In this document: piece by piece, positions 1 to 64,000 of the stretch
Layout: every line of letters starts with the position of its first letter
Numbering within the stretch: position 1 is the first letter of the stretch
Source: Thermotoga profunda AZM34c06
GTDB taxonomy: Bacteria > Thermotogota > Thermotogae > Thermotogales > DSM-5069
Direction of reading: 5' to 3'
Length of the DNA: 64,000 nucleotides
NCBI RefSeq assembly: GCF_000828675.1
Contig: NZ_AP014510.1
Span: 496,001-560,000, forward strand
Translations under genes and position numbers: made by a program
The notes under the pieces: generated by a model
What the model was told of the DNA's origin: nothing
The model's database searches: none
The model's input: the letters and a program-made list of their open reading frames with translations, nothing else

Positions 1-1
1 A

Positions 2-397
2 CAGATTTTGATAGCAATTCCGATAATTTTTTCTGTGTGTTATTCACATTTTTCAAAAGTAGATGAAAGACTCAGGGTTGTCATGAAAACGCTTGGTGCA
101 AGCGATATACAGGTGATGATGGGTATTCTCAAAGAATCTTCTGCAGGTGTGATGAACGCTGTTTTAACAGCCTTTGGTAGGGTTGTGGGTGAAGTTGGTG
201 CTGTGATGATCGTCGGTGGAAATATTGCTGGCAAGACAAGGGTTTTGACGACTTCTATAGTTCTTTATACAAATATGGGAAAATTTGAACAAGCAATCAT
301 ATGTGGCATAATACTTTTGGTCATAGCTTTCATCATAAATTTCTTACTCACAATGTTTTCCAACATAATGGAGAATAGAAAATGGTCTATGAGATAG
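2..397 (+). CDS. tupB: Tungstate-type ABC transporter permease, 3' part (TupB family)
   Basis: This is the C-terminal part of an integral-membrane ABC permease; the reading frame is open to the left edge, so the start lies outside the window. The segment holds the cytoplasmic EAA-type loop (KTLGASDIQVMMGILKE) followed by the stretch GRVVGEVGAVMIVGGNI and TRVLTTSIVLYT, which is typical of TupB/WtpB-like tungstate permeases, then a final membrane helix. It overlaps the start of the ATPase gene by 16 bases. The family is known to move tungstate (or molybdate) from a binding protein into the cytoplasm. The tungstate call is by family resemblance; the binding protein is not visible. Confidence 0.82.
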   Translation, partial: QILIAIPIIFSVCYSHFSKVDERLRVVMKTLGASDIQVMMGILKESSAGVMNAVLTAFGRVVGEVGAVMIVGGNIAGKTRVLTTSIVLYTNMGKFEQAIICGIILLVIAFIINFLLTMFSNIMENRKWSMR

Positions 398-1017
398 AAA
401 AACTTTCCTTCAGTTATGATTCAAAGTTCACTCTTTTTGTTGAAGATTTCAAAATGAATGAGAGAATAGTTGGAATAACGGGTCCATCTGGTGCAGGTAA
501 GACCACCTTTCTTTTGAACCTTGCTTTTTTATACACTGGTAAATGGCAGTTATTCAAATTCATGGGACAAAATATAGATTCACAGGCGATCACATATTTT
601 AGAAAGATGGTTACCTATGTCCCACAACATCCCGTACTTTTTAAAAAAACGGTTTTTGAGAATATTGCCTATCCTTTGAAGATCAGAAAAATTTCTAAAC
701 AGAATATACAGGACAGTGTTTACGCGATAGCTGGAAAATTGCAGATTCAGGATCTTTTGGACAAAAAGGCTTGGCAGATCTCTGGTGGCCAGGCAAAGAG
801 GGTATGTCTTGCGCGTGGTTTTGTTTTCGAACCGAAGGTTGTACTTTTGGATGAACCAACATCAGATCTCGATGAAGATAGCAAAAGGGTAGTTGAAGAT
901 TTCATCTTACAAATATCTACAAAAAGCTACATAATAATCGTATCGCATGATAAAGAACAGTTATCAAGATTGTGTGAAAGGATCTTTTTCATTGAAAATG
1001 GTCGTCTTTATTTGTGA
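382..1017 (+). CDS. tupC: ABC transporter ATP-binding protein, tungstate-type (TupC family)
   Basis: A 211-residue ATPase subunit that would energise the upstream TupB-like permease. Walker A GPSGAGKT is at about residues 34-41, the signature ISGGQAKR near 133-140, Walker B VVLLDEP near 152-158 and an H-loop SHD near the end. The ATG start at 382 lies inside the permease gene with GGAG about 10 bases upstream, so the two are translationally coupled. The length is short for ABC ATPases but usual for TupC, which lacks a C-terminal regulatory domain. Substrate assignment depends on the permease; a molybdate role cannot be excluded. Confidence 0.85.
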   Translation: MVYEIEKLSFSYDSKFTLFVEDFKMNERIVGITGPSGAGKTTFLLNLAFLYTGKWQLFKFMGQNIDSQAITYFRKMVTYVPQHPVLFKKTVFENIAYPLKIRKISKQNIQDSVYAIAGKLQIQDLLDKKAWQISGGQAKRVCLARGFVFEPKVVLLDEPTSDLDEDSKRVVEDFILQISTKSYIIIVSHDKEQLSRLCERIFFIENGRLYL

Positions 1018-1102
1018 GTAGATTCATCATATACTGACATATTTTCGCTGAAGACAATAGTGGTTTTCTTTGTTGTAAAATAATAACATAGAGGTGGTAG
1101 AC

Positions 1103-1873
1103 ATGGAGGTTCAGGAACGTGTGGATAAACTCGAAGAAGCAATGATGCGTTTGGTTTATATTCAGCAAAAAACAGAGATAGAAATTCAAAATTTGAAGAC
1201 CGAAATGAAGATATTCAAAGACGAGATCAGAAATGACACAAAGATGCTCAAAGATGAGATGAAGGTATTCAAGGATGAGATGAAAATGTTCAAAGATGAG
1301 ATGCTCGATTTCAAAAATGATGTGAAAGCGTTTAAAGATGAGATGCTCGAGTTCAAAAACGAGATGAAAGCGTTTAAAGATGAAATGGTTGAATTCAAAG
1401 AATGGAGCAAGAGGAATATAGAGAATATGAACAAACAATGGGGGGCATTGGCAAACAAAATGGGCACACTTGTTGAGGACATCTTTGCTCCATCTATAGA
1501 GATAGCCTTGAAAAATTATTTCGATGTTTTACCAGAGATAATCGATGTGAGAAAGTACATCAGACGTGGTGGTGAATCTTTAGAGATAGATATCCTTGCG
1601 TTAAATGAATCTGAAAAGAAGGCATTTGTAGTTGAGGTAAAGGCAAATCCAGATAAGGTGGAGTACATAGAAGATTTTGTGAAAAAACTCGAAAGACTCA
1701 GGGAGTTCTTACCAACGTTGAAAGAATACAGACTTTATCCAATCTATGCAGCACTGGACATGAAAGCAAAGACGGTGGAAGTTTTGACATCTAAGGGTAT
1801 CTATGCCATGATAGTAAAAGGCGATATCTTGAAGATTGTCAATTTCGAAAAGTTGAGTGAAAAAAATATCTAA
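1103..1873 (+). CDS. Coiled-coil protein with C-terminal PD-(D/E)XK nuclease-like domain
   Basis: About 256 residues. The ATG at 1103 is preferred because GAGGTGG lies 5 bases upstream; a GTG at 1094 overlaps that ribosome site. Residues about 15-110 form a long coiled coil with near-identical heptads of the type MKxFKDE. The C-terminal half contains SLEIDILALN followed by KKAFVVEVK, the spacing of a PD-(D/E)XK metal site (D, then E-x-K), then a helix and a further alpha/beta segment. Such DUF3782-like proteins are common in thermophiles and their biological role is unknown. It stands alone between a plus-strand transporter and a minus-strand operon. Nuclease activity is inference from the motif only. 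Confidence 0.75.
   Translation: MEVQERVDKLEEAMMRLVYIQQKTEIEIQNLKTEMKIFKDEIRNDTKMLKDEMKVFKDEMKMFKDEMLDFKNDVKAFKDEMLEFKNEMKAFKDEMVEFKEWSKRNIENMNKQWGALANKMGTLVEDIFAPSIEIALKNYFDVLPEIIDVRKYIRRGGESLEIDILALNESEKKAFVVEVKANPDKVEYIEDFVKKLERLREFLPTLKEYRLYPIYAALDMKAKTVEVLTSKGIYAMIVKGDILKIVNFEKLSEKNI
1259..1405 (+). repeat. Seven tandem 21-bp units encoding coiled-coil heptads
   Basis: Within the PD-(D/E)XK-like gene, seven consecutive 21-base units each encode a heptad of the form M-x-x-F-K-(D/N)-(E/D). Units alternate so that a 42-base pair of heptads (MLDFKND VKAFKDE, then MLEFKNE MKAFKDE) is repeated almost exactly. A less regular copy lies just upstream from 1205. The DNA similarity suggests recent unit duplication rather than only protein-level constraint, so unit number may vary between strains. 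Confidence 0.8.
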
Positions 1874-1924
1874 GAATTGCTCATTGATTATCATGGTATT
1901 GAAAATACACTTTTTATCGCATCA

Positions 1925-1948
1925 GAAAACCCTGCCATTTGGCAGGGT
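1925..1948 (-). terminator. Intrinsic terminator of the LarA/UxaA/Tct operon
   Basis: Eight-base-pair stem ACCCTGCC/GGCAGGGT (1929-1936 with 1941-1948), loop ATTT, followed on the minus strand by a TTTT run. It lies 8 bases beyond the stop of the last minus-strand gene. On the plus strand no T-run follows, so it does not obviously serve the convergent gene ending at 1873. Confidence 0.8.
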
Positions 1949-1956
1949 ATGCAAGA

Positions 1957-3231
1957 TCAGTCGAGATATGGTAATGTTGAGTTTGCGTATGGCATCAATA
2001 ATATATCTGGTTTTTGCGTATATTCTTTCAGAGCATGGTCTATTGCATCTTGTAGAGAATCGAATGGTGTCATGAAAATTTGTTCGACGATACTTTTATC
2101 CATTTTCGAGCACAGGAAAATCCTTGCTTTTTTCATCACCTTGCAAAAACCAGCAGCTTTGTGACCACCCAGGCAAAAATCTTTTTTGATCCATTCGAGT
2201 GGTTCATCTGGGGTCTTTGCCTTTTTCATCCATTCTTCAAAGGTTTTTTCTCCGAAACCTTCACGGCATTCTGCAACCAAGATTATGATTCCACCATCTT
2301 TGACCGCTTGGAAGGCGTTGTCTAAACCTTTTTGTGCCTGGTATAGATTTATATCTTTTGGAAATCCACCAGGCGAAGCGATCACTATGTCGTATCTTTT
2401 GCCTATATTGACTTTGTACATCATATCTATGTATTTGACACCTTCTCTGTGTGCAAGTATTGGATCACCACTTACGATTTTTACAATTTCTTTTTTACTG
2501 TTCAATACGGCATTGACTATAAATCTCACCTTTGCCATCTTTCCTGCTTCTTCAATGTCTTCTCTGACTGGGTTGTTTTCTATCTTCCCAGAAACTGCAC
2601 CGTCCAAGAGCATGTAAGAATGATTGGTTTCGATTGTTTTTTTACTGCACACACCTGGTAAAAGTGCTTTGTTTCCACCACTGTATCCGGCAAACCAGTG
2701 AAGCTCCAAGTTACCTGTTGCTATGATAAAATCTGATTCAGCCACAGGTTTAAAAACCTCAACCGGGGTTCCTCTTTTTGTCTTTCCTATGAAGACACAT
2801 TCTGATACATCGTGGTTTATACACTTCACTTTCTCAAAGACTTCTTTTCCAACTGCTTTTTGCATTTCTTGACCTGTCATTTTTCGGTGAAATCCCAAAC
2901 CAAAGACAATGGTTATTTGATCTTGTTTCAGTCCAACTTCTAAGAGTTCATCTACTATTGGTGGAACAAGGATGTGTGAAGGACTTGGTCTTGTCAAATC
3001 ACTCACGAGAATTACCACATTTTTTGGTTTTTCTTTCAAAACCATTTCTTTCAATGGTTCACAACCAATTGGTGCTCTGAGACTTTTTTTGATCTGATCT
3101 GTAGGATCTTCAACCGCATCGAGTTCTTTGTTTGGATGGAGTATGTCTATTTTTATATCATTTACCAGAGTGAATGAAATAATTTGCTCACCATACTTGA
3201 GTGTATACTCTCTCATTTTCATCACTCTCAC
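1957..3231 (-). CDS. LarA-family nickel-dependent 2-hydroxyacid racemase/epimerase
   Basis: A 424-residue LarA-family protein. Counted from the GTG at 3231, it has DLTR (78-81), the HR pair of GLGFHRKM (115-116), and HWFAGYSGGNKALLPG with His178 and Lys188, then NHSY with His204. In Lactobacillus LarA the equivalent Lys and His residues carry the nickel-pincer nucleotide, so the cofactor site looks intact. The cofactor-making genes larB, larC and larE are not in the window. The GTG overlaps the upstream stop by four bases; ATGs at 3222 and 3216 are alternatives and no ribosome site decides between them. The substrate need not be lactate: known relatives act on malate, other hydroxyacids and sugar acids. 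It is the last gene of the cassette. Confidence 0.82.
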   Translation of the reverse strand: MRVMKMREYTLKYGEQIISFTLVNDIKIDILHPNKELDAVEDPTDQIKKSLRAPIGCEPLKEMVLKEKPKNVVILVSDLTRPSPSHILVPPIVDELLEVGLKQDQITIVFGLGFHRKMTGQEMQKAVGKEVFEKVKCINHDVSECVFIGKTKRGTPVEVFKPVAESDFIIATGNLELHWFAGYSGGNKALLPGVCSKKTIETNHSYMLLDGAVSGKIENNPVREDIEEAGKMAKVRFIVNAVLNSKKEIVKIVSGDPILAHREGVKYIDMMYKVNIGKRYDIVIASPGGFPKDINLYQAQKGLDNAFQAVKDGGIIILVAECREGFGEKTFEEWMKKAKTPDEPLEWIKKDFCLGGHKAAGFCKVMKKARIFLCSKMDKSIVEQIFMTPFDSLQDAIDHALKEYTQKPDILLMPYANSTLPYLD

Positions 3232-4385
3232 AGAGTTGGTTGGGTTAGATATATTGCGAATTCGTGATGTTTTAGAATCTCTGTCTTTGTTTTCTTTCCA
3301 TTGATCACTTCGACTAATTCATTGAACAATCTTTCTCCTGCTTGACTTATTGTTTCTTTTCCCTCGATTACAGTACTTGCATCAAAATCTATGTTGTCCG
3401 ACATTTTTTGGTATGTTCTTGGATTTGCACAGACTTTTATAACAGGTGCTATGGGACAACCAGTTGGAGTACCTCTACCTGTTGTGAAAATGATTATTTG
3501 TGCACCACCTGAGACCATACCTGTAACTGATTCGACGTCATGCCCGGGACTGTCCATGAAAATTAATCCTTTTTCAGTGATAGGTTTTGCGTAATCTAAG
3601 ACATCCACGATTGTTTTTGTACCTGCTTTGTAGATCGCACCGAGTGATTTTTCTTCCAAAGTCGTGAGACCACCTTGAATGTTACCTGGTGTTGGATTAA
3701 CTCCCCTTATGTCCTCACCACCGGCAAGGGCACTTTTTTCGCATTTATTAACTAATGCGAGGAGCTTTTGTGCAACTTCATTGTTTATAGCTCTTTTTGC
3801 CAAAAGATGCTCTGCACCTATGATTTCTGTTGTTTCAGAAAAAACCACAGTCCCACCGAGATCTATTATCTTATCTGCGACGTATCCGACTACGGGATTT
3901 GACGCGATACCAGATGTAGTATCTGAACCACCACATTCTATTGCAACAATAACATCGGAAAAATCGACCTCTGTTTTTTCGAAACTTCCAATATCTCTTA
4001 TCATTTTTTCAAGCAGACGTATACCTTTTTGAGCTGTTTGAAGAGTTCCACCTTCTTCTTGAATTATCAGGCATTCTACAGGTTTGTTAGTTTTTTTTGC
4101 CTGTTCTGCAATTTGTTTTGTTGGAATTGTTTCACATCCCAAACCGATATACAGAACTCCGGCTACATTTGGATTCGATGCCATTCCAATTAATACATCG
4201 AAGACTTTTTCATGATCTTGCTTCATGTGATTACAACCATGTTGATTGTCTAATAATACAGCACCATCCACATGGTTTACGATCTCTTGAGCCGTTCTTG
4301 TTGCGCAAATCACCGTAGGCACAACGAGAAAATGATTTCTAAAACCAACTGAATTGTTATTTCTTTTGTATCCAAAAAGTTTCAC
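3228..4385 (-). CDS. UxaA/SuyB-family hydro-lyase, large subunit
   Basis: A 385-residue protein that matches the C-terminal domain of altronate/galactarate dehydratases (UxaA, GarD) and the large subunit of sulfolactate sulfo-lyase (SuyB). It begins GYKRNNNSVGFRNHFLVVPT, the typical family start, and has Cys/His-containing stretches NQHGCNH and GLGCETIP plus GRGTPTGCPIAPV near the C-terminus. The family removes water (or sulfite) from 2-hydroxyacids using a metal. Here the small SAF domain is encoded separately by the adjoining gene and overlaps by four bases, as in SuyA/SuyB. Which acid is used is not decided by sequence. Confidence 0.82.
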   Translation of the reverse strand: MKLFGYKRNNNSVGFRNHFLVVPTVICATRTAQEIVNHVDGAVLLDNQHGCNHMKQDHEKVFDVLIGMASNPNVAGVLYIGLGCETIPTKQIAEQAKKTNKPVECLIIQEEGGTLQTAQKGIRLLEKMIRDIGSFEKTEVDFSDVIVAIECGGSDTTSGIASNPVVGYVADKIIDLGGTVVFSETTEIIGAEHLLAKRAINNEVAQKLLALVNKCEKSALAGGEDIRGVNPTPGNIQGGLTTLEEKSLGAIYKAGTKTIVDVLDYAKPITEKGLIFMDSPGHDVESVTGMVSGGAQIIIFTTGRGTPTGCPIAPVIKVCANPRTYQKMSDNIDFDASTVIEGKETISQAGERLFNELVEVINGKKTKTEILKHHEFAIYLTQPTL

Positions 4386-4669
4386 GTAGTATACCTCCTC
4401 ACACCACGTTTGCCTGATACGTTGTGCACATGAACATAGTCTCCTGTTTTTATATCTTGTGTTGCAATACCTATTGGCTCGCCATATTTGAAAACTTCTG
4501 ATTCTTTTTTGATATCTTTAATGGCAAATTTGTGTCCGAATGGTATGTCGTGATTTAGTTTTATTTTCAGCGTTGTATTCTCGAAGTTCACAAGAACTTC
4601 TTGATCTTTTGAGAGATTTTTAATAGCCGTTGCGACATTATCTTTCTTGCTGAAAACTATTGCATCCAT
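4382..4669 (-). CDS. UxaA/SuyA-family hydro-lyase, small (SAF-domain) subunit
   Basis: A 95-residue protein consisting of one SAF domain, the N-terminal domain of UxaA-type dehydratases or the separate small subunit SuyA. Recognisable features are the central HDIPFGHKFAIKDI and the C-terminal GEPIGIATQDIKTGDYVHVHN, whose last part is the conserved G(D/E)-x-VHVHN motif. It shares an ATGA overlap with the large-subunit gene downstream, which implies equal synthesis of the two parts of one enzyme. An 11-base gap separates it from the malic enzyme gene upstream. Confidence 0.85.
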   Translation of the reverse strand: MDAIVFSKKDNVATAIKNLSKDQEVLVNFENTTLKIKLNHDIPFGHKFAIKDIKKESEVFKYGEPIGIATQDIKTGDYVHVHNVSGKRGVRRYTT

Positions 4670-4680
4670 TAGAAAACCTC

Positions 4681-6009
4681 CTATGGAAGTTTGATGATAT
4701 TAGCATTCACCAGAACTCTTTCCATAATTCTTCCAGCCTTAATTCTTCCTTCGATCTTTTCTCTGAGCTCTTGATCGCTCAGAATTTTTTGAGCAACACC
4801 CTGTTCGATGGCTTTCTTAGCAACTGCAATTGCTTCTTCGACATAGACTTGGTCTTCTTCCATAGTGGGTACTATATATTCTTCGTGTATACCTTTTCTA
4901 TAAGCAAAGTCGGCTATTGCTTGAGCAGCAGCTACACACATCTCATCGGTCACTTTGGTGGCTCTCACATCAAGAACTCCTCTGAAGATCGCTGGAAAAC
5001 CTAAGGAATTGTTCACTTGGTTTGGAAAGTCACTTCTACCTGTTGCAACTATTCTCGCACCTGCTTGTTTTGCTTCCCAAGGCCAGATCTCTGGGACTGG
5101 ATTTGCGCCGGCAAAGACTATTGCATCTTTGTTCATCGCCTTTACCCACTCTGGTTTTATAACTCCAGGTCCACTTTTCGAATAGGCTATACACACATCT
5201 GCGCCTTTAAGGGCTTCTTCAATACCTCCACTGATATCTTCTCTATTTGTTTTGATCCACATCTGCCTACTTATTTCATCGAGTGTCTGGGCTCTTTGTT
5301 TTGTGAGTATACCTTTTGAATCGCAGACAACGACATTTCCAAGATCGACATTTACTTTTTCAAGAAGCCGCAAGAATGCGTAATTGGCACTGCCCGCTCC
5401 TATGATGGCTATTCGAACCTCTTCGATTTTCTTTCCAACTATTCGAAGGGAATTTATTAAACCAGCCAAAGTTATAGTTGCAGTACCCTGCTGGTCATCA
5501 TGAAAGACTGGAATTGACAGTTCTTCTTGTAGTCTTTTCAAGAGTGCAAAACACTTTGGTTTTTCGACATCTTCAAGATTTATACCTGCGATCGATGGTG
5601 ACAACCACTTACAAAATTGTACAGTTTCTTCTATTTCTGTTGTTCCAATACACAAAGGTATTGCGTCTACACCACCGAGATATTTAAACAACAATGCCTT
5701 TCCTTCCATCACAGGAAGACCAGCCTCTGGTCCTATGTCTCCAAGCCCAAGGATTCTTGTTCCATCACTTATGATAGCGATGGTATTTTCTTTGTTTGTG
5801 TATTCATATACTTTTTCTCTGTCTTTTGCTATTTCTTGACAAACTCTGGCTACACCAGGTGTATACCAGATCGCAAAATCATCGTAAGTTCGAACAGGAA
5901 CTTTTGGTGCGGTTTGAATCTTTCCTTTGTAGAAAGGATGGAGTATCATCGCATCTTGCGAAGGTTTTTGAGCTTTTTTCAGTAAGCTCTCGACATCTTT
6001 TTCTTGCAT
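4681..6009 (-). CDS. NAD(P)-dependent malic enzyme (malate dehydrogenase, decarboxylating)
   Basis: A 442-residue malic enzyme of the short bacterial type (no phosphotransacetylase domain). It carries YTPGVARVCQ near the N-terminus, SDGTRILGLGDIGPEAGLPV, a metal site of the type VFHDDQQGTA, the nucleotide-binding stretch RIAIIGAGSANYAF and the FAGANPVPEI and SDFPNQVNN segments near the substrate site. It would convert L-malate to pyruvate and CO2, or run in reverse. GGAGGT lies 7 bases before the ATG at 6009. Its place between a tricarboxylate-type transporter and a hydro-lyase/racemase suggests it handles a C4 acid formed by, or imported with, the cassette. Confidence 0.9.
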   Translation of the reverse strand: MQEKDVESLLKKAQKPSQDAMILHPFYKGKIQTAPKVPVRTYDDFAIWYTPGVARVCQEIAKDREKVYEYTNKENTIAIISDGTRILGLGDIGPEAGLPVMEGKALLFKYLGGVDAIPLCIGTTEIEETVQFCKWLSPSIAGINLEDVEKPKCFALLKRLQEELSIPVFHDDQQGTATITLAGLINSLRIVGKKIEEVRIAIIGAGSANYAFLRLLEKVNVDLGNVVVCDSKGILTKQRAQTLDEISRQMWIKTNREDISGGIEEALKGADVCIAYSKSGPGVIKPEWVKAMNKDAIVFAGANPVPEIWPWEAKQAGARIVATGRSDFPNQVNNSLGFPAIFRGVLDVRATKVTDEMCVAAAQAIADFAYRKGIHEEYIVPTMEEDQVYVEEAIAVAKKAIEQGVAQKILSDQELREKIEGRIKAGRIMERVLVNANIIKLP

Positions 6010-6031
6010 CTCTCATACCTCCTATTTGAAA

Positions 6032-6478
6032 TTAGAAAAATAGACCTCTTGGAAGTGGAACAACTAAAAGTTTTGCAAGTAAATACCAAAATGCAAGTGT
6101 TATAGCACTAAAGGCTATTATATTACCTACAAGTTGTCCAAATTTCATATTTTTTCCACCGACTATCAACGATATGATCGTCATGAAAATGATGCTTCCC
6201 ACAACAAAACCAAAGACCCAATCCATCAGGTATATCCAGACAAAAGACAATGCAATGACGATGAATATGTATAAAAAGTCCTTTTTTTCTATTTTCTCTG
6301 TTTTCTCTTGAGTTTTTTTTCTGGTAGATACCACGATCAATGCCACGCAAAGGGCTATCAACAGAATTGAGATGATCTGCGGAAAGATCGCCGATAAGTA
6401 ATTTAAATCCTTTGATTGATAAAGAAATACTAAAGCAAGCAGAATGAATATGGCGCTTAAAATTATATTCGATCTCAT
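6032..6478 (-). CDS. tctB: Tripartite tricarboxylate transporter, small membrane subunit TctB
   Basis: A 148-residue hydrophobic protein with about four membrane helices and a short charged cytoplasmic loop (KKTQEKTEKIEKKDF), the size and pattern of the TctB subunit. The first helix starts near residue 5 and the second near 32. Its start overlaps the stop of the large subunit TctA by four bases. TctB proteins are poorly conserved, so the call rests mostly on size, topology and position between TctA and the metabolic genes. Confidence 0.82.
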   Translation of the reverse strand: MRSNIILSAIFILLALVFLYQSKDLNYLSAIFPQIISILLIALCVALIVVSTRKKTQEKTEKIEKKDFLYIFIVIALSFVWIYLMDWVFGFVVGSIIFMTIISLIVGGKNMKFGQLVGNIIAFSAITLAFWYLLAKLLVVPLPRGLFF

Positions 6479-7992
6479 TGCTTAACTCCCCCCACTGATG
6501 GACTTTGTTTTCTGATCAAAGGCCACAGCAGGAACAATACAGACAATACGATTAAAACCCAGGAAATTGGGCGAATAAAGAATACTGTCCATGGATAATC
6601 GAGTTTTCTTCCCATGAGTAAACCTTGAGTAAAGCCTGTTTCAGCAATAGGACCTAAGATGAGTCCAAGTGTTATTGGCCCAGCTTCAAAACCAAATCTT
6701 CTTAGAATATAACCAAGCACACCTAAAATGAGCATTGTATAAACATCACTGATATTATTTTGTACACAATATGAACCTATCATCGTGAGCAGTAAGATCA
6801 CAGGAACAAGTACGTGTATTGGGATTTTATAAACGACCTTTGTCATACCCTTGCCAAAGAGTAGACCGATTGGTACCATAATTAATGTAGCAGCTATAAC
6901 ACCAACTATGAAAGTGTAGACAACATCGGCACGTGTTGTGAAAAGTTCTGCACCTGGTCTCAAACCTTGTATCAAAAGAGCACCGTACAAAATCGCATCA
7001 ACAGGCGTGCCAGGTACACCCAGTGTCATGAGTGGAACAAATCCTCCTCCTACGGTTGCGTTGTTCGAAGTCTCTGTAGCTATAACACCTTCTGCTACAC
7101 CTGTCCCAAATTTTTCTGGGTGCTTTGATGCTCTCATTGCCTCACTATAAGAAACCAAATTTGCAATATTTCCACCCGCACCAGGTAATACGCCTATTAT
7201 AAAGCCAATGATTGACGCTCTGATGAGATCTAATTGTTTTTTCATAACTTCTACGAAAATCCTTAGAGCGGTGCCTTTTTCTACCTTTGCTTCTATAAAA
7301 AGTTGTTTTTGTCCTCTCTGAATTACCATGTTTATAACTTCAGGAATACAGAACAATCCCACAAGTGCAGGTATTAAACCAAAACCTGAAATCAAATGTG
7401 AAGATCCAAATGTAAATCTGACGTTTCCTCCAATCGGTGCAACTCCAACAAAGCTTATCATCATTCCTATGAACCCACCGATGAAACCTTTCAGTGTATT
7501 TCCACGTGATAGAGATGATATAACCGTTAATCCAAAGATACCAAGCCAGAAATATTCAGGCGGGCCAAATCTCAAAGCGATTCGGGCAAGCATAGGGGCA
7601 AAGATTAAAAAACAAATCATACCGAATAGTCCACCATACAAAGATGAATAGGTGGCTATCAAGATTGCCTGCCAACCTTTACCTTGTTTTGCCATAGGAT
7701 AGCCATCAAAGGTTGTTCCGATATTCGAAGGCGTACCAGGTGTCCTGAGAAGGATAGCTGAAAAACTTCCTCCATATATCGCGGCCATGTAAAGCGAACC
7801 AAGGAAAACCAAACTTTCGGAAGGTGTCATCCAGTAGGTTAAGGGTAAAAACAAGGCAACTCCCATGGTTGCACTCATACCTGGAAGTGCACCTATTACC
7901 AATCCTATACCAACGCCACCTATCATCAAAAAGAGAATTTTCGCTGTGAGAATCTGTGGAATAGCGCTTAGTAGATACTGAAAACTCGCCAT
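6475..7992 (-). CDS. tctA: Tripartite tricarboxylate transporter, large membrane subunit TctA
   Basis: A 505-residue membrane protein with about 11-12 helices. The TctA signature GGVGIGLVIGALPGMSATMG is at the N-terminus and a second copy of the pattern, IGVLPGAGGNIANLVSYSEA, lies in the middle, reflecting the internal repeat known in the family. TPGTPSNIG and LGVPGTPVDAIL are further conserved loops. It forms the sodium- or proton-coupled channel that accepts substrate from the TctC binding protein. The gene follows tctC after a hairpin at 8014-8039. Confidence 0.93.
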   Translation of the reverse strand: MASFQYLLSAIPQILTAKILFLMIGGVGIGLVIGALPGMSATMGVALFLPLTYWMTPSESLVFLGSLYMAAIYGGSFSAILLRTPGTPSNIGTTFDGYPMAKQGKGWQAILIATYSSLYGGLFGMICFLIFAPMLARIALRFGPPEYFWLGIFGLTVISSLSRGNTLKGFIGGFIGMMISFVGVAPIGGNVRFTFGSSHLISGFGLIPALVGLFCIPEVINMVIQRGQKQLFIEAKVEKGTALRIFVEVMKKQLDLIRASIIGFIIGVLPGAGGNIANLVSYSEAMRASKHPEKFGTGVAEGVIATETSNNATVGGGFVPLMTLGVPGTPVDAILYGALLIQGLRPGAELFTTRADVVYTFIVGVIAATLIMVPIGLLFGKGMTKVVYKIPIHVLVPVILLLTMIGSYCVQNNISDVYTMLILGVLGYILRRFGFEAGPITLGLILGPIAETGFTQGLLMGRKLDYPWTVFFIRPISWVLIVLSVLFLLWPLIRKQSPSVGGVKQ

Positions 7993-8013
7993 CTAATTGA
8001 TTTCCCCCTTTCG

Positions 8014-8039
8014 AAAATCCCGCGCCAGGTAGCGCGGGA
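8014..8039 (-). terminator. Hairpin with T-run between tctC and tctA (probable partial terminator)
   Basis: An eight-base-pair G+C-rich stem TCCCGCGC/GCGCGGGA with a six-base loop (8018-8039), followed on the minus strand by TTTT. It lies six bases after the tctC stop and 25 bases before tctA starts. It has the form of an intrinsic terminator but sits inside an apparent operon, so it probably lowers transcription of tctAB and the catabolic genes relative to the binding protein, or protects the tctC mRNA 3' end. Confidence 0.75.
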
Positions 8040-8044
8040 AGGAA

Positions 8045-8998
8045 TCATTTACCCATTTTTTGCGTTTCGTCCCAGAGTTCTTTATAATACGGAATCAATC
8101 TTGCAACGAGTTCTTTTGATTGTTCTTCATTGTAGTCTTCCATCACAAAGCCTATTTCTTCCATCTTTGCTCTCACTTCCGGGTTTTTGTTGACCTCTGC
8201 AAAAGCTGCCTCGAGTATTCTCTTTATTTCTGCTGGTGTTCCTGGGGGTACTGCCACACCACGGAATGCCTTTTCAACTACGTCGTAACCCAATTCTCTG
8301 AAGGTTGGAACATCTGGCAAGAATGGGACTCTTTGTTCTGTTGCAATTGCAATTGTTCTGAGTTTATCTTTATACTGAACAGAAACAGTTGAGTAGGTCA
8401 TCAAGGCATCGACATTGCCACCGAGTAGAGCCGGAACGGCTGTTCCAGTTCCAGTGAATGGGACATAAGTGAGATTGAGTTTCGCAACCTTTGCAAGTCT
8501 TAATGTGGCAAAACTATTGGCAGATGGCTGACCACTACCACCTATTAGAACAGATTTCTTACCGCTGGCGTATTTCACAAAATCTTCGAATGTTTTGATG
8601 GGGCTGTCAATTGGTACCACCAGTGTACAAGGTGTTGTCTGGAAGAAATATATGTTCTCGATCTGTTCTGTTTTATAAGGCACACCACCTTGAATTGGTT
8701 GGAGTATGATGTGTGGAAGATTAGTTCCATAGATAGAGTATCCATCGGGTGTGGCACGATTGACAAGTTCAGACCAGCCTGTTGCTCCACCACCACCAGC
8801 TTTGTAGGTTATTACAATTGGTACTCCTAAGATTTTTTCAAGGTATGGCTGCTGGATCCTCGCTGTGATATCTGATTCTCCACCTGGATCAAAGCAAACG
8901 ACGTAAGTAATAGGTTTTGTTGGGAAATTCGCTGCAAAGAATGTTGAGAACACAAAAATGGTTAAGCACATCAATAAAACAGCTTTCTTCACAAACAT
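8045..8998 (-). CDS. tctC: Tripartite tricarboxylate transporter substrate-binding protein TctC
   Basis: About 317 residues. An N-terminal signal peptide (KK followed by a hydrophobic stretch ending near FFAA) precedes NFPTKPITYVV, the usual start of mature Bug/TctC proteins. The conserved PGGESDITAR and GAGGGATGWSELVNRATPDG-like loops that hold the carboxylate are present. It captures a carboxylated substrate outside the inner membrane and delivers it to TctAB. A GTG at 9001, the ATG at 8998 and a GTG at 8992 are possible starts; GGGAGG just upstream does not decide. It is the first gene of the minus-strand cassette. Confidence 0.92.
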   Translation of the reverse strand: MFVKKAVLLMCLTIFVFSTFFAANFPTKPITYVVCFDPGGESDITARIQQPYLEKILGVPIVITYKAGGGGATGWSELVNRATPDGYSIYGTNLPHIILQPIQGGVPYKTEQIENIYFFQTTPCTLVVPIDSPIKTFEDFVKYASGKKSVLIGGSGQPSANSFATLRLAKVAKLNLTYVPFTGTGTAVPALLGGNVDALMTYSTVSVQYKDKLRTIAIATEQRVPFLPDVPTFRELGYDVVEKAFRGVAVPPGTPAEIKRILEAAFAEVNKNPEVRAKMEEIGFVMEDYNEEQSKELVARLIPYYKELWDETQKMGK

Positions 8999-9188
8999 CA
9001 CCCTCCCTAAGTTTTGGATATATCAATAGTTTAAATTAGATGTAAGAAGATTCACAAGTACTAAAACAGATAATTGTAGTCCAAATTCAACAGTTCAAAA
9101 AGGTGAGAGCTTTGAAGGGTTTTATTTCTCTGTTTTTCTTTTTCTTTTTCGTTATTGTTAGCTCTGGCAACTTTTTTCACCAATGGGA

Positions 9189-9218
9189 AAAATTTAACCC
9201 CGCTAAAAGCGGGGTTAA
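9189..9218 (-). terminator. Terminator overlapping the stop codon of the CoA-binding protein gene
   Basis: A ten-base-pair stem TTAACCCCGC/GCGGGGTTAA (9194-9203 with 9209-9218), five-base loop, then ATTTTT on the minus strand. The TAA stop of the upstream minus gene (9217-9215) lies inside the stem. It ends the 10593-9215 transcript before the tct operon begins at about 9000. Confidence 0.85.
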
Positions 9219-9589
9219 AAACTGGTTTCGATCATTATACACTTTCCTATGGAATATTCTGAATTCGAACTCCTTAGAAAGCTTTCGATTTCTTTCGAAC
9301 CTGCTCCTGGTTGAAACCAAAATCTTTTGTAACCAATTGAAACAGCCTTTTGTACTTCTTCTAATCCCTTTTCTGGTGGTATCACAAAGACAAGAAGTTC
9401 TACATCTTTTGGTAATTCCTCAAGCGTTCTAAAGCTCTTGATACCTTCGATCGTAATACCTTTGGGATTCACAGGAAAAACCTCAAAACCTTTGCTAAGA
9501 AGGTCTTTTAAGATTTTGTTGCCGTATTTTTGTTCACTTTCACTCGCACCAACAATTGCAATTTTTTTAAAGTCTCTGGGGTTCACCAT
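9215..9589 (-). CDS. CoA-binding domain protein (YccU-like)
   Basis: A 124-residue single-domain Rossmann-fold protein of the CoA_binding_2 family. The N-terminal IAIVGASESEQKYGNKILKD is the dinucleotide/CoA-binding loop, followed by PVNPKG and the ELLVFVIPPEKG strand-turn. The C-terminal FWFQPGAGSKE is also typical. Members are found beside acyl-CoA or ligase genes but no definite role is known for this short form. It is 14 bases downstream of the ATP-grasp gene and probably co-transcribed with it. CoA binding is family knowledge, not shown here. Confidence 0.8.
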   Translation of the reverse strand: MVNPRDFKKIAIVGASESEQKYGNKILKDLLSKGFEVFPVNPKGITIEGIKSFRTLEELPKDVELLVFVIPPEKGLEEVQKAVSIGYKRFWFQPGAGSKEIESFLRSSNSEYSIGKCIMIETSF

Positions 9590-9603
9590 ATATCACCCCC
9601 AAA

Positions 9604-10593
9604 TCACACAAGGGCACGTTCGATCAAACCATTTCTTTGCATTGCATTATCAAGGATGTGAAGTACTAAATCTTCGTATGCAAATCCTGCGATTTCAGCT
9701 ATCCTTGGCAGATCAGAAAATCCCTTTGCCATACCTGGAAGTGGATTGATCTCTAAAAAGTACGGATTACCGTCTTCTTGAGAAACTCTCAAATCCATCC
9801 TTGCTACATCTTTAATCTCTAAGGTTTTGCAGATCTTTACTGCCATGTTTTTCAATTTTCTTTCCAGTACGGAATCGATCTGCGCTGGGCAGGTGTATTC
9901 CACGTAATAATCTGAATTTTTCTTGACCTTATAGCTGTAGAATTCTTTTCCGTGCTTGAAGTGAATTTCCATTATGGGTAAAACACGGTATTTGTTACCT
10001 TCTTGCAAGACACCTATGGTGAATTCTCTCCCCTTAATGAATTCTTCTACTAAAACTGGTTCATCGTAAATAGAGAACAATCTTTCGATTTCTTTTTTGT
10101 ATTCTTCATAATTATGCACAAGCCCTGTCTCGGAGATACCTTTTGAAGAGCCTTCGGCATTGAGTTTCAATATCAATGGGAATCTCATATTCTTTCTGAG
10201 TTTTTCTTCCACAGAACGAATCACTTGGAATCGTGGGGTCTTGACGTCTTTTGTTAAAAGAACCTGTTTTGTGAGTGCTTTGTCAAGACAAACAGCAAGT
10301 GTCGTGGCATCTGAACCAGTGTAAGGAATGTTGTAGAAAGAAAGGATCGCAGGAACTTGAGCTTCTCTCGCTCTACTGAAAGTTCCTTCTGCAAAATTGT
10401 ACACAATGTCAATCTTTTCGGAAGTAAGGATGGGAATAAATTTTTCGGGCACAGCTTCCATTAGAACGACTTCGTGCCCTCCATTTTCAATAGATTTTTT
10501 GATGTCCATAACGACTTCCATACTGTCGTACTCTGCTTCCCAATCTTCAACATCTGGTCTTGTTCCTCTTGGTAAGTTATAGGCTAACCCCAC
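9604..10593 (-). CDS. D-alanine-D-alanine ligase-like ATP-grasp protein
   Basis: About 330 residues with the D-Ala-D-Ala ligase architecture: N-terminal VGLAYNLPRG, then VYNFAEGT, an ATP-grasp core with LILKLNAEGSSKGISETG and VLVEEFIKGREFTIGVL, and the metal/phosphate site FLEINPLPGM with the ARMDLR strand before it. Strong GGAGGTGG at 10612-10605 supports the GTG at 10593, which also matches the family N-terminus; an ATG at 10614 coincides with that ribosome site. It could be a true ligase for peptidoglycan or a related peptide ligase. The standard cell-wall cluster is not adjacent, so the true substrate is uncertain. Confidence 0.8.
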   Translation of the reverse strand: MGLAYNLPRGTRPDVEDWEAEYDSMEVVMDIKKSIENGGHEVVLMEAVPEKFIPILTSEKIDIVYNFAEGTFSRAREAQVPAILSFYNIPYTGSDATTLAVCLDKALTKQVLLTKDVKTPRFQVIRSVEEKLRKNMRFPLILKLNAEGSSKGISETGLVHNYEEYKKEIERLFSIYDEPVLVEEFIKGREFTIGVLQEGNKYRVLPIMEIHFKHGKEFYSYKVKKNSDYYVEYTCPAQIDSVLERKLKNMAVKICKTLEIKDVARMDLRVSQEDGNPYFLEINPLPGMAKGFSDLPRIAEIAGFAYEDLVLHILDNAMQRNGLIERALV

Positions 10594-10695
10594 CTTCGTA
10601 AAAACCACCTCCATGGTTTTTGTCAAATTGATTATCACGCTTTCTCTTATCAAAAATCATTTCAAAAATGTTCTGTTCAATTGATTTTTTGTTAA

Positions 10696-10720
10696 CAAAA
10701 AGGGGCAGTTGTCTGCCCCT
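10696..10720 (-). terminator. Terminator of the Ig-repeat lipoprotein operon
   Basis: Eight-base-pair stem AGGGGCAG/CTGCCCCT (10701-10708 with 10713-10720) with loop TTGT, followed by TTTTTG on the minus strand. It lies about 20 bases after the stop of the 1600-residue lipoprotein gene. Confidence 0.88.
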
Positions 10721-10741
10721 CATGTCTGAGCTTGACTTTTA

Positions 10742-13700
10742 TTACTGAACCTCAACATAGAAGGTGAACCTTCTTTCATTACCTGCGTAATCCTTCAAAA
10801 TGATATCTATTTTTGTATTACTCGATATATTCAATAAAGTTGTGATATTGTAATTTGGATTGGTACCGGTTTTATTCCAGTCGTTGCCTGAGTAAACTTT
10901 TGTATCATTGACATAAATCGAAGATTCATTCCAATCAATATATAATTCGCTCACCGAGAAGGTCAAGGTTTTATTCCCAGTTCCAGTAATTGTCGTAGTG
11001 GCATTTTCTGTTACATCGATGTTCGCTATTTTGACATTACTTATCTGCGGCTCTTGATTGTCACGAATGATTCTAATTGTCTGTTCTGTTTTGTGTTTAA
11101 CTCGATCATATGCAGTAAGTTTAACGACATTCAATCCAAGATCTAATCCCACCTCATGGTCGCCATCTTGTGATCCATCAGATATCAGTATGGCTTGACC
11201 TTTTTCAAGAGTGACTTTGTCAAAATAACCATCGGTGACAGACCATGTGACATTTGATGTACCTGAATTTGTGTAATAGATTCCATCTATGTATTTAGTG
11301 ATATCGCAGTTGAACGAGTTAATCCTCGCTGCAAGGGTGTCTATGTCGATTGTCCGTTGCTTTGGATCACTCAAATTCCCGGCTCTATCATAAATTTCAA
11401 ATTTAAAGGTCTTTTGTCCTTCGTAGTTTATTGGTGGGACGTATGTCCATGTTTTGTTTGTCTGATTCCAAGACAAACTGAGTGATTCTTTAAGTGTGCT
11501 GTTTTCGTAAATATTCAGTGTTGAGACACTGGTCAAGTTATCCAGGAAGTTCAGAGTGAATATTGCACCTGTTTCAGATGCTATATCTGTTGGCTCGACA
11601 TTTTCTATTGTTATGACGGGTTTTTGTGTATCGTAGTAAAGGGTTCCCGAGTAATTTGCGATATTACCTGCTGTGTCTTTAATGTATAAAGAAAATGGTT
11701 TTGAAGTATTTTCAGACAAACCATGCACAAAGGTCAAAGTACCAGGTTGTGGATTTATTGCACTACTTTCAATTATCAAAAATGTTTCTCGAATTCCATA
11801 ACTTTCATCTACTTGCAAGGTTATATCAGGTCGATTTGTGTAGATTCTACCACTATCGCTGAGTAAAACAGGTGCACTGTTGTCGAATATCACGTTTGCA
11901 AAACATCTGGAATCTGTTAGTTGAGAGCTATTTTCAGCGTGGTCATAAACTTTCAGAGCGATAGTGTGGTTCCCGTTGGTGTACGATGTGGTTTCTAACG
12001 AGAATTGAAATTTCAATTCACCATTTTCTTGAACAGGCGATCTAATTTCACTTTTCTTTGTGCCGTCGACATATAATTCTACCTTCTGTACGTCATAAGG
12101 TACATCTGTGTTTGTTATTTGTGCTGTGACACTTAGTAAACCTCTATAGACTTGTCTTGAGCCAAATGTCAAAGCCGGTGGAAGTTGTACAGTCACAACT
12201 GGATTTGTTTTGTTATCTATTACTACTGCGAGTTCACCTTCACCAGCTGCACCGCTTGTCGTTGTTGCAATTGCTCTGAATTTTGCAACACCATCGGAGT
12301 AAATTCCCAAAGTTATGTTTTCAAATGTCCAACTGTTGGTTGCGAGATCTGATTTTTCACCGATCTTTTCTGTTCTACCTGTTGAGTCGATTATCCACAG
12401 CTCGATTTTGTGAATTGGTTCGGTATTATCTAAAAAACTCACTTTGACATCGGTGAAGGTTCTGATTATTTTCCTGCCGTCGTTGTTTGTTCCATAATAT
12501 TTACCAGCTGGTATGTCGAGGTTAACGATTGGTGGTGTGAGATCTTCAACAGTAATTTCTTGTTGTGCTATGAGTGTTATGTTGTTAAAAACATCAACGG
12601 CTTCAAGATTTATTTTGTAAGTTCCAACTTGTGAAGGAGTATACATCGGAATATCTTGGTTATTTATAAAAAGCTCTTTGGGTATATTTCCTGTAGTATA
12701 TTCATAGAGTTTTTTAATTGGTTGTTCGTAAAGGGTCCCATTTGTTTCGCCATCTAAGATCCTTACTCTGACTTCCTTTATACCTGTTTCATCTGTGACT
12801 TTGAATTGTGTGTTGTTGTTTAGATTTCCTCTGATTTGAATCAAAAGCTGTGCATACATATCATAGACATCAGCAGATGGATACAGCTGCATAACTCTAA
12901 AACCACTTATTTCTGGAGGCGTCTGTTCGTATGCATAAACTACAAAATTTCGAATCGTCTGGTTGCCGTCAAGATCTGTTACAACGATCCTGAAGTAATT
13001 TTCAAAAGGATCAAGGTTCTGTATATTGTAATTGAGGGTATTACCGCTCGAAGTGGATATATTTGTGTAAATATTAGATATTTTCTTTTGGAGCTGTATA
13101 CTGGCTACTTGCCTGTTGTCACTTGCTGTGATGGTCACTGTAGGGACACTTGACATTGCTACGTTATAGATACCACCCTCTAAGATATCTTGTGAACTGA
13201 TTCTGGCTTGTGTTATAACTGGTGGCTGATTGTCAATGACATTAACAGTTGTTTTTCCAAAACCTTCTTCATTCGCTGTGGTTTTTCCAGAGAAGGTTAA
13301 TGTATAATCACCCGGTTCGGTGAAAAATGTAGATGGTATAGTTGTTTGATAGATGTTATATATAGAAGTTGTGATGATTGGATTTGGCACAGAAAGTTCT
13401 AATTTTCTTGAACTGTATGATATTTCGAATTTTTCATCCTCTGTGAGATATATACTCACCTTTGCCCTTACAGTCAAATCATATCCACATTGGTGCTGTT
13501 GACCTGGTAATGGTTGCTCAAAGGTCACACCAAGGTCCAGTATGTTCACAGAGACGGATGTTGCATCTGATAGGTTTATATCGTTTTTGTAATAGAAATC
13601 TATTTGGTATTCACCATACGTCTGAACTTTCCATTTTGCACTGAAGGTGTATATTGGTCCATCACCTGAGGCTGTGACGGGTATTCTTTCATCCACGGGT

Positions 13701-15544
13701 CCCTTCACATCAAAATAAGCAGTTGATGGATTGTTTGTGTCTACAACCTGTGCGTTCAGTGACAAGCCCATGTTATCGGCGAATGGTGTTCTAAAACCAT
13801 CTTCTGGTTGCAAGATTTTCGCAATGGGTCTTTCTGTAATCACTGTCACGGTGCCCGTTGCTTCCGCAGTAAAACCTTCTGTGTCTATAACAACAACTCT
13901 TATATCGTGAACACCAAGCGTGGTAGCGGACCAATCCCATTCAAAGATGTTTACAGATGGATTTATCGAACTTCTCTTTATACCATTTACATAAAAATCG
14001 CACCTACTAAGACTTAAATCATCTTGCGCGACAACTTTAAAATGAACCTTCTCTCCTTGATTTAACACTGAAGGTGAATAGGAAAATTCTTTTATCTTTG
14101 GAGCTTTTACTATGTACGCTTCATCAACGGGGAACTGTCCTTTTTGCGAAGAACTATTTCCAGAACTGTCTTTTGCAACAACAATCACCTCATAATTTCC
14201 CTTTGTTGTGAATGTCTCGGTAATAGTGAAAACGCCACCACCTATCGTTGAAGCAAGGATTGGTCCTTTCTGTACAGGTCCTGTGAAGGTAAATGTGACC
14301 TCATTTACTTGAACGTTGTCCGTTACAAATACATAGAATGTATAAGCCTCATTCACAGGTACTCCATATGGTGATGTGAAATAAATGATAGGTGCTTCAG
14401 TATCTATCACACCAACGTTGATACTGTAAAAAGCCTCGGTTGATTCATTCGAATCATCTGTTGCAACAGCTTTTATTTTGTGAATACCTTTTACCGCGGT
14501 CCATTCATGTATATAAGGTTCCTGTGTAAAAGTTCTAACAGATACATTGTCTATGTACAGAACAACTTGTGTTACTTTTGAATCATCACTTGCATTGATT
14601 GATATTTTGACTTTATCCCCTTCTTTTGGAGTGGGGTTGTCTACTTCTATTGAGACAGAGGGGGGTAGATTGATACCGATTTCGATTGAGCCGGTCTTTG
14701 TTGCGTAATTGTTTCTTGAATCGTAGGCAGTAACGGTAAAACTATATGGATTCGTCGTGCCGACATTTCTCGCTATATTCCATACAAGTTGTGTAGCCGG
14801 CATGGTTGGCACATAAACTGTTTCTTTGCCATCGTTAAAGATGATTTTTGAAACACCACTTTCATCTACTGCTGTGATCGCTATATTGACATTAGTGCCA
14901 GGTCTGGCTTTTTTTGGAAGGTTGGGAAAATCAATCTCTGGACCAGATGTGTCGCCTGCAGTAGAGACATTCAATGTGATTTTTGTAACATTGTCATTTC
15001 CTTCGTTGTCAATTGCATAGGCTTCTAATTCATAGGTACCTGCCTGCGCTTGAAAGGTGTATCTATTATTAGTGAGCTGAACTTCTTTTTTGTTTATCTT
15101 CAACCCCATAACTCTGATTCCACTTTCATTGTCTTGAGCTGAAACTATCGCAGTAACGATCTCGCCAGGTTGAACACCCTTTGGAGTGTAGTCAATCGCT
15201 ACCTTTGGTTTTGTGAGATCTTTGGTTTTGAAAGAGCCAATTACCTTGGATGACGAATTTCCTGCCCTGTCGTATGCGACTACCCTGAGTGTGAAAGATC
15301 CATATGGAGCTGGAATAGATATCTGCCCGGTCTGAGTTGTCTTGAGAATGATGTTATCGTTCGCATAAATTTCTATTCTATCTATTCCGCTTTGATCTGT
15401 TGCTGAAATATTCAAAATGATATTCTCACCAGCTACATCAGTGATTTTGGAAAGTGATACTTCAAGGACAGGTGGTATTTTATCGAGCATTGCGCATGAT
15501 ACGATTAAAAACAAGACAATCGAAAGTGGAATTATCTTCTTCAT
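10742..15544 (-). CDS. Giant lipoprotein with many Ig-like repeats
   Basis: A 1600-residue exported protein. The N-terminus is a lipoprotein signal (KK, hydrophobic run, then LIVSC with the lipidated Cys at about residue 17). The rest is a chain of roughly 15 beta-sandwich repeats of about 90-110 residues, most starting with a phrase like D-x-x-P-P-x-I/V and holding a D-x-(S/N)-G-x-x or TDNVQVNEV-type calcium-loop-like segment and a final GNYEVIVVAKDSSGN-type strand. This resembles bacterial Ig-like/cadherin-like surface proteins. The ATG shares one base (TAATG) with the stop of the restored upstream gene, so translation is coupled. No catalytic domain is visible; adhesion or envelope structure is inference. 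Confidence 0.85.
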   Translation of the reverse strand: MKKIIPLSIVLFLIVSCAMLDKIPPVLEVSLSKITDVAGENIILNISATDQSGIDRIEIYANDNIILKTTQTGQISIPAPYGSFTLRVVAYDRAGNSSSKVIGSFKTKDLTKPKVAIDYTPKGVQPGEIVTAIVSAQDNESGIRVMGLKINKKEVQLTNNRYTFQAQAGTYELEAYAIDNEGNDNVTKITLNVSTAGDTSGPEIDFPNLPKKARPGTNVNIAITAVDESGVSKIIFNDGKETVYVPTMPATQLVWNIARNVGTTNPYSFTVTAYDSRNNYATKTGSIEIGINLPPSVSIEVDNPTPKEGDKVKISINASDDSKVTQVVLYIDNVSVRTFTQEPYIHEWTAVKGIHKIKAVATDDSNESTEAFYSINVGVIDTEAPIIYFTSPYGVPVNEAYTFYVFVTDNVQVNEVTFTFTGPVQKGPILASTIGGGVFTITETFTTKGNYEVIVVAKDSSGNSSSQKGQFPVDEAYIVKAPKIKEFSYSPSVLNQGEKVHFKVVAQDDLSLSRCDFYVNGIKRSSINPSVNIFEWDWSATTLGVHDIRVVVIDTEGFTAEATGTVTVITERPIAKILQPEDGFRTPFADNMGLSLNAQVVDTNNPSTAYFDVKGPVDERIPVTASGDGPIYTFSAKWKVQTYGEYQIDFYYKNDINLSDATSVSVNILDLGVTFEQPLPGQQHQCGYDLTVRAKVSIYLTEDEKFEISYSSRKLELSVPNPIITTSIYNIYQTTIPSTFFTEPGDYTLTFSGKTTANEEGFGKTTVNVIDNQPPVITQARISSQDILEGGIYNVAMSSVPTVTITASDNRQVASIQLQKKISNIYTNISTSSGNTLNYNIQNLDPFENYFRIVVTDLDGNQTIRNFVVYAYEQTPPEISGFRVMQLYPSADVYDMYAQLLIQIRGNLNNNTQFKVTDETGIKEVRVRILDGETNGTLYEQPIKKLYEYTTGNIPKELFINNQDIPMYTPSQVGTYKINLEAVDVFNNITLIAQQEITVEDLTPPIVNLDIPAGKYYGTNNDGRKIIRTFTDVKVSFLDNTEPIHKIELWIIDSTGRTEKIGEKSDLATNSWTFENITLGIYSDGVAKFRAIATTTSGAAGEGELAVVIDNKTNPVVTVQLPPALTFGSRQVYRGLLSVTAQITNTDVPYDVQKVELYVDGTKKSEIRSPVQENGELKFQFSLETTSYTNGNHTIALKVYDHAENSSQLTDSRCFANVIFDNSAPVLLSDSGRIYTNRPDITLQVDESYGIRETFLIIESSAINPQPGTLTFVHGLSENTSKPFSLYIKDTAGNIANYSGTLYYDTQKPVITIENVEPTDIASETGAIFTLNFLDNLTSVSTLNIYENSTLKESLSLSWNQTNKTWTYVPPINYEGQKTFKFEIYDRAGNLSDPKQRTIDIDTLAARINSFNCDITKYIDGIYYTNSGTSNVTWSVTDGYFDKVTLEKGQAILISDGSQDGDHEVGLDLGLNVVKLTAYDRVKHKTEQTIRIIRDNQEPQISNVKIANIDVTENATTTITGTGNKTLTFSVSELYIDWNESSIYVNDTKVYSGNDWNKTGTNPNYNITTLLNISSNTKIDIILKDYAGNERRFTFYVEVQ

Positions 15545-17042
15545 TATTTCACCTCAACTGGGAAATATAGATTTGGGAGTTGGTTCTCATAGATATCCGT
15601 TATACCATTTGGTATTAGATAAAATCTACCTTGAGTAAAAGAAGCCGCACCGACATAACTGGCTTGTTTGAGATCATCGGAAACACTTTCTTGAACCAGG
15701 ATTATCGTTCCAACTGGGTTTATATTTGGGAACGACCCTGAGAAAACTATAACTGTTATCGTGCCACCTTGTTTTACAGCTGTATCATCACTGATTGTGA
15801 GTCGATACCATAATAGCCAGCTGAGAAACTAATAAAATCATCGGTTTTCAACTGTGTGTTTCCTATTTTGAAAGAATCGATCTTTGGTGGTTTGTTATCT
15901 TGTACATCGATCTGTATACAGTCTGTACCAATTCTTCCATCAGTTGTTTCAAGAGATACTGAGAGAACATGTCTTCCAGAAACTGCCTTCCAGCAACACG
16001 AAAATGCAGTTCCTTGTGAGATGATCGTACCATCTACATAGAAGGTTATTTGCTTTACAAGTGTTTCATCTGTTTGTACACTCAATTCAACCAGATCTGC
16101 AGGGCTTGGGTTTGAGTTATCGATCTGTAATTTCACATCAGCAGGTCCTATTCCAACGGCGAAAGCACCACTTGAAATTGTCGATTTTCCACGTATGTCT
16201 TTTACAATCACTGATACAGAGTGAAATCCTAAATCGAATTTTCCGAGGTTAACTGACAAATCCGCAGATTTGGTTTTGGTAAAACTCTTCACGTATTTTT
16301 CTGCTCCATCGCATTCTACTAAAACCGAAGAAATCTCTGTATCATCTTCGATTTTTATATTCAAAACGACATTTTCTTCTGTGGAGAATGAACTTTTCTG
16401 AAAATTCATATCAATAGTTGGTGGGGATAGATCATTTGGATACACTGTAAGCATGGTTGATGTTGCGACTTTTGCAAAATCACCACTTGAAATGACTATG
16501 TCCAGTGGATACTCTCCCTCTTGTCTTAGAATGGGTAATTCAATAATTATTGGGTTGTCTATTGTTTGAACCTGTTTTGATTCAGATCCTACTTTTGCAG
16601 TGGCTTTTAGGATCCTACTTTCAGGATCTTGTGCAACAATGGATAGATAGATGGCTGAATCAATCTCGGGAAATGTCGGTATAACTCTTATTTGTCCTAT
16701 GGTTGGTGCAGTTTTGTCGATAACCGTGATGGATGTCTGTTTGGTCTTTTTTTGTCCAAATATGTTTTCGATATAGCCTTCGACTATGTAGTCTTTTGCT
16801 TCAGAAGGTTTCCATGAATATTGAAGTGGGAGTGTATCTCCACTCTGAACGGTCTTACCATCTATACTGATCGCGGCTAAGGTTATACCAACATCAAAAG
16901 ATGCAGTCAATTGAATTGTCACCGTGCTGTCTGGTGTTGGTGATGGTGGATCAACAGATAAAGAGACACTTATATCAGATCTTTGTTGACAAGAAACCAA
17001 AGCAAAAAGTAATACAGATAGTATGATCGCGCATTTTTTCAT
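15544..17042 (-). CDS. Ig-repeat lipoprotein interrupted by a -1 frameshift
   Basis: As read, the frame from the ATG at 17042 stops at 15774 after 422 residues. A -1 shift at about 15810 (one T reread or missing in TATTATGG) restores a frame that reads GYYWYRLTISDDTAVKQGG and continues 88 residues to a TAA at 15546-15544, giving 499 residues. The restored tail is smooth protein and ends exactly at the next gene's ATG (TAATG). The N-terminus is a lipoprotein signal (LLFALVSC), with GAGGTG five bases before the ATG; several Ig-like repeats follow (e.g. DKTAPTIGQIRVIP). It may be a sequence error, a real mutation or a programmed shift; the site is not a classical slippery heptamer or a homopolymer. 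Confidence 0.8.
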
Positions 17043-17112
17043 AAAAACACCTCTGTCATTATATTTCATCGTACAAATACGGTACTCCTTGAGAACTCAT
17101 TTTTTCTTATGT

Positions 17113-17121
17113 TGATATAAT
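17113..17121 (+). promoter_or_regulatory. Extended -10 promoter for the alpha/beta hydrolase gene
   Basis: TG-A-TATAAT at 17113-17121 matches an extended -10 element. The predicted start point near 17128 falls at the ribosome site GGGTGGA (17128-17134), so the mRNA leader would be only about 13 bases. No good -35 hexamer is seen. On the opposite strand a TATAAT at about 17063-17058 may similarly serve the divergent lipoprotein operon. Confidence 0.5.
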
Positions 17122-17140
17122 TTTATCGGGTGGATATTCT

Positions 17141-18070
17141 TTGAACATAATATGGTTTTCGATATTGATCATTCTTTTCTTTGCTCCGTTTTTCTATTTT
17201 TACGAAGATGGTCAGTTCAATCACAGGGAATTGGCATATCCCGATAGTCAATTTGTAAAAATAGATGGACTTGAGATTCATTACAAGAAATATGGGCAAG
17301 ATGAAAGATATATGATCCTTCTACATGGTTTTGGTTCAAGTACTTATACGTGGGAAAAAGTCGTTGGAAAACTTTCTGAACATTTTACATTGATTTCTTA
17401 TGACAGACCGGGTTTTGGTCTCACAGAAAGACGTTTTGATTTGAAATACAATCCATACACAAACGAATACCAAGTAGAGTTACTCAAAAAATTGATGGAT
17501 CATTTTGACATAAAAAAGGCAATCTTGGTGGGAAATTCAGCAGGTGGCTTTGTTGCATTGAATTTTGCTTTGATTTACCCTGAAAGAGTTGAAGCACTCG
17601 TTTTAGTTGATGCTGCTATTTTCAATGAAGATTGGACGAATGATTTTGTGAAATTCCTGATGAATATACCTCAAGTGAATCACATCGGACCAGATGTGAT
17701 CGGAAAAATAATAACTAATTCTTTTGAAAAATCACTTGCTGATGCATATTATGATCCATCAAAAATCACCGAACAAGACAAGGAAGCATACACAAGGCCT
17801 ACCAAGATCCTTGGTTGGAAAAAGGCATTATGGGAATTCGCAAAGTCCACAAAATATAAAGATCTGAAAGATCAATTTGAAAAAGTCACTTGTCCAGTTG
17901 TTGTGATACACGGAAGACAAGATAGAGTAATACCACTAAAAGTAAGTGAAGAACTTGCCAATAGTTTCAAAAATGCCACTTTGTGTATCATTGAAGACTG
18001 TGGACATGTTCCTCAACAAGAATGTCCCAATGAGTTTGTCGAGTGTTTGCTCAGGCAATTAACAAACTGA
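17141..18070 (+). CDS. Membrane-anchored alpha/beta hydrolase
   Basis: A 309-residue alpha/beta-hydrolase-fold protein with one N-terminal membrane segment (about residues 3-20) that probably holds it on the inner membrane with the enzyme facing outward. The oxyanion loop is LLHGFGSSTYTW, the nucleophile elbow is GNSAGG, the acid is in HGRQDRV and the His in EDCGHVPQ, so the triad is complete. Members include esterases, lipases and C-C hydrolases; the substrate cannot be told. The TTG start is supported by GGGTGGA six bases upstream. The gene stands alone between a divergent lipoprotein operon and the rpsF operon. Confidence 0.83.
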   Translation: MNIIWFSILIILFFAPFFYFYEDGQFNHRELAYPDSQFVKIDGLEIHYKKYGQDERYMILLHGFGSSTYTWEKVVGKLSEHFTLISYDRPGFGLTERRFDLKYNPYTNEYQVELLKKLMDHFDIKKAILVGNSAGGFVALNFALIYPERVEALVLVDAAIFNEDWTNDFVKFLMNIPQVNHIGPDVIGKIITNSFEKSLADAYYDPSKITEQDKEAYTRPTKILGWKKALWEFAKSTKYKDLKDQFEKVTCPVVVIHGRQDRVIPLKVSEELANSFKNATLCIIEDCGHVPQQECPNEFVECLLRQLTN

Positions 18071-18122
18071 TGAAAAGTTTTGTGTTTCACGATTTTGTAA
18101 CCAAATTCGTCATCGGTTTGTG

Positions 18123-18185
18123 TATAATTTTGTGTGCTCCCGCTTTGCCGGAGGTAGGCAAGGCCGTTAGACCGAGGGAGGAGGT
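18123..18185 (+). promoter_or_regulatory. Promoter -10 and structured leader of rpsF (candidate S6:S18 autoregulatory element)
   Basis: TATAAT at 18123-18128 is a likely -10. The leader folds into an outer stem CTCCC/GGGAG (18137-18141 with 18176-18180) and an inner stem CTTTGCC/GGCAAGG (18143-18149 with 18157-18163), leaving CCGTTAGACCGA unpaired on the 3' side before the outer stem. The outer stem covers part of the GGGAGGAGGT ribosome site. This two-stem plan with a CCG bulge resembles the known bacterial rpsF leader bound by the S6:S18 complex; the match is by eye. Confidence 0.5.
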
Positions 18186-18190
18186 AAGTG

Positions 18191-18535
18191 ATGGAAAGAA
18201 TCTATGAGACCATGTTCATCATCGATCCTCGTTTGAAAAACGAGGAAAGAGAAGCTTTAGTTGAAAAAGTCAAAACAATCATTGCAGAGCGTGTTAAGGG
18301 AACTGTTCAATCGGTGAATCGCTGGGGTATCAGAAAATTGGCTTATTCCATCAGCCATCAAACAGAAGGAGATTATACTGTTCTGTTGTTCAAAGCCCCT
18401 TCGACAGATCTGAACAGACTCGAAGAATTTTACAGAGTAACGCCTCAAATTCTTCGCTGGCAGACATTCAGAAGAGAAGATCTTGAGAAAAAGGAAAGGA
18501 AAGAACAAGCTCAGCCTGAAGAAAAGAAGGAATGA
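18191..18535 (+). CDS. rpsF: Ribosomal protein S6
   Basis: About 114 residues. It starts MERIYETMFIIDPRLKNEER, the usual S6 N-terminus, followed by the RNA-contacting WGIRKLAYSI segment and a charged C-terminal tail. It binds 16S rRNA together with S18 in the platform of the 30S subunit. The ATG at 18191 has GGAGGAGGT well placed; a GTG three bases earlier is less likely. It is the first gene of the conserved rpsF-ssb-rpsR operon and its stop overlaps the ssb region. Confidence 0.97.
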   Translation: MERIYETMFIIDPRLKNEEREALVEKVKTIIAERVKGTVQSVNRWGIRKLAYSISHQTEGDYTVLLFKAPSTDLNRLEEFYRVTPQILRWQTFRREDLEKKERKEQAQPEEKKE

Positions 18536-18537
18536 GT

Positions 18538-18984
18538 ATGTCATATTTCAACAAGGTAATCCTCATTGGAAGGATAACCAGAGATCCAGAGATCAGATTC
18601 ACTACCTCCGGCAGAAGTGTGGCGAATTTCAGTCTTGCCGTGAACAGACCGATTCGGCAGGAAGTCTCTGATGATCAGCAAACGACTGACTTCATAAGGA
18701 TTGTGGCTTTCAACAAATTGGCAGATTTTGCAAAAACTTATTTGAAGAAGGGACAATTGATCTTAGTAGAGGGTGAACTCAGGCTCCAAAAGTGGCAGGC
18801 TAAGGATGGAACAAATAGAACAACTGCTGAGATCTGGGCAAGAGAAATAAGATTCATGGAAAAGAAAGCTGCTGAAGAACCAGAATTGATGCCAAAAGAG
18901 CCATTTTATCCAAAAGAAGAAGAGATCATTGAACCAGAGGAGCATGAGATTGACGAACACGATCCCGATGAACCACCATTTTGA
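18538..18984 (+). CDS. ssb: Single-stranded DNA-binding protein
   Basis: About 148 residues. An OB-fold spans roughly residues 1-110 ([20 protein letters not shown] at the start; [11 protein letters not shown] at its end), followed by an acidic tail ending [10 protein letters not shown], the partner-binding tip of bacterial SSB. It coats single-stranded DNA in replication and repair. The ATG at 18538 has AAGGA six bases upstream; an ATG at 18532 overlaps the rpsF stop but has no spaced ribosome site. Its place between rpsF and rpsR is the widespread bacterial arrangement. Confidence 0.97.
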
Positions 18985-18998
18985 GGAGGTGTGAATTG

Positions 18999-19241
18999 AT
19001 GGCACAGCAACAGCAACAGAAAAAGAGAAGAAAGAGAAAGATCAAAAAGTGCAAACTCTGCGAAATGAAGGTTAGTTATGTGGACTACAAAGATATCCGT
19101 TTACTCAATGAGTATCTCACAGATAAAGGTAAGATCATACCAAAGAGAGTTACAGGTAACTGCGCAAAACACCAGAGAATGATTAAGGTAGCAATAAAAC
19201 GTGCAAGACATATGGCTTTGTTGCCATTCATAAAGCTGTAA
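18999..19241 (+). CDS. rpsR: Ribosomal protein S18
   Basis: An 80-residue S18. The basic N-terminus ([15 protein letters not shown]) leads to [15 protein letters not shown], a C-x2-C pair seen in zinc-type S18 proteins, and the conserved core [17 protein letters not shown]. It pairs with S6 on 16S rRNA. The ATG at 18999 lies 8 bases after GAGGAGGTG. The presence of the CxxC pair alone, with a further Cys at about residue 53 (GNCAKH), suggests the zinc-binding form. Confidence 0.97.
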
Positions 19242-19261
19242 GTCTTTTGTTTGCACATTTG

Positions 19262-19284
19262 GAGGGACATCTGTCCCTCTTTTG
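19262..19284 (+). terminator. Terminator of the rpsF-ssb-rpsR operon
   Basis: Seven-base-pair stem GAGGGAC/GTCCCTC (19262-19268 with 19273-19279) with a four-base loop, followed by TTTTG and TTTC. It separates rpsR from the carbamate kinase gene. Confidence 0.8.
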
Positions 19285-19308
19285 TTTCTTTGAGGGAGGT
19301 CGGGATGA

Positions 19309-20241
19309 ATGAAAAAACTTGCTGTTGTAGCCATTGGCGGCAATGCGGTGAATAGACCAGGTGAAAGACCAACGGCAGAGAATATGTTCAGGGCATTGAC
19401 AGAAGCGATGGGTTATCTGGTCGACATGCTCGAAGAATACGATGTAGTCATCACCCATGGGAATGGACCACAAGTTGGGAATATCTTAATTCAACAAGAG
19501 ATGGCGAAGGATGTCATTCCTCCTTTCCCAATAGATGTGAATGATGCTCAAACTCAGGGAAGCCTTGGGTATATGATAGCTCAAGCACTCAGAAACAATC
19601 TCGCAAAGAAAAATAAGGAACGTGAAATAGCTGGTATCATCACCCAAATCGTCGTTGACAAAAATGATAAGGCTTTTGAAAATCCATCAAAACCAGTTGG
19701 TCCATTTTATACAAAGGAACAAGCAGAAAGACTCGCAAGAGAAAAAGGATGGATCATGAAAGAAGATGCAGGAAGAGGGTATAGAAGGGTCGTTCCATCA
19801 CCAAAACCCCTCGATATAGTTGAGAAAGAAGTAATAAAAGTGCTTTTGAAAAACGACGTGATAGTAATTGCCGCCGGCGGTGGTGGAATACCGGTGATCA
19901 GAGAAGACGGTATTCTAAAAGGTGTAGAAGCTGTGATAGATAAAGATAGGGCGAGCGCGTTACTTGCCATCGAAATCAATGCAGATTTGTTTGTAATATT
20001 GACAGGTGTTGAGAAAGTCGCACTGAATTATGGAAAACCAAACCAAAAAGATTTGAGTGAATTGAGCGTTGATGAAGCAGAAAGATACCTGAAAGAAGGT
20101 CAGTTCCCGTCTGGGAGCATGGGACCAAAGATAGAGTCCGCAATAGATTTTGTGAAAGCAACAGGTAGAGAATGTTTTATAACAGATATGGCAAAATTAG
20201 AGTTAGCATTGAATGGTAAAACTGGTACACGAATAAAGTGA
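19309..20241 (+). CDS. arcC: Carbamate kinase
   Basis: A 310-residue amino-acid-kinase-fold enzyme that transfers phosphate between carbamoyl phosphate and ADP, normally making ATP in the last step of arginine or purine/allantoin fermentation. Signatures are VVAIGGNAV at the N-terminus, ITHGNGPQVGN, the SLGYMIAQAL segment and IAAGGGGIPV followed by VIDKDRASALLA. The ATG has GGGAGGT nine bases upstream. No arginine deiminase or carbamoyltransferase gene is adjacent, so its carbamoyl phosphate source lies elsewhere. A terminator follows. Confidence 0.95.
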   Translation: MKKLAVVAIGGNAVNRPGERPTAENMFRALTEAMGYLVDMLEEYDVVITHGNGPQVGNILIQQEMAKDVIPPFPIDVNDAQTQGSLGYMIAQALRNNLAKKNKEREIAGIITQIVVDKNDKAFENPSKPVGPFYTKEQAERLAREKGWIMKEDAGRGYRRVVPSPKPLDIVEKEVIKVLLKNDVIVIAAGGGGIPVIREDGILKGVEAVIDKDRASALLAIEINADLFVILTGVEKVALNYGKPNQKDLSELSVDEAERYLKEGQFPSGSMGPKIESAIDFVKATGRECFITDMAKLELALNGKTGTRIK

Positions 20242-20266
20242 AGTTGTTCCAATTCTTGGTAAGTTC

Positions 20267-20287
20267 AAAGGGGCACATGCCCCTTTT
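20267..20287. terminator. Bidirectional terminator between arcC and a minus-strand gene
   Basis: Eight-base-pair stem AAAGGGGC/GCCCCTTT (20267-20274 with 20279-20286) with loop ACAT. It is followed by T residues on the plus strand and preceded by A residues that give a short T-run on the minus strand, so it can end both convergent transcripts. Confidence 0.75.
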
Positions 20288-20289
20288 AT

Positions 20290-20763
20290 TCATTTCAATA
20301 TGACAACTTTTATGATGTGAACATAGACTGCTGCACCGATTTTTTCTGAAATAGAAATCAATCCAAATCCGATTGGTTTTGATGGAAGCTCTGTACCAAG
20401 AATCTGTGATAGTAATTTGTGTAATAGATCTGGATTTTCAACTCTGATTATGTTTGCATCGACTTGACTCCAATTCACCGATACTTTTAGATATCCACCT
20501 GACAGAGCCGGAAGAGGATTTGGTAGGTCACTGTCCACACGAATGAAATTTGAACTTTGGACTGTCCAGCTTGCGGCAGATCTGACATTTGTGTTATACA
20601 CAAAAACTGATTTTTCTCTGATCTCTTTGGTTGAAAAGATCAAAATTTGAGGACTTACTACAAAACTTGGTCTTCCAATTGGCTCTGGAATCTGTTGGGT
20701 TTCTGCTAAAACGAGTGTACTGAAACACAAAACAATTAAAACGGTCCATATCAGCTTTTTCAT
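20290..20763 (-). CDS. Small exported protein of unknown function
   Basis: A 157-residue protein I do not recognise. It has a clear signal peptide (KK, hydrophobic run, cleavage after VLA near residue 20). The mature part is predicted beta-rich and contains SAASWTVQSSNFIRVD and GYLKVSVNW, which recall the BACON/Ig-like carbohydrate-surface domains but too weakly to assign. A purine-rich AAAGGGGGG precedes the ATG, and TATAAT about 25 bases upstream on the minus strand is a likely -10. It is a single gene convergent with arcC. Confidence 0.65.
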   Translation of the reverse strand: MKKLIWTVLIVLCFSTLVLAETQQIPEPIGRPSFVVSPQILIFSTKEIREKSVFVYNTNVRSAASWTVQSSNFIRVDSDLPNPLPALSGGYLKVSVNWSQVDANIIRVENPDLLHKLLSQILGTELPSKPIGFGLISISEKIGAAVYVHIIKVVILK

Positions 20764-20838
20764 AAAAAATCCCCCCTTTATGAATTATACAAACACGGAC
20801 TCATTAAAAAGTCATTAGAAGATATTCATTTGGTACAA

Positions 20839-20848
20839 ATGTTAACAT
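20839..20848. promoter_or_regulatory. Palindrome ATGTTAACAT upstream of the sugar operon
   Basis: A perfect 10-base palindrome whose ATGTTA half-site equals that of the palindrome at 21013-21026. The rest of 20764-21060 (about 297 bases) shows no gene. It carries the minus-strand promoter of the 20290-20763 gene near its left end and the sugar-operon leader near its right end. Confidence 0.35.
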
Positions 20849-21008
20849 CGCACTTTGGAGAATTAACTATTGGTGAATATCTGTGTTTTCTAAAGATAGC
20901 CGAAGTAATAATCAGTGAGAGTAAAAATTCAACAAAATATCTTTGCTTTTTTCCAGAATATCGTTCTTATTAGTTATTATTCAACAAGATTTGTCTTTGG
21001 GGCATGAG

Positions 21009-21026
21009 TTGAAATGTTATAACATT
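21009..21026 (+). promoter_or_regulatory. TTGAAA -35 with overlapping 14-bp palindromic operator
   Basis: AATGTTATAACATT at 21013-21026 is a perfect palindrome directly after and overlapping TTGAAA (21009-21014), a candidate -35; TACTAC at 21033-21038, 18 bases on, may be the -10. It lies 35 bases before the binding-protein gene. A GntR/UTRA regulator encoded inside the operon (29846-30682) is the obvious candidate to bind it. Binding is inference. Confidence 0.45.
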
Positions 21027-21060
21027 ACAATGTACTACTATATCGCGGGGAGGTGTTTTT

Positions 21061-22029
21061 GTGAAAAAGTTGTTATTGCTCTGTCTTGGTCTTGTTCTGA
21101 TTTTTGGTACAGTAGTTTTTGGAGCTTACGAGATCGCATTTATCGTCAAAGCAACGGACTCTGATTTCTGGCAGTACACCATTGTGGGTGCAAAGAACGC
21201 CGAAAAAGATCTGCAAGGCTTGGTCAAGGTAACAGTTTATGGACCACCTTCTGAGGCCGATATCGACAAACAAGTTGCCATTGTAGAAGATGTTGTCAGA
21301 AAGAAACCAGATGCAATAGTGATTTCTTCCACAAGTTCACAGGCAACTGCTCCAGCTTTGAACAAAGCATATCAACAGGGAATTAAAGTAATTCTAATCG
21401 ACAATTTTGTCTACGACACTGGTTACAACTCTTTCTTGGCAACGAATAACAAAGTCGGTGGAGGACTTGCAGCAGAAAAAGTTGTCGAACTTTTGAAAAA
21501 AGCAGGAAAACCATTGAAGGGAAAAGTAGGACTCATCAGTTCAATGGCTGGCGTTCAAGTTTTGATTGACAGAGACGATGGTTTTGTTGCTAAACTCAAA
21601 GAACTTGCTCCTGGTCTTGAAATTCTTCCAACGAGATATGTAGATAATGACATTGCAAAGGCAGCTGCTGCAACCGAAGATTTGATAACTGCTTATGGGA
21701 ATGACTTGGTAGCTATATTTGCTGATAACAACCACACTGGTGATGGAGTTGCCAGAGTAATTGAGGAAAGAAAACTCCAGGATAAGATCATAGCCGTTGC
21801 ATACGATTCAGATCCTCAGGAAGTAGAAGCACTCAGAAATGGTAGTCTCAAAGCTTTGATAGTACAAGATCCACACGGAATGGGTTATAAAGGTGTCATG
21901 TTTGCATTCATGGCTATTCACGGTGAACCATTACCACTCTATTTCGATACCGGAGTCTATGTGGTGACCAAGGAAAATATGGATAACCTCACATGGGCTC
22001 TTGATCCATTCAAGAGAAAGAGATATTGA
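21061..22029 (+). CDS. Sugar ABC transporter substrate-binding protein (RbsB-like)
   Basis: A 322-residue periplasmic binding protein of the ribose/galactose (Peripla_BP_4) type. After a signal peptide ending near VFG-AY it reads YEIAFIVKATDSDFWQYTIV, the family's first strand and ligand-binding helix, then ISSTSSQATAPALNKAYQQG and VAYDSDPQEVEALRNG. It would bind a pentose or similar sugar. The GTG start has GGGGAGGTG six bases upstream. It heads the 12-gene operon and is followed by a strong hairpin, consistent with extra binding-protein mRNA. Confidence 0.92.
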   Translation: MKKLLLLCLGLVLIFGTVVFGAYEIAFIVKATDSDFWQYTIVGAKNAEKDLQGLVKVTVYGPPSEADIDKQVAIVEDVVRKKPDAIVISSTSSQATAPALNKAYQQGIKVILIDNFVYDTGYNSFLATNNKVGGGLAAEKVVELLKKAGKPLKGKVGLISSMAGVQVLIDRDDGFVAKLKELAPGLEILPTRYVDNDIAKAAAATEDLITAYGNDLVAIFADNNHTGDGVARVIEERKLQDKIIAVAYDSDPQEVEALRNGSLKALIVQDPHGMGYKGVMFAFMAIHGEPLPLYFDTGVYVVTKENMDNLTWALDPFKRKRY

Positions 22030-22048
22030 GAAACACCGTGTCATATCA

Positions 22049-22071
22049 AGGGGGGTTAATCCCCCCTCTTT
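22049..22071 (+). terminator. Hairpin after the binding-protein gene (probable attenuator)
   Basis: Seven-base-pair stem AGGGGGG/CCCCCCT (22049-22055 with 22061-22067), loop TTAAT, followed by CTTT. It lies 20 bases after the binding-protein stop and about 31 bases before the next start. No new promoter is obvious between them, so partial read-through is the simplest reading. Confidence 0.75.
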
Positions 22072-22101
22072 ACTATATCAAGCAGAAAGGGAGAATGACC
22101 T

Positions 22102-22800
22102 TTGAAGCAGAATTTTGAGATAAGTAAGATCTTTGATAGTACTATACTCAGACCTGATGTTACTTGGAATGAAATAGCTGAATTTGTCGATAGATCGATT
22201 CAATACAAAGTCAGGGGTATAGCGGTTCCTTGGTATGGTTTAAGGTATGTTCTTCAAGAAACTGCCAACACTGAAATAAGGATTGTTGTTGGTATCGACT
22301 TTCCTTTTGGTTATAGTCCCGTAGAAATGAAATTGAAAGAAATAGATTATTATATGTCGTTAAGCAAAAAAATCACAGATTTCGATGTAGTTATAAACAT
22401 ATCAGCCGTCAAATCAGCAAATTGGAATTATGTAAAAGAAGAGATAAATACGATATCTCAGTATATCAAAGACAAAGATGATAATCGAATCTGTAAGATG
22501 ATAATAGAGACATGTATGCTATCAGAAGTTGAAATCAAAAAGATTTGTGAAATAATTTTGGAATGCCCAGAGGTCGATTACATAAAAACAGGAACGGGTT
22601 TTGGACCAAGGAGTACAACATTGGATGATGTAAAAACAATTCGTTCAGTAGTTGACGATAAAAAGAAAATAAAAGTGTCTGGCGGTATTAGAACTTTGAA
22701 ACAAGTTGAGGATTTTCTCAAAGCTGGTGTGAGTCTTTTCGGCAGTAGTTCCGCCACACAGATCATAGACGAATTTCATACAAAACAGAGGGGGAAGTGA
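22102..22800 (+). CDS. Deoxyribose-phosphate aldolase-like class I aldolase (DeoC family)
   Basis: A 232-residue DeoC-family TIM barrel. YIKTGTGFGPRSTT contains the Schiff-base lysine of the K-T-x-T-G-F motif and KIKVSGGIRT supplies the second lysine and phosphate-binding GG. The DFDVVINISAVKS segment has the Asp/Asn of the family active site (usually DEVDMVIN). DeoC cleaves 2-deoxyribose 5-phosphate to glyceraldehyde 3-phosphate and acetaldehyde; divergent members act on other deoxy or keto sugars phosphates. The TTG start has AAAGGGAG eight bases upstream. Its position directly after the sugar-binding protein suggests it acts on the imported sugar after phosphorylation. Confidence 0.85.
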   Translation: MKQNFEISKIFDSTILRPDVTWNEIAEFVDRSIQYKVRGIAVPWYGLRYVLQETANTEIRIVVGIDFPFGYSPVEMKLKEIDYYMSLSKKITDFDVVINISAVKSANWNYVKEEINTISQYIKDKDDNRICKMIIETCMLSEVEIKKICEIILECPEVDYIKTGTGFGPRSTTLDDVKTIRSVVDDKKKIKVSGGIRTLKQVEDFLKAGVSLFGSSSATQIIDEFHTKQRGK

Positions 22801-22803
22801 TTG

Positions 22804-24315
22804 ATGCAAGAATTGCTTAGATTAGAAGATGTGAGTAAATCTTTCCCAGGAGTTCAGGCTTTGGATCGAGTTAATTTGACAGTCAATAACGGGGAAGTCA
22901 GGGGACTTGTTGGAGAAAACGGTGCGGGAAAATCTACTTTGATAAAAATAATCACAGGTGCGTATGAGAAAGATTCTGGAAGAATTTATTTGGCAGGGAA
23001 GGAGATAAAAAGAAATGATCCGATAATTTCAATAAAACTTGGTATCTTTGCTGTTTATCAAGATGTGATGACTGCGCCAGACATAAGTATAGCTGAGAAT
23101 TTTTTCTTGGGTTCGCAACCAGGTCGCTTTGGGATTATAAATTGGAGCAAGATGAGAAGTGAAGCAAAAAAGTTTTTAGATGAAATTGGACTTGATGTCG
23201 ATGTACGTTTAGATATTAAAAATCTGAGTTTGGCGCAAAAGGAAATGGTGACAATTGCGAAAGTCTTACTTCGTGATCCTAAGCTGGTCATTTTTGATGA
23301 ACCAACAGCAGTTCTAACTGATAATGAAAAAAAGTTGCTCTTTGGATTGATAAAAAGGTTAAAGGATAAAGGAGTCGGTGTCATTTATATATCACACAAT
23401 TTGGAAGAAGTCTTTGAGATCTGCGATACTGTCACAGTACTCAAAGATGGCAAATTGGTGGGTACTTACAAGGTTGAACAAATAGAAAAAGTGGAGAATC
23501 TCATTCCACTTATGGTCGGGAGAAAGATTGAAGATATGTACTTCAAGCAGAATGTTGAGAAAGGTCAAGAGCTGTTGAGAGTCGAAGGATTGACCGGCTT
23601 GAAGTTTAAAGATGTATCTTTCACTCTTCATTCTGGTGAGATATTAGGTTTCTATGGACTGGCTGGCGCTGGTAGAACAGAAGTGGCAAGGGCAATCTTT
23701 GGCGCTGATAAGATCCTCTCAGGTTCTGTTTTCATAAAAGGACAAAAGGCGAACATAAAAACTCCAAAGGATGCAATAAATTCTGGCATAGGATATCTTC
23801 CGGAGGATCGCCGATTACAGGGTATATTCCCCACACAAAGCGTTGAATTCAACATAAATGCTGTGAATTATCGTGATCTGCTTCGTAAATTTCTCCTTCT
23901 TGTAGACCACAGAAAAGCGAGAGAACTCTCCAAAGATCTTGTCAGTAAACTATCCATAAAGACTCCAAGTATTAACCATACTATATATCAACTCAGCGGT
24001 GGAAATCAGCAGAAAGTTGTATTAGCAAGATGGCTCAGCAGATTCGCGAACATTTTGATACTCGATGAGCCGACAAACGGTATAGATGTAGGGGCAAAGG
24101 CGGAGATTTATAGATTAATAGGTGAAGTCGTGAAGCAAGGTAAGAGTGTGATTTTTATTTCTTCATATCTTCCAGAATTAATAGGAATCTGTGACAGAGT
24201 TTTGGTGATTTCCAATGGAAAAGTTGCGGGGGAGTTATCTCGTGAAGAATTCTCTGAAGAGCGTTTATTAGCACTTGCGATGACATACACAGCGAAAAGG
24301 GAGGATGTTGCGTGA
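22804..24315 (+). CDS. Sugar ABC transporter ATPase with two ABC domains (RbsA/MglA-like)
   Basis: A 503-residue fused ATPase. Domain 1 has Walker A GENGAGKST, signature LSLAQKEMVTIAK and Walker B LVIFDEPTAVLT; domain 2 has a degenerate Walker A (GLAGAGRTE), signature LSGGNQQKVVLARW and ILILDEPTNGIDVG, as is normal for RbsA-type proteins. The ATG at 22804 follows GGGGGAAG and the deoC stop. It powers sugar import with the permease encoded next, whose GTG overlaps its stop. Confidence 0.95.
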   Translation: MQELLRLEDVSKSFPGVQALDRVNLTVNNGEVRGLVGENGAGKSTLIKIITGAYEKDSGRIYLAGKEIKRNDPIISIKLGIFAVYQDVMTAPDISIAENFFLGSQPGRFGIINWSKMRSEAKKFLDEIGLDVDVRLDIKNLSLAQKEMVTIAKVLLRDPKLVIFDEPTAVLTDNEKKLLFGLIKRLKDKGVGVIYISHNLEEVFEICDTVTVLKDGKLVGTYKVEQIEKVENLIPLMVGRKIEDMYFKQNVEKGQELLRVEGLTGLKFKDVSFTLHSGEILGFYGLAGAGRTEVARAIFGADKILSGSVFIKGQKANIKTPKDAINSGIGYLPEDRRLQGIFPTQSVEFNINAVNYRDLLRKFLLLVDHRKARELSKDLVSKLSIKTPSINHTIYQLSGGNQQKVVLARWLSRFANILILDEPTNGIDVGAKAEIYRLIGEVVKQGKSVIFISSYLPELIGICDRVLVISNGKVAGELSREEFSEERLLALAMTYTAKREDVA

Positions 24316-25280
24316 AGAACAAAACGAATGCAGGCAAAAGAACAGTTCTGGGTGAGAAAAATCTATTGATAGTTTTTGCAATATTGGTCGTATCGTTGAT
24401 ATTCACAACAAAGGGTACATTTTTATCGTTTGGAAACATCACGAACCTTCTCAGACAAACGTCGATAAACGGTGTGGTTGCATTGGCTATGCTTTTTGTA
24501 ATAGTGACTGGTGGTATAGATCTGTCCGTTGGTGCCGTTGTTGGGCTCTCAGGGATGATTTTTGCAATGTTGACATCTTCGAGACTCAGCTATCAAATTT
24601 CTTCCACATCGGCGGTAATAATTGCATTGATGGTTTCTGTCATGATTGGTGTTGCAAATGGTGCAGCTATTTACGATTTAAAAGTTCCACCTTTTATAGC
24701 GACCCTCGGTGTTATGACTTTTGTGAGAGGATTGGTGATGTACATTTCCTCTGGAAGAATGATAACTGGTATACCAAGTGGTTTTGTGAATTTTTCATCT
24801 GAGACTATCTTAGATATTCCCAAACTTGTATGGCTGTGGTTGTTGACAGCACTCGTTGTTGCACTTGCGTTGAAGTACACGAGATTTGGGAGAAATTTAT
24901 ATGCACTTGGAAGTAACAGAGAAGCTGCTCGATTGTCAGGTATAAATATGAGACTCAATTACTATGGTGCATATGCAGTCTCTGGGCTGTTGAGTGGTTT
25001 AGCTGGAATCATGTTGGCATCGAGATTGGCTGCTGGTGTTCCTACGGCGGGCCAAGGTTATGAATTGGATGCCATTGCTTCGGTTGTCATAGGTGGTGCA
25101 AGTTTGAATGGAGGAATAGGGACTGCTTTGGGAGCTGTTATAGGAGCTCTTTTAATTCAAACGTTGAGAAATGGGGGAAATTTACTGGGTATAGATCCGT
25201 TCATTATGCAAATGGCAATAGGATTGATCATAGTGGTTGCGGTATTCTTTGATCAATACGTGAAAGCTGGTCGAAGGTGA
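24312..25280 (+). CDS. Sugar ABC transporter permease (RbsC-like)
   Basis: A 322-residue inner-membrane protein with about 8-10 helices of the BPD_transp_2 (ribose) type. GGIDLSVGAVVGLSGM is the conserved second-helix/loop signature and YALGSNREAARLSGIN the cytoplasmic loop that contacts the ATPase. The C-terminal GGASLNGGIGTALGAVIGAL is also characteristic. GTGA overlap with the ATPase gene shows coupling. One permease gene only, so it should form a homodimer. Confidence 0.95.
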   Translation: MKNKTNAGKRTVLGEKNLLIVFAILVVSLIFTTKGTFLSFGNITNLLRQTSINGVVALAMLFVIVTGGIDLSVGAVVGLSGMIFAMLTSSRLSYQISSTSAVIIALMVSVMIGVANGAAIYDLKVPPFIATLGVMTFVRGLVMYISSGRMITGIPSGFVNFSSETILDIPKLVWLWLLTALVVALALKYTRFGRNLYALGSNREAARLSGINMRLNYYGAYAVSGLLSGLAGIMLASRLAAGVPTAGQGYELDAIASVVIGGASLNGGIGTALGAVIGALLIQTLRNGGNLLGIDPFIMQMAIGLIIVVAVFFDQYVKAGRR

Positions 25281-25284
25281 TCTG

Positions 25285-25938
25285 ATGAAAATATATATAG
25301 ATGGATGTAGTGAGGAAGCATTGTTATTTGCACAAAAAATAGGTATAGGTATCACAACGAATCCTTCAATTATTTTGAAAGAAAGTTTTAGTAAAGATCT
25401 CATGAATGTGATTCGACGTCTGACAAATTTGAATGTTTCAACAATTTTCTTTCAAGTAGAAAATTTGGATGAAGAAATATTAGAGCAGTTGGACCCAAAA
25501 AAGTTCGTCATCAAGATACCATGGGTTGTGGAAAAATATAACCTATGCACTCCTTTAAGAGAAAGAGGTTTCAAAGTCTGTGCAACGGCTGTTTATGAGA
25601 TATCACAACTTGTCTTTGCACTGAATTTTGGTGTTGATTACGTAGCTTTCTACTATGATCGAGCAAAACGAAGAGGTATAGATCCAAACGAAAGAATAAG
25701 ACAATTCAAACAAATCATTGAAAATTCTGAAGATACCAAACTCGTTGTTGCAAGTTTGAAGTCGACAGAACAAGTAATCGATGCCATCATATCTGGTGCA
25801 GATGAGGTAGCTATTCCATTTGATGTATTTAACAAGTTTGCCTTGGTTCCTGAATATGTTGAAGAAGATGTGAAGAGATTCTCAGAAGATTTCAAAAGGT
25901 TATTGCCAAAAGTTAATGGGAGGATACACAATGAATAA
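25285..25938 (+). CDS. Transaldolase / fructose-6-phosphate aldolase-like protein (TalC/FSA)
   Basis: A 217-residue class I aldolase of the small transaldolase group. It carries YIDGCSE, GITTNPSIIL, the Schiff-base lysine in FVIKIPW, CATAVYEISQ and LVVASLKSTEQVIDAI, in the same order as in E. coli FSA and TalC. The usual Asp of the first strand (LD or ID with T/S) is kept as ID. The enzyme would transfer or split a dihydroxyacetone unit. Starting five bases after the permease stop and overlapping the kinase gene by eight bases, it is a core member of the operon, the second class I aldolase in it. Confidence 0.87.
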   Translation: MKIYIDGCSEEALLFAQKIGIGITTNPSIILKESFSKDLMNVIRRLTNLNVSTIFFQVENLDEEILEQLDPKKFVIKIPWVVEKYNLCTPLRERGFKVCATAVYEISQLVFALNFGVDYVAFYYDRAKRRGIDPNERIRQFKQIIENSEDTKLVVASLKSTEQVIDAIISGADEVAIPFDVFNKFALVPEYVEEDVKRFSEDFKRLLPKVNGRIHNE

Positions 25939-26851
25939 AGTGGCGATATTCGGCAGTTTTGTAGTAGATTTGACGGCTTTTTCGCCTCATATTCCTCAGG
26001 TTGGTGAGACGGTATTTGCGAATGTATTCAAATATGGACCTGGTGGGAAAGGATTCAACCAAGCTGTTGCTGCTAAGAAAGCTGGTGCTGATGTAGTATT
26101 CATGACTAAGATTGGATACGATATGTTTGCTTCTGTTGCTGAAAGGGCTTTCACGGATTTTGGGTTGGATAGATCATATTTACTCAGATCCAACAACCGT
26201 GGAACTGGTGTTGCGCTGATCACGGTTGATAAGAATGGAAAGAATGCCATAACAGTTGTTCCAGGTGCGTGTACTGACATTTCAGTTGAGGAAATCCATG
26301 CAAATGCGGCAATTTTCAAAGATTGTGATGTCTTTGTAGCACAGTTTGAGGCTAATTTGGATGCAACCTTGCAAGCCATGAAGATTGCAAAAACCGCAGG
26401 TGCAACCACGATTCTTAATCCAGCTCCCGTGAGAGACTTTGACGGGGAATTACTCAAATATGTGGATATCATAATCCCCAACGAGATTGAAGCCAGTCAA
26501 TTGGCAGGAATGTCCTTGGATGGAACAGACAGTTTATTCAAGATAGCCTCAAAGCTTGAAATGCTGGTTGATACGGTGATTATAACTCTTGGTGAAAAAG
26601 GCGTTTTCTGTTCTAAGGTTAGCAAAGATATCATACCAGCTTTGAGTGTAAACACAATTGACTCGACAGGTGCAGGAGATGCCTTTGTTGGGATTTTTGC
26701 CTCGTATTATTCAAGAGGAGCTTCACTGGCTGAAGCGATAGATTATGCACGTATTGGAGCCGCTATTTCGACAACTCGGGTTGGCACTTCTCCTTCGATG
26801 CCGACAAAAGATGAGATAGAGCATTTTGGACATGCGCAAACGGTAAGATGA
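25931..26851 (+). CDS. PfkB-family sugar kinase (ribokinase-like)
   Basis: A 306-residue kinase. The N-terminal sugar site reads YGPGGKGFNQAVAAKKAGAD, the first PfkB signature, and the C-terminal NTIDSTGAGDAFVGIF holds the catalytic Asp and anion hole. IILNPAPVRDF is also shared with ribokinases (TTILNPAP). It would phosphorylate a pentose or deoxypentose. The ATG at 25931 has GGGAGG seven bases upstream inside the end of the aldolase gene. Ribokinase and deoxyribokinase cannot be told apart here. Confidence 0.9.
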   Translation: MNKVAIFGSFVVDLTAFSPHIPQVGETVFANVFKYGPGGKGFNQAVAAKKAGADVVFMTKIGYDMFASVAERAFTDFGLDRSYLLRSNNRGTGVALITVDKNGKNAITVVPGACTDISVEEIHANAAIFKDCDVFVAQFEANLDATLQAMKIAKTAGATTILNPAPVRDFDGELLKYVDIIIPNEIEASQLAGMSLDGTDSLFKIASKLEMLVDTVIITLGEKGVFCSKVSKDIIPALSVNTIDSTGAGDAFVGIFASYYSRGASLAEAIDYARIGAAISTTRVGTSPSMPTKDEIEHFGHAQTVR

Positions 26852-26855
26852 GGTG

Positions 26856-28385
26856 ATGGCTGTGAGCTATGTTTTAGCATATGATCTTGGGACGACAGGA
26901 AATAAAGCAACTCTTTTCAGAAACGATGGCAAATTGGTGGCAAGTTCCTTTCATCCATATGAGACTTATTTTCCAAATGTAAATTGGGTAGAACAAGATC
27001 CGAATCAGTGGTGGCAATCTGTCAAAATAACCACGCATGAAATTCTCGATAAGGCAAAAATCGATAAGGATGAGATAAAAGCTATCAGCTTTAGTGGACA
27101 GATGATGGGTGTGGTGCCAATCGATAAAGATGGTAACCTTTTGAGAAGTGCAATAATATGGGCTGACCAAAGAAGTGTCGAACAAGCTTCGAGGCTAGAG
27201 AAAATCGGAAACGAGAAAATTTATTTGACCACAGGTTCAAGGATTACTCCCACCTATTTTGGTCCAAAGATCGCTTGGATCAAAGACAATCAACCAGAGA
27301 TATACAAAAAGACTTTTAAGTTTCTTTTTCCGAAAGACTATATAATTTATAAACTCACCGGAGTTTTTGGAACAGATTTTTCTGATGCGTCTATGTCTGA
27401 TGTTTTTGATATAAAAGAAAAAAGATGGTCCGAGGAACTCATACAGGTTTTGCAAATAGATATCGATAAATTCCCAGATGTTTCATCGTCTTTATCAATA
27501 GTTGGTAATATTCTCCCAAAGGTTGCCTCCGAAATAGGTCTTTCGCATAAAACGTTGGTCGTGCGTGGAGCAGGTGATGGACCAGCGGCTACAATAGGTG
27601 CAGGTGTTTTTGATTCGAACGAGGCCTATTTATACTTAGGTTCATCAAGTTGGATTAGTACCTGTTCTGACAAACCTTTTTTTGACCCACAGGCAAGGAC
27701 GTTCAATTTTTGCTACCCTATACCAGATCTCTATTGTCCCACCGGTACTATGCAAGCAGGTGGAGGTTCCTATCAATGGGCCAAGAATACGTTTTGTGAT
27801 CTTGAAAATAAAGTGGCCAGCGAGTTGAAATTAGATGTATATGCCATACTCGATGACTTGATCGACAAAACGACTCCAGGATCAAGTCCGTTGGTTTTTC
27901 TCCCTTATTTACTGGGTGAGAGAAGCCCTCGTTGGAATGTCAATGCAAGAGGTGCATTCATTGGACTTTCTATGACGCACACTAAACCAGAGTTGCTCAG
28001 AGCAGTTCTTGAGGGTGTGACTTTTAATCTGAAGATCATTCTCGATATTTTTGAAAAAATCGGGGGCTTTCACTTTAGTAAGATCAGACTCATAGGTGGT
28101 GGAGCAAAGGGAAGAAATTGGAGACAGATTATAGCAGATATATTTGAAAGACCGGTCAGTCTGCCAGAATATCTTGGGGAAGCTACTTCTGTCGGGGCGG
28201 CTATCTGTGGGTGTCTTGGGGCAGGTTTGATTGATATCAACGACGCAAGAAATTTCGTCAAAGATGTTCAAACAATAGAACCACGTTCCGATTTCAGTGA
28301 GAGGTACAACAAACTTTACGAAATTTTTGAAAGATCATACCAAGCATTGAAAGAGATTTTCGACTCACTTGCAAAAATCACTTAA
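26856..28385 (+). CDS. FGGY-family carbohydrate kinase (xylulokinase-like)
   Basis: A 509-residue two-domain sugar kinase. YVLAYDLGTTGNKATLF is the N-terminal phosphate loop, SFSGQMMGVVPID the sugar-contact segment, WADQRS and the Asp in RGAGDGPAATIGAGV the catalytic region, and IRLIGGGAKGRNWRQIIAD the C-terminal FGGY signature. It resembles xylulokinases more than glycerol or gluconate kinases, but substrate cannot be fixed. Start choice is between ATG 26856 and GTG 26862, the latter better spaced from AGGTGA. It is the second sugar kinase of the operon. Confidence 0.9.
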   Translation: MAVSYVLAYDLGTTGNKATLFRNDGKLVASSFHPYETYFPNVNWVEQDPNQWWQSVKITTHEILDKAKIDKDEIKAISFSGQMMGVVPIDKDGNLLRSAIIWADQRSVEQASRLEKIGNEKIYLTTGSRITPTYFGPKIAWIKDNQPEIYKKTFKFLFPKDYIIYKLTGVFGTDFSDASMSDVFDIKEKRWSEELIQVLQIDIDKFPDVSSSLSIVGNILPKVASEIGLSHKTLVVRGAGDGPAATIGAGVFDSNEAYLYLGSSSWISTCSDKPFFDPQARTFNFCYPIPDLYCPTGTMQAGGGSYQWAKNTFCDLENKVASELKLDVYAILDDLIDKTTPGSSPLVFLPYLLGERSPRWNVNARGAFIGLSMTHTKPELLRAVLEGVTFNLKIILDIFEKIGGFHFSKIRLIGGGAKGRNWRQIIADIFERPVSLPEYLGEATSVGAAICGCLGAGLIDINDARNFVKDVQTIEPRSDFSERYNKLYEIFERSYQALKEIFDSLAKIT

Positions 28386-28415
28386 ATGTCATATCAGAAA
28401 GTAGGAGGGATTTAT

Positions 28416-28826
28416 GTGAAGAAGAAAGGAATTCTGAACAGAGATTTGTCCAATCTCATAGCTTTTATGGGACATGGAGATTTCTTAGCGATTGTGGACT
28501 CTGGTTTTCCGGTGTGGAATGATTTTTGTATTGATTTGAGTATCGTATCAGGAAAACCCAAGATAGTTGAGGTTCTCGCACCAATAATCGAAGAACTTGA
28601 GATAGAAAAAGTTGTGTTGGCAGAAGAAATCAAGAGAATTTCTCCAAAATATCATGAGAAACTCTTAAAAATTCTTCCAAAAGGAATAGAGATCGAGTAC
28701 GTTTCTCATGAAAAATTTAAAAATATGGTCAATGATGAAGCAAGAGGCGTTGTGAGAACAGGAGAGCAAACATCTTATTCAAGCATTATCTTAGTTGGGG
28801 GAGTAACTTATCATGGAGAGAGATAA
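28416..28826 (+). CDS. RbsD/FucU-family sugar pyranase (mutarotase)
   Basis: A 136-residue RbsD-type protein: KKKGILNRDLSNLIAFMGHGDFLAIVDSGFPV holds the catalytic His and substrate Asp, and the C-terminal VRTGEQTSYSSIILVGGV is the conserved end (typically TGE.TPYANIIL.AGV). These decameric proteins speed conversion between pyranose and furanose forms so that a kinase receives the right ring. The GTG at 28416 has AGGAGGG six bases upstream. Its presence indicates a pentose or related sugar that must be used as a furanose or open chain. Confidence 0.9.
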   Translation: MKKKGILNRDLSNLIAFMGHGDFLAIVDSGFPVWNDFCIDLSIVSGKPKIVEVLAPIIEELEIEKVVLAEEIKRISPKYHEKLLKILPKGIEIEYVSHEKFKNMVNDEARGVVRTGEQTSYSSIILVGGVTYHGER

Positions 28827-28841
28827 AAAAGGAGGGATTTG

Positions 28842-29819
28842 ATGAAATACAGATCCACAAGTAGGTTTCCGGTGAATGTTTCGGTAATAGGACTTGGATG
28901 TTGGGGTCTATCAGGGCCTTCGGTTTGGAGAGATTCCAACGATTCAGATTCCATCAAAATAGTTCATAAAGCTTTAGAGAGTGGTGTCAATTTCTTTGAT
29001 GTTGCACCTGTATATGGTTTTGGTCATGCAGAAGAGATTTTGGGTAAGGCAATCAAAGGTTTTCCAAGGGATAAGATCGTCATTGCGACAAAATGTGGCT
29101 TGATATGGGACGATCAAAAAAGGATAACAAGATGCCTAAAACCAAGCAGCATTTTCAGAGAAATTGATGAGAGCCTGAAAAGGCTTAAAACCGACTACAT
29201 TGATTTGTATCAACTCCATTGGCCTGATCCAAACACACCAATAGAAGAGACAATGGATGCACTAATAGAACTCAAAAAGATCGGAAAGATAAGATACATA
29301 GGTCTGTCGAATTTCTCTATTGACATTGCTCAGAAATTGTTAGATCACATCAGTAGCATGCAAGGACTCTATAATATGTTTGAGAGGAATGCTTTGAGTT
29401 ACCACAACATAGCGCTTGAATATAGAACAGAAAAAGAAGTCTTGCCATTCTGTGAAAAAAACGGCTTGGCGTTTTTACCATACAGTCCTTTGATGCAAGG
29501 AATACTGACTGGCGATATCAACTACAATGAAAAATTCACAGATGTGAGGTCGGCAAATCCCAAGTTGGTCGGTGATAACCTGAGCAAATACATACAGGTT
29601 GTAGAAAAATTGAAAAAAATTGGAACAAAGATTGGCAAGCCAGTTAATGAGATTGCAATAAACTGGTTGGTAAAACATCAGGCGATAACTTCGATAATCG
29701 CTGGCGCTACCAAACCAGAGCAACTCCAAGAAAACCTCAAGGCACTTGATTGGGAAATGAGTGATGAATTGTTCGAAGAAATCGATAGAATCGTCTTAGA
29801 ATCAGGTATTTTAGATTAA
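28842..29819 (+). CDS. Aldo/keto reductase
   Basis: A 325-residue AKR of the general bacterial type (YajO/Gpr-like). The tetrad is visible as Asp in FFDVAPVYGFGHAEE, the Tyr of the same segment, Lys in IVIATKCG and His in YQLHWPDPNTP. RYIGLSNFSI and a C-terminal IAGATKPEQLQENL cofactor loop complete the fold. It probably reduces a sugar aldehyde or ketone, or oxidises an alcohol, with NADP(H). GGAGGG lies before the ATG at 28842. It has no ferredoxin tail, unlike the second AKR in the window. Confidence 0.9.
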   Translation: MKYRSTSRFPVNVSVIGLGCWGLSGPSVWRDSNDSDSIKIVHKALESGVNFFDVAPVYGFGHAEEILGKAIKGFPRDKIVIATKCGLIWDDQKRITRCLKPSSIFREIDESLKRLKTDYIDLYQLHWPDPNTPIEETMDALIELKKIGKIRYIGLSNFSIDIAQKLLDHISSMQGLYNMFERNALSYHNIALEYRTEKEVLPFCEKNGLAFLPYSPLMQGILTGDINYNEKFTDVRSANPKLVGDNLSKYIQVVEKLKKIGTKIGKPVNEIAINWLVKHQAITSIIAGATKPEQLQENLKALDWEMSDELFEEIDRIVLESGILD

Positions 29820-29845
29820 GGTTTTTGTGAATAGGAGGTAAAGAC

Positions 29846-30682
29846 GTGATACCTTTTTCTTCGGATATGCTTCAAAGAGATAGTCCAATGCCTTTGTATT
29901 ATCAGGTGGAGAAAATATTACATGCTTGGATAACCAAGGAACTCAAGCCTGGGAGCGTGATTCCGGGAGAAAAAGATCTCTGTGATGCCTTCCAAGTCAG
30001 TAGGAGTGTCATCAGACAAGCTCTCAGTGATCTGACAAATAAAGGTATTATAAAACGTTACAGGGGCATTGGAACTGTAGTTGTACAACCCAAAATCGAT
30101 GAACGCCTCGTGTCGAAGCTCACCGGTTTTTATGCCGATATGGTTTCTCAAGGGATCAAACCAAAGACAAAGGTTCTACAAAAAGAAATCGTGAAGGCTG
30201 ATGAGGTGCTGGCTCAGTATTTGTCAATTAAACCAAATGATCGTGTGATCAAAATACACAGGTTGAGATATATAGAAGAAGAACCGATATTGTTGGTAAC
30301 GACATTTTTACCGTTTAGTCTTTTTCCAAAACTTCTTGATGAAGATCTTGAAGATCAATCTTTGTATGGTGTTTTGGAAAACAAGTATGGAATCAAACTT
30401 CTCTGGGGAGAGAGGACAATTGAGGCAATAAGCGCTGACAGTCAAGATGCAAAATTACTTGGGATATCCAAAGGAGATCCATTGTTGTTTTTGAGAAGTA
30501 TTACATATGCAGAACAAGATATACCTGTTGAGTATTACGAGGCAAAACATAGGGCTGATAGGACACGTTTCATAGCGCGCCTTTTTAGAACACCAATCGA
30601 TGAGCAAAGCATTGCTTCATCTTTTAATCACGATTTGAAACTCACCAAAGTTTTTGCAAAGAAATTTCAAACTTTTTCGTAG
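29846..30682 (+). CDS. GntR-family transcriptional regulator with UTRA domain
   Basis: A 278-residue HutC-type regulator. The winged helix is in residues about 10-75 (PLYYQVEKIL, GEKDLCDAFQVSRSVIRQAL, LTNKGIIKRYRGIGTVV), followed by a UTRA ligand-binding domain (KIHRLRYIEEEPILLVTTFLP; PVEYYEAKHRADRTRF). UTRA domains bind sugars or phosphosugars, so it probably senses the operon's substrate or an intermediate. The GTG start follows AGGAGGT. Encoded within the operon, it is the natural candidate to act on the palindromes at 21013-21026 and 20839-20848. Confidence 0.92.
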   Translation: MIPFSSDMLQRDSPMPLYYQVEKILHAWITKELKPGSVIPGEKDLCDAFQVSRSVIRQALSDLTNKGIIKRYRGIGTVVVQPKIDERLVSKLTGFYADMVSQGIKPKTKVLQKEIVKADEVLAQYLSIKPNDRVIKIHRLRYIEEEPILLVTTFLPFSLFPKLLDEDLEDQSLYGVLENKYGIKLLWGERTIEAISADSQDAKLLGISKGDPLLFLRSITYAEQDIPVEYYEAKHRADRTRFIARLFRTPIDEQSIASSFNHDLKLTKVFAKKFQTFS

Positions 30683-30696
30683 GGAGGGACTAACCA

Positions 30697-32136
30697 GTGA
30701 GATTCAAATGCATTGTGAATGGTGAATTATTGGAGTCGTCTTCTGGTAGATTCTTAGAAGTACGAAATCCCGCCAACGTTGATGAAGTAGTTGGAGAAGT
30801 TCCTGCGATGACCGCTGAGGAAGCTGAGAGAGCTGTTGAATCTTCTTTCTTGGCATTTAAGAGTTGGTCGGTTCTTTCTCCTGTTAAAAGAGCGGAGATT
30901 ATAAAAAAAGGTGTCAAGATCGCCGAGGAAAAATCAGAGGAGATATCGCGCCTGTTAACTTTAGAGAACGGTAAAACGATTAAAGAATCACGTGAAGAAG
31001 TAAAAAGTTCCTTAGAGTCGATTAGATACTTTGCCGAAGGAGTGCTGAATATACTTGGTGAATCATACCCCGTTGACAAATCAGACAGACTAAGCATAAC
31101 AATAAGGCAACCAGTTGGAGTTGTATCTGCTATCGTTCCATGGAATTATCCTTTATTGCTTTTATCATGGAAAATTGGTCCTGCATTAGCCACTGGCTGC
31201 ACTGTAATTGCGAAACCATCTCATTGTACTCCTTTGTCTACGATAAAACTCGCTGAATGCTTCCTTGAAGCGGGCTTACCAAAAGGTGTCTTAAATGTCT
31301 TGACAGGGAAGACAAGTGAAATTGGAAGGGTACTCACAGAGCATCCTCTTGTGTCCAAGATAGCTTTTACTGGCAGTACGAGCGCTGGGAAGAATATAAT
31401 GACCTCTGCTGCAGATACGGTGAAGAGGTTGACGCTTGAACTTGGTGGTAATTGTCCATTCATAGCTTTTGAAGATGCAGATCTAAACGCCGCAGTAAAA
31501 GGCGCAGTGAGAAGAGCCTTTAGAAATTGCGGACAAGTCTGTAATGCTATCAATCGTATATATGTTCACAAATCGATTTTCAGGGATTTTGTAGATTTGT
31601 TTGTACAAGAAACTAAGAAGATAAAGATTGGCAATGGTTTGAGAGAAGACGTAGAGATGGGTCCTCTCACTACAAAAGATGGTTTAGAAACAGTCAAAAA
31701 ATACGTTGAAGAGGCTGTAGGAATGGGAGCAAAGGTTCTGTATGGCGGTAGGAAGCCATCGGGAATTGAGTTTGAAAAAGGATATTTTTATGAACCAACG
31801 GTTCTTGTAGATGTAGATCATTCAATGAAAGTTGTCAAAAATGAGGTGTTTGGTCCAACGGCACCCATAATGTCGTTTGAAACTTTTGAAGAGGCTATTC
31901 AAAAGGCAAATGATACCGAATATGGACTTGTTTCTTATGTCTATACCCAGGATCTTTCAAAGGCGTTAAAGGCTGCTAAATTGATTGAAAGTGGTACAGT
32001 TGGTATCAACAACGTATCTGGTGGTGAATTTGCTTATCCATACGGCGGTTGGAAACAAAGTGGCTTTGGTGTGGAAAACTCACACCATGTTTTCAATGAA
32101 TATATGTATATCAAACATGTGAGAATCGATTATTAA
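30697..32136 (+). CDS. NAD(P)-dependent aldehyde dehydrogenase
   Basis: A 479-residue ALDH. The general base Glu is in LTLELGGNCPFIAF, the catalytic Cys in NCGQVCNAINRIYV, and the Asn in VVSAIVPWNYPLLLL; GYFYEPTVLVDV and NEVFGPTAPIM follow. It lacks features of CoA-acylating types. It should oxidise a small or sugar-derived aldehyde to the acid. In this operon the obvious candidates are acetaldehyde from the DeoC-type aldolase or glycolaldehyde/lactaldehyde. GTG start with GGGAGGG nearby. Confidence 0.92.
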   Translation: MRFKCIVNGELLESSSGRFLEVRNPANVDEVVGEVPAMTAEEAERAVESSFLAFKSWSVLSPVKRAEIIKKGVKIAEEKSEEISRLLTLENGKTIKESREEVKSSLESIRYFAEGVLNILGESYPVDKSDRLSITIRQPVGVVSAIVPWNYPLLLLSWKIGPALATGCTVIAKPSHCTPLSTIKLAECFLEAGLPKGVLNVLTGKTSEIGRVLTEHPLVSKIAFTGSTSAGKNIMTSAADTVKRLTLELGGNCPFIAFEDADLNAAVKGAVRRAFRNCGQVCNAINRIYVHKSIFRDFVDLFVQETKKIKIGNGLREDVEMGPLTTKDGLETVKKYVEEAVGMGAKVLYGGRKPSGIEFEKGYFYEPTVLVDVDHSMKVVKNEVFGPTAPIMSFETFEEAIQKANDTEYGLVSYVYTQDLSKALKAAKLIESGTVGINNVSGGEFAYPYGGWKQSGFGVENSHHVFNEYMYIKHVRIDY

Positions 32137-32224
32137 GATACACAAAGCTATTGGGAATGGATAATTTAGTTTTTGGTTTGTCCTTAGAAAATCAATAACG
32201 CTCGAAAGAAGGGAATGTATAACG

Positions 32225-32761
32225 ATGAAACCATTTAATGTTTTTTTTGATGTTTTAGAAGGTAAAATGAACCTACTCGGTAACAAAACAGTTAGAAGAT
32301 ACAATGATATTAAAGGTATTTTTTGCGAGATCGATCCAAAATTGGAGAAGGAGAATCCAGTGATATACGAGGTTTTTGAGGCGCCTATTACTGAAAAAGA
32401 AGGAGATCTCATGTTTCTAATAACAGTTCTATATCCTGGAAAAGTAAAAAACGAGTTCTTTATGACGAAGGGTCACTACCATGTGATAGAAAATACGGCC
32501 GAAATCTATCTTGGTTTAAGAGGTAATGGGCTTGTACTTTGCCAGACAAGAGAAGGAGATTTTGAACCAATTGAAATTTCTCCCAACAAGGTTGTTTATA
32601 TACCTCCATATTGGGCTCATAGAACGGTCAACACTTCTTCTGAGCCACTGGTATTTTTTGGGGTTTATCCGGCACATGCTGGGCATGATTACAAAAGTGT
32701 TGAGTTGGAGGGTTTTAAAAAGAGAGTCTTTTTCGAAAATGGTGGGATTCATATCAAATGA
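32225..32761 (+). CDS. Cupin-type (archaeal-type) phosphoglucose isomerase-like protein
   Basis: A 178-residue cupin of the family found in Thermococcales PGI. Metal-binding motifs are TKGHYH and ENTAEIYLGLRGNGLVL (His, His, Glu) and IPPYWAHRTVN (His). The family interconverts glucose and fructose 6-phosphates; relatives may act on other phosphosugars. It is the last gene of the operon, with an 88-base gap before it, and may have its own leader. The type is rarer in bacteria than the classical PGI, so transfer from an archaeon or specialisation for this pathway is plausible. Confidence 0.85.
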   Translation: MKPFNVFFDVLEGKMNLLGNKTVRRYNDIKGIFCEIDPKLEKENPVIYEVFEAPITEKEGDLMFLITVLYPGKVKNEFFMTKGHYHVIENTAEIYLGLRGNGLVLCQTREGDFEPIEISPNKVVYIPPYWAHRTVNTSSEPLVFFGVYPAHAGHDYKSVELEGFKKRVFFENGGIHIK

Positions 32762-32898
32762 GACTTGTTCACCCACACATTTTCACCCTGTTTTGGTCTC
32801 TGGGACATACCTTATTGCTTTTGTCTACAAAAAATTCTTTTTAGGTATTGATAGGTTCTTTATTCTTTTGGAAATGTGTGGTACAATTTTCATTGCTC

Positions 32899-32926
32899 TT
32901 GATTTTTCCAAAGGGTGTAGTAAAAT
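32899..32926 (+). promoter_or_regulatory. Promoter of the tRNA-Gly/Arg/His/Arg cluster
   Basis: TTGATT (32899-32904), 16-base spacer, TAAAAT (32921-32926). The predicted start point is about eight bases before the first tRNA. The same -10 sequence precedes the three other tRNA transcripts in this window. The rest of 32762-32940 shows no gene. Confidence 0.65.
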
Positions 32927-32940
32927 ACTTAGTGATACAA

Positions 32941-33015
32941 GCGGGTGTAGCTCAATGGTAGAGCATCGGCCTTCCAAGCCGAGGGCTGCGGGTTCGAATC
33001 CCGTCGCCCGCTCCA
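32941..33015 (+). tRNA. tRNA-Gly (TCC)
   Basis: Complete cloverleaf with acceptor GCGGGTG/CGCCCGC, D-arm GCTCAATGGTAGAGC, anticodon loop CTTCCAA reading TCC, T-arm with TTCGAAT, and an encoded CCA directly abutting the next tRNA. Confidence 0.96.
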
Positions 33016-33092
33016 GCGCCCGTAGCTCAATAGGATAGAGCATCGGACTTCTAATCCGAGGGTTGTGGGTTCGATTCCCGCCGGGCGCACCA
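33016..33092 (+). tRNA. tRNA-Arg (TCT)
   Basis: Acceptor GCGCCCG/CGGGCGC, anticodon stem TCGGA/TCCGA with loop CTTCTAA reading TCT, T-loop TTCGATT, encoded CCA. It begins at the base after the CCA of tRNA-Gly. Confidence 0.96.
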
Positions 33093-33096
33093 ACGT

Positions 33097-33173
33097 GGTG
33101 ACCATAGCTCAGCTGGTAGAGCGCCTGACTGTGGATCAGGCGGCCGCGGGTTCAAAGCCCGCTGGTCACCCCA
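33097..33173 (+). tRNA. tRNA-His (GTG)
   Basis: Acceptor GTGACCA/TGGTCAC with the extra G at position -1 (33097) facing discriminator C, as in all bacterial tRNA-His; anticodon stem CCTGA/TCAGG with loop CTGTGGA reading GTG; encoded CCA. Confidence 0.96.
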
Positions 33174-33179
33174 GGATGC

Positions 33180-33255
33180 GCGCCTGTAGCTCAATGGATA
33201 GAGCGTCGGACTTCGGATCCGATGGTTGCGGGTTCAAGTCCTGCCAGGCGCGCCA
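33180..33255 (+). tRNA. tRNA-Arg (TCG)
   Basis: Acceptor GCGCCTG/CAGGCGC, anticodon stem TCGGA/TCCGA with loop CTTCGGA reading TCG, T-loop TTCAAGT, encoded CCA. It differs from the nearby tRNA-Arg(TCT) at few positions outside the anticodon. Confidence 0.95.
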
Positions 33256-33313
33256 ATCCCCTGGTCAACGTAGCTGAGGAATTGAAATCGCTTTTCTAAA
33301 GGAGGTAGAAAAG

Positions 33314-33577
33314 ATGGAAGTACTGAAGGTAGCCTCTAACTCTAATCCGAACAAGGTTGCAGGTGCTCTTGCAGGTATGATCAGAGAGAGTGGTAAGGCA
33401 GAACTTCAAGCAATTGGTGCTGGTGCTGTGAATCAAGCAGTCAAGGCGATTGCCATAGCCAGGGGTTATCTGGCACCGAGTGGAATTGATCTTGTCAGCA
33501 TTCCTGCGTTTACAGACGTCGAAATCGACAAGGAGACAAGAACAGCTCTAAAGTTTATAGTCTTTCCAAGAAATTGA
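33314..33577 (+). CDS. spoVS: Stage V sporulation protein S (SpoVS) family protein
   Basis: An 87-residue Alba-like protein that is highly conserved: EVLKVASNSNPNKVAGALAG at the start and GAVNQAVKAIAIARGYLAPS in the middle. SpoVS affects spore coat and septation in Bacillus but is also widespread in non-sporulating Thermotogae and Thermus, where its role is unknown; nucleic-acid binding is suggested by fold. AAAGGAGGT precedes the ATG. The gene may be co-transcribed with the tRNA cluster 59 bases upstream, and is followed by a strong terminator. Confidence 0.95.
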   Translation: MEVLKVASNSNPNKVAGALAGMIRESGKAELQAIGAGAVNQAVKAIAIARGYLAPSGIDLVSIPAFTDVEIDKETRTALKFIVFPRN

Positions 33578-33590
33578 TGACAGAAAAACA

Positions 33591-33619
33591 AAAGCCCCGC
33601 GAAAGCGGGGCTTTATTTT
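33591..33619. terminator. Bidirectional terminator after spoVS
   Basis: Ten-base-pair stem AAAGCCCCGC/GCGGGGCTTT (33591-33600 with 33605-33614) and GAAA tetraloop, followed by ATTTTT on the plus strand and TGTTTTTC on the minus strand. It can end both spoVS and the convergent VWA gene, whose stop is at 33619. Confidence 0.9.
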
Positions 33620-36099
33620 TATTTGTTCTTGTAGACAGAATCAACGATCTGTCTTACTCGATTTTGTAAATCTTCTAAATGATTCATCTTCAGAGCCATT
33701 TCATAGGTTCTTGTCATGGTTCCTATGACATCTAAAACTGAATAAAGTGTTTGAAGACCTTTTTTGACATCACTCAATTCTGGGTAACGTACCTCGAAAA
33801 GCTCTATGAATTCAACGATCAAAGGAATTGTTTCACGAAAAACTATGAGTACACTTTTCCAATCGTCTATTGACTTTTGGTCTTTCAGGGCTTTGTAAGA
33901 TTTGTCAAATAGATCACCCATCAATAGCTTTCTCATTTCATAGAAATCTTGTCTTATCAGTTTCGATCTTTCATAATAATTCCAGTATCTTTCAGAATTT
34001 TTCTGAATTAATTCTTGTGAATCAAACAATAACTTTGTAATCTGTTCTTCCAGATCTATCGTGAAATTGTTGTAAATCAATTGGCCACTAACGAAGTCAG
34101 AGACATATTGAGTTATTTGTTCGGGACCCAATTGTTGTTTCACCCAATTTCCAACTCTGGAGTGAAAATAACTGATAATTTTTTCAGGATTGTTGAGTAC
34201 TTCGAGTAATTTCTTTTCAACGGTACTCACAATATCGTTCACCAGCTCGTCTTTGACGTAATTGACAAATTTGTCTATAACTTCTTCAATGGTGAGATTT
34301 GCAGCGACACCACTCCAATTACCGGTAATTATGTCGATGAAGAGATTGGTAACCTTGAGAAAAATATGTCTTGCCGATTCGAGTTTTTCTACAACTTTAC
34401 GTGCAGCTCTTATCATGTCTGTCATTTTCTGTACAATCTGTACGAAATCATCAATTGTACGGTTTTGTATTACATCAGCATACCCTGCACAGTTTATGAT
34501 GGCGCCAAGCCCTACATTGAATCTTTTTATTGCTTCGATTTCAACAAGTGTCACACCGTCATTTTTGATTTCTCCAAGCCATTTTCGAGCATCAGAAGCA
34601 AATGTCTTCATTTTTACAGTTGAGATGTCAAGGTTTTCTAATTCTTCCAACAAACCGAGCATCCTGTAAATCTCTGTGTCTTTTCCAAGGGTGTATGCTA
34701 TTATCTCACCAGGTTTTATGCCATCTTTAATGATTTCGACCCATCCGTTTGCCGTATAACCAAGTTGTTCATAGCGATATTCCACATTTCCATGTGTATA
34801 TAGAATGTAATAGTACTTTCCTGGAATTACACTATCAAGTGAGACTATTCCGTTTTTATCGCTTATCTGATGCATTGCCCTTATGATGCTCATTCTGTCA
34901 AGATCGCCCATTACTTTGTAGAAATAGATCCATACGTTTCTTTCACCAAGCATTGAAAGGCCAGATTCATCTTTCAACGTGAACTTGACATTCCTTATCA
35001 TGGTATAGGCTTTGGTGCCATCGGGATATTGCAGTGGATAGAATGTGAAATCAACAGATTCTCCTGTTTGAGCAAGAGATACTTTTACTTGAACTTTACT
35101 GACAAAATTGTATTTTCCCCAGTCACTTACCCACGCAAAATAATATTTCGAATCGATAATCGGGAGATTCTTAAGCTCTATTTCTTGCTGGTTGAATGGC
35201 CAGGAAAGTTTTTTCACTAATGGGTTTCTCTGTTCGAGTTTGTCGAAGTTGTTTTCTTTCACTTTGATATTAACCATTGGAGAATAGTCCTCGGAGAGCT
35301 CGGTCTTTGCCATTTGTTCTTCATCTGGTTGACAATAATAGAGTTGAATACCTGTTTCTCTTATTGCTATATCAACTGCGCTCATCGGGGTCACACAACC
35401 AGATGAAAAATACCAATTTGGTCCATAGACAGAATCTGTATAGACATCTGTGATTATGACTACGATCTTTCTTGCATCTTCGCGCCAATCAAGGTTCAGG
35501 GACCACAAGAAGACATCGTATCCCCATGCGAGGTTCCACCACTCACCCCCGGTACCGATTTCATCTACCGCAGCTCTTATTTCGTCGATCATGGCTGGGC
35601 CGAAAAATCTGGTTGGGTAAGAAGAAATAGTCCATTCTGGTGTATCTTCTGTTTCATACATACTTATGAAGATTCTAAAATCCGTACCGGTTTCAAGTAG
35701 CCTGTCCAGAAATTTGTGGAGTTGTTGCATGATGGAATCTACGTATTTTGACATTGAACCTGTTCCATCGATGAAAAAGACTATGTCCAGTTTGTCAGAG
35801 TTGATTGATTTTTCCCAAAAACCTTTTCCGCCAAACTTATAACTGGGATGGTCTTGAAAAGTTGCTATCTTTTCTTCGAGTAACTCATTGTTTTTTCCAT
35901 ATGCCTTTTCTGTTATCTTGAAATCTTCGAATTTGAGATCTCTAACAAAGCCACCTGCTTCATCTTTGACGCTTACAGAACACCATATGGCATTCCACAA
36001 CTCACTTGGTGACCATATTTGGTTATCTCTGAGTTCAATCTGGTAGGCTAACAAGGTACCAAAGCACAAAACTAATAAGGTGATCAACACCTTTTTCAT
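33619..36099 (-). CDS. Exported von Willebrand factor A-domain protein
   Basis: An 826-residue protein with a signal peptide (cleavage after LLA near residue 18). A VWA domain begins near residue 104 with IVFFIDGTGSMSKY; the metal site is D-x-T-G-S (Thr in place of the usual first Ser) with the later Asp in VVIITDVYTDS. A middle part (about residues 350-480) resembles a carboxypeptidase-regulatory/Ig-like beta domain (GIVSLDSVIPGKYYYILYTH). The last 330 residues are predicted helical with long amphipathic stretches. VWA proteins bind metal-dependent partners; this one probably acts at the cell surface or periplasm. It is a single gene with GGGGGAG before the ATG. Confidence 0.85.
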   Translation of the reverse strand: MKKVLITLLVLCFGTLLAYQIELRDNQIWSPSELWNAIWCSVSVKDEAGGFVRDLKFEDFKITEKAYGKNNELLEEKIATFQDHPSYKFGGKGFWEKSINSDKLDIVFFIDGTGSMSKYVDSIMQQLHKFLDRLLETGTDFRIFISMYETEDTPEWTISSYPTRFFGPAMIDEIRAAVDEIGTGGEWWNLAWGYDVFLWSLNLDWREDARKIVVIITDVYTDSVYGPNWYFSSGCVTPMSAVDIAIRETGIQLYYCQPDEEQMAKTELSEDYSPMVNIKVKENNFDKLEQRNPLVKKLSWPFNQQEIELKNLPIIDSKYYFAWVSDWGKYNFVSKVQVKVSLAQTGESVDFTFYPLQYPDGTKAYTMIRNVKFTLKDESGLSMLGERNVWIYFYKVMGDLDRMSIIRAMHQISDKNGIVSLDSVIPGKYYYILYTHGNVEYRYEQLGYTANGWVEIIKDGIKPGEIIAYTLGKDTEIYRMLGLLEELENLDISTVKMKTFASDARKWLGEIKNDGVTLVEIEAIKRFNVGLGAIINCAGYADVIQNRTIDDFVQIVQKMTDMIRAARKVVEKLESARHIFLKVTNLFIDIITGNWSGVAANLTIEEVIDKFVNYVKDELVNDIVSTVEKKLLEVLNNPEKIISYFHSRVGNWVKQQLGPEQITQYVSDFVSGQLIYNNFTIDLEEQITKLLFDSQELIQKNSERYWNYYERSKLIRQDFYEMRKLLMGDLFDKSYKALKDQKSIDDWKSVLIVFRETIPLIVEFIELFEVRYPELSDVKKGLQTLYSVLDVIGTMTRTYEMALKMNHLEDLQNRVRQIVDSVYKNK

Positions 36100-36225
36100 A
36101 CAAACTCCCCCTTGGATGTGTGTAACTAATTATATACCTAAACTAAGAAAGCGGCTATAAACACGTCTTAGGGATTTGGGGTATCAGATTAAACATTTAA
36201 CTGCAATTTCTGAAAGGATATATTT

Positions 36226-37071
36226 TTAGAGTATTCTCAGCAGCAATCGTACGATCGTGTTATAGAGTTTTGGCGGGCGGTACTGTGAATTCAAAGCTTG
36301 TTCAAACAATTCAACGGATTTTTTCACGTGAAATTCAATCATCTGTTTGCCACGCTGTGCATCGGCTTTTGATGGATCTCCAAGATAATATGGATTTTTT
36401 GGATCACTAACCCAATCCACTGTGACAGCCAGTTCTTCTGATTTCAAAAATCTCAGAAAATTCCCCAAACGACTTTTTGTCGTTGGAAAGTATTTTGGAA
36501 GATTGTAATTTCTAACCGTCTCAGGATAGGCATATATCATTAAAGAAGTCTCATTTGTACCGGCGTGTAGATCATTTATATCGCCATTCATGCCAGATGG
36601 TATTCCTATTTCTTGAGAATCCTTGAGCATCTCTTGGAATATATGCAGGAAAGGTACTATTAGTGAGAATTGATGTTTTTTCTTTAAATAAGTGGCTGCA
36701 TCAGCCAAGGCGAGTTGGTGTCTTGGTCCTCCGTGGTTGTCGAAAATGATCCAGTATTTAAATCCCATTTTAACAAGGCTTTTGCCTATATCTATGATCA
36801 TATTCTTCAAGGTTTGATATCTGAGCGAAATCGATCCAAAAACCGGTTGTGCATCACTTCCAAAGCACATATCGGGCAAACGGAGGATTTTGAATTTTTC
36901 AGACAAGATTTGACATGTTTTCTCAAGAATTTTACGGGCTATAAAGATATCTGTACCAACTGGAAGGTGTCTTCCGTGCGTTTCAATCGGAGATAACACT
37001 GACACGATCACGGTTTTATCTGGTTCGAATTTTGTAATATCTTCAGCAGAGAGTATGAGATACTCTGTCAT
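36226..37071 (-). CDS. Creatininase-family amidohydrolase
   Basis: About 281 residues. The family metal ligands are in SPIETHGRHLPVGTDIF (Glu, His, Asp), FDNHGGPRHQL (His) and HAGTNETSLM (Glu). Members hydrolyse creatinine, formamidopyrimidines in riboflavin/F420 synthesis, or cyclic peptides; which applies here is unknown. The ATG at 37071 overlaps the deoB stop (ATGA), so it is the last gene of the operon that runs from 41739. A tail with two Arg-rich segments ends the protein (IVRLLLRIL). Confidence 0.82.
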   Translation of the reverse strand: MTEYLILSAEDITKFEPDKTVIVSVLSPIETHGRHLPVGTDIFIARKILEKTCQILSEKFKILRLPDMCFGSDAQPVFGSISLRYQTLKNMIIDIGKSLVKMGFKYWIIFDNHGGPRHQLALADAATYLKKKHQFSLIVPFLHIFQEMLKDSQEIGIPSGMNGDINDLHAGTNETSLMIYAYPETVRNYNLPKYFPTTKSRLGNFLRFLKSEELAVTVDWVSDPKNPYYLGDPSKADAQRGKQMIEFHVKKSVELFEQALNSQYRPPKLYNTIVRLLLRIL

Positions 37072-38255
37072 TGTTTTATCTCCTCTCGACACATGATATC
37101 TTTTTTGAAAGACTTTCCATTTTTGAGTTTTCTTACACCAAAGATATCTGCTATTGTTTGACCAAAATCCGAGAAACTTTCTCGAATGCCAAAGTTAACA
37201 TCTTGGCATATTTTTTTGCCGCAAACCAAAATTGGTACTTTTTCTCTCGAGTGGTCTGTTGAAGGGGTAGTGGGATCACATCCATGATCTGCAGTTATGA
37301 AGAGTATGTCTTCGTTTTCCATTCTCTCCCAGATTTCAGGTAATCTTTTGTCAAAATCTTCAAGTGCTTTGGCATAACCAAAAGGATCATTTCTGTGACC
37401 ATATTTCATATCATAATCGACGAGATTTGCATAGATCATACACGAATGCCTTTTTTGCTCCATCACTTTTATGATTTTGTTGACTCCATCCATGTTGTCT
37501 TCGGTCTTAAAACTTTCCGTTATTCCCCTACTTGCATATAGGTCGTAGATCTTTCCCACGCCGTAGACGGGGACATTACTTTGCGTGAGTATATCGAGTA
37601 ACATTTCATCTTCTGGTTGTAGTGAATAATCATGTCTCCTTGGTGTTCTCACGTAATTTGGGTATTCACCACTGAAAGGTCTTGCTATAACTCTTCCGAC
37701 CTTGTATCCCATTTCATCAAGCATTTTCCTTGCGATTTCACAATATTTGTAAAGTTCTTCAACGGGAATAACCTCTTCTTTGGCGGCGATCTGAAAAACG
37801 CTATCTGCGGATGTATAGACTATTAATGCACCTGTTTTTTCATGTTCAAGTCCAAGCTCTTTTATGATCTCAGTACCAGATGCGGGTTTATTCCCAATGA
37901 CTCTTCTTTTTGTTCTTTTTTCAAATTCCTTTATGAGTTCTTCTGGAAAGCCATTTGGAAAAAGATCAAATGGTTTTTTGAGAATAATTCCAGCGAGTTC
38001 CCAGTGCCCTGTCGTTGAATCTTTACCTGGACTTTTTTCCAACATAATTCCATATGCTCCGATCGCTTTTGTTTTTGGGACACCTGGTATATCATCTAAA
38101 TTGCCAAGTCCCATCTTTGCCAAGTTGGGTAGATTCAAACCACCGACAGCCTTCGCTGTATTTACAAGTGTGTTGCTACCTTCATCATTGTATTCAGAAG
38201 CATCTGGCATTTCACCTATACCTACACTATCAAGCACAATGGCGATTATTCTCAT
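37068..38255 (-). CDS. deoB: Phosphopentomutase
   Basis: About 395 residues of the alkaline-phosphatase superfamily. IIAIVLDSVGIGEMPDA carries the first metal ligand, DSTTGHWELAG the phosphorylated Thr, and ITADHGCDPTTPSTDHSREK the remaining metal ligands. It converts (deoxy)ribose 1-phosphate to the 5-phosphate in nucleoside breakdown. AAGGAGGA lies seven bases before the ATG at 38255; an ATG at 38261 is too close. Start and stop both overlap neighbours by four bases. Its product deoxyribose 5-phosphate is the substrate of DeoC-type aldolases, one of which is encoded at 22102-22800. Confidence 0.95.
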   Translation of the reverse strand: MRIIAIVLDSVGIGEMPDASEYNDEGSNTLVNTAKAVGGLNLPNLAKMGLGNLDDIPGVPKTKAIGAYGIMLEKSPGKDSTTGHWELAGIILKKPFDLFPNGFPEELIKEFEKRTKRRVIGNKPASGTEIIKELGLEHEKTGALIVYTSADSVFQIAAKEEVIPVEELYKYCEIARKMLDEMGYKVGRVIARPFSGEYPNYVRTPRRHDYSLQPEDEMLLDILTQSNVPVYGVGKIYDLYASRGITESFKTEDNMDGVNKIIKVMEQKRHSCMIYANLVDYDMKYGHRNDPFGYAKALEDFDKRLPEIWERMENEDILFITADHGCDPTTPSTDHSREKVPILVCGKKICQDVNFGIRESFSDFGQTIADIFGVRKLKNGKSFKKDIMCREEIKQ

Positions 38256-39745
38256 TGCCATATCCTCCTTCTCGTACTGATTGTTTTTCTACCGGGAAAG
38301 ATCAAAAGAAAAACCACAAAACCAAGTGAAAACCACACAACAATATCTCCGATTTTGGAGTAGACTGTGATGTCTCTTCTTGGCATGAGTTCAAAGGAGA
38401 TTTTCTCGAACTCTCTTGGTTTGGCGATTTTAACAATTCGTCCATATGGATCTATCATGCCTGTTATACCAGCATTTGACACTTGTATAACTTGTCTTCT
38501 TGTCTCGACTGCCCTTATCACTGATTTTGCAAAATGTTGTTTTAGGGCTACATCAAAGACAAACCATCCATCATTTGTGCAGACTATGAGTACCTGCGCG
38601 CCATTCTTCACCAGTTCTTTAGATGGTTCGGAAAAGTACGATTCAAAGCATATCTGGACACCTAAGGGAGGATAATCTCTAACCAATAGTGGTCTATATC
38701 CTTCACCAGGTTCAAAGTAAGAAAGCCCACGGAGAAAGGAAAAGATACCGAAAACTTTTTGATAAGGTAGTGTCTCAACAAATGGAAATAATTTCACTTT
38801 CGAATATTTGTCTACAAAACCATTTTCATTGACCAGGAAGACTGAATTATAAGTTTTTGAATCGACAGATATAGCACCGATCAAAATATCCAGATCATTT
38901 TCTTTACACAGTTCAATCAACTGTGGTGCCACGGTGCTGTTTCTTGGATCGAATGAAAAGACATCTTCAGGGAGTATAACGACAGTATCTCTAATTTGCA
39001 ATAAAAAAGGCTCGAATTGCCCAAAAAGATATGAAGAACTCTCTTTGTACTTTGTATCCTGAGCGACGTTCGTTTGGATCGCAACGATATTTTTGTCTGT
39101 GCTTTTTGGTATTGGTAGATAAAGAGAGATCAAATATGATACAAAGACTATTATAAGGATATGAAAGGTGATCTTCTCGATTGGTCTTGTACTCTTTCTG
39201 AGAATAATGTAAAGCCAGCAGTTCACAGCAACGATGATGAATGTCAAGCCATATGGTCCTATGACAGAAGCCAATTGCAGTATACCTATATCCTTGTACA
39301 ACGCATCAGAAAGAGTTCCTCCTGTGAAACCCATTTCGCCAATACCTCTAACGAAATCAAAGAGTGTGTACAAGGAGGCAGTGAAGAATATCTCTTTGAG
39401 TTGATTCTTCTTGATGGTTTTTTCCATGAGACCATATAGAAAACCAAAAGCCGCAAATGGTAAAGATTCTAAGAGAATCATCAATAAGAAGACAAAAAAA
39501 CCAAGCCACCCTGGAAATTTACCAAAGACCTTTGGTAGATTCTCAACCAAAACCGGTAACACCCAGAAAAGATTTATCGCAGAAAAAAGGTAGAAGTACA
39601 GAAAGCCATACAAGGCACCAAGAAATGGTCCTTTTTCTTCAAGTGATTTGAAAAACGGTATGAGTGCAAACCAAATGATGAAACCAGCAAGAAAACCAGG
39701 CATCGAAAGAGCTGTTAAGACAGATGAGAAAATTAAGGAAAGCAC
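38252..39745 (-). CDS. lnt: Apolipoprotein N-acyltransferase
   Basis: A 497-residue membrane enzyme that adds the third acyl chain to lipoproteins. About six N-terminal helices are followed by a nitrilase-like domain: catalytic Glu in VILPEDVFSFD, Lys in YSKVKLFPFVE, Cys in VQICFESYF, and a final C-terminal helix. The GTG at 39745 directly follows the stop of the aminotransferase gene. Its presence fits an organism with an outer envelope and with the two lipoprotein genes seen in this window. Confidence 0.93.
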   Translation of the reverse strand: MLSLIFSSVLTALSMPGFLAGFIIWFALIPFFKSLEEKGPFLGALYGFLYFYLFSAINLFWVLPVLVENLPKVFGKFPGWLGFFVFLLMILLESLPFAAFGFLYGLMEKTIKKNQLKEIFFTASLYTLFDFVRGIGEMGFTGGTLSDALYKDIGILQLASVIGPYGLTFIIVAVNCWLYIILRKSTRPIEKITFHILIIVFVSYLISLYLPIPKSTDKNIVAIQTNVAQDTKYKESSSYLFGQFEPFLLQIRDTVVILPEDVFSFDPRNSTVAPQLIELCKENDLDILIGAISVDSKTYNSVFLVNENGFVDKYSKVKLFPFVETLPYQKVFGIFSFLRGLSYFEPGEGYRPLLVRDYPPLGVQICFESYFSEPSKELVKNGAQVLIVCTNDGWFVFDVALKQHFAKSVIRAVETRRQVIQVSNAGITGMIDPYGRIVKIAKPREFEKISFELMPRRDITVYSKIGDIVVWFSLGFVVFLLIFPGRKTISTRRRIWQ

Positions 39746-40906
39746 CTAACCCACCCTCTCCACGGCTTCTTTTAGAATTTCAACGACAGTTTGCTGCTCT
39801 TGTATGGTCATAGTTGTGTAAAAAGGTATTGCAAGTGTGCTTTTTGAGATTTTTTCGGTAACTGGCAACATACCTTCTGTATAGCCAAAAAGCTGTTTGT
39901 AAAATGGTTGAAGGTGAACGGGGCTGAAGTAATTTCTGACCTGAACGCCATGTGAAGACATATAATCGATGATTCTATCTCGATTGATTTTTTCATCGAG
40001 TTTTATTACATAAACGAACCAGCCGATTTTCGTTGCATAATTTGCTATATAAGGTGGCTCAACCCAATCATATTCACTCAGCATTTGAGAGTAACGTTTG
40101 GCGACATTGTCTCTTTTGTACAAAATATCTTCAAGGTGAGTCAGTTGAGCGTAACCAAGTGCCGCAGACAATTCATCTATTCTGTAATTATAGCCAAGAC
40201 GTACGTGATTCAACCAAGCTTCATCTTCTCCTCTTCCTTGGTTTCTCATACTTTTACACATTCTTGCTATTTCTTCATTGTCAGTAACTATTATTCCTCC
40301 CTCTCCTGTAGTGATCTGTTTATTCGGATAGAATGCAAATGCTCCGGCTTCGCCAAAACTGCCACAAGGTTTTCCTTTGTACTCGGAACCGAGTGCTTCA
40401 CATGAGTCTTCTATCATTTTCAAATTCCATTTGCACACAATCGGTTCTACTGCATCATAATCCACGGGCTGTCCAAAGACATCAACTGGCATGAAGAAAC
40501 GAACTTTGTCGATTCTCACGCGTTGTCCACTTATGTGCATTCGACCTTGTTCTATTTTCTTTAAGAGGTCTTCGAGAGCGTTAGGGTCGACATTGTACGT
40601 CTTTGGGTCGATATCTACGAAAATCGGTGTGGCTTTTTCAAAAAGTGCAACATTCGCAGACGCGACAAAAGTAAATGATGGGACGATCATGTAATCTCCT
40701 TGCTGTATTCCGAGCGATTTTAGAATCAAATGAAGAGCCGATGTACCACTATTAACGACGATTGAGTACTTTGTCTTAGCTATCTTTGAAATTTCTTTTT
40801 CAAATAATTCTGTGTACTTTCCCATGCTCAATCTGTCACTTTTTAAGACATCGATAACTGTATCTATTTCAGTTTGAGTGATATATGGCTTTGACAAAGG
40901 AATCAT
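39746..40906 (-). CDS. DegT/DnrJ/EryC1/StrS-family sugar aminotransferase
   Basis: A 386-residue PLP enzyme. MIPLSKPYIT is a typical N-terminus; the PLP lysine is in AFYPNKQITTGEGG, and MIEDSCEALGSEYKGKPCG holds the Asp that contacts the cofactor ring. NQGRGEDEAWLNHVRLGYNY follows. Such enzymes transaminate keto-sugar nucleotides for polysaccharide or glycan synthesis. The stop abuts lnt and the start overlaps the HAD gene. A matching dehydrogenase and 2-epimerase lie at 54523-56675, which could supply or use its product. Confidence 0.9.
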   Translation of the reverse strand: MIPLSKPYITQTEIDTVIDVLKSDRLSMGKYTELFEKEISKIAKTKYSIVVNSGTSALHLILKSLGIQQGDYMIVPSFTFVASANVALFEKATPIFVDIDPKTYNVDPNALEDLLKKIEQGRMHISGQRVRIDKVRFFMPVDVFGQPVDYDAVEPIVCKWNLKMIEDSCEALGSEYKGKPCGSFGEAGAFAFYPNKQITTGEGGIIVTDNEEIARMCKSMRNQGRGEDEAWLNHVRLGYNYRIDELSAALGYAQLTHLEDILYKRDNVAKRYSQMLSEYDWVEPPYIANYATKIGWFVYVIKLDEKINRDRIIDYMSSHGVQVRNYFSPVHLQPFYKQLFGYTEGMLPVTEKISKSTLAIPFYTTMTIQEQQTVVEILKEAVERVG

Positions 40907-41739
40907 CTCATCGCCCCCGTTATTTTTTCTATTGCCAATGAAACACCTGATTCATTGTTTGAGATGGTTATAAATTTCGCCACCTTCTTGACATCATCTG
41001 GTGCATTTTGCATTGAAATTGGGAAACCAACTTTTTGCATGATCTTCAGATCATTATAATTATCGCCTATGTATGCCACTTCTGATAGATTCAATTCAAA
41101 TAGATTCAACAAAAAATCAAGCGCTATTTCTTTACCAACATCTTTTCCAAAGATCTCCATGAAAATCTCGCCATCTACGTGTTGGTTTTTTACGGGTGTG
41201 AATTCATCCATTTTATTTGAAAGGCTTTGCACAAGATTTTCAACTAAATCGTCCCTGCCAACCACTGCGATTTCAGCTACATTTTCAGTTTTATACAATA
41301 CTTCTTCTAAGCGGTCGATCTTTCTTGTTCTGTGTTGATTGAATCTGAAGTAATTTTCAAATGCACCATGATAATCTTTCTCAATAATCATATCCTTTTT
41401 ACTGAAGAAAGACTCATACAATACGGGGTACAATTCATATCTCTTGCTCAGATTCACTACTTCAAGGGCAATTTTTGAATGTAGGGTTATCATTCGAAAG
41501 ATTTTGTTCAATGAAGGTGTAGCTATGAGTGCTCCATTTTGAAAAACAACGGGGATCTCTATTCCAAGTTCCTGTACATAGGGTAGGGCGGCATAATAAT
41601 TTCTACCCGTGAAGATTGTCACATTAAACCCCTTTGATCTGGCAAGGTGAATAGCTCGCTTGTCTTTTTCAGATATCTTTTTTTCGTCGTCCAATAAGGT
41701 ACCGTCTAAGTCGATACAAATTAACTTTATCAAAGGCAT
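40903..41739 (-). CDS. Cof-type HAD-superfamily phosphatase
   Basis: About 278 residues. The nucleophile motif is IDLDGTLLDD, motif II VTIFTGRNYY, and motif IV AYIGDNYNDLKIM; a cap of the C2b type sits between. These enzymes dephosphorylate sugar phosphates and cofactors such as FMN or PLP. The ATG at 41739 is preferred to an upstream TTG because the family begins just before the DLDGT motif. It is the first gene of the minus-strand operon and overlaps the aminotransferase start by four bases. Confidence 0.9.
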   Translation of the reverse strand: MPLIKLICIDLDGTLLDDEKKISEKDKRAIHLARSKGFNVTIFTGRNYYAALPYVQELGIEIPVVFQNGALIATPSLNKIFRMITLHSKIALEVVNLSKRYELYPVLYESFFSKKDMIIEKDYHGAFENYFRFNQHRTRKIDRLEEVLYKTENVAEIAVVGRDDLVENLVQSLSNKMDEFTPVKNQHVDGEIFMEIFGKDVGKEIALDFLLNLFELNLSEVAYIGDNYNDLKIMQKVGFPISMQNAPDDVKKVAKFITISNNESGVSLAIEKITGAMR

Positions 41740-41754
41740 CACCAACAAAAGTAT

Positions 41755-41783
41755 AACAAAAAAGGGAGCTTAAAGCTCCCTTT
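41755..41783 (-). terminator. Terminator after tRNA-Leu(GAG)
   Basis: Stem AAAGGGAGCT/AGCTCCCTTT (41761-41770 with 41774-41783) with loop TAA; on the minus strand it is followed by TTTTG. Its right arm abuts the CCA end of the tRNA. The HAD operon starts just beyond it. Confidence 0.85.
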
Positions 41784-41869
41784 GGTGCCGAGGGCGGGAC
41801 TTGAACCCGCACGGGCTCATACCCACATGGCCCTCAACCATGCGTGTCTGCCAGTTCCACCACCTCGGC
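41783..41869 (-). tRNA. tRNA-Leu (GAG)
   Basis: Class II tRNA with acceptor GCCGAGG/CCTCGGC, D-arm GTGGAACTGGCAGAC, anticodon stem CATGG/CCATG with loop TTGAGGG reading GAG, long variable arm, T-loop TTCAAGT and encoded CCA. Confidence 0.95.
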
Positions 41870-41880
41870 AGGCAATAAAG

Positions 41881-41910
41881 ATTTTACCACGCTGAATCAA
41901 AGTTTGTCAA
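41881..41910 (-). promoter_or_regulatory. Promoter of tRNA-Leu(GAG)
   Basis: TTGACA (41910-41905), 18-base spacer, TAAAAT (41886-41881), with the predicted start a few bases before the tRNA 5' end. A consensus -35 and the same -10 as the other tRNA units. Confidence 0.8.
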
Positions 41911-41915
41911 TGATC

Positions 41916-42746
41916 TTAGGCTTTGCCAATGACCAATCCAAAGACTTCTGGTCCAACATGTGCGCTCACACCAGGACCGATTCTTGAAATTCCAAGGATC
42001 TTTTCTTTGGGAAAGTGTGACAAAAGTTCGTCCAGATACTGTTTCATATGTTGAACACCATAACCACCGATAATGATATAATCTTCGAATTTCAAAAATT
42101 CCTTTGCCTTTCTCACCATCTGATCAATCACCTGTTTGATCGACCTTGCCGAACCAAGGCTTAGAACCTCTCCTTCATCGTTGGTTGACAGAATTGGTTT
42201 TATTCCCAGGATCTTACCCAGAAGGGCTTTTGCCTTTCCTATCCTACCACCTCTTTGAAGATAATCAAGGGTTGTAACGGTGAACAACAAAAGAGATTCT
42301 TCAACATATTGTTGTCCTGTTTGTTCTGTAATTTGTTTTTTGGCGAGAATGTCTTTCAATAACCTGTAAACCACGTAGAAACTTTTTACGCTGCCACTTT
42401 TTGAGTCTATCAAAGTGGTATTCTTGAGATTCAACTGTTCTAAGGTGAGTCTTATCATATTCCATGTACCACTCAGTTTACTCGAGATAGTGACAATATA
42501 GACGTGATCGTATTCTTTCGAAAGCTTTGTGAGTAATTGGGCAGTTTCTGAAGGGTTGGGCAAGGCGGTTCCAACCTTCTTTCCTGATAGTGCCTGTGAG
42601 TAAAACTGTTCGTCTGTGATTTCGATTTTATCTTTAAACTCACTGTCCTGAACATAGACTTTCAATGGCAGAATATAATGCGGTATGGGAAATTCATACC
42701 CGATTGGTATATCTATGCTGCTATCAAAGACAAGTACGATTTTCAT
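41916..42746 (-). CDS. DegV-family fatty-acid-binding protein
   Basis: A 276-residue DegV protein. VLVFDSSIDIP at the N-terminus, KKVGTALPNPSETAQLL (the T-S/A-x-P-x-P motif that binds the carboxylate), VTISSKLSGTWN and VTTLDYLQRGGRIG are the family hallmarks. Relatives (FakB) bind fatty acids for phosphorylation by a FakA kinase; no FakA is adjacent. It lies 21 bases upstream of... the preceding minus-strand cyclase gene ends at 42768, so the two may share a transcript. TM841 of Thermotoga is a well-known member of the family. Confidence 0.92.
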   Translation of the reverse strand: MKIVLVFDSSIDIPIGYEFPIPHYILPLKVYVQDSEFKDKIEITDEQFYSQALSGKKVGTALPNPSETAQLLTKLSKEYDHVYIVTISSKLSGTWNMIRLTLEQLNLKNTTLIDSKSGSVKSFYVVYRLLKDILAKKQITEQTGQQYVEESLLLFTVTTLDYLQRGGRIGKAKALLGKILGIKPILSTNDEGEVLSLGSARSIKQVIDQMVRKAKEFLKFEDYIIIGGYGVQHMKQYLDELLSHFPKEKILGISRIGPGVSAHVGPEVFGLVIGKA

Positions 42747-42767
42747 CTGAATTCTCCTTTCTGAAGG

Positions 42768-44249
42768 CTAAAAACTAGTTTGATTTACTCCTGAAGATTT
42801 TGCCATGTAAAGTGCTTTGTCGGCGCGCTCGATCAAATCTCTGAGTTTTTCGCCATCTTCGGAAAAGGTTGCTATTCCTGCACAAAAGCCGATGGTTATC
42901 TTGATATCGTCGATTTTCAAAGGTTCTTGCAATTCTCTTCTGATACGATCGATAAAATTCTTTGCAACTCCTTTTTGAGCATTGGGCAAGATTATGAGAA
43001 ATTCATCGCCACCGTATCTTATGACAAGGGTGTCTTTTCTCACAGAGTTTTTAATCACTTCTGCAAAATGGGCAAGAACTCGATCGCCCACTAAATGACC
43101 ATATAAATCATTTACCTGCTTGAATCCATCTATGTCAATCATTATAACAGAGAAATTCTGCCCGAGGCTTGGAAAATTGTCTATCAGCTCTTCTAAGATA
43201 TTTCTATTTGCAATTTTTGTCAAAGGGTCTTGATTGGCTTTATCTTGCCAAAAAAGAATCTGTAATTTTTGCTCTGTGATATCGGTGAAGATTTGTATAA
43301 ATCCTTCAGAGTAGTTTTCTTTCCCGACTGTGAAGCAATGCACAGTATACCATTTTGTGCCAGAGGGAGTCTTTAAATTAATCTCATATGGACATTGCAG
43401 GTTTGCGTAACATTGGTTATTCATCTTTGGCAAGCCAAAGTTCTGTATCTCAGAATAGGCTTTGTTGTGGTCTATTAATTTTTGATCTTGATCAAAAAGG
43501 GCAACAGGTTGGGGCATGGACTCGATCAATACCCTTAATCTATCCCTTTCTGTTCGAATTTCTTTTATGATTCTTGCTATCTTGTCATTTGATTTTTTGT
43601 ACTGAACAAGAAAGGCAAAGTAAATCACGAAGATCAAGGCAAAAAAGACGATGGTGGCAATTAAAAAATTTTGCTGAATGGATTTGATATTTGTCAAAAG
43701 AGTCGTTCTATAATAACCAGTTCCAATGATCCATCCCCATGGCTCGAAGACTCTTATTGCACTTGTCTTTTGTTCTAATTGAGAGCTTCCATATTTATAG
43801 AATTCATACTCTACAAAAGATTCGTTTTCTTTAGCTGCTTGAAGAATTCTTTCAATAGCATTTTGATACACAGGATCGTCTATTTCTTTATAAGATCTGT
43901 TCAGGTAATCTTTCAAATATGGATGCGCTATTAATACTCCTTCCTTATTCAGGACCCAAAAATAATCAAGATGTTCTGGACCATAAAAAAGATTTTCTAA
44001 ATGAACTTTTGTCATGTTTTGTGCATATGGTTCATCAAAAAAACCATTGATATAACTCTCATAATGTTGTTTCACCAGAAGAAAGGCTATGTTCAATTTA
44101 TCGCCGGCTTCTTGCATCATACTATGTTTAATGTAAATATTCACTCTGGAAAAAACGCCAATCGCGATAAAGATGCCAAAAACGACTATGCACAAACCAA
44201 TCAGGATTATAAAGGTAAGAGACTTGGCAAAATGCCTTTTTTCAACCAT
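42768..44249 (-). CDS. Membrane diguanylate cyclase with Cache sensor and PAS-like domain
   Basis: About 493 residues. A first membrane helix (about residues 10-35), an extracellular single-Cache domain (YFWVLNKEGVLIAHPYLKDY; GWIIGTGYYRTTL), a second helix, a PAS-like segment (PQPVALFDQDQKLIDHNKAY) and a C-terminal GGDEF domain with RYGGDEFLI. It would make c-di-GMP in response to an external small molecule. The inhibitory RxxD site is R-K-D-T, so the Asp is lost and feedback by c-di-GMP may be weak. GGAGG six bases before the ATG at 44249 sets the start. Confidence 0.88.
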   Translation of the reverse strand: MVEKRHFAKSLTFIILIGLCIVVFGIFIAIGVFSRVNIYIKHSMMQEAGDKLNIAFLLVKQHYESYINGFFDEPYAQNMTKVHLENLFYGPEHLDYFWVLNKEGVLIAHPYLKDYLNRSYKEIDDPVYQNAIERILQAAKENESFVEYEFYKYGSSQLEQKTSAIRVFEPWGWIIGTGYYRTTLLTNIKSIQQNFLIATIVFFALIFVIYFAFLVQYKKSNDKIARIIKEIRTERDRLRVLIESMPQPVALFDQDQKLIDHNKAYSEIQNFGLPKMNNQCYANLQCPYEINLKTPSGTKWYTVHCFTVGKENYSEGFIQIFTDITEQKLQILFWQDKANQDPLTKIANRNILEELIDNFPSLGQNFSVIMIDIDGFKQVNDLYGHLVGDRVLAHFAEVIKNSVRKDTLVIRYGGDEFLIILPNAQKGVAKNFIDRIRRELQEPLKIDDIKITIGFCAGIATFSEDGEKLRDLIERADKALYMAKSSGVNQTSF

Positions 44250-44356
44250 ACCTGTCCTCCAAAATTGAAAGATGATCTTGATACAAATTTTAGCAAAATC
44301 TAAAAATGATTTGACACAAGAATTCAAACGGGGTGTTAAGAGGCTTAAGATAAAGA

Positions 44357-44444
44357 TGGTGCCGAGGGCGGGAGTTGAACCCGCACGAGGTCATCCCTCA
44401 ACTGATTTTGAGTCAGTCGCGTCTGCCTGTTCCGCCACCTCGGC
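44357..44444 (-). tRNA. tRNA-Leu (CAA)
   Basis: Class II tRNA with acceptor GCCGAGG/CCTCGGC, anticodon stem ACTGA/TCAGT with loop CTCAAAA reading CAA, long variable arm, T-loop TTCAACT and encoded CCA. The acceptor and T-arm match those of tRNA-Leu(GAG). Confidence 0.95.
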
Positions 44445-44454
44445 GCTAAGAATG

Positions 44455-44483
44455 ATTTTAGCACATATCTACAAAGGTGGCAA
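44455..44483 (-). promoter_or_regulatory. Promoter of tRNA-Leu(CAA)
   Basis: TTGCCA (44483-44478), 17-base spacer, TAAAAT (44460-44455), a few bases upstream of the tRNA 5' end. Confidence 0.75.
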
Positions 44484-44501
44484 GTGGTTTTTCAACCACT
44501 T
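44482..44501 (-). terminator. Hairpin after the AEC transporter gene, weak terminator
   Basis: Eight-base-pair stem AAGTGGTT/AACCACTT with a four-base loop. On the minus strand it lies just after the AEC transporter stop but is followed by GCCACC, not T residues, and it overlaps the tRNA-Leu(CAA) -35. It may still limit read-through. Confidence 0.35.
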
Positions 44502-44512
44502 TTAGAAAAAAT

Positions 44513-45421
44513 TCAGAGTACCAGTGTCATCAGAATTGGCAGACTTATCAAGGACAGTGCCGTTGAAAGCACCACGCCTTGAGATGCGAGTTTGTAATCC
44601 CTGTCAAACATTTTGGCAAAGATAGCCGTATTCACACCAGATGGCATACCGCTCATTATTATGGGAATCGATTTGATAATCAAAGGTAGATCCATTTTAT
44701 AAAGTATCATTGCAACTACCAGAGGGCCAACGACTAACTTAATCATCGAAGCAAGATATAAATCGATCTTTGTCAAGAAATCTGAAAATTTTGCGTCTGC
44801 CAAGAATGCACCAACGATAAACATGGCTAAGGGTACTGTCATGTTACCAATAGTTTCTAAGGTACTTTTTAAAACAACTGGCAGATCCCAGGAGAAGAAA
44901 AATATCATCACACCCAGTAGTGTTGCAGAAAGTCCTGGATTTAGAATCAACCTGCTGATTCTTATCTTGTTCTTAGACATAAGTTTCACACCTAATGTCC
45001 AAGTGAGAAGTTGAAACCATATATTGAAAAAGGCAGTGTAGAAGACTCCAATATCATCAAAGGCAATTTTTGCCACGGGGTATCCGAGATAGCCAACATT
45101 TCCAAAGATCACCATGTACAAATAAACGCCTTTATCTTGCGAGTTAATCTTTCTAAGTCTCACAAAAATGAAGGCTAAAACAGCGAGTATTGCATACATC
45201 AGAGCACCGAAGAAAAAGATTAACACGCCATTCGAAGCCAGTTCCTTGGAGAAATCTCTGTCCATCGAAGCCAGAACCATTGCAGGTAATGTCACATAAA
45301 TTATCAGGTCAGTTGCACCTTTAGTGAAACCGTCGTTCATTATCTTTATCTTTCTCAAGAAATATCCAAACCCTATCAGTAAAAAGATCATCAATACTTG
45401 ATTAACAATGGTTTGTGTCAA
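44513..45421 (-). CDS. AEC-family (auxin efflux carrier-like) transporter
   Basis: About 303 residues and ten predicted helices in two halves of five, the AEC pattern. IYVTLPAMVLASMDRD in the second-third helix and GNVGYLGYPVAKIAF in helix four are conserved, and PSGVNTAIFAKMFDRD near the end. Bacterial members include malate and other carboxylate permeases. The TTG at 45421 has GGAAGG seven bases upstream, better than an earlier start at 45469. It is divergent from the DUF362 gene, with 98 bases between. Confidence 0.87.
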   Translation of the reverse strand: MTQTIVNQVLMIFLLIGFGYFLRKIKIMNDGFTKGATDLIIYVTLPAMVLASMDRDFSKELASNGVLIFFFGALMYAILAVLAFIFVRLRKINSQDKGVYLYMVIFGNVGYLGYPVAKIAFDDIGVFYTAFFNIWFQLLTWTLGVKLMSKNKIRISRLILNPGLSATLLGVMIFFFSWDLPVVLKSTLETIGNMTVPLAMFIVGAFLADAKFSDFLTKIDLYLASMIKLVVGPLVVAMILYKMDLPLIIKSIPIIMSGMPSGVNTAIFAKMFDRDYKLASQGVVLSTALSLISLPILMTLVL

Positions 45422-45519
45422 TCGATCACCTTCCAATACAATAATACCTTTGTGCAAGGATGAAAACACAAATGTTAACCAAATTCAAGTAGAATATTCA
45501 AAGAAAGGAGGAAGTTCTT

Positions 45520-46560
45520 TTGAAAGTTTTTCTGAGAAAATGTGATTCATATGACCAAGTTGATGATATCCTACAGCCTGTTCTAAAGAATTATTCAGGG
45601 ATTTTCAAATCGCAAGAAAGTGTATTAGTGAAACCCAATCTTCTTTCTGCAAGAAAACCACAAGATGGCGTCACAACACATCCTGCTGTTTTAGAAAGTG
45701 TCTTGAAGTTCTTGATTTCACTTGGAACCAAACCTTTTGTGGCAGATAGTCCTGCTTCATCAACTCTTCAGAAAGCGGCGTATGAATCTGGCATTTTGCA
45801 AGTGTGCGAAAAATATTCTGTTCCAATAGTTGAACTCGACGACCCAGTTGAAGTAGATGGTCAGGTCTATAAGAAAATAAAGATAAGTTCGAAGATATTC
45901 AAAGTAGATAAGATCGTGAATATTGCAAAACTCAAGACACATTCTCAGATGATCTTGACTCTCGGAGTGAAAAATACCTTTGGTTGTATACCTGGTCTTG
46001 AGAAATCTGGCTGGCATATAAGGTGTGCGACAAATGAAAATTTTGCTGCGTTACTTGTAGATGTTCATCTTCTTGTCAAGCCAGTTCTAACGATCTTGGA
46101 TGGAATCATAGGTATGGAAGGAAATGGTCCGGCGAATGGAAAATTAAAGCATTTCGGAGTAATAGCGGTGAGTGAAAGTGCCTTTGTTCTCGATCATGTA
46201 ATCTGTAAAAAACTGAGTATCGATCCCGAGATGATCTATACCTTGAAAGAAGCCCTCAAGAGACATCTGATACCTTCCTATGAAATAGATGGTGAGTGGA
46301 GTTCAACGATAGAACTACCAATCACTGCTCAGGCGTTGCCTGTTCCAAAATTTCTGAAAAGGATTGCGAGAACTATCATCAGGGTTCCAAAGATTTCCAA
46401 AAAAAGATGTGTTCAATGTAAAATATGTGAAGAAAGATGTCCTGCACAGGTAATTCAAGTTTCTAAGTATTTTATCGATTACAATAAGTGTATAAGATGT
46501 TATGTGTGCCATGAAGTTTGTCCAAACGATGCCATCGATCTGGTTAGAAAATTTATGTAA
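45520..46560 (+). CDS. DUF362 protein with C-terminal 2[4Fe-4S] ferredoxin domain
   Basis: A 346-residue protein. The DUF362 domain (residues about 30-260) has VLVKPNLLSARKPQDGVTTH, FVADSP, KLKTHSQMILTLGVKNTFG and GMEGNGP. The C-terminus holds CVQCKICEERCP and CIRCYVCHEVCP, two classical C-x2-C-x2-C-x3-C-P cluster motifs. The family is widespread in anaerobes and has no firmly established reaction; an electron-transfer role is inferred from the clusters. The TTG start has AAAGGAGGAAG upstream. It is nine bases before ahcY and probably co-transcribed. Confidence 0.9.
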   Translation: MKVFLRKCDSYDQVDDILQPVLKNYSGIFKSQESVLVKPNLLSARKPQDGVTTHPAVLESVLKFLISLGTKPFVADSPASSTLQKAAYESGILQVCEKYSVPIVELDDPVEVDGQVYKKIKISSKIFKVDKIVNIAKLKTHSQMILTLGVKNTFGCIPGLEKSGWHIRCATNENFAALLVDVHLLVKPVLTILDGIIGMEGNGPANGKLKHFGVIAVSESAFVLDHVICKKLSIDPEMIYTLKEALKRHLIPSYEIDGEWSSTIELPITAQALPVPKFLKRIARTIIRVPKISKKRCVQCKICEERCPAQVIQVSKYFIDYNKCIRCYVCHEVCPNDAIDLVRKFM

Positions 46561-46569
46561 GGTGATTTT

Positions 46570-47775
46570 ATGAGTCTTGGTCAAAAGAAAATCGATTGGG
46601 TGGGCAGGTTTATGCCGCTTTTGAATTCTATTGAAAGCGAGTATGTTGTTAGAAAGCCTTTGAATAATTTCAAGGTTGGTATGTCTATTCATCTTGAAGC
46701 AAAAACCGCATATTTGGCTTTGCTGATAAAAAAACTTGGTGCCGAAGTCTTCATAACAGGAAGTAATCCACTCAGCACACAAGACGATGTTGCAGAAGCT
46801 CTCAAAGAAAATGGATTGAATGTCTTTGCAAAACATACAAGCGATGAAGCTGTCTATATGAAGGGTATTTATTCTGTTCTGGAGGCAAAACCACACTTGA
46901 TATTGGATGACGGTGCAGATTTAACCGTTACCGCACACACTGAAATGCCTGATGTGCTTGAAACCCTAAAAGGAGTCACAGAAGAGACAACAACAGGTTT
47001 GAAGAGATTACGTGCTCTGTACAATGAAGGCAAATTGAGAGTTCCAGTTATAGCAGTCAACGATGCGTTAATGAAGCATCTTTTTGACAATCGCTACGGT
47101 ACGGGTCAATCTACCTGGGATAGTATCATGAGAAACACCAATCTCACTGTTGCTGGTAAAACAGTTGTTGTGGCTGGGTATGGTTGGTGTGGTAAAGGCG
47201 TTGCGATGAGAGCAAAGGGGCTTGGTTCAAGAGTCATCGTTACAGAAGTTGATCCAATAAAGGCTCTTGAGGCGTTGATGGACGGTCTTGAAGTGATGCA
47301 AATGAAGGAAGCTGCTAAAGTAGGTGACTTTTTTGTCACAGTCACCGGTAACACTTCGGTCATATCTGTTGAAGAATTTTTGCAGATGAAAGACGGCGCA
47401 ATTCTTGCGAATGCAGGACATTTCAATGTTGAGATAGATGTCAGAGCACTTGAACATCTGTGTGTCGAAAAATTCGAAGCACGTCCGAACGTGACTGGGT
47501 ATGTTCTACCCAATGGTCGAACGGTGTTTTTACTTGCCGAAGGAAGACTTGTGAATTTGGCTGCTGCAGATGGACACCCTGTTGAGATAATGGACCTTTC
47601 TTTTGCCATTCAGGCTATGTCCCTGATTTATTTGTCAACTAAGGTTCTGGAACCAAATGTTTATCCTGTTCCAAGACAAATAGATGAGGAAGTTGCCAGG
47701 ATGAAGTTGAATGCGATGAATATAAAAATTGATGAATTATCTCCTGAACAGAAAAGATATCTTGAAAGTTACTGA
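46570..47775 (+). CDS. ahcY: Adenosylhomocysteinase
   Basis: A 401-residue S-adenosylhomocysteine hydrolase, of the short type that lacks the insertion seen in most bacteria and eukaryotes. It splits adenosylhomocysteine to adenosine and homocysteine, clearing the by-product of methylation. The NAD-binding stretch is VVVAGYGWCGKGVAMRAKG, the substrate region is EETTTGLKRL, and the C-terminus ends with a Lys/Tyr segment (LSPEQKRYLESY). GTGATTTT precedes the ATG. Only nine bases lie between it and the DUF362 gene, so no SAH riboswitch is possible there. Confidence 0.95.
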   Translation: MSLGQKKIDWVGRFMPLLNSIESEYVVRKPLNNFKVGMSIHLEAKTAYLALLIKKLGAEVFITGSNPLSTQDDVAEALKENGLNVFAKHTSDEAVYMKGIYSVLEAKPHLILDDGADLTVTAHTEMPDVLETLKGVTEETTTGLKRLRALYNEGKLRVPVIAVNDALMKHLFDNRYGTGQSTWDSIMRNTNLTVAGKTVVVAGYGWCGKGVAMRAKGLGSRVIVTEVDPIKALEALMDGLEVMQMKEAAKVGDFFVTVTGNTSVISVEEFLQMKDGAILANAGHFNVEIDVRALEHLCVEKFEARPNVTGYVLPNGRTVFLLAEGRLVNLAAADGHPVEIMDLSFAIQAMSLIYLSTKVLEPNVYPVPRQIDEEVARMKLNAMNIKIDELSPEQKRYLESY

Positions 47776-47789
47776 GAGAAGGTGTGGTG

Positions 47790-49775
47790 GTGATAGAAAA
47801 AATATCCATAAAGCCAAGAAAAAAACCAGATTATTGTATACCCAGATCATGGCTCTTTGATGAATACGATGGTGAAGTAAAGTTCGAAGATGAAAGAGCC
47901 TTTGTAGAACCGGCATCTTATTTTGAATCGATTATCAAGTGGATTGTTCAGAAAAAGGAAAAAGGTATCGACTACACGAAATCTTTGAGTTTACAAAAAA
48001 ATATTAAGGATCGCGATTGGATCAGAAAATCTGTTATTTATTCTTCACTTGTTCGATCTACTACTGCATATAATCACAAAGGTTTTGGAAGATTTGAACA
48101 AGATGATATACTTGGGTATCGTGAGTCTGGTACATTCTTGAAGATGATTGCTCTATTACCACATCTTGTGAAACTTGGAGTGGACGTACTTTATCTTTTA
48201 CCCGTCACACAGAGTAGTCATATTTTCAGAAAAGGTGAGATAGGTTCACCTTATTCTGTGAAAGATTTTTTGAAGATAGATTCAAAGTACCACGATCCGT
48301 TACTTGAAGGTTGGAACGTCGATGATGAGTTTTTAGTTTTAGTTGAGGCATGCCATATTCTGGGTATTAGGGTGATACTTGATTTTATCCCGCGAACGGC
48401 TGCGAGGGATTGCAATTTAATTCTCGAACATCCAGATTGGTTCTACTGGATTAAAGTCGATGATCTGGCAGATTATAAACCTCCAAAGATCCCGCATCTT
48501 GGTTTTTGCCAACCAGATTTTGAAAATATGAAAAAAATCTATGACCAGGAACAAGTTATAAAACACATAGGAAAATTCACTTTTGATCCAAAGAAAATAG
48601 ATCCCGATAAGTGGGAAAAGATAAAAAAAGATTCTAATGAAGAAAATTTCATGTACAATATCGCAAAACACTTTAGTTTAGTAACTGCACCTGGTTTCTC
48701 GGATTGGATAAATGATCCACAACCTACCTGGGATGATGTGACTTTTTTAAGACTATATCTTGACCATCCTGTAACTGCCGAAGGAAAGATTTCAAAAGAT
48801 CAGGCTCCCTATGTTCTATTTGATGTCATAAAGGCAAGTCGCTTTCCTGGCAGGGTACAAAACAAGGAGTTGTGGGATTATATTGCTTCCGTGATCCCGT
48901 ATTTTCAGAAAAGGTTCGGTATTGACGGTATAAGACTCGATATGGGACATGCATTGCCAGATGAACTTGAACAGATAATCATCAAGAACGCAAGGATGTA
49001 CGATCCATCTTTTGTATTTGTGGCTGAAGAGCTCGAAATGCACAGAGCCAAAGAGGCAAAAGAAGCAGGTTATGATGTGATAATAGGCAATAGTTGGTGG
49101 ATGCTTCCAAGGGTTCATGAAAAAACCTATGAATTTGTTCAGTCGGTAGCTGTAAATGTTGAACTTCCATATATTGCCTGTGCCGAGACACCAGATACCC
49201 CAAGAATTGCCCATAGAAAAGATGGCAAATTCAAGCATTTGGTGGCATTTCTCTGTGCCTTTGCGCCAAATGGCGTTTTGATGATAAATTCAGGGCAGGA
49301 GATTGAGGAAACTCAACCCATGAATCTTGGTCTTGACAACGATGCGTGTGGTAGATTCACACTCTCTTGTGAAGATGAATTTCAAGGGAAACTTGCCTTT
49401 TTTGATCACTACGCGATGCATTGGAAAAAATCAGAACTCACGGATTTTTTGTCTGAAATCATCGAACTCAGAAGGCAGTTCTTGGACTTGATAGTAAATG
49501 GGACGTACAGGCCAGTTTATCTGAGTTGGCAGGACGGCAAAACGGCTAACATCTCATATTGGAAAGATAATAAAGCAATTATAATCGTTGCCAATCTCGA
49601 CGAGAGTGAAAGAGATATAGGTATCGAGCTTGAGAAAACCTATGGCAAAGTCTTAGATATTCAAGATGTTGAATTTTGGAGCAAATCAAATTGGCAGCAA
49701 GAAAGGCCATCAAAGACCTTAGTTTGTAAATTAAAGGGTTATGATTTTGCTCTGTACAAAATAGATTTCAAATAG
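47790..49775 (+). CDS. GH13-family glycoside hydrolase/transglycosylase, GlgE-like motifs
   Basis: About 661 residues. Catalytic residues are visible: nucleophile Asp in GIDGIRLDMGHAL, acid/base Glu in FVFVAEELEM and the third Asp in AETPDTPRIA. Region I reads VILDFIPRTAARD followed by HPDWFYW, so the usual region-I His is absent, and region IV has TPD rather than NHD. Both traits recall GlgE-type enzymes, which transfer maltose from maltose 1-phosphate, but overall assignment is uncertain. A C-terminal beta domain is predicted. Several GTG codons could start translation; 47790 is best spaced from GAGAAGG. It lies in one operon with ahcY and two unknown genes. Confidence 0.8.
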   Translation: MIEKISIKPRKKPDYCIPRSWLFDEYDGEVKFEDERAFVEPASYFESIIKWIVQKKEKGIDYTKSLSLQKNIKDRDWIRKSVIYSSLVRSTTAYNHKGFGRFEQDDILGYRESGTFLKMIALLPHLVKLGVDVLYLLPVTQSSHIFRKGEIGSPYSVKDFLKIDSKYHDPLLEGWNVDDEFLVLVEACHILGIRVILDFIPRTAARDCNLILEHPDWFYWIKVDDLADYKPPKIPHLGFCQPDFENMKKIYDQEQVIKHIGKFTFDPKKIDPDKWEKIKKDSNEENFMYNIAKHFSLVTAPGFSDWINDPQPTWDDVTFLRLYLDHPVTAEGKISKDQAPYVLFDVIKASRFPGRVQNKELWDYIASVIPYFQKRFGIDGIRLDMGHALPDELEQIIIKNARMYDPSFVFVAEELEMHRAKEAKEAGYDVIIGNSWWMLPRVHEKTYEFVQSVAVNVELPYIACAETPDTPRIAHRKDGKFKHLVAFLCAFAPNGVLMINSGQEIEETQPMNLGLDNDACGRFTLSCEDEFQGKLAFFDHYAMHWKKSELTDFLSEIIELRRQFLDLIVNGTYRPVYLSWQDGKTANISYWKDNKAIIIVANLDESERDIGIELEKTYGKVLDIQDVEFWSKSNWQQERPSKTLVCKLKGYDFALYKIDFK

Positions 49776-49786
49776 GCGGTGAGCTT

Positions 49787-50398
49787 GTGAAAAAGATCTA
49801 TTTAGTAGGTCTAAAGTTCTATGATTCAAAAGATGCTGAATTTCCATTGAATTATGAGCAGGTAACCAATTTAAAAAAAGAGATCTTTCTTGAATTTCTC
49901 AGATTCGATGCCGATGAACACATAGCAGTAGATCTCTTTGGTGATCTTGCTTTACCAGATCAAATCATTCAGATTCTCTCACTTGTACCTCACAGCTTGA
50001 AAATCTGCCAAGACGAAGGTTTTCTATATCATCTGAATTTACCTGATATACAGTTGGTGCAGGAAAGACCAGATATAGAATCTTCTTCAAATCCAGTTTT
50101 GGTTGAAAAACCTGTTTTTGTTTTATCAGAAGATGATAAATTGCTAATCGTCGAGAGTTCTGCCAAAGGTGTTGTCCCAAGACCAATTGAAAATCCAGAG
50201 AATCTCTCAGATGGAGTTGTTGGCTATTTACCAGATTTTGTAACGCTCTCTGAATCAGAAAAAGCAAAACTATTTGGCAACAAAGTTGCCTTTGTTTGCA
50301 GAGATCCACAGGATTCGTTCGAAAGAAGAATGAGTGAAAAGATGTCGCAAAAGGCTTTATGCTTTCTGATTAATCTGATAGAGTTCTGTGAGGGGTGA
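49787..50398 (+). CDS. Hypothetical protein upstream of a YhaN-like ATPase
   Basis: A 203-residue soluble protein I do not recognise. No signal peptide, membrane segment or known motif is seen. The middle part (about residues 90-140) is rich in Val, Glu and Pro (LVEKPVFVLSEDDKLLIVES), the ends look alpha/beta (KIYLVGLKFYDSKD; AFVCRDPQDSFERRMSEKM). GTG start 11 bases after the GH13 gene, and its stop overlaps the ATPase start by four bases, so it is probably a partner of that ATPase. It occupies the place where YhaO/SbcD-like phosphoesterases are often found, but it lacks their metal motifs. Confidence 0.6.
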   Translation: MKKIYLVGLKFYDSKDAEFPLNYEQVTNLKKEIFLEFLRFDADEHIAVDLFGDLALPDQIIQILSLVPHSLKICQDEGFLYHLNLPDIQLVQERPDIESSSNPVLVEKPVFVLSEDDKLLIVESSAKGVVPRPIENPENLSDGVVGYLPDFVTLSESEKAKLFGNKVAFVCRDPQDSFERRMSEKMSQKALCFLINLIEFCEG

Positions 50399-52911
50399 GT
50401 GTTCTGAAGATAAAAAGCTTGAAGATAACGGGTTTTGGAAAATTTCATAATTGCCAAGTGGTCTTCAAAGATGGGGTAAATGTCGTTTTTGGACCAAATG
50501 AATCGGGGAAGACCACTCTTTATCGATTCATGGTATCGGGTCTCGGTGGACTTTCGGAAGATGAGTTGAACCGTTATAAACCTTGGGATTTTGACGAATT
50601 TGGTGGCTCTTTAATCATCGAAGGTATGAAAGAAGAGGAAGTCTTAATTCAGCAACCTTTATTAGATAGGAAGTACGTCGAATCGATTGGTTTGTTATCA
50701 GATGAAGAAGACATCGTTGAACTGCTCAGAGTAGATGAAACCATCATAGCCAGACTCAAAAGAAAGATGGCACAACTTGAGGAAGCCGAGAGAATTTCAA
50801 TGCTTCTGAAAAGGCAACCAGAGTTTGAAGAAAGGTTGTTGAAGACCGAGAAAGATATCGATGAGCAAATAGAAATTTTGCAAAAAGAGATTGAAGCTTT
50901 CCAGTGGCATAGGCATCAACTTTTTGGATTGATTGGAGAAAGATCAAAGATCGAGAGTGATTTGAACGATATTTTCAATCAGAAACAAAAATTGCTTGAT
51001 GAACTAAAGCGTGTTGATTTCATGATCACACGAGAATTGGAAAAGATCGATGAGCAATTGAATAGGCAATTGAAAGAACTTCAAGAAATGCTGGACATGG
51101 AGAGACGATTACCTATTATCACTGCAGAAGAATACACAGAGATCATACAGCTTCACCAAAAGATCGAGAATGCCGAGCAAAAATGTAAAGAACTCGAAGG
51201 CAAAATCGAAGAATTACTCAAAAAACGTTCAGATGTGGAAAAGCAGATGAATGACTTGAAAAGTGAACTTGATTGGCAGGAAGACATAGAAAAGGTGAAA
51301 TTGAGGATAAAGAACTTCGAGTTGAGTTATAGAGTTTTGGAAAACAAATTGGAGCAGCTTGAAAGTCATAGAGCGAGTTATCGGCCAAATTGGGAAGTTT
51401 TCAAACGTGAAGGAGATAAGATCCTTCGTTCTCTTGAAGCCGAAGTACCCACTTCTATAGAACTTGAGATGAAACAAATAAACAATAAACTACAGTTCAT
51501 CGAGAGTGAGATCTCAAAGCATAGAAGCCACGTGGGATTAGAACGCGTTTTGAGTTTGGTAACACTTATCTTCTCTGCGATTAGCGTTGGGTTTGGATTA
51601 TTTATAAGCCCTGTGTGGTTCTATATATCTGTGATCACCGGCGCAATTTCGGGCATTTTCTTTTTTCTGTTAATTAGAACGATGAAAAAACTCGAAGAAG
51701 AAGATGAACAAAAGATAAAGCTTCAGCTGGAGTTTCGTTCGGCTGAAAAAAAGAAACAGTCAGCCATTCACCGTGTCTTGAGTGCCTTTGGTGTCGATAG
51801 CTTGGAAGAATTGAAAAAGGCATATGAAGAATACAGCAAATGGTTGAATGAGGATCGGGAGATGGAGAAATTAGAAGAGAGAGTTTCCTTAGAAGGAATG
51901 GCTTTGGTGAGTGAGCTTCATCGGTTTGGAGCAAGGGATATAAAGGATGTTCCGAGTGTTGTGCTTAGACTGAATGAGATTGTTGAAAGTCTTGAGAGAA
52001 AACAATTAGAGTATTTCTTGATTCAACAATCCATCGATCAAGTGAAAATCGATCTTGAGAAAGTAAAGGAAGATCGATCACACTTATCAACACTGTATTT
52101 CTCAAAAATTAGCTCACTTGGTTTGCAAGATATGCAGCAACTTCAGATGGCATTTGAGAGAAATTCGAAAATAGAACAAATTCAACACAAAATAGATCAA
52201 ATACTCAGATTACAAGACATATTTAAGCATGGAGATTTGTTTGTCTTGGCGCAGAGTTATCGAGAATTGGCAGAATTTTTGGGACAAAAAAAGAGACTTG
52301 AGAAATCTATGGCAGATTTATCAGAAAAGCGAGAAAATCTGAGTGAGAAAGTCAAAAAGATCGATGAGCAGATTTCTAAAATCGATCTTTCAACTGATAT
52401 TGCAAACCAAATACACCAGCTTTCCTTGAAAAAACTTGAAAAAGAAGCATACTCAAAACTCAGAAATCAATCGGCACAGGTAAAGGAGTTTCTACTCAAT
52501 GAGCTAACTCGCCTTACAGGAACTTATGTAGAGAAATTTTCGAGGATTCTGAAAGATTTGTTCGGTAGATTCACTGATTTGTCGCAAAGCATGTCTGTTG
52601 AAAAAGATCTTTCTGTGAGATTTTTCGTAGGGAATCAGTTTACAAATACAATTGACACTCTCAGTCGTGCCACGTTGGATCAGTTATTACTTTGTTATAA
52701 GATAGCGCTCTACAATACATTGCAACCAGAAGATTCCATACCTTTGATCATAGACAACTTTCTAATAAGATTCGACGAAACACGACTTGAAAAAGCTGCA
52801 CAATTGTTGAAAGACGAAGCTATGCAAAGACAGGTTATAATCTTCACGAGTGATCAGAAACTTTTGAAGATTCTTGGTGTTGAGCCAGTTTTAGTGCTTA
52901 AAGTACCATAA
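50395..52911 (+). CDS. YhaN/Rad50-like coiled-coil ATPase with membrane hairpin
   Basis: An 838-residue SMC-type protein. Residues 1-50 begin LKIKSLKITGFGKFHNC with Walker A GPNESGKTT; the C-terminal half has a signature-like LSRATLDQLLLCYKIAL and Walker B IPLIIDNFLIRFD, in which the second acidic residue is Asn. Long coiled coils fill about residues 120-380 and 430-720. Two hydrophobic helices at about 385-430 (LIFSAISVGFGLFISPVWFY and the following) sit where Rad50 has its zinc hook. Family members are thought to handle DNA ends with a nuclease partner; none is next to it. The gene converges with and overlaps the next one by 14 bases. Confidence 0.83.
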   Translation: MSVLKIKSLKITGFGKFHNCQVVFKDGVNVVFGPNESGKTTLYRFMVSGLGGLSEDELNRYKPWDFDEFGGSLIIEGMKEEEVLIQQPLLDRKYVESIGLLSDEEDIVELLRVDETIIARLKRKMAQLEEAERISMLLKRQPEFEERLLKTEKDIDEQIEILQKEIEAFQWHRHQLFGLIGERSKIESDLNDIFNQKQKLLDELKRVDFMITRELEKIDEQLNRQLKELQEMLDMERRLPIITAEEYTEIIQLHQKIENAEQKCKELEGKIEELLKKRSDVEKQMNDLKSELDWQEDIEKVKLRIKNFELSYRVLENKLEQLESHRASYRPNWEVFKREGDKILRSLEAEVPTSIELEMKQINNKLQFIESEISKHRSHVGLERVLSLVTLIFSAISVGFGLFISPVWFYISVITGAISGIFFFLLIRTMKKLEEEDEQKIKLQLEFRSAEKKKQSAIHRVLSAFGVDSLEELKKAYEEYSKWLNEDREMEKLEERVSLEGMALVSELHRFGARDIKDVPSVVLRLNEIVESLERKQLEYFLIQQSIDQVKIDLEKVKEDRSHLSTLYFSKISSLGLQDMQQLQMAFERNSKIEQIQHKIDQILRLQDIFKHGDLFVLAQSYRELAEFLGQKKRLEKSMADLSEKRENLSEKVKKIDEQISKIDLSTDIANQIHQLSLKKLEKEAYSKLRNQSAQVKEFLLNELTRLTGTYVEKFSRILKDLFGRFTDLSQSMSVEKDLSVRFFVGNQFTNTIDTLSRATLDQLLLCYKIALYNTLQPEDSIPLIIDNFLIRFDETRLEKAAQLLKDEAMQRQVIIFTSDQKLLKILGVEPVLVLKVP

Positions 52912-54535
52912 ATCTATCTTTGCCAGACTTTTTGGCTATTTCAAGAGCTTTGAGCGCGTATTTCATAATGCTCCGATAGTCACTTCCATGATCTGGAAAG
53001 ATACCTATACCGGCACTTGCGGTTACATTGACAGTGTCTTGAATTTTTCTAATCTCATCCAGAATTCTATCGATGATCTCAATTGCTTTGGATTTTGAAA
53101 CATTTCTCAGTATGATCGCGAATTCTTCGCCGCCGTATCGCGCGGCCACATCTGATTTTCTGGTTTTGTTCTTGAGGACTTCTGCTATTTTCTCTATGAT
53201 TCTGTCTCCGGTTTCATGGCCATATTGAGAATTTATTTTTGTCAGATCATCGATATCTATTATAGCCACTGCGAAAGGTTGTCCTTTCTGACACTCTGAT
53301 TCAAGAACTCCGAGGAAGGCCGAATGTGTTAAGAGTAATGTGTGCTGGTCGTAAGGTTGCCGTACTACGATATTCTGGTAAGTCTCTGAGCGCTCAAGCA
53401 ATTTATAAACCTGGCTTGCTATCAATTCCATTATCTGAACATCTTCCACAGAAGGTCGCTTCCCGTGAATGGGCGCATCGACGGATATATACCCCACCAG
53501 ATCTTGGTTAGGACTGTAAACAGGAACTATGAGCATGTCATCTGGTTTCCATGCATCTGGTTCATTAAAAAGATCTGAATGTGAATTCAAGAGCGTTGCA
53601 ACATATTCGGCAGGTAATTCAAGAGCACCTTGTGGAACAAAATAGGAATTACTGATCTTGAATCTTTCTTGCATGAATTTGGATATATATTCGATTGGTG
53701 GGGGATTGGATTTGAGCCTTTCAAATTCACTCTGACTCAGTCCATAATGAGCTGCTCTGAATATCTTGCCATTTTCTCTGTCTAATATATTTATCAGTAC
53801 ATATCTATAACCACTGATCTGACTAACAGCTTCAGCAACCATTGAAAGACTTTGGTGAACAGTACTTTTCTGCGAAACAGTATTTGTCAATTCTATTAAA
53901 GCGGCGAGCTTTTCTCTGAACTGTTGGAATCTTTCATGTTGTGATTTATAGATTTTTAAAGTCTTCTTGAAAGAGAGAATTCTCAAATACATCCATAAAC
54001 CAACAGGATAAATTGAAAGCGCAAAAGACGGAGGAGGCATGCGAAGTCCTGCAATAATTGCTGTGATTAGTACGAAAAACAAAATGTAGATGATTTCATC
54101 AAAGGTTATATGAGATTGTTCACCAAAAAGATAGCTCAAAAACATATATATCAAAATTGTCATAAGCGAAAAGATAGCCAAATGAAGGTACAAATCAACA
54201 AATATCGATGCTATGAGAATAGAGATCGCCGTGGTTGCGAAAAAGACAAGCGCTTGAGATATTCTTCTTTTTAAACCGATCTTTCCAATTTGTAGTAATA
54301 CTCCAAGGCCTACCAAGAAAGGTGCAAGGGTACTTTGAGTGTAAAGGGTGTATGGCAAAACCGTGGAGAGAATCACAATTGAATTCAAATTGTTCGAAAA
54401 AAGAGAAGCAACAAGCAATACGTATATAGTAAAAACTATATCTACTGTATCAGGTAATCCTGGTTTATAGTAGAAACCAATTGTTATACTTATGATTATT
54501 AACATCAACCAACTGAGTTTTCTCAGAAGGACCAC
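52898..54535 (-). CDS. Membrane GAF-GGDEF diguanylate cyclase
   Basis: A 545-residue protein with about six or seven N-terminal membrane helices (residues 5-190), a GAF domain (about 210-370; SGYRYVLINILDRENGKI, PVYSPNQDLVGYISVDAP) and a C-terminal GGDEF domain with RYGGEEFAI. The inhibitory site R-K-S-D is intact, so product inhibition is expected. The GTG start lies inside the Gfo/Idh/MocA gene end (13-base overlap). It is convergent with the YhaN-like gene, with which its 3' end overlaps by 14 bases. Confidence 0.87.
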   Translation of the reverse strand: MVLLRKLSWLMLIIISITIGFYYKPGLPDTVDIVFTIYVLLVASLFSNNLNSIVILSTVLPYTLYTQSTLAPFLVGLGVLLQIGKIGLKRRISQALVFFATTAISILIASIFVDLYLHLAIFSLMTILIYMFLSYLFGEQSHITFDEIIYILFFVLITAIIAGLRMPPPSFALSIYPVGLWMYLRILSFKKTLKIYKSQHERFQQFREKLAALIELTNTVSQKSTVHQSLSMVAEAVSQISGYRYVLINILDRENGKIFRAAHYGLSQSEFERLKSNPPPIEYISKFMQERFKISNSYFVPQGALELPAEYVATLLNSHSDLFNEPDAWKPDDMLIVPVYSPNQDLVGYISVDAPIHGKRPSVEDVQIMELIASQVYKLLERSETYQNIVVRQPYDQHTLLLTHSAFLGVLESECQKGQPFAVAIIDIDDLTKINSQYGHETGDRIIEKIAEVLKNKTRKSDVAARYGGEEFAIILRNVSKSKAIEIIDRILDEIRKIQDTVNVTASAGIGIFPDHGSDYRSIMKYALKALEIAKKSGKDRFMVL

Positions 54536-55596
54536 CTTTTCATCTGTTCAGTGGAAAATTCAACAGGTAGATCTATCCATTTATTCTCAATAGCCGATTT
54601 ATATAAACCAAGAATTATCTGAACGGCATTTTGACCTTCTTCACCAGTTATGTACGGATCATGATCTTTCATCAGAGATTCACAGAAATCTCTGTACAAC
54701 GCGACATGACCTTTCCCATAAACGGTGTCTGGATCTGAAAGGTTCATATAAGGATGGCTATCTTCATTTGGAAATCTCCAGGTAAGAATACGGTTAACTG
54801 CGAGCCCTCCGATTTTCACCGTTCCCCTTTCACCGAAGATTGAAAGAACTTCTTCCAGATTCCTATCGTAGATATTCGAAGTGCCTTCGATTATTCCTAT
54901 AGCACCGGATTCAAATTCCACTATTCCAACACCAAGATCTTCTGATTCGATATATGGATGATTCATGTTTTTTATCAAGCCAAGGACCCTTTTTGGTTTA
55001 CTACCAAGCATCCATTGAAGCAAATCGATTCCATGGATACTCTGATTCATCAAAACTCCACCATCTTGATCCCAAGTACCACGCCATGAGGCTTGCTTAT
55101 AGTAATCTTCATTTCTATTCCATCTCACGCTTATTGTCCCGTAAAATATCTTACCAAAGGCATTACTCTCTAATTTCTTTCGCAATTCTTGGACGGGCGG
55201 ATTGAATCTATTTTGAAAGCACACACCGAGTTTCAAATTTTTCTTTCTTGCCAAATTCACCATTTCTTTCATATGAGTCGTGCTCAAAGCCATTGGTTTT
55301 TCCACAAGTACATGCTTAGCAAAATTCAGACAATCAAGTGTTATTTGGTAATGTGTTCCACTCGGTGTTGCAATCGCTACAAAATCTATATCGTCCATTT
55401 TTAGCATTTCCTTATAATCTGTATAAACGTTAGGCCTGTACCCAATGACTTTTTCAATTTGATCTGCCACTGTTTTTGCCTTTTTTTCAACCAAGTCACA
55501 TGCCGCTACGAGTTTGACGATTTCTTGGTTTTCAATTATAGCCTCGACGTGCTTTGGAGAGATTCTTCCACATCCAATCAAAGCCATTCTCAGCAT
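54523..55596 (-). CDS. Gfo/Idh/MocA-family dehydrogenase (sugar-nucleotide type)
   Basis: About 357 residues. The N-terminal NAD site is RMALIGCGRISPKHVEAI, followed by VAIATPSGTHY and the catalytic motif VLVEKPMALS; WRGTWDQDGGVLMNQSIHGI holds the catalytic His region. With the 2-epimerase gene overlapping upstream, a role in oxidising a UDP-aminosugar (as WbpB or similar) is likely but inferred. TTG at 55599, ATG at 55596 or ATG at 55587 could be the start; GGTGAT favours the first two. Confidence 0.87.
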   Translation of the reverse strand: MLRMALIGCGRISPKHVEAIIENQEIVKLVAACDLVEKKAKTVADQIEKVIGYRPNVYTDYKEMLKMDDIDFVAIATPSGTHYQITLDCLNFAKHVLVEKPMALSTTHMKEMVNLARKKNLKLGVCFQNRFNPPVQELRKKLESNAFGKIFYGTISVRWNRNEDYYKQASWRGTWDQDGGVLMNQSIHGIDLLQWMLGSKPKRVLGLIKNMNHPYIESEDLGVGIVEFESGAIGIIEGTSNIYDRNLEEVLSIFGERGTVKIGGLAVNRILTWRFPNEDSHPYMNLSDPDTVYGKGHVALYRDFCESLMKDHDPYITGEEGQNAVQIILGLYKSAIENKWIDLPVEFSTEQMKRWSF

Positions 55597-56675
55597 CAAG
55601 CGATATCACCTCTTATGATTTTGTATATTCTCTCCGAGCTTTTTCCATCGCCGAATGGATTTTCAATTGAATTTAGATTTTTTCTATTTGCTTCATTTAT
55701 AGCTTCATAAACCGTTTCTTTAGAAGTCCCAGCGAGTATACCGAGCCCCGCTTCGATCAATTCAGGCCTTTCAGTCGTCTGCCTTGCAACTACAACGAAT
55801 TTATTGAAAGAAGGTGCTTCTTCTTGCACTCCTCCCGAATCTGTCACAACGAATTTTGCACCATCAAGGAGCGATAAGAAATGCAAATAGTCTACAGGTT
55901 CGATCAAAATGAAATTCGGATTTTTTCCGACTTCTTCATCGACAATCTGCCTCACATTTGGGTTTTTGTGTACTGGAAAGACCACTCTAATATCATTTTT
56001 TTGCGCAAAGTCTGCCGTTGCCCTGAGAATAGATCTCATCTTTTCACCTATGTTCTCTCTACGATGGAGTGTCATTAGAATGTAATAATCTGAATCTATG
56101 AGCTCTTTTCTCAGAGATACCATATTTATTTTTTTTCTTATGAGCTCTAATGCATCTATAACGGTATTTCCCACGATGAAAATCCTATTTTCATCAAGAC
56201 CTTCACGCAATAAATTTTCTTTTGCTCTTTTCGTTGGAGCAAAAAGATATCTACATGATACATCGATTAATCGTCTGTTCAATTCTTCGGGAAAAGGATC
56301 ATAAAGATCACCACTTCTCAATCCAGCTTCGATGTGTGCCACTGGGATAGAGAGATGAAATGCAGCCAAACAGGCACTGAGAGCAGTAGTGGTATCTCCC
56401 TGGACAAAAACGATATCGGGTCTTTCCTTCATCAAGATTGGTTCAATTCTCTCCATTACCCGTGAAACTATCATATTCAAAGATTGATTTTGAGTCATCA
56501 CATCAAGATCATAGTCGGGTTTTATGTTGAAAACCTTTATCATCATATCCATCATTTCTCTATGTTGAGCTGTTGCAATTAAAATTACTTCTTCACCGAG
56601 ATTTTTGAAGTATAGATACACTGGAGCGGTTTTTATAACTTCTGGTCTTGTGCCAAAGACAAAGCAGGATTTCAT
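55596..56675 (-). CDS. wecB: UDP-N-acetylglucosamine 2-epimerase (non-hydrolysing)
   Basis: About 359 residues. FVFGTRPEVIKTAPV, VQGDTTTALSACLAAFH, HIEAGLRSGDLYDPFPEELN and VVTDSGGVQEEAP are WecB hallmarks. It interconverts UDP-GlcNAc and UDP-ManNAc, or, in WbpI-type relatives, diacetamido-uronic sugar nucleotides. The ATG at 56675 is in an ATGA overlap with the upstream gene. With the dehydrogenase downstream it points to surface-glycan precursor synthesis. The paralogue type is not decided. Confidence 0.92.
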   Translation of the reverse strand: MKSCFVFGTRPEVIKTAPVYLYFKNLGEEVILIATAQHREMMDMMIKVFNIKPDYDLDVMTQNQSLNMIVSRVMERIEPILMKERPDIVFVQGDTTTALSACLAAFHLSIPVAHIEAGLRSGDLYDPFPEELNRRLIDVSCRYLFAPTKRAKENLLREGLDENRIFIVGNTVIDALELIRKKINMVSLRKELIDSDYYILMTLHRRENIGEKMRSILRATADFAQKNDIRVVFPVHKNPNVRQIVDEEVGKNPNFILIEPVDYLHFLSLLDGAKFVVTDSGGVQEEAPSFNKFVVVARQTTERPELIEAGLGILAGTSKETVYEAINEANRKNLNSIENPFGDGKSSERIYKIIRGDIA

Positions 56676-57160
56676 TGATCTACCCCCACAGTTTTTGTAC
56701 ATCCTTTTGAATCAATAGCGACTCGCATCAAGAGATCTTCGACTTCTACTTCGACGACCGCTTCATTTTTCAAATCTGCGTGTGCCAGAATCCTGAAAGA
56801 CTTTACGGTTACATCGCAAGTTGGAACAAACATAACCCTTGCATATCTTTTGAAATAGAAATTACTGGCTTTAGCACTTTTAGATAAGACAGATACAACA
56901 CCAAAGAGAAAGGATTTTTCCAAAAAATCTTCATGATCTTTGATCTCCAACAGCTGAACGGAATCATTTTGCAATGAACCAAAACAAATCAATTCACCGT
57001 TTATATACTCTGGTACAAGACCTTCGGCTTTTTCGTAAGTTATAATTCTTTCAAAAGCGCGCCTGCTCAGCACAATAATTCTTCCTGTGTATTTTACAAG
57101 ATCTGATGCTTTCAATCTCCTGAGCACATTCAAAGACAACGGATATCTTATTACCAACAT
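56672..57160 (-). CDS. Degenerate class I fumarase/tartrate dehydratase beta-type protein
   Basis: About 162 residues. The N-terminal PLSLNVLRRLKASDLVKYTG followed by RIIVLSRRAFERII and the C-terminal VEVEDLLMRVAIDSKG follow the layout of fumarase beta subunits (normally a T-A-R-D-x-A-H-K-R motif and LEVEDFPxxVAIDxKG). Here the Asp and His of the first motif are replaced (S-R-R-A-F-E-R) and the Cys-Gly-Pro turn is FGS. It may be a non-catalytic relative with an unknown role. AAGGAG eight bases before the ATG at 57160 supports that start; an ATG at 57178 overlaps the upstream stop. Its stop overlaps wecB. Confidence 0.65.
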   Translation of the reverse strand: MLVIRYPLSLNVLRRLKASDLVKYTGRIIVLSRRAFERIITYEKAEGLVPEYINGELICFGSLQNDSVQLLEIKDHEDFLEKSFLFGVVSVLSKSAKASNFYFKRYARVMFVPTCDVTVKSFRILAHADLKNEAVVEVEVEDLLMRVAIDSKGCTKTVGVDQ

Positions 57161-57174
57161 TCCTATGACTCCTT

Positions 57175-57795
57175 TCATCCGGTTACAAAGATCGTGAGTT
57201 TGTCGATGAAATTCACAAATGGACTCATTACAAGTGGCATGATCCACAGAACAACCAAAGCTAACAAGAATAACACACCGTACACTTCGTATTTCAGATA
57301 CCACTCTGTATAATATTCTGGAAGGAGTGCACCGAGCACTCTTGAACCATCGAGTGGCGGTATTGGAAACAACGAAAAAAGTGCGTACGTCAGACTGAAT
57401 TTGGCAGCTTTAAAGAGTGTTTCAAAGACATAGCTTTCCTTACTTTCCAACGCTCGAGCAAAAAGCCCATATATTAAAAAACAGATTGCTCCGACAATTG
57501 GCCCAACAAGAGAAACCAGTAGAAAAGTTTTCTTTTTTCTTTTGAGATTCCAAGGTCTTATTGGTACGGGACGTGACCAGCCAAAATCCAGGAATATGAA
57601 TGTTATAGTACCTATTGGATCAAGATGAACAAATGGATTGAGCGAAACACGCCCTACTTTTGCCGGAGTTTGATCACCGAAGAAAACAGCAGTTCTTGCT
57701 TTCAAATATTCACGCGGTGTGACTGTTAAAACAACCGCTATGAAACCGGTTATAACAGTTTCTGTGATATGTTTGAGATAATCAACCACCACCAA
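57175..57795 (-). CDS. Site-2-protease (M50)-like membrane protein lacking HExxH
   Basis: About 206 residues with five or six membrane helices. VGRVSLNPFVHLDPIGTI, WSRPVPIRPWNLKR, VSLVGPIVGAI and LFPIPPLDGSRVLGALLP match short M50B proteases in order. The zinc motif normally written H-E-x-x-H is here TPREYLKA: both His are replaced (Arg and Lys) while Glu remains. Protease activity is therefore unlikely. GAGGTG seven bases before a TTG at 57795 sets the start. It heads the operon with the fumarase-beta-like gene, wecB and the dehydrogenase. Confidence 0.78.
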   Translation of the reverse strand: MVVVDYLKHITETVITGFIAVVLTVTPREYLKARTAVFFGDQTPAKVGRVSLNPFVHLDPIGTITFIFLDFGWSRPVPIRPWNLKRKKKTFLLVSLVGPIVGAICFLIYGLFARALESKESYVFETLFKAAKFSLTYALFSLFPIPPLDGSRVLGALLPEYYTEWYLKYEVYGVLFLLALVVLWIMPLVMSPFVNFIDKLTIFVTG

Positions 57796-57970
57796 CGAAA
57801 GACACCTCGAGCTCATTTTAGCACATCAACGTTGGTTTTTAGTCAATGACTCACTGAATATGATTACCAACTCAAGACAATTGTTAATTGGAAAATACCA
57901 GTTAGTAGATTTCACTTATTTTTGGTTTATGTATTTTGGTTCCGTAGTATATTCTTTCGGGGGTGAAGCG

Positions 57971-58705
57971 GTGAAGATAGTCGAAGTTAATGATCTAAGA
58001 AAAAGTTACGGAAATTTCAAAGCCTTGAAGGGGATCAGCTTCGAGATCGAAGAAGGTGAGATCTTTGGCCTTATTGGTCCAAATGGAGCTGGTAAAACTA
58101 CTACATTGAGAATTATTTGCACTCTATTAAAACCAGATGCGGGAGTTGTGAAGGTTTTTGGACATGATCTTTCAAGTGAACCTCACGAAGTTCGAAAGGT
58201 TATAAGTTATTTGCCAGAAGATGCAGGAGCATATAAAGAGCTCACTGGATTGGAATATTTGAAATTCATCGCCAAATTTTTTGCAAAGAATGAAAGTCAC
58301 TTTCAGCAAATAGTAGAAAGAGGAACACAGATATCTGGTTTATCTGAACGTTTAAAAACAAAGGTTAGTACTTACAGCAAAGGTATGACAAGGAGGCTTT
58401 TAATAGCAAGGGCTTTGATGGTCGATCCCAAGTTAGCCGTTCTCGATGAACCAACATCGGGTTTGGATGTATTAAACGCACGCGAAGTGAGAAATACCAT
58501 CAAAGAGTTCGTTAAAAACGGTGGAACTGTCCTTCTCTCATCGCATAATATGCTCGAAGTTGAATTTCTCTGTGATCGAATTGCCCTTATAAACAATGGT
58601 CAGATAGTTAAAACTGGTACACCTAAGAATTTGAAAGAAGAATTTGGCGTTTCAAATGTCGAGGAAGTCTTTACAGAGGTGATACGATGTTCTGGAACTT
58701 GTTGA
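57971..58705 (+). CDS. ABC-2-type transporter ATP-binding protein (NatA-like)
   Basis: A 244-residue ATPase. Walker A GPNGAGKTT, Q-loop YLPEDAGAYKELTG, signature YSKGMTRRLLIARAL and Walker B LAVLDEPTSGLD are complete, with SHNMLEVEFLCDR as the H-loop. The signature S-K-G-M replaces S-G-G-Q, as in many Nat/Drr exporters. GTG at 57971 has GGGGGTGA five bases upstream. It pairs with the permease gene, which it overlaps by 19 bases. Confidence 0.93.
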   Translation: MKIVEVNDLRKSYGNFKALKGISFEIEEGEIFGLIGPNGAGKTTTLRIICTLLKPDAGVVKVFGHDLSSEPHEVRKVISYLPEDAGAYKELTGLEYLKFIAKFFAKNESHFQQIVERGTQISGLSERLKTKVSTYSKGMTRRLLIARALMVDPKLAVLDEPTSGLDVLNAREVRNTIKEFVKNGGTVLLSSHNMLEVEFLCDRIALINNGQIVKTGTPKNLKEEFGVSNVEEVFTEVIRCSGTC

Positions 58706-59940
58706 AAAAAGAACTCAGAGAAGTTCTGACTGTCTCGAGCATCGTTGTTGTTGTAGTAGTATCTTTTGTCTATGCTTTTATCGGCAAAACTGTGGGAAGT
58801 GTAGAAAGTGAGATCTCTAAAAAACCGTCGGTAGCCGTTGTCAATCTTGACAAGAACGGTTTCGGAGCAACCATTGAACAGAATATAGCCAATTTTGCAA
58901 ATGTCATATACATGGGAGAAGATTTAGAAGAGGGCCTTAAGAGTTTGCAACAGAATGGTGGAGCAGCGCTTCTTTTTATAGACCATGATTTTACCAGCAA
59001 TATTAAATCAGGTGAAAAGGGGAAGATAAAGGTATTCTGGCTACTAAAAGGACTTGGTATAGCCGATACCATTTCATCAACTGTTTTTGAGAGATTCTGT
59101 GAGAATGTTGAAGATCAGGTGAGAATGATACTAATGAATCAACATGGTATCGAAAATCCGCAATTTGTACTTGACCCGATTGAGAAAATCGATGCGACTT
59201 TCTTCAATCAAAAAACATTTGATGGACTATCACCATCACAACTTTTAAATCTTACAAGTTCACAAACTACTATGACATCTGTTGTAATGATGATGCTCAT
59301 AATCATGGCAGGGAGTACCGTTATTTCTTCAATGGGTTTAGAGAAGGAAAACAAAACATTAGAAACACTCATGACTATGCCTGTGAATAGAAGTTATATT
59401 GTTTTTTCTAAAATTCTTGCTGCAACAATAGCAGGATTAATCATGGCAGGTATATACATGATAGGTTTTAATTTCTACATGAAATCTTTTACTGTTTCTT
59501 CTACTGGTTCTCTTGGGTTAACTCTTAATACTTGGGACTATGTAATGATAGGTATCTCTTTGTTTTCTGCGCTTTTATGTGGAATTGGGATGTCGATGTT
59601 CTTGGGGATTGTCTCCAAGGATTTCAAAAGTGCACAAACCATGACCTTTCCATTGACTGCACTTGCCATTTTCAGCATGCTCATAACCATGTTCAAAGAT
59701 TTTTCTTCATTGTCTGTCCCGTTGAAAGTGATCATCTTTGCGATACCTTTTACACATCCAATGCTTTCGATACGAAATCTACTTTTTGGCAAAAGTCTCT
59801 TTGTAATTTATGGATGTATTTACAACGTTGTACTCGCAGTTGTATTGGTGACTTTCATCACAAAACTCTTCAACAGTGATCGGCTCATAGTCGGTGTGTC
59901 TATGAGAAAATCTAAGAGAATGGCTTTTTTCAAGAAGTGA
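58687..59940 (+). CDS. ABC-2-type transporter permease (NatB-like)
   Basis: A 417-residue permease: one N-terminal helix, a large outside domain (about residues 35-185, VAVVNLDKNGFGATIEQNIA), then five helices. SSMGLEKENKTLETLMTMPVNRSYIVFSKI is the conserved ABC2_membrane_3 loop. Related NatAB systems export sodium; others export antibiotics or unknown substrates. GAGGTGATACG precedes the ATG inside the ATPase gene. A strong terminator follows. Confidence 0.9.
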   Translation: MFWNLLKKELREVLTVSSIVVVVVVSFVYAFIGKTVGSVESEISKKPSVAVVNLDKNGFGATIEQNIANFANVIYMGEDLEEGLKSLQQNGGAALLFIDHDFTSNIKSGEKGKIKVFWLLKGLGIADTISSTVFERFCENVEDQVRMILMNQHGIENPQFVLDPIEKIDATFFNQKTFDGLSPSQLLNLTSSQTTMTSVVMMMLIIMAGSTVISSMGLEKENKTLETLMTMPVNRSYIVFSKILAATIAGLIMAGIYMIGFNFYMKSFTVSSTGSLGLTLNTWDYVMIGISLFSALLCGIGMSMFLGIVSKDFKSAQTMTFPLTALAIFSMLITMFKDFSSLSVPLKVIIFAIPFTHPMLSIRNLLFGKSLFVIYGCIYNVVLAVVLVTFITKLFNSDRLIVGVSMRKSKRMAFFKK

Positions 59941-59950
59941 TGTCCACACA

Positions 59951-59985
59951 AAATCCGGGTGAATGAATTCCACCCGGATTTTTCT
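59951..59985 (+). terminator. Terminator after the ABC-2 transporter operon
   Basis: Eleven-base-pair stem AAATCCGGGTG/CACCCGGATTT (59951-59961 with 59971-59981), nine-base loop, followed by T residues and CTATTG. Confidence 0.88.
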
Positions 59986-60073
59986 ATTGTATGTGTTATA
60001 CCACCATAAAATGACTCTCACATTTAATAAATGTATGATAACATATATAACAATTGTCTAAGGGGGAAAAAAA

Positions 60074-61756
60074 TTGGACAAAAACTCGAAACCTTCGCTG
60101 CAGAATTTACTCCTCAAAAGATTAGTTTTGCTATCTGCCTTCATCATAATTGGGATTAGTTTGTTTCTAACAATTGTCTTCAACTATTTTTACCAAAAAT
60201 ATGTCTTTGGACCAACTTTCGAAAATATAGTTAGTTCTGTTTCTTCTTACATAGATCAATGGCAAAGAACTATTAAAGCCTTTGATACGTCTTACAACCC
60301 CATTTTGAAAGATTCGTTGAACCTGTCAATTTGGCAATCAGATGTGTTGAATGACCTTTCTGATCAGCAAATAACGGAGGCTTTGACTGAAAAATTGGCG
60401 AATCTTTCTCTGCAGTTTGTTGATCGTGTGAATTGGTATTTGATAAATCCCGGCGGTGTTATCGAGAGAACAGACTATCTCGAAGATCTTGGACTTGACA
60501 TCGCAAAGGCTGTTCCAAGGTACTGGGCAGGGAGATTGGAGCCTCTGAAAGTCGGAGAATCTCTTATCGAAGGTTTGAGTTTTGAATTTAGAACCAACCT
60601 TCCGAGAATCTTTGGTTATAAGAGACTACAAAACAATTGGATATTAGAGATCGGTTTATCACTTGACCCACTGATTGTAACAGATCTTTGGGATGGCTTA
60701 AAAAAGATCGCACAAGATAATAAATACATAGAGGAGATACGCTTGTATGGTTCATCTTTCGCTCCATTTGGAAATTATGTAGCAGTTACTGATGAGGAGA
60801 AGGAATATTTCAGCAGTCCTGAGGCAGAAAATACTTTTGTAGTGCAAAATATGCAAAATTCTCACTTCAAAGTCTACAAGAATTGGATTCCCACGACTCA
60901 AGTCACAAACATTGATTGGAGTGGAAAGAGCGCCTTTTTTACGCTCAGAGTCCTCATGGTTCTGGATTTTTCAAAGATGGAATCGATGAAAAGATCTATG
61001 ATAATTTCTCTTAATACAGCGATTACTATAGCGATAATCTTGGGGTTTTGGATAAGTGTAAATGTTTTCAGAAGGATTTCAAAACCTATTCAGGGTTTAC
61101 TGAACAGTATCAGAAAATTTCAGAGATCACCACTGGATGTGGAAGATACGAATATCGAATCACAAATAAGAGAGACTTCAGAACTCGAGCAATCTATCCA
61201 GGAGATGAAAGAACAAATCAGAAAACAGATGATAGTACAATATATGACTACCGAGCGTTTGAAGCAAGATATTGAGAAGTACAAATATGATATTTTCCTT
61301 GATCCTCTGACTAACTTGTTCAATAGAAGATTTCTGATGAAATGTCTTGACGATATTCAGAAAAACAACAGCAATATTGTGGTATGTTTTTTAGATGTTG
61401 ATTCCTTCAAATCGATAAATGATACATATGGTCATGATGTGGGTGATATAGTTTTAAAGACACTGGCAGAGAAATTACAAAATGATATAAGAAAAAAGGA
61501 TCTCATATTTAGAATAGGTGGGGATGAATTTGTAGTTCTGTTTTTTGATTTACAAATCAAGGAAGCAGAGCAAGTTATTGAAAGAATTCAAAATTCTCTG
61601 GGACAAATCAAATTTAGAGATTTCCCAGATTTGAGAATTTCAATAAGCTACGGCTTTTCAAAGTGGTCTTCAGATAATAAAATAAGTATCGAAGAAGCGT
61701 TGAAGGAAGCAGATCTAAAAATGTACGAAAAGAAATTCGAAAAGAAAAATCATTGA
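60074..61756 (+). CDS. Membrane diguanylate cyclase with external sensor and HAMP-like linker
   Basis: A 560-residue protein. A helix at about 15-40, a large external domain (about 45-310, probably dCache-like, GNYVAVTDEEKEY), a second helix (about 315-335, TAITIAIILGFWISVNVF), a HAMP-like linker (RRISKPIQGLLNSIRKF), a coiled coil and a C-terminal GGDEF domain with RIGGDEFVV. The inhibitory R-K-K-D site is intact. The TTG start has AAGGGGG upstream. It is the third cyclase in 20 kb. Confidence 0.88.
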   Translation: MDKNSKPSLQNLLLKRLVLLSAFIIIGISLFLTIVFNYFYQKYVFGPTFENIVSSVSSYIDQWQRTIKAFDTSYNPILKDSLNLSIWQSDVLNDLSDQQITEALTEKLANLSLQFVDRVNWYLINPGGVIERTDYLEDLGLDIAKAVPRYWAGRLEPLKVGESLIEGLSFEFRTNLPRIFGYKRLQNNWILEIGLSLDPLIVTDLWDGLKKIAQDNKYIEEIRLYGSSFAPFGNYVAVTDEEKEYFSSPEAENTFVVQNMQNSHFKVYKNWIPTTQVTNIDWSGKSAFFTLRVLMVLDFSKMESMKRSMIISLNTAITIAIILGFWISVNVFRRISKPIQGLLNSIRKFQRSPLDVEDTNIESQIRETSELEQSIQEMKEQIRKQMIVQYMTTERLKQDIEKYKYDIFLDPLTNLFNRRFLMKCLDDIQKNNSNIVVCFLDVDSFKSINDTYGHDVGDIVLKTLAEKLQNDIRKKDLIFRIGGDEFVVLFFDLQIKEAEQVIERIQNSLGQIKFRDFPDLRISISYGFSKWSSDNKISIEEALKEADLKMYEKKFEKKNH

Positions 61757-61796
61757 TTTCTAATAACTCAAAACTTGATATAAAGGAGGTAAAATG

Positions 61797-62933
61797 ATGC
61801 AATACAGAGATTTTGGGAAAACAGGTATAAAGACATCTCTCTTGGGATTTGGGGCTATGAGACTTCCTATCTTAAACAGCGATGAATCTCAAATTGATGA
61901 AGAAAAAGCAATAGAAATGATCAGATATTCTATCGATCATGGAGTGAATTATGTTGACACTGCATATCCTTATCATAGAGGAAACAGTGAAAAAGTTGTT
62001 GGAAAGGCACTTGAAGATGGGTATAGAGAAAGAGTTTTCCTTGCCACAAAATCTCCTGTGTGGCAGGTAGAAAAATACGAAGATTTCGACAGATTTTTAG
62101 ATGAACAATTAAAAAAACTTCAGACCGACCACGTAGATATGTATCTTATGCATGCACTCAACAAAGAAAGATGGCAAAAAATAAAGGATTTGAGATTTTT
62201 TGAATTTTTCGAGATGGCAAAAAAACAGGGAAAGATAAGATTTGCTGGTTTTTCTTTCCATGATAAATATCCTATCTTCAAAGAGATTGTAGACGGTTAT
62301 GATTGGGATTTTTGTCAAATTCAGCTCAACTATATGGATATCAATTATCAGGCTGGTTTGAATGGTCTCAAGTATGCCTCTTCCAAAAAACTACCTATTG
62401 TGATAATGGAGCCTCTAAAAGGTGGAAAGCTCGCGAAACTCCCAAATAGAGCCAAGGAAATCTTGAAAAGAAACGGGAAAAACTGGTCTGCTGTGGAATG
62501 GAGTTTGAGATGGCTTGGAAATTTTCCACAGATCTCGGTCATTTTGAGTGGAATGAGTACTATAGAGCAAGTGAAAGAAAATATACAGATAATGAACCAA
62601 GTGACACCTAATAACTTAACACACGATGATTTAGAACTAATTGAAGAAACAAGAAAAACCTTAGAGTCTTTCGCAGTGATCAACTGCACAGAATGTGGTT
62701 ATTGTATGCCATGTCCAAATGGTGTGAATATTCCAGGAAATTTCAGACTATACAATGAAACGATCATGTTTGAAGATATAGAGGGAGGAATGGGAACATA
62801 CAGATGGTTTGAGAGCCAAAAAATGTCAGCTTCTTTCTGTATAGAGTGTAACGAGTGCCTTAGCAAATGTCCCCAAAAACTTGAGATTCCTTCACTTCTT
62901 AAAAAAGTTCACAATGAATTTGTGAAAAGATAG
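61797..62933 (+). CDS. Aldo/keto reductase with C-terminal [4Fe-4S] ferredoxin domain
   Basis: About 378 residues. An AKR domain (residues 1-280; GAMRLPIL, YVDTAYPYHRGNSEKVVGKA, VFLATKSPVW, DMYLMHALN) is followed by a linker and CTECGYCMPCPNG and CIECNECLSKCPQ, two cluster motifs. The His of the tetrad is in LMHAL. These fused proteins are common in anaerobes and of unknown substrate. AAGGAGGT lies seven bases before the second ATG at 61797 (the first is at 61794). It follows the cyclase after a 40-base gap. Confidence 0.9.
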   Translation: MQYRDFGKTGIKTSLLGFGAMRLPILNSDESQIDEEKAIEMIRYSIDHGVNYVDTAYPYHRGNSEKVVGKALEDGYRERVFLATKSPVWQVEKYEDFDRFLDEQLKKLQTDHVDMYLMHALNKERWQKIKDLRFFEFFEMAKKQGKIRFAGFSFHDKYPIFKEIVDGYDWDFCQIQLNYMDINYQAGLNGLKYASSKKLPIVIMEPLKGGKLAKLPNRAKEILKRNGKNWSAVEWSLRWLGNFPQISVILSGMSTIEQVKENIQIMNQVTPNNLTHDDLELIEETRKTLESFAVINCTECGYCMPCPNGVNIPGNFRLYNETIMFEDIEGGMGTYRWFESQKMSASFCIECNECLSKCPQKLEIPSLLKKVHNEFVKR

Positions 62934-62962
62934 AAGATAAAGATAAAAAGAGAGGTCATTAA

Positions 62963-63022
62963 ATGATGAATATAAAAGGAAAAAATAAGTGGATTGGAAA
63001 GAAATGGAAGCACCATTGTTGA
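62963..63022 (+). CDS. Possible 19-residue basic peptide
   Basis: A short frame MMNIKGKNKWIGKKWKHHC follows GAGAGGT at six bases' spacing, about 30 bases downstream of the AKR stop and just before the terminator region of the minus-strand tRNA-Asn. The peptide is strongly basic with Trp and a C-terminal Cys. Nothing shows it is translated; chance is possible in a lysine-rich A+T sequence. Confidence 0.2.
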   Translation: MMNIKGKNKWIGKKWKHHC

Positions 63023-63030
63023 TTTTGAAA

Positions 63031-63058
63031 TAACAAAGACGGCTTTTCAGCCGCCTTT
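63031..63058 (-). terminator. Terminator after tRNA-Asn
   Basis: Ten-base-pair stem AAAGGCGGCT/AGCCGTCTTT on the minus strand (63058-63049 with 63044-63035) with one G-T pair and GAAA loop, then GTTATTT. It ends the tRNA-Asn transcript. Confidence 0.75.
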
Positions 63059-63063
63059 CTGCT

Positions 63064-63139
63064 TGGCTCCGGCGGAGGGACTCGAACCCCCAACCTAGTG
63101 GTTAACAGCCACCCGCTCTACCGGTTGAGCTACGCCGGA
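63064..63139 (-). tRNA. tRNA-Asn (GTT)
   Basis: Acceptor TCCGGCG/CGCCGGA, D-arm GCTCAACCGGTAGAGC, anticodon loop CTGTTAA reading GTT, T-loop TTCGAGT and encoded CCA. Confidence 0.96.
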
Positions 63140-63155
63140 ACAGTTTCTGAGAATC

Positions 63156-63183
63156 ATTTTATCAAAGCTTTGGTACTTTTCAA
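63156..63183 (-). promoter_or_regulatory. Promoter of tRNA-Asn
   Basis: TTGAAA (63183-63178), 16-base spacer, TAAAAT (63161-63156), about 17 bases upstream of the tRNA 5' end. Confidence 0.7.
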
Positions 63184-63206
63184 GTATACAAAAGGTGAAT
63201 AAAGTA

Positions 63207-63575
63207 TTACACTGTATGTTGTATAAACTTCAAAACAACACGAACCAACCAGACTATCACAACAACCCAGACAGCTATGATGACCAAAGTTATTTTTCCG
63301 AAACGTTTAGTCAATTGTACTTGCTGAGCTTTTGATTTGTATTCTTCAAAGACTTTTTTTGGTATTGATCTCAGCGCCATACCAACAAGTGCTGGTACGA
63401 TCAAAAGATCATCGATTTGTCCAAGAAATGGTATGAAATCAGGTATCAGATCTATTGGGCTCAAGATATATCCAATTGCAATACTAATCAGAATCTTTGA
63501 TCTTTTTGGGACGCGCTTATCTCTGCGCATCAAATACAGAGCCGCAATCGTTGAATTGAGTTCAGCGATTTTCAT
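63207..63575 (-). CDS. DUF1232 (YkvA-like) membrane protein
   Basis: A 122-residue protein with the DUF1232 signature YILSPIDLIPDFIPFLGQID followed by DLLIVPALVG, and a C-terminal membrane helix (about residues 95-118). The function of the family is unknown. The ATG lies six bases after the rex stop, so it is probably co-transcribed with rex. Confidence 0.85.
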   Translation of the reverse strand: MKIAELNSTIAALYLMRRDKRVPKRSKILISIAIGYILSPIDLIPDFIPFLGQIDDLLIVPALVGMALRSIPKKVFEEYKSKAQQVQLTKRFGKITLVIIAVWVVVIVWLVRVVLKFIQHTV

Positions 63576-63581
63576 TCACAA

Positions 63582-64000
63582 TCAAGCCTTTTCTGAATTA
63601 TGCTGAGATTCTTGCATTTTCTGTTTCTTCATTTCCAAGAAATGCTTGAGTGTCAACAGACTCTGAGTCATGTCCTCATCAACCACAAAAACATCGTCTG
63701 GGACTATAAGCCTTGTTGGTGCAAAGTTCCATATACCTTTGATACCTTTTGAAACGAGTATTTCAGCCACTTCCTGAGCAGATTCTTTTGGAACACATAT
63801 AATTCCTATTTCTACACCGAATCTTTTTACCACTCTGCCGATATCTTTCATGGGTAATATCGAGAGTTCACCAATGAACATACCTACCTTTTTTGGATCA
63901 TTGTCAAAGATTGCCACGATTTCTATTCCATAATTTGCAAAACCTGGATAGTTCACAAGTGCACTACCAAGGTGTCCTGCGCCAACCAAAATTACCTTTG
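63582..64000 (-). CDS. rex: Redox-sensing repressor Rex, C-terminal part
   Basis: About 139 residues visible; the frame is open past the right edge, where the N-terminal winged helix should lie. VILVGAGHLGSALVNYPGF is the NAD(H)-binding Rossmann loop and IEIVAIFDNDPKKVG the acidic second strand; IWNFAPTRLIVPDDV near the end is a Rex hallmark. Rex represses fermentation and respiratory genes until NADH rises. The C-terminal tail is longer than in most Rex proteins and is Lys/Gln-rich. Confidence 0.93.
   Translation of the reverse strand, partial: KVILVGAGHLGSALVNYPGFANYGIEIVAIFDNDPKKVGMFIGELSILPMKDIGRVVKRFGVEIGIICVPKESAQEVAEILVSKGIKGIWNFAPTRLIVPDDVFVVDEDMTQSLLTLKHFLEMKKQKMQESQHNSEKA

Follow-up and report, generated by a model that had tools for sequence, protein, structure and literature searches.

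Organization of the locus

The window analyzed here is a stretch of 64,000 nucleotides (G000:C1:496001-560000) from a Thermotogota genome of 2.19 Mb assembled as a single contig. A contig scan matched two close relatives, and the closest one with a name is a Pseudothermotoga metagenome-assembled genome (L004). On its minus strand lie, in this order, gene A, gene B, wecB, a gene for a Gfo/Idh-type oxidoreductase, and a gene for a GGDEF protein. The features of the locus are collected in Table 1. Gene A starts with a TTG codon at position 57795, located 3' of a GAGGTG sequence. Gene B contains two in-frame ATG codons, and the one at 57160 is preceded by AAGGAG, which relatives also have. With this start, A and B are separated by 14 nt, and an ATGA overlap between them arises with the upstream ATG only; an A-B overlap is therefore uncertain, since the start codon choice of gene B decides it. 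An earlier reading, made from the sequence alone (here, the sequence-only reading), had described both genes as intact frames in one overlapping operon. As seen, both frames are open, and the overlap holds for B and wecB (4 nt), but for A and B it requires the upstream ATG. Elsewhere in the window, positions 50395-52911 of the plus strand encode a coiled-coil protein of 838 aa that opens with a P-loop-like sequence (FGPNESGKTT) and adjoins a 203-aa gene; its likeness to SMC/SbcC-type ATPases was judged by eye.

Table 1. Coordinates of genes, signals, and motifs at the A-B-wecB locus (window positions)
Feature	Position	Strand	Basis or remark
Gene A, predicted S2P/M50-fold pseudoprotease, 206 aa	57175..57795	-	ORF, alignment, AF2, VIA-align
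P27-R28-E29-Y30-L31-K32 of A, in place of xHExxH; both zinc His lost, Glu kept	57700..57717	-	Alignment
N53-P-F-V-H-L-D-P-I-G62 motif of A, kept in intact and inactive members	57610..57639	-	Alignment
Ser141 of A, substituting the Asn 8 residues before the LDG Asp	57373..57375	-	Asn in 21/21 HExxH members
L148-D149-G150 of A, LDG motif kept; third zinc ligand in active S2Ps	57346..57354	-	Alignment
Shine-Dalgarno AAGGAG of gene B, inside the 14-nt A-B gap	57169..57174	-	Kept in relatives
Gene B, predicted fumarase beta-subunit-fold pseudoenzyme, 162 aa, ATG start 57160	56672..57160	-	ORF, Fumerase_C, model
Y6-P7-x-S9, B-family signature, 33/33	57134..57145	-	Alignment
S32-R-R-A-F36 of B, at the canonical R421-D-x-x-H/Q position	57053..57067	-	Fumarases: R-D-x-A-H/Q
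Y42-x3-E46-G47, B-family signature, 33/33	57020..57037	-	Alignment
ATGA stop/start overlap, gene B/wecB, 4 nt	56672..56675	-	
wecB, non-hydrolysing UDP-GlcNAc 2-epimerase, coupled to gene B	55596..56675	-	TIGR00236 425.8 bits; linkage

Gene A is predicted to have an S2P fold without the zinc histidines

The product of gene A had been called an M50-like protein that keeps the LDG and NP-x3-LDPIG motifs and has T-P-R-E-Y-L-K at the HExxH position of S2P proteases. Both motifs are indeed present, together with a P-P-L-D-G sequence, and the retained core comprises the LDG/PxPPLDG helix, the NPx3LDPIG loop, and a GWxRPxP loop. Against the Pfam M50 profile (PF02163), gene A scored 21.7 bits, below the gathering cut-off of 27.2. 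A PDB sequence search gave one weak match for A (MjS2P, E 0.062) and none for B, so profiles and folds were needed for both. The AlphaFold2 (AF2) model of A had a pLDDT of 94; Foldseek scored it poorly (TM 0.38, E 1.9e-3), and VIA-align was therefore used. With this method, the model aligned to MjS2P (3b4r) with a Z of 11.7 and an rmsd of 3.4 over 157 residues, to E. coli RseP with a Z of 11.1, and to Aquifex RseP with a Z of 10.8; the best non-S2P row had a Z of 6.5. By AF2 and VIA-align, A is thus predicted to possess the S2P membrane core fold of the M50/S2P family, and the assignment is borne out by structure prediction, although the Pfam score stayed below the cut-off.

An HMM of the A family matched 3b4r with an E of 2.7e-6, and RseP and SpoIVFB were matched too. 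It aligned PREYLK with the HExxH of 3b4r, 7w6y, and 8vjl, and PPLDG with the LDG region; the N-terminal segments of these HMM-structure alignments are weak alone, and the family alignment is the stronger evidence for the HExxH replacement. Both confirm the substitution. S2P coordinates its zinc through HExxH and the LDG Asp and uses the Glu to activate water (PMC10202637). Gene A should therefore be inactive and, judged by its motifs, should neither bind zinc nor cut peptides.

The zinc-ligand loss of gene A is old and fixed

Homologues were surveyed in 103 Thermotogota genomes, for which we use codes for families (f1 to f11) and genera (g1 to g38); f1 to f3 form the order of the window genome, called Thermotogales here. 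Homologues of A were found in 78 of the 103 genomes, with at least one of these (G073) having solely an RseP-type protein. A separate RseP-type M50 match, usually of about 500 aa, is present in every genome. P-R replaces x-H in 42/42 Thermotogales sequences (36 in alignment A1 and 6 more), and HExxH is kept in families f5, f6, f7, f8, and f11. Among the 36 aligned sequences of this P-R clade, D149 is invariant and E29 is found in 34, with position 32 being occupied by Lys (30 sequences), Arg (4), or Gln (2). Ser141 is likewise present in all 36, versus Asn in all 21 HExxH members and in the aligned solved S2Ps. The two Gln sequences belong to genus g10 (L030, PRGYLQ; L033, PRGYTQ), in which E29 to G and K32 to Q changed jointly.

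When the motif columns were left out of the tree, the P-R group formed one side of a branch with an SH-aLRT of 98. The P-R type arose once within the sampled tree, and the loss of the zinc ligands from A dates to the base of Thermotogales. Gene A shares 26 to 41% identity with Thermotogota homologues that are intact or partly eroded. Pairwise dN/dS values were 0.02 to 0.12 in the P-R clade versus 0.04 to 0.05 among intact homologues, some dS values in these comparisons being saturated. The sequence-only reading had allowed that orthologues with intact active sites could imply simple recent decay or sequence error. Intact homologues of A occur only outside Thermotogales, and the loss is therefore an old fixation and not recent decay; a frameshift or sequencing error was rejected, as 42 genomes agree.

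A second, separate erosion of an S2P zinc site was observed in family f9 (L092, L093, L094, L100, L125, and L128-L132), with the motifs HEYAR, HEYFR, HEYPR, and REYAR beside intact HEYSH, HEYPH, HELAH, and HEMAH; in most cases the Asn before LDG persists. The opposite case was seen at L126 (G026), where HEYPH is intact and Ser replaces this Asn (FSLLP).

Gene B has a predicted fumarase beta fold and its own invariant residues

The product of gene B had been likened to a fumarase beta subunit. Its sequence passes Pfam Fumerase_C (27.7 bits versus a cut-off of 22.2), and its model (pLDDT 93.5) matches the Leishmania fumarase C-domain with a Z of about 20 and MjFumB (5dni) with a Z of 19.5, the best non-fumarase row having a Z of 4.7. 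The likeness thus stands, and, with the predicted structures confirming the folds of both proteins, neither A nor B turned out to belong to another family.

In Leishmania numbering, R421, T467, and R471 are absent in all 33 divergent B homologues, and K491 is lost in 30 of them, the window B being among the 3 that have Lys. These positions were located by counting residues in the alignment, R457 of the construct being R421. The GPTTSxRM loop is gone in B, although its alignment is uncertain because of gaps. The loss of the Asp and His of the first motif, which had been proposed for B, is supported in part: the protein has S-R-R-A-F for R-D-x-A-H/Q, but the absence of His is uninformative alone, since 6 of 8 canonical Thermotogota FumB have Gln at this position. 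The telling loss is that of Arg421, Thr467, and Arg471. The divergent set also has invariants of its own that are absent from canonical FumB (Y6, P7, S9, D20, Y42, E46, G47, and E56). Canonical and divergent FumB-type proteins are split with a support of 100, the root between the two sets not being fixed, and the dN/dS of B was 0.05 to 0.19. B is a member of an old paralogue family. The 42/42 pattern of A and the 33/33 pattern of B are far beyond chance.

B also persists independently of fumarase. It coexists with a normal fumarase in some genomes, including the window genome, which has fumA-fumB elsewhere (L105). Neither fumarase alpha (PF05681) nor canonical beta (PF05683) was detected in six B-carrying genomes (G086-G088 and G097-G099) from g10, g11, and g14. 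Their completeness is 92 to 99%, with four of them at 92 to 94%, so that a gap in the assembly could account for an individual absence, but hardly for all six. In none of the divergent loci read was fumA adjacent to B. As a separate observation, g10 metagenome-assembled genomes (MAGs) (L116, near 4917; G087:C3) have a stop inside the B-homologous stretch and an out-of-frame B-wecB junction, which may be MAG sequence error or real decay.

Gene context of A, B, and wecB

A and B are adjacent in 10 f1 genomes and 8 f3 genomes (g12 and g13) and lie apart in g10, g11, g14, and f9. A occurs without B throughout f2 (G066-G085), and B without any short A in f10. The 4-nt overlap of B and wecB is found in most f1 loci read and in the f3 genera g11 and g14, so that the two genes are coupled in translation in two families. 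Contexts of B without wecB contain AAA/VWA-like DUF2201/DUF4895 genes in f9 and Rex/YdjM in f10. The grouping with sugar-nucleotide genes, proposed for both genes, is lineage-specific for A, but the B-wecB pairing recurs in f1, g10, g11, and g14. We rejected WecB as a partner of B by phylogenetic profile, since WecB-like matches occur in 95/103 genomes with or without B.

For A, no constant neighbor was found, as contexts vary by family; neighborhood inference was therefore abandoned, and it suggests no client. In f9 (L111, 3720-4586; L119; L123), an AAA ATPase, a VWA-like DUF2201 protein, and a DUF4895 protein precede B, and DUF2201-type and DUF4895-type clusters also lie near B in genus g14, which suggests an older context for B.

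The sequence-only reading had treated the two losses as a joint event in neighbors and had asked whether related species keep both genes together. A lost its ligands at the base of Thermotogales, the B lineage is found in f9 and f10 as well, and adjacency is limited to f1 and two f3 genera. With losses on different branches and limited adjacency, the joint-loss story is unsupported.

Comparison with known pseudoenzymes

Arabidopsis EGY3, a chloroplast protein, has been called the only S2P pseudoenzyme and plant-only (PMC9355673), and is credited with stabilizing other proteins (PMC9355673, PMC10978774). Since EGY3 has been so called, A would be its bacterial counterpart. Both are S2P homologues in which the HExxH zinc motif is missing, and both are conserved in a large clade; however, EGY3 is a plant thylakoid protein and A a minimal bacterial protein of 206 aa with an R-E-x-x-K replacement. 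The likeness is drawn from descriptions of EGY3, and we make no claim that the two losses go back to one event. S2P subgroups II and IV, which are without extra domains, have been little characterized so far (PMC10202637); the source for these domain-poor subgroups is Kinch et al. 2006, as cited there. They and the short HExxH Thermotogota proteins share with A a minimal core without PDZ or CBS, the likeness to subgroups II and IV being one of description. In contrast to A, which has none of the three, intact short S2Ps still have the two His and the Asn that precedes LDG. The iRhom rhomboid pseudoproteases are no longer catalytic and control membrane clients through binding (PMC3149277, PMC6451368). 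Like A, they are relatives of intramembrane proteases, but they have a rhomboid serine fold and are eukaryotic, so the analogy is one of mode only. Class I fumarase beta subunits (MjFumB, 5dni; Leishmania FH, 5l2r) share the predicted fold with nearly the whole of B (Z 19 to 20); unlike them, B is without the substrate-binding Arg, Thr, and Arg, the GPTTSxRM loop, and an alpha-subunit partner gene. In the part of the literature covered, we found no paper on a bacterial S2P pseudoenzyme, and peptidase databases may list non-peptidase homologues. A is a new bacterial S2P variant, repurposed enzyme folds as such being common.

Interpretation

We regard it as probable, with moderate confidence, that A and B are two old, unrelated, and functionally retained pseudoenzymes, with putative binding roles, a charge network in A, and a WecB partnership of B. 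Retained non-catalytic roles, as proposed before, are supported by intact frames, purifying selection, and conserved residue losses. That both genes are instead passively drifting remnants of a once active protease and a once active fumarase subunit is hardly credible. Active sites are lost in both, and f9 has partly eroded A homologues such as HEYAR and REYAR, yet dN/dS is far below 1, the A frames are intact in 42 genomes, B has its own invariants, and the losses are at least as old as the order Thermotogales. It is also improbable that A keeps catalysis by another route, using the retained Glu and Asp with perhaps a different metal or a lipid substrate. The near-invariance of E29 and D149 would fit such chemistry, but it is equally well explained if these residues are charge partners of R and K; moreover, the imidazole ligands are gone in all 42 sequences, with basic side chains in nearly all, Asn has become Ser, and the two g10 sequences are without the Glu too, yet have a pair dN/dS of 0.066.

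Somewhat less remote, though still unlikely, is a single complex with the pseudoprotease as the membrane anchor for the soluble beta-like protein and for WecB. The 18 genomes with adjacent genes, the 14-nt gap in the window, and the B-wecB overlap would agree with it; on the other hand, A without B in f2, B without short A in f10, and their separation in g10, g11, g14, and f9 argue against it. That B still serves to regulate fumarase, for instance by competing for FumA as an inactive beta subunit, is very unlikely: the predicted fold is that of canonical FumB, and canonical FumA and FumB are encoded in the window genome, but B is kept in the six genomes without detected fumarase and is not next to fumA in the loci read.

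The preferred reading of two retained pseudoenzymes goes as follows. In A, basic residues have taken the place of the zinc His (R28, and K32 with Arg as its variant in some relatives), and Ser stands for the Asn before LDG. A putative buried charge network of R28, E29, K32, and D149 might then fill the empty metal site and hold the fold, with Arg/Lys against Glu/Asp standing in electrostatically for the metal. The joint E29 to G and K32 to Q change in g10 fits this network, because paired charges would change together. The remaining cleft and loops may bind a membrane client that is left uncut, A then serving as an adaptor or stabilizer. B keeps the predicted beta swivel fold, has lost the substrate-binding residues including the GPTTSxRM loop, and has its own invariants; it could be a small subunit of the cytosol with a binding or regulatory role and no hydratase activity, acting most likely with WecB or a pathway ligand. 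Taken alone, these binding mechanisms, like scaffolding, are tentative. It is conceivable, though we would not count on it, that A is an order-wide bacterial S2P pseudoprotease with a charge network for a zinc site, a non-cutting client binder and the S2P counterpart of iRhoms, and that B is another enzyme fold put to new use, with a conserved surface of its own and coupling to UDP-GlcNAc 2-epimerase.

If annotated by family name, both A and B would be labeled as enzymes. The order-wide A, its intact relatives in the phylum, and the eroded f9 forms make up a graded series from intramembrane metalloprotease to non-catalytic protein, and the B family indicates that a fumarase subunit fold can persist where no fumarase is detected. 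Overall, the long-standing conservation of A and B across many related species, as read from their sequences, points to probable useful non-catalytic jobs for both.
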